This document shows, one piece after another, positions 1 to 21,802 of a stretch of 21,802 nucleotides of DNA. The DNA lies in IMG/VR virus record IMGVR_UViG_3300032223_001318, positions 1 through 21,802 of that record. One strand, 5' to 3'. Under the pieces are notes generated by a model. It saw nothing but the letters and a program-made list of their open reading frames with translations. It was not told the DNA's origin and ran no database searches. Origin of the DNA: a virus. A program made the position numbers and the translations under genes. The stretch's first letter is position 1. Every line of letters begins with the position of its first letter.

Positions 1-162
1 ATGGGATTTCAAGTTATCCAAGTAACTATTGGTGGATATAGAAGTAGAAATATGTTCAAGAATGTTATTGATATGGATGATGTATCTAAGTTCCCAGCTC
101 AGTTTGTAGGATTCTTAAAGACAAAGATTAATTCTCTAATCAAAGAGAAAGTAACAATGTAA
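1..162 (+). CDS. Small hypothetical protein (possibly 5'-truncated by window edge)
   Basis: An open frame starts with ATG at the first base of the window and ends in TAA, giving 53 residues with a basic C-terminal half (FLKTKINSLIKEKV). I do not recognise it. Because the window begins exactly at this ATG, I cannot tell whether this methionine is the true start or an internal residue of a longer protein. It lies upstream of, and in the same direction as, the acidic 367-residue protein, separated by a 46-base gap that holds a GC-rich hairpin. There are no membrane segments and no motif I can name. Confidence 0.55.
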   Translation: MGFQVIQVTIGGYRSRNMFKNVIDMDDVSKFPAQFVGFLKTKINSLIKEKVTM

Positions 163-177
163 TTACAAAGTAATAAC

Positions 178-199
178 AGCCCCTGGGAAACTAGGGGCT
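178..199 (+). terminator. GC-rich intergenic hairpin, terminator-like without T-run
   Basis: AGCCCCT and AGGGGCT form a perfect 7-bp stem around an 8-base loop, in an otherwise AT-rich gap. The following bases are TATTAATT-ATG, so there is no proper T-run and the next start codon begins 10 bases downstream. It could be a weak or phage-specific terminator, an RNA processing or stabilising hairpin, or a structure affecting initiation of the next gene. Similar hairpins occur at 8234-8254 and 19117-19134. Confidence 0.4.
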
Positions 200-208
200 A
201 TATTAATT

Positions 209-1312
209 ATGAAATCAAGAGCATTAAAATTTAAATTATTATGTGGACTAGAAGGTTGTATACCACTAGATCCAACAGATTTATCAGAAGTAGGTTCTGC
301 ACAAGAATTTATAGATATTGTAGACAAATTTAGAACTGGTATTAGAAGATTCAATGACAGAAATCCAAGCATTACATGGAATCCTTCATTTGCTTTAAGA
401 GAAGATACTACATTGAATGATATCATTCATGATATAGTTAACTCTAGAAAGTTTATGAACTTTCCTAATGTAGACCCTAATGATTATGAGCAAGTATTTG
501 AGTTAAACTTTGCAACAGAAAGTATTACTCTGTATGCTATGAGACCAGATGCATATCCAGCTGTAGAGCTAGAAGAATTAGGTACTATGCATATTAATAC
601 TATGTTCTCTAATTGGAAAGATTTATTCTATTATGGTGCAGAAGAAGATGAGATAACTTTCAAAGATGATGAAGACTTTGAAGAATCAGATATTGAAATA
701 ATCAATGAAGAAGAAAGTCTTTATGAATACATGAAACCAAAGATGGTAAGCCAACTTGGTGATAAACAAATGGAATTATGGGAATTGTTGATGTCTAATA
801 TAGAAGACACAAAGCTTCCAGAAAACTGTACTTTCAAAGTTAATTATAGTGGCAGTGGAGATAGTGGAGACATTGATTCTTTTAATGTGTACTATGATAA
901 AGATGGAAGTTATGTTAGCGAAAGAATAGAGTCATACTTTAATGCAGATATTAGTAATCAAATGTATTCTCAAGCATGGAGAGTAATTGATGAAGAAGAG
1001 CCTGGCTTTGTTAATAATGATGGTGGCTATGGTGAAATGGAAATTAGTGCTAGTAAATTCTCATGGGAACATTACAACTACTACACAGAAACAAATCAAA
1101 CCATAGAAATGAATGTTGATTTTAGTGAAGATGATGCAGAGTTACCATCTGAGGTTGAAGAAGCAATGGAAGCAACTGCTCCAGAAACTAAACCTGAAGT
1201 TACTTTGATGGATGTATTAGAGAAATATCATCCTGAGATTTTAAAAGGGTCTGACTTTGATGTTGATAAGATAACAGCTACTGATAGAATACCACCTGAA
1301 TTTCCTTTATAA
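209..1312 (+). CDS. Acidic protein with a possible DUF6878-like C-terminal region
   Basis: This 367-residue, strongly acidic protein (many D/E runs around residues 144-170) has no signal peptide or membrane segment. Residues about 208-300 carry a pattern that I associate with DUF6878 proteins: a Y-S-G-S-G-D-S-G-D-I-D block near 213-223, then a block with N-N-D-G-G-Y-G-E near 269-276, followed by an aromatic stretch rich in Tyr. The function of that family is unknown, and the match is from memory. The start is favoured by the TATTAATT-ATG leader. The stop TAA shares its last base with the ATG of the next gene (TAATG), so the two are very likely translationally coupled. The next gene is a DUF6915-like protein, and the pair may work together. 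No enzymatic motif is visible. Confidence 0.85.
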   Translation: MKSRALKFKLLCGLEGCIPLDPTDLSEVGSAQEFIDIVDKFRTGIRRFNDRNPSITWNPSFALREDTTLNDIIHDIVNSRKFMNFPNVDPNDYEQVFELNFATESITLYAMRPDAYPAVELEELGTMHINTMFSNWKDLFYYGAEEDEITFKDDEDFEESDIEIINEEESLYEYMKPKMVSQLGDKQMELWELLMSNIEDTKLPENCTFKVNYSGSGDSGDIDSFNVYYDKDGSYVSERIESYFNADISNQMYSQAWRVIDEEEPGFVNNDGGYGEMEISASKFSWEHYNYYTETNQTIEMNVDFSEDDAELPSEVEEAMEATAPETKPEVTLMDVLEKYHPEILKGSDFDVDKITATDRIPPEFPL

Positions 1313-1704
1313 TGGCTACACCTGTTCATCACGCAATGTCATCTGCTAAGAAGCATGGTGGCAAATGGGAAGATTATATCAACATTCATGATTGGTTTGA
1401 TGAAACCAAGGCATGGATACCAGATAGTAGACACAGAGCAATGAGACATCATGCTGAAGGTATATTTGAATGTGAGAAAGTATTTGGTCCAACAGTTAAA
1501 GTAACTTTAAGTGCTGGTCATATCAAAGAAGTACCTACTAGATTAATAGGTGAACAACATGTCATTGAAGATTGTGGATTCATACCAAAAGCATGGGATT
1601 ATGTGCAGGGTATGAAGAAAGATTTATGGATGAGAAAGGTTGGAGTCAAGCTAGATGTTAATCTTGAAGGTGAAATTACTGAAGAAAAAAGTTTAGCATT
1701 ATAG
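1312..1704 (+). CDS. DUF6915-like protein
   Basis: This 130-residue protein has the layout I associate with DUF6915: an N-terminal P-x-H-H-A-x-S-S-A-K-K-x-G-G block, a W-F-D-E-T-K block near residues 28-33, R-H-R-A-M-R-H-H-A-E-G-I-F near 41-53, and a G-E-Q-H-V-I-E-D-C-G-x-I-P block near 80-92 with conserved His and Asp. The many spaced histidines could bind metal, but this is inference; no activity is known to me for the family. It overlaps the preceding gene by one base (TAATG). An apparently untranslated stretch of about 88 bases follows before the next likely start at 1793. Confidence 0.85.
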   Translation: MATPVHHAMSSAKKHGGKWEDYINIHDWFDETKAWIPDSRHRAMRHHAEGIFECEKVFGPTVKVTLSAGHIKEVPTRLIGEQHVIEDCGFIPKAWDYVQGMKKDLWMRKVGVKLDVNLEGEITEEKSLAL

Positions 1705-1730
1705 TGATATAATGCAAGTTTTTTTTTAAA

Positions 1731-1765
1731 TTTGTAAAGTTTAAGTGTTATTATTGGTAGGTTTG
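1731..1765 (+). promoter_or_regulatory. Possible Bacteroidota-type promoter (TTTG ... TAGGTTTG)
   Basis: In the gap before the gene at 1793 there is TTTG at 1731-1734 and TAGGTTTG at 1758-1765. These resemble the -33 TTTG and -7 TAnnTTTG elements of Bacteroides promoters. The spacer is 23 bases, slightly longer than the usual 19-21, so the match is imperfect. Transcription would begin just upstream of the ATG at 1793, which would fit that start better than the GTG at 1745. Motif-only evidence in AT-rich DNA is weak. Confidence 0.3.
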
Positions 1766-1792
1766 ATAATTGTATTTTATTATTATAAAAGA

Positions 1793-2059
1793 ATGATTAT
1801 CAACCTTCCAAATGGAAAATCCATCGAGGTTTCCTTGGAAGTTTATCTAAGAATGACAGATGAAGATTTTGAGTATCTGATGTCTGCTAATTGGGGTGAT
1901 GATTTGAACAATCCATTTGTGTCTAGTGTGTTATTAAATGGTGAATCTAAACGTAACTATGATTATGAAGAAGAACTTGAAGAATACAGTGAAGAAACTA
2001 TAGACCCAGATTCCTTAGATAAACTCCAGGACCTTGATATAGAGCCTGATGATGAATGA
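1793..2059 (+). CDS. Small acidic hypothetical protein
   Basis: With the ATG at 1793 this is an 88-residue protein starting MIINLPNGKSIEV, followed by a motif YLRMTDEDFEYLM and a very acidic tail (repeated E/D from about residue 60 onwards). The frame is open upstream to a GTG at 1745 that would add 16 hydrophobic residues (LLLVGLIIVFYYY). I prefer the ATG because the N-terminus then begins with a compact beta-strand-like segment and the leader is A/T-rich, but a membrane-anchored longer form cannot be excluded. I recall similar short proteins in Bacteroidota phages but cannot name a function. The stop overlaps the next start (ATGA), indicating coupling to the HNH gene. Confidence 0.75.
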   Translation: MIINLPNGKSIEVSLEVYLRMTDEDFEYLMSANWGDDLNNPFVSSVLLNGESKRNYDYEEELEEYSEETIDPDSLDKLQDLDIEPDDE

Positions 2060-2436
2060 TTGTAAAGCTCAAAGAATGTGCTGCATGTGGTGAGCTAAAA
2101 ACTATATGGAAGAACCATGCAGGGCAGAAATTCTGCAAAGATTGTTGGTACAAGAAAGAACCAATAAAGTCTCCAAAGCCCAAATCAGATAAGAAAGCTG
2201 CTTTAGATGGGTTATATTCCAAACTTAGAAAAGAATACTTAACACTTTATCCTTATTGTCAAGCAAGGTTAGATGGATGTACTGCTAATAGTACTGATAT
2301 CCACCACATGAAGGGTAGAGGTGTATTCTATTTAGACAAAAATACATGGTTATCTGTGTGTAGAACATGCCATGAATGGATTGAGAGAAATCCATTAGAG
2401 GCAAAAGATTTAGAATTCTCAAAAACAAGGTTATGA
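2056..2436 (+). CDS. HNH endonuclease-like zinc protein
   Basis: This 126-residue protein has an N-terminal zinc knuckle (C8-x2-C11 ... C27-x2-C30), a Lys-rich linker, and a C-terminal HNH-type core: C68 and C75, then D-I-H83-H84, N96, and C102-R-T-C105-H106. The order His-His, Asn, Cys-x2-Cys-His is that expected for a beta-beta-alpha-metal nuclease with a structural zinc. It may nick or cut DNA during recombination or packaging, or be a structure-specific nuclease of the NinG type; the exact substrate is unknown. It overlaps the previous gene by ATGA and the following SF2 helicase gene by ATGA, so it probably belongs to the same translational unit as the helicase. Confidence 0.85.
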   Translation: MIVKLKECAACGELKTIWKNHAGQKFCKDCWYKKEPIKSPKPKSDKKAALDGLYSKLRKEYLTLYPYCQARLDGCTANSTDIHHMKGRGVFYLDKNTWLSVCRTCHEWIERNPLEAKDLEFSKTRL

Positions 2437-3536
2437 GCAAAAGAGAAAAGATTCAGGAAGAAGCTTTGACTGTTGCAAAAGAGAACAAAAGAGTTGGATT
2501 AGCTATATCAATGGGTGTAGGTAAAACTTATATAGGATTACTACATATGAATTGGTATCTAAAAGAAGTTAATCCAGATGCTAAGTTCTTAGTAGTTGCT
2601 CCAAAGAAAAGTATATTCAATAGTTGGTTTGATGATATGAATAAGTTTGGTATGTCACACTTATTAGATAGAACTACTATTACTACTTACTTATCTCTTA
2701 GTAAACAAGCTCAAGATTATGATGTAGTCTATTTAGATGAGTGTCATAGTTTATTATACTCACATGATTTTTGGTTAACACATTATGGTGGTAGAATTGT
2801 AGGACTTACAGGTACACCACCAAGATTTATTAAATCAGAGAAAGGTGAAATGGTAAATAAGTTTTGTCCAATTAAGTATAGATATATTACAGATAGTGCA
2901 GTAGATGATAAGATTCTAAATGATTATAGAATTATTGTTCATCCTGTAAATCTTAGTAGACTATCAACTTATGAAGTAAAGACAAAAAGTAAATCTTGGA
3001 CTACTAGTGAGTATAGTAATTACCAATCTCAATGCAGAGCTTTAATGGGAGCAAGTAATCCTAAATCAGAAATGTATTTTAGGATTATGAGAATGAGATG
3101 TTTGATGGAATATCCAACAAAAGAATCTTATGCAAAGAAGTTAGCAGATAGTATAAAAGGTAAATGCATTATCTTTTGTAATACACAAGAGCAAGCTGAT
3201 AAAATGTGTGAGCATAGTTATCATAGTGGTAATCCTAATAGTGAATACAATTTAGAACTATTTAAAGATGGGAAAATTAATAGGTTATCTTGTGTGTTAC
3301 AACTTAATGAAGGTGTTAACATTCCTGATTTGGATTGTGCTATTGTTCTTCATGCATATGGTAACGAAAGGAAAGCGGCACAAAGAATAGGAAGAGTATT
3401 AAGACTAACTCCTGATAAAGTTGCAACAGTTCATGTACTAATGTATCATGAGACTATTGATAAAAAATGGGTGGAGAAAGCCCTAGAAGATTTTGATCCT
3501 GATAAAATAACTTACAAAGATGTACACAATTATTGA
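2433..3536 (+). CDS. SF2 DNA/RNA helicase (DECH-box)
   Basis: This 367-residue superfamily 2 helicase has a Walker A near residues 28-32 (GVGKT), motif II D-E-C-H at 102-105, motif III-like L-T-G-T-P at 125-129, a conserved N-E-G-V-N-I-P segment (motif V) and motif VI Q-R-I-G-R-V-L-R at 317-324. These place the ATPase catalytic residues in two RecA-like lobes. It is compact, with no extra accessory domain, like phage UvsW- or Rad25/UvsW-related helicases that remodel branched replication or recombination intermediates. The neighbouring HNH protein and the NinB-like candidate support a role in recombination. It overlaps the previous gene by ATGA and the next by 17 bases. Confidence 0.93.
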   Translation: MSKREKIQEEALTVAKENKRVGLAISMGVGKTYIGLLHMNWYLKEVNPDAKFLVVAPKKSIFNSWFDDMNKFGMSHLLDRTTITTYLSLSKQAQDYDVVYLDECHSLLYSHDFWLTHYGGRIVGLTGTPPRFIKSEKGEMVNKFCPIKYRYITDSAVDDKILNDYRIIVHPVNLSRLSTYEVKTKSKSWTTSEYSNYQSQCRALMGASNPKSEMYFRIMRMRCLMEYPTKESYAKKLADSIKGKCIIFCNTQEQADKMCEHSYHSGNPNSEYNLELFKDGKINRLSCVLQLNEGVNIPDLDCAIVLHAYGNERKAAQRIGRVLRLTPDKVATVHVLMYHETIDKKWVEKALEDFDPDKITYKDVHNY

Positions 3537-3915
3537 GTATGTAGTTGATGAAAAGGGAGTGTTAGCTCCTAGAAATGATAAGGAATTACAAAAATTCAAC
3601 AGAATGCTTCATTCCCTTAAACCAGGGAATAGAGTGAGTATGATGTGTGAAGTAGTTAAAGATGATCACAGTCTAGTACAGTTAGCAAAAGTACATGCTC
3701 TTATTAGAGAGCTTGCACATTGTACTGGTAATGACTTTGAAGATGTAAAATTAGAAGTAAAAAGAAGAGCTGGCCTCACTATTAAATCAAAAGACAGTGA
3801 AGGTAAAACACTAGAAATGGTAAAGAGTTTTGCTGATTGCAGTAAAGATCAAATATCTATGGCTATACAAGCATGTATAGAAATAGGTAATGAGTTTGGT
3901 TGTATATTATACTAA
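3520..3915 (+). CDS. Hypothetical protein, possible NinB-like recombination protein
   Basis: This 131-residue protein has an N-terminal beta-rich half and a helical C-terminal half (H-A-L-I-R-E-L-A-H, then K-x-x-V-K-R-R-A-G-L and a K-S-F-A-D-C-S-K-D-Q block). The arrangement loosely resembles phage NinB-type recombination proteins, but I see no diagnostic catalytic residues and treat this as a guess. The ATG at 3520 overlaps the helicase gene by 17 bases in another frame. Its 3' end overlaps by 9 bases with the end of a minus-strand gene, a tail-to-tail junction with no terminator hairpin between them. Confidence 0.8.
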   Translation: MYTIIEYVVDEKGVLAPRNDKELQKFNRMLHSLKPGNRVSMMCEVVKDDHSLVQLAKVHALIRELAHCTGNDFEDVKLEVKRRAGLTIKSKDSEGKTLEMVKSFADCSKDQISMAIQACIEIGNEFGCILY

Positions 3916-4254
3916 ACCATCAACATCTTTAATCTTTTGCTTCTTTATTGCTTGAGCTTCTCTTGCTTGTTTCTCAATTTCTTGAAATAAGATTAACATG
4001 GTCTCTAGATGAAATGTAAACATATCATATTTAGTGTTATCATCAGAGGATGAAATCTTCTCATAGATTTTTAATATCTCTTCTGGCTTCTTTGATTCAA
4101 CCATCCAAGCACCTACTGCTTGAAGACGTTTAGCATAAGCACCAGACATAGGTACATTAAAGATTGTTTCATCATCTAGAACTTCAATCTCTTGTTCAGG
4201 ATCACTAATTAAGTTAGTGAACTCTTCAATTGGGTTTATTTCTTTGCCTTCCAT
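3907..4254 (-). CDS. Hypothetical protein of the minus-strand island, second gene
   Basis: This 115-residue protein is acidic in its N-terminal half (E-E-F-T-N-L-I, then E-Q-E-I-E-V-L-D-D-E) and helical in the C-terminal half, ending with a Lys/Glu-rich helix (E-I-E-K-Q-A-R-E-A-Q-A). I do not recognise the family. No opposing plus-strand gene competes for this region, so it is probably real. It shares one base with the stop of the upstream minus gene (TAATG), suggesting one translational unit. It runs against the surrounding replication genes, and its 3' end overlaps the plus-strand gene ending at 3915. Confidence 0.8.
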   Translation of the reverse strand: MEGKEINPIEEFTNLISDPEQEIEVLDDETIFNVPMSGAYAKRLQAVGAWMVESKKPEEILKIYEKISSSDDNTKYDMFTFHLETMLILFQEIEKQAREAQAIKKQKIKDVDGLV

Positions 4255-4475
4255 TAGAAATTTACTTCTTTAGATTCGGTTTGATTTTGCAGTCTTGCAT
4301 ATTCATCAATCTTGGAACAAAGTAATTCTATTGTTTGCCAAGAATCATCATCAAGAGAAACTTTATTATCTAAATGTTTCAATAGAATACAGTGAAGTTT
4401 AGAAATATCATCTGTATTAAATGGAACTTGAATAACAGCATTTTTCTTAATAGCATTTACATATATTCTGCTCAT
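4254..4475 (-). CDS. Hypothetical protein of the minus-strand island, first gene
   Basis: This small protein of 73 residues starts MSRIYVNAIKKNAVIQV, then has a mixed helical region (C-I-L-L-K-H-L-D, W-Q-T-I-E-L-L-C-S-K-I). It has no membrane segment and no recognised domain. The start lies only 18 bases from the start of the divergent uracil-DNA glycosylase gene, so any promoters must overlap coding sequence. It is coupled by TAATG to the next minus gene. A small regulatory or anti-host role would fit the position, but nothing in the sequence proves it. Confidence 0.75.
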   Translation of the reverse strand: MSRIYVNAIKKNAVIQVPFNTDDISKLHCILLKHLDNKVSLDDDSWQTIELLCSKIDEYARLQNQTESKEVNF

Positions 4476-4493
4476 AATAAATAAATTTAATTT

Positions 4494-5228
4494 ATGTACG
4501 AAAATAAAGAAAAATTATCAACTGAACAAATTAGAAATAAATTAATTGGAAAATTAGTAGAAAGTGGATGGGCTTCATTCCTTAGAGCTCATTTAAGAAG
4601 TAGTGAGTTTGAATCTATAATTGATTTCTTAATTAATGAGAATCAAGAAGGAAGAAGATTTACTCCTGCCTTGAAACAGGTATTTAGGGCATTTGAAGAA
4701 TGTCCAGTAGACAAAGTAAAGGTTATAATGATTGGGCAAGACCCATACCCACAACCTTTAGTAGCTGATGGTGTAGCATTTAGTTGCAGTAACACTAATA
4801 AAGCAGAAGCAAGTCTAAGATATATTCTTAGAGCTGTAGAAAACACTGTGGCTCTAGAAGATAGAGATGCTGTAGATGAAATAGAGAAATTAAATTTAGT
4901 TAGATGGTCTCATCAAGGTGTGCTTATGCTTAACTCTGCTCTAACTACTGAGGTAGGTAAAGTAGGTAAACATGTAGAACAGTGGAAACCATTTATGGAG
5001 TATCTAATAGATATGTTAAACTTTCAACAAGCAGGATTAATATTTGTATTGATGGGTAAACAAGCACAACAATATGAAGCACTCATTGGTGATCATCATA
5101 CTGTGATAAAATCCACCCATCCTGCATATGCTGCCTATATGAAAGTATTTAACTGGGATTGTAATGATATATTTAATAAAATAAACTTGCAATTGGTTGA
5201 GTATAAGAAGGAAAAAATCTTATGGTAA
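4494..5228 (+). CDS. ung: Uracil-DNA glycosylase, family 1
   Basis: This 244-residue protein has the family 1 UDG signature: the water-activating loop G-Q-D-P-Y-P at 81-86 with catalytic Asp83, then a G-V-A-F-S strand, a L-M-L-N-S-A-L-T segment (uracil-recognition Asn), and the C-terminal loop with His209 in H-P-A-Y-A-A, the counterpart of H-P-S-P. Two variations from the bacterial consensus are visible: Pro instead of His after D-P-Y, and A-Y-A-A instead of S-P-L-S-A. The enzyme removes uracil from DNA to start base excision repair. In a phage it protects AT-rich DNA against deamination or misincorporation. It is divergent from the minus-strand island across an 18-base A/T-only gap (leader TTTAATTT-ATG). 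Confidence 0.95.
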   Translation: MYENKEKLSTEQIRNKLIGKLVESGWASFLRAHLRSSEFESIIDFLINENQEGRRFTPALKQVFRAFEECPVDKVKVIMIGQDPYPQPLVADGVAFSCSNTNKAEASLRYILRAVENTVALEDRDAVDEIEKLNLVRWSHQGVLMLNSALTTEVGKVGKHVEQWKPFMEYLIDMLNFQQAGLIFVLMGKQAQQYEALIGDHHTVIKSTHPAYAAYMKVFNWDCNDIFNKINLQLVEYKKEKILW

Positions 5229-5260
5229 ACTTTGAAAGTTTAAATTATATTAATATATTA
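5226..5260. promoter_or_regulatory. Two palindromes before the helicase gene (operator/promoter candidate)
   Basis: The 37-base gap before the DnaB-type helicase gene holds TAAACTTT-G-AAAGTTTA (5226-5242, 8-bp arms around one base, starting on the ung stop codon) and TATATTAATATA (5246-5257, perfectly self-complementary). Such dyads could bind a dimeric regulator or hold a phage promoter, and the region is almost purely A/T. No standard -35 box is visible. Some palindromes are expected by chance in AT-rich DNA, but a 17-base dyad is less so. Confidence 0.35.
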
Positions 5261-5265
5261 GCAAA

Positions 5266-6198
5266 ATGACAAAAACACTTAAAGAGTCAGGATTTATACA
5301 TATATCTGAAGCATTTGACCAAGCTATTGTATATGCTCAAAAGAGACAGACAGGAGAGATTAAAAGCATCAAGACTCCCTGGCCTAAGTTCAATGAGGTA
5401 TCAATGGATGGTTTAGAATGGAATAGTCTCACAGTGATTGCAGGCAGGCCTGGTAGTGGAAAAACCTTAATTGGTAGTATGATATCAAGAGAGGCATTTA
5501 AACTCAATCCTGACCAAGATTTCTGTGTATTAGACTTTCAATTTGAGATGCTTGCTAGAAATATAGCATTAAGAGAAATCAGTGGTAACACAGGTATTAA
5601 TGTTAGAAAGCTATCAAGTGTTGGTTTAAAGCTTACAGATGATGATTTAAATGCTGCAATCAAGTATTGTAATGAAAATAAATACAAAGAAATTTATACC
5701 TATGAGAGACCCCTGACAGTAGAATCAATGAGAGAAAAGATTTTTGAGTTTTATAAACTTAAAAAGAAACCTATGCTAATCACAATTGATCACAGTTTAC
5801 TCTTAAAGAAGAGTGCTAGTGAGAAAGATAGGATAGAAACATTATACAATTTAGGCAATATGCTTGCCGAAACAAGAAGACAACTACCTGTATGTTTTAT
5901 AGTATTAAGTCAATTAAACAGAGAAATAGAAAGTACAGATCGTTTAGCAAAGAATAGTATTGGAAACTTTGTAAAGGACAGTGATGTATTTGGTGCTGAT
6001 GCATTACTTCAGTTCACTGATATTTTAGTGGGTATTAATAGACCTGCAAAATATGGGTTAACTACTTATGGCCCTGATAGAATACCTGTGGATATGGACA
6101 CCTTAGCAGTTCATTTTCTTAAGGTAAGAAATGGTGAGCCAAAGCTTACATTATTCAAAGCAGACTTTGCTAAAAGTAAAATTCATCAAATCATTTAA
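5266..6198 (+). CDS. DnaB-type replicative helicase (C-terminal RecA-like domain only)
   Basis: This 310-residue protein matches the ATPase domain of DnaB helicases: Walker A G-R-P-G-S-G-K-T at 60-67, an F-Q-F-E-M block with E94 (the F-S-L-E-M equivalent), Walker B L-I-T-I-D with Asp175, S-Q-L-N-R-E at 215-220 (motif H3), and a C-terminal beta region V-H-F-L-K-V-R-N-G. The usual N-terminal primase-binding domain of cellular DnaB (about 150 residues) is missing; only about 45 residues precede the core. It would be the hexameric 5'-3' fork helicase, working with the separate primase encoded at 8278. The leader GCAAA-ATG follows an A/T-rich palindromic gap. The next gene starts 2 bases after the stop. 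Confidence 0.93.
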   Translation: MTKTLKESGFIHISEAFDQAIVYAQKRQTGEIKSIKTPWPKFNEVSMDGLEWNSLTVIAGRPGSGKTLIGSMISREAFKLNPDQDFCVLDFQFEMLARNIALREISGNTGINVRKLSSVGLKLTDDDLNAAIKYCNENKYKEIYTYERPLTVESMREKIFEFYKLKKKPMLITIDHSLLLKKSASEKDRIETLYNLGNMLAETRRQLPVCFIVLSQLNREIESTDRLAKNSIGNFVKDSDVFGADALLQFTDILVGINRPAKYGLTTYGPDRIPVDMDTLAVHFLKVRNGEPKLTLFKADFAKSKIHQII

Positions 6199-6200
6199 TT

Positions 6201-6770
6201 ATGGAATTCAAAAGCGAAAAAAAGAAAGGACCTTGGCATTCAGCAAAAGAGAAAGTTCAAAGTGCAGTAATTGAAAAAGCAAAGACTATGGGATATAGTC
6301 ATATTACTCCTACTTTGATATCACCAAAAAGTATTAGAGACAATCCTAATCATGTATTGTTAATGGGTTATGAATTTGCTGGTAAGCATGTATTCATTCT
6401 CTTTGACAAAGATTGGAATGACTTAGTAGACAAAGACAATAATCTAACTACTGAATTAGTTTTATACACAATGCCAACTTGTAAAAATTATGATGAAGTA
6501 TATACTTCTATGGCATTTCATGAGGAAGGTCCTTATGTTGTAAATGTAGATGAACTAAAACCTCTTACAGCAAAACCAGGATTTGCTAAAGAGCCTCAGT
6601 TAGATTTTGAATTTTCTGATTCATTTCCTACAAGAGAAGATCAAGATGAACATTTAAGCACAATGACTATTAGAGATTTATTATCTATTATCCAATGTGT
6701 TCCTGTGAGTACAAAAGAATGGTTAAACCAAGAAATCAAAAAGATAAATGTCATCAGAACTAAAAATTGA
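6201..6770 (+). CDS. Hypothetical replication-operon protein
   Basis: This 189-residue protein has a basic N-terminus (residues 3-10 mostly Lys/Glu), a mixed alpha/beta region around 25-115 with several beta-strand-like segments (H-V-L-L-M-G-Y-E-F, H-V-F-I-L-F), and an acidic C-terminal part ending in a helix. I do not recognise the family and see no catalytic motif. It sits between the replicative helicase (2-base gap, TTTAATT-ATG leader) and the Sak4-like ATPase (23-base overlap), so a role as helicase loader or accessory factor is possible but purely positional inference. Confidence 0.85.
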   Translation: MEFKSEKKKGPWHSAKEKVQSAVIEKAKTMGYSHITPTLISPKSIRDNPNHVLLMGYEFAGKHVFILFDKDWNDLVDKDNNLTTELVLYTMPTCKNYDEVYTSMAFHEEGPYVVNVDELKPLTAKPGFAKEPQLDFEFSDSFPTREDQDEHLSTMTIRDLLSIIQCVPVSTKEWLNQEIKKINVIRTKN

Positions 6771-7503
6771 ATTGCCTTTAACACCTGTCAAGGCATTAAC
6801 AAAATCACCAAAAGAACTAATCATCTTTAGTAAGCCAAAGGTTGGTAAAACAACACTACTTGCAGGATTAGAAAATTGTTTGATCTTAGATTTTGAAGAT
6901 GGCTCTGATTATGTAGAGGCATTAAAGATTAAGATTAAAACACTAGATGAATTAAAGCAAGTAGGTAAAGCAATCAAGGAAGCAGGTAATCCTTATAAGT
7001 ATGTTGCTATTGATACTGTAACTGCACTAGAAGAATTCTGTATAGGATATGCAGAAGAGTTATACTCTAAATCTTCTATGGGTAAGAATTGGTTTACAGA
7101 AGGTAAGCCTAAATATGGTACAATATTGAACATGCCTCAAGGTGCTGGCTATCAGTGGTTAAGACAAGCTTATAATAAGATTTTAGATTTTATTAGAGGG
7201 TTTGCACCAAGAATTATTTTAGTGGGCCATGTTAAAGATACTATCTTAGAAAAAGCAGGGAATGAATTTAATTCCTTAGATTTGGATCTTACAGGTAAAA
7301 TTAAAAGAATCACAGCATCTAATTCTGATGCTATTGGATATCTTTACAGAAAAGGAAAACAAAATATCATTAGCTTTAAAACTAATGATGAAATATCTTG
7401 TGGTGCTAGACCAGAGCACTTAAGAAACAAAGAGATAGTGTTATCTGAACTATCAGAAGAAGATACACTGACAACTAATTGGAATAAAATTTATATTGAT
7501 TAA
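6748..7503 (+). CDS. RecA-like ATPase, Sak4/AAA_24 type
   Basis: This 251-residue single RecA-fold ATPase has a degenerate Walker A S-K-P-K-V-G-K-T at 28-35 (Ser in place of the first Gly), an acidic L-D-F-E-D-G block near 47-52, Walker B V-A-I-D-T with Asp89, and H-V-K-D (about 161-164) after a beta strand. This order is that of the AAA_24 or Sak4 group of phage recombinases, short RecA relatives that act with a phage single-strand-binding protein in homologous recombination and strand annealing. The immediate downstream gene encodes an SSB-like protein, which is the typical Sak4 neighbourhood. It overlaps the preceding gene by 23 bases. Confidence 0.85.
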   Translation: MSSELKIELPLTPVKALTKSPKELIIFSKPKVGKTTLLAGLENCLILDFEDGSDYVEALKIKIKTLDELKQVGKAIKEAGNPYKYVAIDTVTALEEFCIGYAEELYSKSSMGKNWFTEGKPKYGTILNMPQGAGYQWLRQAYNKILDFIRGFAPRIILVGHVKDTILEKAGNEFNSLDLDLTGKIKRITASNSDAIGYLYRKGKQNIISFKTNDEISCGARPEHLRNKEIVLSELSEEDTLTTNWNKIYID

Positions 7504-7522
7504 CACTTAAAATTAAATTATT

Positions 7523-8212
7523 ATGTTTAGTAGCAAAGAAGCAGACAAAAAAGTAGGAAGTAGCAGCGGCACTTCTAAAGTAATTCAACCAGGTAATGTT
7601 GTAGCAAGAGTTGTAGACATCAAATTAGATGTTCCACCTTATGATTCTAGCTCTTACAACATTATGTTAAATTTAGAGACAGCTCCTATTTTAGAAGAGG
7701 GGTTTGAAGGTTTACCAATTGATAAAGATGTTCCTGAGTTAGGTAACTACAAAGGTCAAGTTGCAAGAGTACAAACTCAACAATATGCATACAATGACTA
7801 TACTAACAAAGAAGGAAAAACTCTAAAGAAAGAGGATGCAATGTTCAAGTGGATTTGGAACTTTGCTAAAGAAATTGGTGCAAGTAAATATTTAATTGAG
7901 AATGATATTCAAGCAGATAGCATTGAAGACTATTTAGAAGCTGCTAAAAAATATCTAATTGATCCTGAAAAATATATTCATTTCTGTATTGCAGGTAGTG
8001 AGTATGAAAACAAAGCAGGATATACTCAGTATCGTTTGTTTTTACCTAAGATGGAAAAAAGCAAAATGCCTTATGAACTTTTTGTTGAAGGTGAAAAACC
8101 AAGCAAACTAATTACATTCAATGAGGCAGTTCATATTAAGAAAAAGAAAGTATCTGAAAGTGTAGATTCATTTACAGGTCGTGATTCTAATAATGATTTA
8201 GATTTAGATTAA
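7523..8212 (+). CDS. SSB-like single-stranded DNA-binding protein
   Basis: This 229-residue protein has a flexible Ser/Gly/Lys-rich start (MFSSKEADKK), an OB-fold-like beta-rich middle (V-V-A-R-V-V-D-I-K-L, Y-N-I-M-L-N-L-E, Y-R-L-F-L-P-K) and an acidic C-terminal tail ending N-N-D-L-D-L-D. Acidic tails of this type recruit partner proteins in SSBs. The position right after the Sak4-like ATPase and before the primase supports the call; there is no sequence signature strong enough to be certain. The first seven residues, M-F-S-S-K-E-A, nearly match the start of the downstream primase (M-F-S-S-R-E-A) although the codons differ. The leader is AAATTATT-ATG. Confidence 0.8.
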   Translation: MFSSKEADKKVGSSSGTSKVIQPGNVVARVVDIKLDVPPYDSSSYNIMLNLETAPILEEGFEGLPIDKDVPELGNYKGQVARVQTQQYAYNDYTNKEGKTLKKEDAMFKWIWNFAKEIGASKYLIENDIQADSIEDYLEAAKKYLIDPEKYIHFCIAGSEYENKAGYTQYRLFLPKMEKSKMPYELFVEGEKPSKLITFNEAVHIKKKKVSESVDSFTGRDSNNDLDLD

Positions 8213-8233
8213 TTAACTAATGATGGCATCAAC

Positions 8234-8254
8234 AAGGGGGTTGTATGCCCCCTT
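8234..8254 (+). terminator. GC-rich intergenic hairpin between SSB-like and primase genes
   Basis: AAGGGGG and CCCCCTT form a perfect 7-bp stem around a 7-base loop. It is followed by TGGTGTTTAATT, so only a poor T-run. It lies 22 bases after the SSB-like stop and 24 bases before the primase start, in the longest untranslated gap of the replication operon. It may lower expression of the primase relative to the abundant SSB, by partial termination or by protecting the 3' end of processed RNA. This is inference. Confidence 0.45.
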
Positions 8255-8277
8255 TGGTGTTTAATTCAATTTAAATT

Positions 8278-9225
8278 ATGTTTTCAAGTAGAGAAGCAGT
8301 ATTCAGCATAGATGATGTTCCTGCTGAATGGATATTTGAACATTATTTAGGATTAACTGAAAAGTTACATGGACAAAGTGTAAAGATTAAAAGTTTATTT
8401 AATCCAAGAGACAATGATCCAAGTATGTATATTTATCTAAATCCTTCTGCACAAGAGTATAGATTTAAATGTTTTAGTACAGGCACTTATGGTTCAGCTA
8501 TTAACTTAATAATGATGACAAAATCATTAAGTTTTATAGAAGCTGCTAATTTAGTTATAGGTGATTACAAAGAATATTTAAAAGGCAGCACTTATACTAA
8601 AACTAAAATGACAGAAGCTACTAAGTGGAAATTGTATGATCTTAAATATAGGTCATGGAATACAGATGATAAAGAGTATTGGGCTCCATATAATGTTGGT
8701 AGCAAATTATTAGATCTTTACAATGTAAGACCTGTTGAAGTATTTACAATGACCAAAGAGGGTGAAAGTTTTAGTAGGGCAGGTAGAAGAGTGTATGCTT
8801 ATACCAAAGCAGATGGTGAAGTATATAAAATATATATGCCTGAAAACAAAGACAAAAAGTTTATGAATTTTTCTAAATACATTCAAGGTTGGGAACAACT
8901 AGAAGGTAACTCTAGATTATTTATATGTAGTTCACTTAAAGATATTATGGCTATGAAAAGCTTAGGTATCAAAGGTGATTACATTGCACCTAGTAGTGAG
9001 AATAGTAGGATAAAACCTATACTAGATTGGATTCAAGAAGAGTATTCCGAGAAGTATGTTATCTTTGACAATGATGAAGCTGGTAAAAGAATGATGGAGA
9101 AATACAAAGAAGAGTATGATCTCCCTTATCTTATAGTAGATTTATCAAAAGACATTAGTGATTCTGTAAAGGATCATGGTGCTAAGAAAGTCAAAGAATA
9201 CTTTAAGAAATTAATTAAACTATGA
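8278..9225 (+). CDS. DnaG-type primase with TOPRIM domain
   Basis: This 315-residue protein has an N-terminal region resembling a primase zinc-binding domain (S-L-F-N-P-R-D-N-D-P-S-M near 39-50 and F-K-C-F near 63-66) but with a single Cys, so zinc binding looks lost. It then has a linker and a C-terminal TOPRIM fold from about 212: I-C-S-S-L-K-D with Asp222, S-E-N (240-242), and V-I-F-D-N-D-E-A-G-K with Asp264 and Asp266 as the metal-binding D-x-D. The conserved catalytic Glu of E-G-x-x-D appears as Ser218, a variant I recall in phage TOPRIM primases. It would make RNA primers for the polymerase at 11625, working with the helicase. The leader is TTTAAATT-ATG. Confidence 0.88.
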   Translation: MFSSREAVFSIDDVPAEWIFEHYLGLTEKLHGQSVKIKSLFNPRDNDPSMYIYLNPSAQEYRFKCFSTGTYGSAINLIMMTKSLSFIEAANLVIGDYKEYLKGSTYTKTKMTEATKWKLYDLKYRSWNTDDKEYWAPYNVGSKLLDLYNVRPVEVFTMTKEGESFSRAGRRVYAYTKADGEVYKIYMPENKDKKFMNFSKYIQGWEQLEGNSRLFICSSLKDIMAMKSLGIKGDYIAPSSENSRIKPILDWIQEEYSEKYVIFDNDEAGKRMMEKYKEEYDLPYLIVDLSKDISDSVKDHGAKKVKEYFKKLIKL

Positions 9226-9656
9226 AAAATGTCTTCTTTATTCCAGGGGCTGTTCCAAGCAGCAAGAATGGTAGAATAATGACAAGGTCAGGAATGTTCA
9301 TTGCAAGCAAAGCAACACAAAAGTATAGAAAGTTATCTGCTCCTTATTGGAAAAAATATAAAGATGCATTCTTAAAACTAATGCAAGGTAAAGAATTACC
9401 TCTCATTATAGGAATGCACTTTGTAAGAGGCAGTAGACATAGATGGGATTTTATTAATCCTGCTCAAACTATACAAGATGAGATGACTAAAGCTGGATGG
9501 ATAGAAGATGATAATGCAGAAATTATATTGCCTGTACCATTGAATATTAATGCCAAGTACTGGAGTTATGATAAGACAAAACCAGGTGTGTACATCACTG
9601 TATTAAGCTCCTTCTGTGAAGGAATTATAAATTTAAAAGATGATGAAGCTGATTAG
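9222..9656 (+). CDS. RusA-like Holliday junction resolvase
   Basis: This 144-residue protein has the RusA layout: an N-terminal I-P-G-x-V-P-S-S-K-N-G-R strand and loop, K-A-T-Q-K-Y-R near 30-36, then the catalytic Asp pattern R-W-D76-F-I-N ... I-Q-D86-E-M ... G-W-I-E-D96-D97-N-A-E. Three or four spaced Asp residues of this kind bind magnesium in RusA endonucleases that cut four-way junctions. In a phage this would resolve recombination intermediates before packaging. The start overlaps the primase stop by 4 bases (ATGA), and the next gene overlaps by 17 bases. Confidence 0.88.
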   Translation: MKNVFFIPGAVPSSKNGRIMTRSGMFIASKATQKYRKLSAPYWKKYKDAFLKLMQGKELPLIIGMHFVRGSRHRWDFINPAQTIQDEMTKAGWIEDDNAEIILPVPLNINAKYWSYDKTKPGVYITVLSSFCEGIINLKDDEAD

Positions 9657-10674
9657 CGCAAAAGATATTCCTCACTTAGAGAGAATAAGATTAGAAGATG
9701 AGTTCTTCTCACAACCTTTCATGATGTCATACTCAGGGCTAAATAAATTATTGTTTAGTCCTGTTTTATTTCATCAGCACTATATCCTCAAACAAAGAGA
9801 TGATGTAGTAGACAAACCAATGGTAGAAGGTAAATTACTTCACTGCCTATTATTAAACCCTGAAGACTTTGATAAAGAATTTTTACTAATGTCTTCAGAT
9901 CTGCCTAGTGATGGGCCAAGAAAAGTGCTTGATAAAATCTATGAGATTATGAAAGCAAATGGAAAATCAGAAATGGATGGAACATTTATGGATTATATCT
10001 TAGATGTACTTAAAGAACAAAACTTATATCAAAGTTTGAAGACAGATGATCAAAGAATTGATAAGATGACTACTACTAAGAATATTAAGTATTTGGACTA
10101 TAAGTTTCAAGCAGAAAAGAAAACAGTTGTAGACCAAGACATGTATGATTTTGCTAAGAATACAGTAGATACTATTAAATCTAATAGTAACATAATGGAT
10201 CTTATGGGCTTTAATCGAGACAGTCTTACAACAAACATAAAGCAGTATAATGAATTAGACCTAGTATGTCTAGAATTTGATGATTATTTCTTTGGTATCA
10301 GAGGAATTATTGATAACTTAGTTGTAGACCATGATGCTAAAGTTATCAGAGTAAATGATCTGAAAAAGTCTAGCAAATCTATTGGTCAATTTGAAGAATC
10401 AATTGATTATTATAATTATTGGATGCAGGCTGCTTTATACAGATTACTAGTGAATCATATCAAAGAAACAACCTTTGGTGTAGATTATCCAGTGGAGTTT
10501 AGATTCATTGTAGTAGATCCCTATATGCAGGTTGCTCCAATAAGAATATCTGAGGAAACAATGGAAGCTTGGACTTTAAAACTAAATGATGAATTAGATA
10601 AAGCTAATTATCATTTTAAAGAAAGAGATTTTAGTTTACCTTATATATTCTTAAAAGGAGAACATGTATTATGA
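9640..10674 (+). CDS. PD-(D/E)XK nuclease (RecB/ExoVIII-like exonuclease)
   Basis: This 344-residue protein has a helical start with M-S-Y-S-G-L-N-K-L-L near 29-38 and E-G-K-L-L-H-C (63-69), the N-terminal signature of RecB-family nucleases. It then has R-G-I-I-D225-N-L, V-N-D240-L-K242-K-S and Q263-A-A-L-Y, i.e. the Asp, D-x-K and Q-x-x-x-Y motifs. This order matches ExoVIII-like or Cas4-like nucleases that resect DNA ends. It lies between the RusA-like resolvase and hypothetical genes and could supply single strands to the Sak4-like/SSB-like pair. Translation may start at either of two adjacent ATGs (9640 or 9643). It ends with an ATGA overlap. Confidence 0.85.
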   Translation: MMKLISAKDIPHLERIRLEDEFFSQPFMMSYSGLNKLLFSPVLFHQHYILKQRDDVVDKPMVEGKLLHCLLLNPEDFDKEFLLMSSDLPSDGPRKVLDKIYEIMKANGKSEMDGTFMDYILDVLKEQNLYQSLKTDDQRIDKMTTTKNIKYLDYKFQAEKKTVVDQDMYDFAKNTVDTIKSNSNIMDLMGFNRDSLTTNIKQYNELDLVCLEFDDYFFGIRGIIDNLVVDHDAKVIRVNDLKKSSKSIGQFEESIDYYNYWMQAALYRLLVNHIKETTFGVDYPVEFRFIVVDPYMQVAPIRISEETMEAWTLKLNDELDKANYHFKERDFSLPYIFLKGEHVL

Positions 10675-11288
10675 GTTACACTGTAAAACAAATCTACAAG
10701 AAATACTTTCAAAAATCTAAAAGTTTTCTTCTGCCTGCATTAGGTATTAGAAAAGATCATAAGTTTATACCAATCCAATCTTATATGCAATGGAGTGATA
10801 TGTATAAACTATCTGATAAAAATCTAATACTAACTTATTATAAATCTGAAGAACCTACTTGGAATAAGTATTTATTAAATACACTTATGTCAAATAGAAT
10901 GTTCAATGAGTATTATGAATTAGATGAGGAAACAATTGCATTATCTTTTGATATGCATACTATCTCTGAAGATTTTGAATATGTACTTGCAGGTAAATAT
11001 AGTAAGCTTAGTAAGCAGACTAAAACAAAGATAAGAGAGTATTATGGATACAACTCCCCTGAGTGGGCTTATATGGAATCTTTCTTATTTCCAGATAGAT
11101 ACATACCAACATACAGTAAAATTTTGGATGTTGATGAAGAACATATTAGATTTACAGGCGAATTGTGTGACCTACCCAACTTAAGTAAAGAAACATTAAA
11201 AATAAAACCTTATGCAAAACTCAATGATGTTGATCAAATCAACATGGAATCAGGCGAAGACCTTCAGATTGATTCCAATCAGCCTTGA
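10671..11288 (+). CDS. Hypothetical protein
   Basis: This 205-residue protein is aromatic-rich (many Tyr and Phe) with a mostly helical look, and with W-S-D-M-Y-K and E-Y-Y-G-Y segments. The C-terminal 25 residues are acidic. No recognisable domain is present. It overlaps the nuclease gene by ATGA, and an AAGGAG lies 10 bases before its start, one of few Shine-Dalgarno-like sequences in the window; since it codes for the end of the upstream gene this may be chance. Its last 77 bases overlap the next gene if that one starts at 11212. It probably belongs to the replication operon, but the role is unknown. Confidence 0.83.
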   Translation: MSYTVKQIYKKYFQKSKSFLLPALGIRKDHKFIPIQSYMQWSDMYKLSDKNLILTYYKSEEPTWNKYLLNTLMSNRMFNEYYELDEETIALSFDMHTISEDFEYVLAGKYSKLSKQTKTKIREYYGYNSPEWAYMESFLFPDRYIPTYSKILDVDEEHIRFTGELCDLPNLSKETLKIKPYAKLNDVDQINMESGEDLQIDSNQP

Positions 11289-11628
11289 TTGTCCTTACAA
11301 TGAGGCAATCTATGATCCTGAACAAAAAATTATGGCATTAATCTCTAAAGAATGCAAGGAAACATTTCAAATGGTTCCTAAGTTTGATGACAAAGGAGAT
11401 GTAATGCAAGCTAAAAGAACCAGAGAAAATGGTAAAAACTATGCTGAAGAAAGAAGAGCATTAGATACATGGTATGAATACTATGTAGAAGAAGCTGATG
11501 ACATCAAAGCATTTATTGAATGGTTTGTTGGAGCAGACAGTGTAGCTCGTGCTGCTGAATTTATTGATGCTCCAAAAGTATCTAGTATTACTAATCCAAC
11601 TATGTTCGAAGGTATCACAAGTTTATGA
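11212..11628 (+). CDS. Conserved phage hypothetical protein upstream of DNA polymerase
   Basis: Up to 138 residues, with a start that is uncertain. ATGs at 11212, 11224 and 11227 all lie inside the previous gene. The likely folded core begins around R-L-I-P-I-S-L-D-C-P-Y-N-E-A (residues 19-32), which itself lies partly in the overlap, so a start upstream of 11288 is required. I recall similar short proteins starting near a D-C-P-x-x-E-A-I-Y-D-P motif in Bacteroidota phages, without known function. The C-terminal half is acidic and helical (L-D-T-W-Y-E-Y-Y-V-E-E-A-D-D). It overlaps the polymerase gene by ATGA, so expression is probably coupled with the polymerase. Confidence 0.8.
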   Translation: MQNSMMLIKSTWNQAKTFRLIPISLDCPYNEAIYDPEQKIMALISKECKETFQMVPKFDDKGDVMQAKRTRENGKNYAEERRALDTWYEYYVEEADDIKAFIEWFVGADSVARAAEFIDAPKVSSITNPTMFEGITSL

Positions 11629-13553
11629 TGAAAATCAAAAACTGGGTATATGACTTAGAAACGCTAATGAATTGCTTCATTGGCGTTTTTGAGTCTTATA
11701 CCACAAATGACAGACATATATTTGTAGTTCACTCTACAAGAAATGATTTACCAAAATTATTGGACTTCTTAAGTCATTTGAAGAAAAATAAATGTTGGTT
11801 ATTTGGTTACAACAATCTTGGGTTTGACTCTCAGATAATAGAATATATATTAAAGAACAAAGAAAGATTATTATCAAGTACTGCTGATGAAGTAGCTCAT
11901 GATATTTATCAATATTCACAAGAAGTTATCAAGAAATCAAACACAGGAGATTATGCTGATTATCCTGAATGGAAATTAACTATACCACAACTAGATATCT
12001 TCAAACTTAATCATTGGGATAATGATGCTAAGAGAAGTAGTTTGAAGTGGATTCAATATTCTATGGATTGGTATAATGTGGAGGAGATGCCTCACCCTCA
12101 TTATAAACCAGTAACTAGTAGTGTTGATATGGTCAACATTATAAAGTATTGTATTAATGATGTGGCTAGTACTAAAGCTATATTCACTATGCCTGATATG
12201 AGAGAGCAGATTAAACTAAGAGCTACTCTAAGTAAGGAGTATGGTTTGAAGTTGCATAGTGCTAGTGAACCAAGAATCAGCAAAGAAATGTTTATTCACT
12301 TCTTATCTAAAAAATTAGGTATAGATAGAAAAGAAATCAAAGATCTAAGAACTAGAAGAGATAGAGTAAGCATTAAAAGTTTAATACTACCTTATGTAAA
12401 GTTTGAGACCCCAGAATTTTGCAATATGTTAGCTTGGTTTAAAAAGCTTGATGTAAAGATTCTAGAAGGTAAGATGGAAGGTCCTAAGCATAGTATGAAG
12501 TATAAAGGTGTTTACACTGATTATGGCTTAGGTGGTTTGCATGGTTGTGCTAATCCAGGTATTTATGAATCTTCAGATACACATGTAATAGTAACTGCAG
12601 ATGTGGCTAGTTTCTATCCTAATCTAGCTATTAGAAATAGATGGAGTCCTGAGCATATTCCAAAAGAACCATTCTGTGATTTATATGAGTGGTTTTACAA
12701 AGCTAGAAAGAAGTATGATAAGAAGAATCCTTTGAATTATTTATTCAAGATTATTCTAAATTCAACTTATGGCTTGAGTAAAAGTATTCACAGCTTTCTG
12801 TATGATCCAGAACTTACTTTCAGGATTACTGTAAATGGTCAATTACTTCTAAGTATGTTGTATGAGAAGATATCCTTAGCAATACCTGAAGGAATAGCTA
12901 TTATGCAAAATACAGATGGTTTAGAGTTTCTAATTCCAAGAGATAAGATGGAAGTATTTACTGATGTGTGTGCAGAATGGGAAAAGATGACCAAGCTCAC
13001 ATTAGAAGTGGATACTTACAAAAGAATGATTATCAGGGATGTAAATAATTATATTGCAGTATATAGTGATATAACTAAAAAGCCTAAGTGTAAAGGTGCA
13101 TTTGAATGGGAGAATCTAGCATTACATAAGAACAAGAGCTTCCTTGTAGTATCAAAAGCAATCTATCATTATTTTGTACATGGCCTAAGCCCAGAAGAAT
13201 ATTTAGAAACTAACAAAAATATCTTTGATTATTGTGGTGGTATAAAGATTAGAGGTGAATGGTTCTTTGTACAGAAATATTTTAAGAATGGTATATACAA
13301 AGAGGATATACTTCAAAAGTTAGTCAGATATTATGTATCTACCAATGGTGTAAAACTTAGCAAAAGACACCCTGATGGTAGAGAAATACAAATTGAATCT
13401 GGCTTGTGGGTGCAAAAAGTATTTAATAAATTTGTCGACCTTCCATTTGAGAAGTATGAAACCAATAAAAAGTATTATCTAGATAAGATACATCAAGAGA
13501 TAGAAAACATAGAAGGAAGTAGAGCAAAGAAAATGCAGTTGAATTTATTTTGA
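11625..13553 (+). CDS. Family B DNA polymerase with proofreading exonuclease
   Basis: This 642-residue polymerase has a 3'-5' exonuclease domain with Exo I D10-L-E12-T, Exo II N-N-L-G-F-D68, and Exo III Y175-x3-D179. The polymerase domain has a Y-G-L-G-G motif near 300-304, motif A D326-V-A-S-F-Y-P, motif B K375-x3-N-S-x-Y-G383 and motif C N429-T-D431-G. The first Asp of the usual D-T-D is Asn, but the second, metal-binding Asp is kept. All catalytic residues for both activities seem present. The last five residues are Q-L-N-L-F (638-642), matching the sliding-clamp-binding motif Q-L-x-L-F seen at the end of E. coli Pol II. This would be the main phage replicase. The start may be either of two adjacent ATGs. 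Confidence 0.95.
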   Translation: MMKIKNWVYDLETLMNCFIGVFESYTTNDRHIFVVHSTRNDLPKLLDFLSHLKKNKCWLFGYNNLGFDSQIIEYILKNKERLLSSTADEVAHDIYQYSQEVIKKSNTGDYADYPEWKLTIPQLDIFKLNHWDNDAKRSSLKWIQYSMDWYNVEEMPHPHYKPVTSSVDMVNIIKYCINDVASTKAIFTMPDMREQIKLRATLSKEYGLKLHSASEPRISKEMFIHFLSKKLGIDRKEIKDLRTRRDRVSIKSLILPYVKFETPEFCNMLAWFKKLDVKILEGKMEGPKHSMKYKGVYTDYGLGGLHGCANPGIYESSDTHVIVTADVASFYPNLAIRNRWSPEHIPKEPFCDLYEWFYKARKKYDKKNPLNYLFKIILNSTYGLSKSIHSFLYDPELTFRITVNGQLLLSMLYEKISLAIPEGIAIMQNTDGLEFLIPRDKMEVFTDVCAEWEKMTKLTLEVDTYKRMIIRDVNNYIAVYSDITKKPKCKGAFEWENLALHKNKSFLVVSKAIYHYFVHGLSPEEYLETNKNIFDYCGGIKIRGEWFFVQKYFKNGIYKEDILQKLVRYYVSTNGVKLSKRHPDGREIQIESGLWVQKVFNKFVDLPFEKYETNKKYYLDKIHQEIENIEGSRAKKMQLNLF

Positions 13554-13554
13554 T

Positions 13555-13770
13555 ATGGCAAAAGACAAAGTATTGTTGCACGTGATGCAACAGATTATAT
13601 CTGATGTAGAGCATGGTGATGTTGAAGCAGTTGAAGAATTGCTTGAACTACTCTACACAGAAGACACAAAGCAATATTTCATTGGGTTCCTCTCTGAGGA
13701 ACTCATTGAAGAATTAGGATATGATTTAGATGAATTATATAGAGAAAGCAATGACAAATACGATGAATGA
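13555..13770 (+). CDS. Small acidic helical hypothetical protein
   Basis: This 71-residue, highly acidic, almost all-helical protein (D-V-E-H-G-D-V-E-A-V-E-E-L-L-E-L-L, then F-L-S-E-E-L-I-E-E-L) begins one base after the polymerase stop and overlaps the start of the MazG-like gene by 8 bases. I do not recognise a family. The tight packing implies co-translation with the polymerase, and an acidic helical protein could be a polymerase accessory, a DNA mimic or an inhibitor of a host factor, none of which can be shown from sequence. Confidence 0.8.
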   Translation: MAKDKVLLHVMQQIISDVEHGDVEAVEELLELLYTEDTKQYFIGFLSEELIEELGYDLDELYRESNDKYDE

Positions 13771-14134
13771 ATTAAGAGATAAAATTTATCAGAATGCTAA
13801 AGACAAAGGATTCTGGGATAAAGAAAGAAATATGGGTGAAGCACTCATGTTAGTAGTAACTGAGTTAGCAGAAGCATTAGAAGTTCATAGAGCTTCTGGA
13901 CAACTTAAAGAATTTACAGAGGGTCAAAAGCTCTCATTAGAAAAAATGAATGATGAAACATTTGCTGAGACCTTTGCAATTATGGTCAAAGATAGTTTCC
14001 ATGATGAGATGGCTGATGTACTTATTAGAGTTCTTGATCTTTGTGGCGGCTACAACATTGATATTGATTGGCATATTAAAATGAAAATGAGATATAATGC
14101 AACGAGAGCACGACTACATGGGAAAAAGTACTAA
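13763..14134 (+). CDS. MazG-like nucleotide pyrophosphohydrolase
   Basis: With the ATG at 13763 this is a 123-residue protein starting MNELRDKIYQ. It has the MazG-type metal motif E34-x2-E37 in T-E-L-A-E-A-L-E and a second E82-x2-D85 in D-E-M-A-D-V-L, on two helices; the spacer between them (44 residues) is longer than usual. MazG-type enzymes hydrolyse nucleoside triphosphates to monophosphates, and phage versions may also alter (p)ppGpp or nucleotide pools. The frame is open to an ATG at 13730, but the 13763 start gives the usual family N-terminus and a short overlap with the upstream gene. The next gene overlaps its 3' end by up to 38 bases. Confidence 0.87.
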   Translation: MNELRDKIYQNAKDKGFWDKERNMGEALMLVVTELAEALEVHRASGQLKEFTEGQKLSLEKMNDETFAETFAIMVKDSFHDEMADVLIRVLDLCGGYNIDIDWHIKMKMRYNATRARLHGKKY

Positions 14135-14417
14135 GACCTATGAGGATCTTAGTAGTATAGAAAAGATTGTATTAGAATGTGAGGAGATTAAGAATCTCTT
14201 GTTATCTAAAAATGCAGCCTATGGGGATGCTGTGCACCAGCCTGGTCCCTTATTTAATATAGAGCCTGTATTAGGTATTCAAGCTAGGATTAATGATAAA
14301 CTAAGGAGAATACAGAATATAGGTATTACAGATAAGACAGAGGATAGTATCACGGACCTCATAGGTTATCTAATACATCTTAAGATTGCACTTAAAAAGA
14401 AAACCCCAGGAACTTAA
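14097..14417 (+). CDS. Possible nucleotide-modification-associated (Nmad1/DUF1599-like) protein
   Basis: This protein of up to 106 residues has K-N-A-A-Y-G-D-A (38-45), then G-I-Q-A-R-I-N-D-K-L-R-R-I-Q-N (60-74) and a final helix with E-D-S-I-T-D-L-I-G-Y. The order K-x-x-x-Y-G-x-A, R-x-x-x-K-x-x-R, E-x-x-x-D-L resembles DUF1599/Nmad1 proteins associated with nucleotide pools or modified bases; the match is from memory. An alternative start is ATG 14118. It is the last gene of the plus-strand replication operon, downstream of the MazG-like gene, and its stop codon lies in the loop of the terminator hairpin. Confidence 0.8.
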   Translation: MQREHDYMGKSTKTYEDLSSIEKIVLECEEIKNLLLSKNAAYGDAVHQPGPLFNIEPVLGIQARINDKLRRIQNIGITDKTEDSITDLIGYLIHLKIALKKKTPGT

Positions 14418-14430
14418 TCTTGGGGTTTTT
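14400..14430 (+). terminator. Rho-independent terminator at end of replication operon
   Basis: AAAACCCCA and TGGGGTTTT form a 9-bp stem around a 12-base loop, followed by a T on the plus strand (TGGGGTTTTT in all). Because the stem also starts with an A-run, the complement carries T4 as well, so it may stop minus-strand transcription from the tail-spike operon too. The stop codon of the preceding gene is inside the loop. Together with its position between convergent gene blocks this is a strong call. Confidence 0.88.
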
Positions 14431-14464
14431 CTTCTCAATTAAACAAACAACAATCAACAACCAA

Positions 14465-15907
14465 TTATGGAACAATTGGAGGGACATATCTAACATTAGC
14501 TACATTAGGAATAGTAGCACCACTTGCAAGATTCCAAAGGCTATTAGCAGGATTCACTACATTAGCAGCAGTAGTAATACCTGCACCAAATCTTACATTG
14601 TATAAATCAAAAGTAGGTGACCCTACACTAATGTTTCCTAATTTACTTCCTGCAGGCCAAGTACCAACATTTGCAATATAAATATCAGGTTGATTTCCTG
14701 AAGTTGATAATGCATTTACAATAGGATTAGCTTGTTTATTAACTAAACCATCTACAACAAATCTACCACCATCTGTAAAGTATATTTCAAATGAAATACA
14801 AGATTGCCAATTGTAGTTACTTGTTGCAGCACCTGGTCCAAGTAAAATATCAAAATAACTATTTGTTACTTTAGCTGTTCTTACAAGATTAGCATTATTT
14901 GAAACAATTCTAATACCATAAGAAGGATTACCTGTACCTGTTAATGAAAACTGATCAATTGTAACATTTTCAGAATCTGAAATATACATTGCTTGTCCTT
15001 GACTCAATGAATCTACAACTTTAATGTTTTCAAAAGATAAATTTCTACATTGAGAATTTGCAGGAATAGCACCAGTCCATGAACCACTTACAGCATAAAT
15101 TGTTGTTTGAGCTATGTTAGCTGAACTAATGTTTCTAATGTGACTATTTACTATATTTTCAAATTGTAATCCAAATGCAAAATTTGTCAAGTTGATATTT
15201 TCAATTACACAATTTGTTGCAGCTCCTAATCTTATAAATGAACCATTGCTTGTCCAGTTAGTACCACCTACACCATTTACATTAAAGTTTTTAATTATAA
15301 ATGAGTTGTTGATGTATGTAATAGATGCTGCAGATTGACTAGTTGGAATTCTTTCAAAGAAATTAAAAGCATTTACACCAAATTTAACAAGATTACATCC
15401 ATTACCATCAATGATAAATTCTGTTACTGCAGAAGAACTTGTTGATAAGTTTACAGGTAATTGACAAGCTTTACTAACCCAATACTTAGTTGGATCAAAC
15501 ATCAAACTTTGATATCCTGCATTGCTACCCATCATTTTAAATGCATATCTAATTGCAGTACTATCGTAACAGTCATTAGTTGTAGTAAATCCTGTACCAT
15601 ATCTAAGATCTAAAGTAGCTTGAGAAACACCTATGCTACCAAATGTCAAAGGAGTTGTTGCAGTGTTCTGACAACCAAACCAACCTACATTTACAGGACC
15701 ATCATAAACTCTTTCCCAATATCCTAAAGTAGATGCTCTAGGTTTGATTCTCATACCAGCAATATTAGTAATACCAGTGTTAGTTACATTGCCTACCCAA
15801 CGAAATGTACCACCACCTGTGGTAGCATTGTTGTCAAATTGACCCACAGTGTGTGTGTCATATGTTGTGGAATTTTCTAAATCCCAGAAATATTTATAAA
15901 ATGCCAT
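14465..15907 (-). CDS. Beta-helix tail spike/fibre protein, second copy
   Basis: This 480-residue protein has an N-terminal region (1-110) with F-R-W-V-G and G-Y-W-E-R-V-Y-D-G-P-V-N-V-G-W-F-G blocks, typical of the head of pectate-lyase-type tail spikes. From about residue 163 there is a long right-handed beta-helix: I-D-G-N-G, then many repeated N/S/G-rich rungs (I-I-K-N-F-N-V-N-G, V-I-E-N-I-N-L, H-I-R-N-I). It likely binds or degrades host surface polysaccharide, but no catalytic residues can be assigned. Residues 165-350 align with the neighbouring 352-residue protein. The leader is TTAATT-ATG, two bases after the upstream stop. It is the last gene of the minus-strand operon. Confidence 0.85.
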   Translation of the reverse strand: MAFYKYFWDLENSTTYDTHTVGQFDNNATTGGGTFRWVGNVTNTGITNIAGMRIKPRASTLGYWERVYDGPVNVGWFGCQNTATTPLTFGSIGVSQATLDLRYGTGFTTTNDCYDSTAIRYAFKMMGSNAGYQSLMFDPTKYWVSKACQLPVNLSTSSSAVTEFIIDGNGCNLVKFGVNAFNFFERIPTSQSAASITYINNSFIIKNFNVNGVGGTNWTSNGSFIRLGAATNCVIENINLTNFAFGLQFENIVNSHIRNISSANIAQTTIYAVSGSWTGAIPANSQCRNLSFENIKVVDSLSQGQAMYISDSENVTIDQFSLTGTGNPSYGIRIVSNNANLVRTAKVTNSYFDILLGPGAATSNYNWQSCISFEIYFTDGGRFVVDGLVNKQANPIVNALSTSGNQPDIYIANVGTWPAGSKLGNISVGSPTFDLYNVRFGAGITTAANVVNPANSLWNLASGATIPNVANVRYVPPIVP

Positions 15908-15909
15908 AA

Positions 15910-16968
15910 TTAAGATATTGTTTTAGAGTTAACTTTCATTGAATTAGTAAGTATCTGTTTAGATTGATTGAAGAATTCAGAGTATCTATAGTAAGGAATT
16001 GTTCCACCAACCCAACGAGTAGTATTAAAGATAGTATCACCTTGCCATACTTCATCAAAGCTCCATACAACAGCAGTACCAATAGTTTTAAATGTAGTAC
16101 CACTTGTTAACCAAGGAACATTCTCAATGTATAAGTGAGGATATCCTGAAGCTGCTTCTGCATCTACAAGAACTTGATCATATTGTGAATAGATACCATT
16201 TAATCTAGCATATCCACCAGATAATCTAAGTTTGATACCAGCAACACTAGCTGCTGATTCTAAGTGAGAACCACGCATTACAAAGTCTTTTACTACACCA
16301 GAACCTTGACTATCAAAGTAAACATGGTAACTAGGATTACCACCTTCAGAAATACACTGATCCATAACCATACCTGAGGCAGCATAGATTGCAAAGGCAG
16401 CATAAGCTCCTGCAGCATTAAATACTCTACACTGTTCAAATCTACTATGATTAGATTGTGAATTAGAATTAGAAGCAGTTGTCCAATTACCACGGTCTGC
16501 AGTAAATGCAACACCAGTAACATTGATAGATTGACAATTAACTACTCTTGTCATTAGACAGAATCTTAAATGTAATCCTTCAGTTAATGCTTGGAATTTA
16601 CAATTTTCAATTACAGCTCCATAAGTAGCAGCTAAATCTAATCCAATACCAGAGCCTCTACCATCAAAGCAGATATTTCTAAATACAAATGCATGACTTT
16701 GCATAGTATTTAAAGCTTCTGCTTGATTAGCAGGAACACGTCTCATTAAGTGAGTTAATGTACTTCCAATATTAGGTGCAAGTGTAGCACCATTTCCCTC
16801 AATAACTAGTTGTTTGCTACGACAATAAAGTGTCTTAGGTAACTCTAAGGGAGCTGTAAGTTCAATAATATCATCCTCAATAGAAATGCAACTAATAGGT
16901 TGAGTAGCAGCATTAGTTAATGCAGCTTGAAGCTGAGCTTCAGTTGTTACGATTACTTTATTTAACAT
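15910..16968 (-). CDS. Beta-helix tail spike/fibre protein, first copy
   Basis: This 352-residue protein starts with a short alpha/beta region (T-T-E-A-Q-L-Q-A-A-L near 8-17) as in pectate-lyase-superfamily proteins. It then has I-E-G-N-G near 56-60 and repeated beta-helix rungs (F-V-F-R-N-I-C-F-D-G, V-I-E-N-C-K-F, V-V-N-C-Q-S). The C-terminal part beyond about 280 is not repetitive and ends with N-S-M-K-V. Several blocks match the adjacent 480-residue protein (R-x-P-x-x-Q-x-A, I-E-N, W-T-x-A, G-N-P-S-Y), so the two are probably duplicated host-recognition proteins. No N-terminal tail-attachment domain is obvious, in contrast to the second copy. It lies directly after the spanin candidate. 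Confidence 0.83.
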   Translation of the reverse strand: MLNKVIVTTEAQLQAALTNAATQPISCISIEDDIIELTAPLELPKTLYCRSKQLVIEGNGATLAPNIGSTLTHLMRRVPANQAEALNTMQSHAFVFRNICFDGRGSGIGLDLAATYGAVIENCKFQALTEGLHLRFCLMTRVVNCQSINVTGVAFTADRGNWTTASNSNSQSNHSRFEQCRVFNAAGAYAAFAIYAASGMVMDQCISEGGNPSYHVYFDSQGSGVVKDFVMRGSHLESAASVAGIKLRLSGGYARLNGIYSQYDQVLVDAEAASGYPHLYIENVPWLTSGTTFKTIGTAVVWSFDEVWQGDTIFNTTRWVGGTIPYYRYSEFFNQSKQILTNSMKVNSKTIS

Positions 16969-16970
16969 AG

Positions 16971-17534
16971 TTATATAATTGGGTTGCTAAGTTTTCTAAG
17001 TACTTTCCATACAAAGCTACCTATAATCAAGGCAATAAGCCCTATGACATACATTTTATATTTAGATAGTTTTGATAATAGAGTTTGATTCACTTCTTTT
17101 AAAGAGGTAACTGAACCTCTTAATGTATTGACTGTATCTTTATAGCATTGGATATCCTTATTTAATAAGTCTTCCTTTGCTCTGTCTGTTATATAATGGT
17201 CCACTGTATTAGTGATGACCCTAGTCTTAGTAGACTTCTTTTCTTTTACATATAAGAAGCCATTCTCAAACTTTACTCTTGTGCCTGTTGATAACACTGT
17301 ATCAAAGTTACACACACCATTTTCAATAAGCACTGTATCTACAAAGTCTTCATTTTTTACAAATACTGTATCAGTAACTTTATTAATAATAGTTGTATCA
17401 TTACTGCAATATCCTCTTCTAATTATTTCTTCTGCAACCTGATTTATCTTAGCAGGATCTTTAAAGATTTGCTTCACAGGATTACATGAGTAAATAACCA
17501 ATGCTAATACTACTATAATACCAAAGTATTTCAT
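16971..17534 (-). CDS. Unimolecular spanin candidate (lipoprotein with C-terminal membrane anchor)
   Basis: This 187-residue protein begins with a short lipoprotein signal (M-K-Y then a hydrophobic stretch to V-I-Y-S-C17, a lipobox-like site). A periplasmic region follows, beta-rich (residues 45-115, many T-V-F-V and D-T-V-L), then helical, possibly coiled coil (115-158). It ends with a membrane helix (about 161-178, Y-V-I-G-L-I-A-L-I-I-G) and a short basic tail. One lipid anchor for the outer membrane plus one inner-membrane helix is the layout of u-spanins such as phage T1 gp11, which fuse the two membranes at the last step of lysis. It follows a holin candidate. Alternatively it could be a signalling or exclusion lipoprotein. 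No endolysin is visible nearby. Confidence 0.82.
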   Translation of the reverse strand: MKYFGIIVVLALVIYSCNPVKQIFKDPAKINQVAEEIIRRGYCSNDTTIINKVTDTVFVKNEDFVDTVLIENGVCNFDTVLSTGTRVKFENGFLYVKEKKSTKTRVITNTVDHYITDRAKEDLLNKDIQCYKDTVNTLRGSVTSLKEVNQTLLSKLSKYKMYVIGLIALIIGSFVWKVLRKLSNPII

Positions 17535-17806
17535 TTTATAAAGTTTTTGAGTTTTTTTAATATCTCATCTGGTGCAAATAATAAACCTAAGCCTACTGCT
17601 ATACCCCATACTGAGTCTGACCAACTATTGTTCATAGCAATAGATGAGAACAAAGATCCTAAAATAATTACAACTCCAAGTGAAGTAGTAATTAAACTTT
17701 TCCATATATTTGTTACTGGCTTACTTTCCAGTAGGGACTTCAGGACCTTCTTCTTTTTTGGCAACTCTGTTTGGTTCTGTTTCTTTTGTGAGGGAGGCAA
17801 GCTCAT
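17531..17806 (-). CDS. Two-helix membrane protein, holin candidate
   Basis: This 91-residue protein has a basic, Pro/Gln/Lys-rich N-terminus (K-K-K-K at 17-20), two hydrophobic segments (about 38-58 and 64-80) and a short basic end (K-K-L-K-N-F-I-K). Size, two membrane helices and position next to a spanin candidate fit a holin. There is no in-frame ATG between 17806 and the first membrane helix, so its first 29 codons must overlap the upstream gene by 86 bases in another frame. It overlaps the spanin gene by 4 bases. An antiholin or another small membrane protein is the alternative. Confidence 0.78.
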   Translation of the reverse strand: MSLPPSQKKQNQTELPKKKKVLKSLLESKPVTNIWKSLITTSLGVVIILGSLFSSIAMNNSWSDSVWGIAVGLGLLFAPDEILKKLKNFIK

Positions 17807-18008
17807 GACTTAAGTAGTTAGTTTTCAATTCAGCTATATTAGCTTCTAAATTAGCAATCTTAACTTGATTAGCACTCTGGGTAATCAATAGTTGTTTCAC
17901 ATCTGACTTTAATTCTGTGAGCTGTGACCATAGCATAATACCAACAACTGTGATTAAACTTGGTGTAATCCACTCTTTAACTCTTGTTACAGGATCTAAA
18001 TGAGGCAT
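17721..18008 (-). CDS. Small membrane-anchored coiled-coil protein of the lysis cassette
   Basis: This 95-residue protein has one N-terminal membrane helix (about 14-30, W-I-T-P-S-L-I-T-V-V-G-I-M-L-W), then a probable coiled coil (31-75, with L/V/I heptads and K-S-D-V-K-Q) and a charged, Pro-rich tail. An inner-membrane anchor followed by a periplasmic coiled coil resembles an i-spanin or a tail- or holin-associated protein, so it may partner with the lipoprotein encoded two genes downstream or act as holin or antiholin. It is the first gene of the minus-strand late operon, 65 bases from the divergent DnaA-like gene. It overlaps the holin candidate by 86 bases. Confidence 0.78.
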   Translation of the reverse strand: MPHLDPVTRVKEWITPSLITVVGIMLWSQLTELKSDVKQLLITQSANQVKIANLEANIAELKTNYLSHELASLTKETEPNRVAKKEEGPEVPTGK

Positions 18009-18073
18009 ACAATATAATTTTAAACATACAATACAATAAGAATTTACTAAAAAACCATCAAAAAAACAAATTT
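18009..18073. promoter_or_regulatory. Divergent intergenic region with TACAATA repeats
   Basis: The 65 bases between the divergent start codons at 18008 (-) and 18074 (+) are extremely A/T-rich and should hold promoters for both operons. TACAATA occurs three times (18008, 18027, 18032), the last two overlapping, and a TATAAT occurs at 18013-18018. No -35-like box is clear on either strand. The repeats could be operator half-sites for the downstream HTH protein, or chance in A/T-rich DNA. Confidence 0.4.
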
Positions 18074-18592
18074 ATGGGACAATTATTAGTGCCAGAATGG
18101 GCAACCCAAAACAAAGAAACATTTAGAGAATGGTTCTGCTTGATTTATAGTCAGTTATATGAACAGTCAACTGACAACAAAGTTTTAAGAAAACATATCA
18201 ACTTTTATCCTCCAGAAGAAAGAGTGAGGATAGCAGAAAATATTATGCAAAGAGTTAATTTAGTACTCCATGGTAAGAATATTGTACCAGCTTATAAGAC
18301 AAAAAATAAAAAAGTAAATTGTAAAATTGGTGATGTATTATGTATCACAGCCCATGTATTAAAGACACAATTTACTGTAACTTTACAAGATATTGCAACT
18401 ATGTTTTCTTGTAAGAGTCATTGCACTATTCTATATTATGTAAGAACACATAATGGTAGATGTGAGACTAGTAAGAGATACAGAAAGAATTATGAAAACC
18501 TACTTAAAATATTAGCAGATGAAAGACTTATTCCAATTGCTCAAGAAACACAACCTAACACCAAACGGGTATTATCTCCTGTATTGTCTTGA
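18074..18592 (+). CDS. DnaA domain IV-like helix-turn-helix protein
   Basis: With the ATG at 18074 this is a 172-residue protein starting MGQLLVPEWA. The middle and C-terminal part has the look of the DNA-binding domain of DnaA: an N-terminal helix, T-L-Q-D-I-A-T-M-F (103-111), then S-H-C-T-I-L-Y (115-121), the counterpart of D-H-T-T-V, followed by a helix with R-T-H-N. The ATPase domain is absent. It could bind origin or promoter sites as a phage initiator or as a repressor. The frame is open to 17984, but that start would overlap the divergent gene's coding region, so I choose 18074 with an A-rich leader. It overlaps the next gene by 74 bases. Confidence 0.8.
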   Translation: MGQLLVPEWATQNKETFREWFCLIYSQLYEQSTDNKVLRKHINFYPPEERVRIAENIMQRVNLVLHGKNIVPAYKTKNKKVNCKIGDVLCITAHVLKTQFTVTLQDIATMFSCKSHCTILYYVRTHNGRCETSKRYRKNYENLLKILADERLIPIAQETQPNTKRVLSPVLS

Positions 18593-19109
18593 TAATACAG
18601 AAAAAATTGAATTACCTATCCCAGATAAAACAGAAATGCATAGATTGCAATTATTGGGATATTTAGATGAACAATATAATATCACTGAAAAAGGCAAGAT
18701 GATGTTGATAGATATTGAAAGATTCTTTATAAAGAAAGATAAAGAACCTAACAAAAGTGATTTAGAATTAGAATTTAAACATAGTGTAAAAAAGTACATT
18801 GATATTTTCCCAGGTGGTATAGTATCTGGTAAAGCTCTTAGAGGCAGTATTAGTACTATACTACCTAGGATGAATTGGTTTATGAAAACTTATCCTGAGT
18901 ATACTTGGGATACTATTTATGTAGCTACTAGAAAGTATATTGAATCATTAGACAACATGACCTATTGTAAAACAGCAGGATATTTTATCAAGAAAGATGA
19001 TAAGAATAAAACAACCACATCACTCCTTGCAGATTGGTGTGAAGCTGTTAACAATATGGAAGAAGAGGAAAGAAACAATCCTGCATTAGGATTTAATAAA
19101 TTAGCATAA
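18519..19109 (+). CDS. Hypothetical protein with possible winged-helix N-terminus
   Basis: This 196-residue protein starts M-K-D-L-F-Q-L-L-K-K followed by L-T-P-N-G-Y-Y-L-L-Y-C (13-23), a pattern that I recall from other phage proteins. Residues 36-68 (D-K-T-E-M-H-R-L-Q-L-L-G-Y-L-D then I-T-E-K-G) look like a winged-helix with a short wing, which suggests DNA binding; the rest is helical and Trp-containing with no motif. Because the conserved-looking N-terminus lies before 18592, the 74-base overlap with the DnaA-like gene seems real. The two together may form a regulatory pair. The stop is followed by a GC-rich hairpin. Confidence 0.8.
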   Translation: MKDLFQLLKKHNLTPNGYYLLYCLDNTEKIELPIPDKTEMHRLQLLGYLDEQYNITEKGKMMLIDIERFFIKKDKEPNKSDLELEFKHSVKKYIDIFPGGIVSGKALRGSISTILPRMNWFMKTYPEYTWDTIYVATRKYIESLDNMTYCKTAGYFIKKDDKNKTTTSLLADWCEAVNNMEEEERNNPALGFNKLA

Positions 19110-19116
19110 TAATTAT

Positions 19117-19134
19117 GGGGGTAGCAATACCCCC
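19117..19134 (+). terminator. GC-rich intergenic hairpin without T-run
   Basis: GGGGGTA and TACCCCC form a perfect 7-bp stem around a 4-base GCAA tetraloop of the stable GNRA type. It lies 7 bases after the previous stop and 14 bases before the ATG at 19149. It is followed by TATAAATC, with no T-run, so it may be a weak terminator or an RNA-stability element rather than an intrinsic terminator. Confidence 0.42.
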
Positions 19135-19148
19135 TATAAATCTAACCT

Positions 19149-19358
19149 ATGAAAAAATCTGTAATTATTGTCCTTAAAGCTGATATATCAGATGAAGGAA
19201 TTAAAGTAGATGTTACTGACTTATTTGAAGATACTACAGAACCAGAGGTTCCTGTATATACAGGACCACTAAATGTATCTATACAAAGCCCTGATTGGAT
19301 TAGCTGTGCAACAGATAATAGTCTTGAGGAATGGTATACTCACTATATAGAAAAATGA
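19149..19358 (+). CDS. Small acidic hypothetical protein
   Basis: This 69-residue protein has an N-terminal beta-like stretch (K-S-V-I-I-V-L-K-A) and an acidic centre (D-V-T-D-L-F-E-D). The end includes P-D-W-I-S-C and W-Y-T-H-Y. No family is recognised. It ends with an ATGA overlap with the following gene, so the two are probably coupled. It lies after a hairpin in the short plus-strand operon. Confidence 0.7.
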   Translation: MKKSVIIVLKADISDEGIKVDVTDLFEDTTEPEVPVYTGPLNVSIQSPDWISCATDNSLEEWYTHYIEK

Positions 19359-19579
19359 TTACTCAATTAGACCCTATGATTCCCATATTATCCATAGAAC
19401 ATAATATGGAAGGATATGCTTTTCTAGTCATAGATTACTCTCAAGAACATGATCTACTGTTTACAGTAGCCCTGGATAATGGAGAGATATGGACAATAAA
19501 TAACAAACATCTAAGATTCTGTTGGAATTCTAGTATGGATAGATCTAAAAAGCCCACCTTACAGGGTGGGCTGATTTAG
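19355..19579 (+). CDS. Small conserved phage protein
   Basis: With the ATG at 19355 this is a 74-residue protein starting MITQLDPMIPI, with G-Y-A-F-L-V-I-D-Y-S-Q-E-H (20-32), a beta-rich D-N-G-E-I-W-T-I-N-N-K-H and R-F-C-W-N-S-S. I recall short phage proteins with G-Y-A-x-x-x-I-D-Y-S-Q-E-H, of unknown function. An upstream ATG at 19331 would extend the overlap with the previous gene; the ATGA junction at 19355 is more usual. The hairpin at 19551-19572 lies inside its last codons. Confidence 0.72.
   Translation: MITQLDPMIPILSIEHNMEGYAFLVIDYSQEHDLLFTVALDNGEIWTINNKHLRFCWNSSMDRSKKPTLQGGLI
19547..19572 (-). terminator. Terminator of the minus-strand mini-protein operon, inside end of plus gene
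   Basis: AGCCCACC and GGTGGGCT form an 8-bp perfect stem around a 6-base loop. On the minus strand the stem is followed by T5, giving a proper rho-independent terminator about 24 bases beyond the last KKGG gene. It overlaps the last codons of the plus-strand gene ending at 19579, and on the plus strand the T-run is lacking, so it should work best for the minus strand. Confidence 0.8.
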
Positions 19580-19595
19580 AAGATTACTTTGCGGA

Positions 19596-19820
19596 TTAGC
19601 AACCTCTTTTCATTCCACCTTTCTTCATGCCACCCATCTTCATTTTAGATGGAGTAGCTCCAGAAAGTTTTGAACTTTTAGTATGACCAACACCTTTGCT
19701 TCCTGCTACTTTTTGAACAGTAGCTTTAGTGCTTTTAGTTGGACCTACACCATTGCTACCAGCTACTTTTTGAGCTGATACAGTAGCATTTGGATTTTTC
19801 ATTTTGCCTAGTGTTCCCAT
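19596..19820 (-). CDS. Basic KKGG mini-protein with internal repeat
   Basis: This 74-residue, Lys/Gly/Ser/Met-rich protein of low complexity contains two near-identical units (residues 12-32 and 33-51, core Q-K-V-A-G-S-x-G-V-G-x-T-K-S), then K-M-G-G-M-K-K-G-G-M-K-R-G-C at the end, including a C-terminal Cys. It has no hydrophobic segments. It is strongly positively charged and could bind nucleic acid or coat the virion interior, but the function is unknown. It is the last gene of the minus-strand array, with leader GTAATT-ATG, just before the terminator. Confidence 0.75.
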   Translation of the reverse strand: MGTLGKMKNPNATVSAQKVAGSNGVGPTKSTKATVQKVAGSKGVGHTKSSKLSGATPSKMKMGGMKKGGMKRGC

Positions 19821-19822
19821 AA

Positions 19823-20077
19823 TTACATTCCTTTTTTAGTGCCACCTTTTTTCATGTAACCCATTTTAGTAGCAATAGCTTTATCAGATTTCATATCTTT
19901 AGCTGATCCTTCTTTACCATGTGCTCTAGACTTATCTGCTTTCATATCTGCTGCTGACTTTTCATAAGCCTTCATACCACCTTTTTTCATTTTAGTAGTA
20001 CCACCTTTTTTAAGGTAAGAGTTTGCAGGACCTGCAGTTTTCATACCTGCTGTACCTTTTGTCATTGTAGTTGCCAT
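19823..20077 (-). CDS. Basic KKGG mini-protein
   Basis: This 84-residue, very Lys/Met/Gly/Thr/Ala-rich protein carries three KKGG units (Y-L-K-K-G-G at 21-26, M-K-K-G-G-M at 30-35, Y-M-K-K-G-G-T near 74-80). The middle has alternating A-D-M-K-A-D-K and K-D-M-K-S-D-K blocks that look like an internal repeat. It is disordered in appearance and strongly basic. It follows the previous array gene by 5 bases, a 2-base gap separates it from the next one, and its leader is A/T-rich. Confidence 0.75.
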   Translation of the reverse strand: MATTMTKGTAGMKTAGPANSYLKKGGTTKMKKGGMKAYEKSAADMKADKSRAHGKEGSAKDMKSDKAIATKMGYMKKGGTKKGM

Positions 20078-20082
20078 AATAT

Positions 20083-20481
20083 TTATTTTTTAGATTTGAT
20101 TACTTTTTTACTTCTAGTTGAACCACCTTTTTTATAATTAGCATCCATATAAGATGCTCTATTAGTAGGATAACTTTGAGATCTTCTTTTTACATCAATA
20201 TCTCCATCACCTAAGTATTTAGTTTTAGTTCTATCTTTATTAATGATATAACCATCTTCTGTAGTTCTACTTAATTCTTTCTTTTTCTGAAGTTCTCCAT
20301 CCTTAGAAACTGTTTTGACTTTATTCTTTGTAATAGTTCCATCATCATTTTGAGTACGTGATACTGTTTTATCATAAGTATTACCAAAAAGCTTAAAACT
20401 TCTATCAGATGTAGCAGTTCCACCTGGTTCATACTTCTTTATTTTACGACCTGTAGCTTTGGTCATTCTCTTAGTAGCCAT
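20083..20481 (-). CDS. Basic, repetitive mini-protein ending in a KKGG motif
   Basis: With the ATG at 20481 this is a 132-residue protein starting M-A-T-K-R-M-T-K-A. It has Y-E-P-G-G near 17-21 and a central beta-like repetitive part in which Thr/Lys/Asp-rich strands recur (T-V-S-R-T-Q-N-D-D-G-T-I, T-V-S-K-D-G-E-L, S-R-T-T-E-D-G-Y-I-I). The end is Y-K-K-G-G-S-T-R-S-K-K. The recurring D-G turns suggest a small beta-hairpin repeat, possibly a structural protein. The frame is open to 20517 but the upstream start would overlap the previous gene and lacks the shared leader AGAAATAAT-ATG, so I choose 20481. Confidence 0.75.
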   Translation of the reverse strand: MATKRMTKATGRKIKKYEPGGTATSDRSFKLFGNTYDKTVSRTQNDDGTITKNKVKTVSKDGELQKKKELSRTTEDGYIINKDRTKTKYLGDGDIDVKRRSQSYPTNRASYMDANYKKGGSTRSKKVIKSKK

Positions 20482-20482
20482 A

Positions 20483-20740
20483 TTATTTCTTTCTAGAGTT
20501 TTTCTTAGCACCTGCAATTCTATCTGCAGCTGTAATCTTATTGTAAGGAGGAGCTAGTGCAGCAAACTTTTTAGCTTTACTAGTCATGCCACCTTTTTTA
20601 TACATAGCATAGTTAGACATTGTATCTCCTGAAATAGCTTCAGGTTTTTTAGGATTTCTTGTATTCATTACTGCAGCTTTGTTTTTACCTACAGATTTAG
20701 CAGTGGATTTAACCTTTGCTTTTCCTTTGTTCTCTGACAT
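20483..20740 (-). CDS. Basic KKGG mini-protein
   Basis: This 85-residue basic protein has an N-terminal Lys/Ala/Ser-rich region and M-Y-K-K-G-G-M-T-S near 46-54. The end reads L-A-P-P-Y-N-K-I-T-A-A-D-R-I-A-G-A-K-K, a motif I recall from other small phage proteins, which may be a conserved folded or peptide-binding segment. No membrane helix is present. The leader AAGAAATAAT-ATG is nearly identical with that of the following gene, suggesting similar expression levels. One base separates the two genes. Confidence 0.75.
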   Translation of the reverse strand: MSENKGKAKVKSTAKSVGKNKAAVMNTRNPKKPEAISGDTMSNYAMYKKGGMTSKAKKFAALAPPYNKITAADRIAGAKKNSRKK

Positions 20741-20741
20741 A

Positions 20742-20942
20742 TTATTTCTTTTTAATAGTTTTATTAGTAGATCCTCCCATAACTAATTTGTTAAGATCTA
20801 TAGTTGCTTTTTTAAGAGCTGCCATTCTAGTTTTATCTTGTTGAATTTCATTAGCTCTTTGAAGAGTACGCATGTCATCTTCTGTTCTCCATCGCATCTC
20901 TTCTTTAGACATTTTAACTGGTGTTGGTTTTGTTCTTGCCAT
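20742..20942 (-). CDS. Small basic helical protein of the array
   Basis: This 66-residue protein differs from its neighbours by being mostly helical and charged (E-E-M-R-W-R-T-E-D-D-M-R-T-L-Q-R-A-N-E), with M-G-G-S-T-N-K and Lys-rich end (K-T-I-K-K-K). It lacks a full KKGG but keeps the G-G-S and Lys pattern. No known domain is recognised. It lies one base from the next array gene and 4 bases from the upstream one. Confidence 0.72.
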   Translation of the reverse strand: MARTKPTPVKMSKEEMRWRTEDDMRTLQRANEIQQDKTRMAALKKATIDLNKLVMGGSTNKTIKKK

Positions 20943-20946
20943 ATTC

Positions 20947-21087
20947 TTATTTGTTTTTAGCCATTTTCTTAAAAGTGCGAGCCAATGCCTTCCTCTTAGG
21001 AGTGCATGTAGCTTTGCTCATGGGAGTGCAGTATCCTTTATGTGCAGGGTTAACTGCCTTTTGCATCCACTTTTTATCTTTTGCCAT
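20947..21087 (-). CDS. 46-residue basic Cys-containing mini-protein
   Basis: Reading the minus strand from ATG at 21085-21087 to TAA gives 46 residues: M-A-K-D-K-K-W-M-Q-K-A-V-N-P at the start, C-T-P-M-S-K-A-T-C-T-P near 20-30 with two Cys in the same C-T-P context, and a basic end (K-R-K-A-L-A-R-T-F-K-K-M-A-K). The repeated C-T-P is unusual. The leader AATAATT-ATG and the fit between neighbours (2 bases downstream of the gene at 21090) support a real gene. It is likely a small DNA-binding or virion protein; I recall similar short proteins in environmental phages. Confidence 0.75.
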   Translation of the reverse strand: MAKDKKWMQKAVNPAHKGYCTPMSKATCTPKRKALARTFKKMAKNK

Positions 21088-21089
21088 AA

Positions 21090-21290
21090 TTATTGATGAT
21101 TAGATTTTGCAGCATCTTTAGCATTAAGTTCAGCTAACTTAGCTTCTACTCTTGCTTTACGAATAGACTCAGGAGTTTCAATAGATGCAGCCATTACTAC
21201 AGGTGTTGCAGCTGCTGCTTCCATTTCAGCTTTTTTTGCAGCCCAGAATGCTTTCTTCTCTGCATGTGTTGTAGGATAATTTGTTGTCAT
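21090..21290 (-). CDS. Small Ala/Lys/Glu-rich helical protein
   Basis: This 66-residue protein is rich in Ala, Lys and Glu, and likely to form two helices (A-E-K-K-A-F-W-A-A-K-K-A-E-M-E-A, and E-S-I-R-K-A-R-V-E-A-K-L-A-E-L). It is less basic than the KKGG proteins. No known domain is recognised. It starts two bases from the stop of the upstream partial gene, so it is part of the same transcription unit. Confidence 0.72.
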   Translation of the reverse strand: MTTNYPTTHAEKKAFWAAKKAEMEAAAATPVVMAASIETPESIRKARVEAKLAELNAKDAAKSNHQ

Positions 21291-21292
21291 GA

Positions 21293-21802
21293 TTAGTCAA
21301 AATAAAATGTTAGTTCATTATTTTTATTGCAGAAGTCATTGAATATTGTATCTATTTGGAAAGAAATATCTCCTTCAATAAAAGTGGCATCTCCTGCATA
21401 TAAGTGTAGATAAAAGTCAACACCATTATACTGCTGACCATTATGAGTGGTGTAAGTAAAATATTCACAATAGATATTAGCTTGAGTTAATGGATAAAAA
21501 TAGCCATTGTTATCTGCCATTAATCCACCTGGACCAAAAGGTGTAATTTCATAAGATCCATTATCAGAATCATAATCATATGCTTTAATACCACCGCTTA
21601 CTTTATGATATGTCTCTACACATCCTGATTTATATTCTATACTACCTAGATACCAGTTGGCATAGTTTTGTTCAGAATCAATATAGATAGTTCCATTAAT
21701 TCTATATGTATCAAAAGTAACATACTGATTTCCAGGTTCACTTGCTTGTGAGTAATTATCTCCTAATTTAACCATTGAAGGTAAAATAGAAAAAGGATAT
21801 AC
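21293..21802 (-). CDS. Hypothetical beta-rich protein, 5' end beyond window
   Basis: From ATG 21775 the frame gives 160 residues, but it stays open upstream to the window edge, adding V-Y-P-F-S-I-L-P-S before the methionine without a stop. That sequence reads naturally into the following protein, so the true start is probably outside. It is aromatic- and beta-rich (Tyr, Asn, Gly), with Y-I-D-S-E-Q-N-Y-A-N-W-Y and Y-L-H-L-Y-A-G-D, resembling a virion surface protein, but no family is recognised. It heads the mini-protein array as seen in this window. Confidence 0.7.
   Translation of the reverse strand, partial: VYPFSILPSMVKLGDNYSQASEPGNQYVTFDTYRINGTIYIDSEQNYANWYLGSIEYKSGCVETYHKVSGGIKAYDYDSDNGSYEITPFGPGGLMADNNGYFYPLTQANIYCEYFTYTTHNGQQYNGVDFYLHLYAGDATFIEGDISFQIDTIFNDFCNKNNELTFYFD

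Follow-up and report, generated by a model that had tools for sequence, protein, structure and literature searches.

The window analysed here is a 21.8-kb stretch of viral DNA that carries a set of replication and recombination genes on its plus strand. These include a uracil-DNA glycosylase (UDG; 4494-5228), a DnaB-like replicative helicase (5266-6198) whose best phage matches come mostly from crAss-like phages, an AAA_24 ATPase (6748-7503), for which the crAss-like phage cr125_1 has a Sak4-like annealing protein in the matching place, a DnaG-type primase with weakly matching zinc ribbon and Toprim domains (8278-9225), and a family B DNA polymerase (PolB) of the crAss-like type (11625-13553). 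A UDG gene adjoins the PolB gene directly in crAssphage LMMB and cr8_1. Further neighbors in the window are RusA, a PD-(D/E)XK-like nuclease and a DEAD-type helicase. On the minus strand, positions 14465-16968 specify two large proteins with a repetitive, β-helix-like look, one of which (480 aa) has no PHROG match; these are possibly tail spikes. Also on the minus strand, positions 19596-20942 hold a succession of short neighboring ORFs whose products are rich in Lys, Met and Gly and contain KKGGM/MKMGG repeats.

A crAss-like family B polymerase

The 642-aa polymerase ORF is matched by the PHROG_1252 DNA polymerase profile with an E-value of 7.8e-141 over residues 2-636; the Pfam PF00136 profile and sequence searches of the PDB gave no match to it. 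An AlphaFold model built from 51 window-related sequences has a mean pLDDT of 92.2, and in Foldseek searches of the PDB it retrieves family B polymerases with E-values down to 5e-14, E. coli Pol II included; the model also matches phage polymerases, crAss-like ones among them. The 3'-5' exonuclease residues are D10, E12, D68, Y175 and D179, and those of the palm are D326 (motif A), K375/N379/G383 (motif B) and the N429-T-D-G of motif C. D68, Y175, D179, D326, K375, N379 and D431 are invariant in 62 sequences, with D10 and E12 retained in at least 90%. By its catalytic residues and its fold, this protein is a family B DNA polymerase, and it is presumably the main replicase of the phage. Its motif C (12909-12920) reads N-T-D-G in place of DTD, the first Asp being replaced, and this form is invariant in 62 relatives; it agrees with a statement in the PolB diversity paper (PMC7544198), as excerpted, that the crAss-like PolBs differ in motif C. 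The protein does not qualify as an orthologue of E. coli Pol II (group G1), given the missing PF00136 and PDB sequence matches and an N-terminus that begins directly in the exonuclease domain.

The polymerase belongs to the same sequence and fold family as the crAss-like group of PolBs (PHROG_1252; Kazlauskas et al. 2020, PMC7544198), and the contigs of its relatives are crAss-like; the closest kin of this phage appear to be crAss-like phages of Bacteroidota. The window itself has no crAss-type terminase, portal or capsid gene; evidence of this kind comes from a relative with a 125-kb contig (L110), whose PolB is approximately 67% identical. The large terminase subunit (TerL) of this contig matches, among the groups listed, only Crassvirales and Bacteroidota phages, namely those of Flavobacterium, Cellulophaga, Bacteroides and Azobacteroides, and the contig also matches PHROGs for portal and capsid and encodes virion-type proteins of very large size. 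The Terminase_6N profile found nothing in the relatives. The Bacteroidota host that had been guessed from the window alone thus gains support from the terminase matches of L110 among the groups listed, and by way of this relative such a host is likely. Since the window has neither enrichment of the Bacteroidota promoter motif nor any tRNA, these two features give no indication of the host. The metagenome-assembled genome (MAG) bins provided only three related phage contigs, in Sphingomonadaceae, Spirochaetia and Campylobacteraceae MAGs, and were not taken as host evidence.

The C-terminal pentapeptide and its conservation

The polymerase translation ends in ...GSRAKKMQLNLF, followed by a TGA stop codon (13551-13553). 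The preliminary description had reported a terminal QLNLF at 13536-13550, preceded by KKM, and both the coordinates and the residues are exact on the translation. The pentapeptide (Q638-F642) is a predicted binding motif for the host sliding β-clamp, DnaN: it fits the β-clamp consensus, as had been proposed, and is identical to the motif of E. coli UmuC, residues 357-QLNLF-361 of which have been crystallized on the β-clamp (PMC3716654). The same source describes the pentapeptide consensus, the QLGLF used by Pol II, and motifs six residues long in Pol III and Pol IV; bacterial PolBs of groups G1 and G3 likewise carry clamp motifs (PMC12926913). The motif is joined to the last conserved helix by a variable, low-confidence linker (13503-13535), and over the last 12 residues the pLDDT falls to 63 and then 47, against the model mean of 92. 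The low pLDDT of the model in this tail points to a flexible, accessible position for the motif.

The brevity of the motif and the start of the next ORF at 13555, one base past the polymerase stop codon, invite the thought that it is a product of chance, a functionless inheritance, or the outcome of a DNA-level constraint near the next gene start. Given the amino-acid composition of the window, the probability of QLxLF at one given C-terminus is 1e-5 (4e-5 in relaxed form), and over 21 genes it is 2e-4 to 9e-4 (relaxed). An ending of the form Q[LIVM]x[LM]F is found in 0 of the 1336 other distinct ORFs of at least 80 aa that the window and the first 80 of its relatives contain. The terminal QLNLF is well beyond chance.

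A broader comparison drew on at least 80 IMG/VR relatives with 49-81% identity, and on further ones recovered by profile searches. Among all distinct closed C-termini, 99 have the pentapeptide clamp motif at most three residues from the end and 13 have a hexapeptide, QLxLxL, which is an accepted form of the β-clamp motif; 23 are left unmatched by the strict pattern. The latter comprise distant cultured relatives, near-motif ends (QLTFF, QFQLF, QLTFDLW, QLSLFNFDEF, QTSLFDFVA and QITLFDFVA), a broken piece (L189) and one clade member, L005. The pentapeptides of the relatives are mostly QLSLF, QLKLF, QLTLF or QLELF, and the hexapeptide takes the form QLxLEL. In an unrooted tree of 83 representatives with long branches, the window's clade has 65 diverse members, 64 of which have a clamp-type motif at the C-terminus, either Q[L/I/T/M/F]x[L/F]F or one of the QLxLxL type, so that the random absence among relatives that the preliminary description had named as telling against clamp binding is not what the C-termini display. 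The sole exception, L005, has a frameshift or deletion near the end of its PolB gene (11700-11880), with QLRLF and a stop codon present in the +1 frame. Within the motif, Q1 is kept in 64/64, L4 in 63/64 and F5 in 55/64 (the remainder being hexapeptides), set against an upstream entropy of 2.5-3.8 bits, a contrast that is somewhat flattered by the anchoring of the comparison on the motif by pattern. The linker before the motif varies in sequence and ranges from 6 to 18 residues. Exchange of the pentapeptide for the hexapeptide is seen at two places in the tree, one comprising L009/L134/L146/L149/L152/L156/L159 and the other L080/L099.

The QLSLF tails are encoded by 24 different 15-mers among 46 sequences, and the DNA downstream of them differs; hence, selection acts on the peptide. 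These synonymous encodings with their varied downstream DNA, the retention of the motif across sequences that are only about 50% identical, and its rarity at background C-termini make chance, functionless inheritance or a DNA-level constraint a very improbable source of the tail.

Clamps and clamp motifs among the relatives

The window had been described as free of clamp and clamp-loader genes, and the TIGR00663, phrog_947 and clamp-loader phrog_168 profiles are all without match in this 21.8-kb fragment. Beyond the window, TIGR00663 recovers no DnaN in 40 records, contigs of up to 136 kb included. The phrog_947 profile detects bacterial, archaeal and phage clamps and scores positive in 13 or more of the 14 cellular genomes used as controls; among 25 records with the motif, the contigs of which may be incomplete, it reveals no clamp. 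A phage clamp elsewhere in the genome, which the preliminary description had put forward as evidence against its reading, was thus not found in the motif-bearing relatives, contigs of 88-136 kb among them. The same profile identifies full clamps in the motif-less phages Kopi, RcSpartan and Halfdan, and matches Vibrio 1.032 and PEi21 weakly and in part; no clamp of the Kopi type turned up in the clamp searches of the relatives. Some motif-less cultured relatives are likewise without a detectable clamp, and for this reason motif and clamp do not replace one another strictly. The weak AAA+ matches of clamp-loader profiles in relatives were judged to be generic AAA+ ATPases, and the one examined (L209) fits a CbbQ-type family far better.

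These searches bear on the alternative that the partner of the tail is a clamp or other processivity factor that the phage itself encodes and that is too divergent for the profiles. Pfam fails to detect even the Kopi clamp, the contigs may be incomplete, and many of their genes are of unknown function, all of which leaves some room for such a protein. Nevertheless, the broad reach of phrog_947 did not extend to a clamp in any of the 25 motif-bearing records, the T4 gp45 profile produced only one sub-threshold match (E 0.008), and the tail peptide matches the consensus of the bacterial host, making a divergent phage clamp an unlikely partner.

Outside the window's clade, Suoliviridae PolBs also have the motif at or near their ends: RQLELF in cr125_1, QQLELF in cr130_1, KQLNLFNFDEY/F in cr1_1 and cr50_1, and QLSLWDFS in cr10_1. 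The Cellulophaga phi14:2 group is without a terminal motif and has a conserved Q[LMG][ND]IFD in an insertion loop approximately 60 residues from the end in 8/8 loci (L211-L218), which is probably a relocated clamp motif; in phi14:2 PolB itself the predicted internal motif is QLNIF. No Gln-containing motif occurs near the end of the Intestiviridae PolBs of LMMB and cr8_1, and a scan of Intestiviridae PolBs for relatives found none. Two Intestiviridae PolBs, L093 and L098, end near Y-N-x-[IL]-F (YNPIFNEDDFG and YNDLFDNEEEQ), possibly a degenerate tail motif lacking Gln. The terminal motif is absent from cultured proteobacterial relatives with 32-36% identity. Because the tree lacks a root and includes long branches, we make no claim as to the number of independent origins of the motif.

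Predicted use of the host clamp

Taken with the absence of a detectable clamp, the conservation of the motif leads us to propose, with a probability of roughly 85%, that the replicase is tethered through its QLNLF tail to the host DnaN for processivity, both the binding and its purpose being predicted from sequence comparison. The suggestion in the preliminary description that the replicase may use the host DnaN is strengthened by these comparative tests. The phage would supply its own proofreading family B replicase, apparently without a sliding clamp of its own; the host clamp loader would load the DnaN ring; and the last five residues of the short flexible tail would dock in the peptide pocket of that ring, thereby tethering the replicase to DNA and rendering it processive. 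Clamp-binding peptides all compete for one pocket, as established for the E. coli polymerases, and the motif might accordingly bind DnaN chiefly to seize clamps from Pol III and repair enzymes as a means of host takeover. Yet the motif is part of a proofreading replicase that the phage itself encodes, much as in Pol II, and a dedicated inhibitor would need no such fusion; we regard seizure as the main role as distinctly improbable.

The tethering that we favor has partial parallels in known systems. E. coli Pol II, with its terminal QLGLF, shares with the phage enzyme the family B fold, the 3'-5' exonuclease and a terminal β-clamp pentapeptide. However, Pol II serves the cell as an accessory polymerase and has an N-terminal domain; at 642 aa, the phage polymerase is the shorter of the two, only 13% identical over the structural match and distinguished by its NTDG motif C. 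UmuC (Pol V) has the identical pentapeptide, QLNLF, but is a Y-family polymerase with an internal motif; that of the phage is terminal, as in Pol II. Among phages, T4 gp43 gains processivity from gp45, T4 encoding both its own clamp and its own loader, while T7 gp5 gains it from host thioredoxin. In both, a phage polymerase is made processive by a partner, and T7 borrows a host protein for this purpose; in place of thioredoxin or a clamp of its own, the phage described here is predicted to use the host clamp. A mobile-element counterpart is provided by transposases with a terminal QLxLF that docks on the host clamp (PMC4549789), like the predicted phage tail, although there the motif affects transposition rather than, as proposed here, the processivity of a replicase.

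Among the papers compared, none describes a host-clamp motif on a crAss-like PolB. In its excerpted text, Kazlauskas et al. 2020 (PMC7544198) makes no mention of such a motif for the crAss-like PolB group and takes up clamps in connection with T4-like phages and archaeal viruses alone, and the word "clamp" is absent from a paper on polymerase swapping in crAss-like phages and from two large papers on these phages. Motifs of this kind are known from bacterial polymerases; what appears to be new is a phage-encoded family B replicase that is predicted to use the host β-clamp.

We further consider it somewhat more probable than its converse that crAss-like phages with PolB replicate in general by borrowing the host β-clamp, a strategy in which the motif has been kept or re-evolved as a terminal pentapeptide, a terminal hexapeptide or an internal loop in place of a phage clamp. 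Phages of the crAss-like type are some of the most abundant, and a 2023 review describes their DNA as replicated via an unknown mechanism (PMC10136315). If true, the tether to the host clamp would explain how genomes of approximately 100 kb are copied without a phage clamp, would link DnaN to the replication and the host range of these phages, and would bear on their swapping of PolA and PolB. Were the strategy indeed general, it would supply a missing step in the copying of crAss-like phage DNA.
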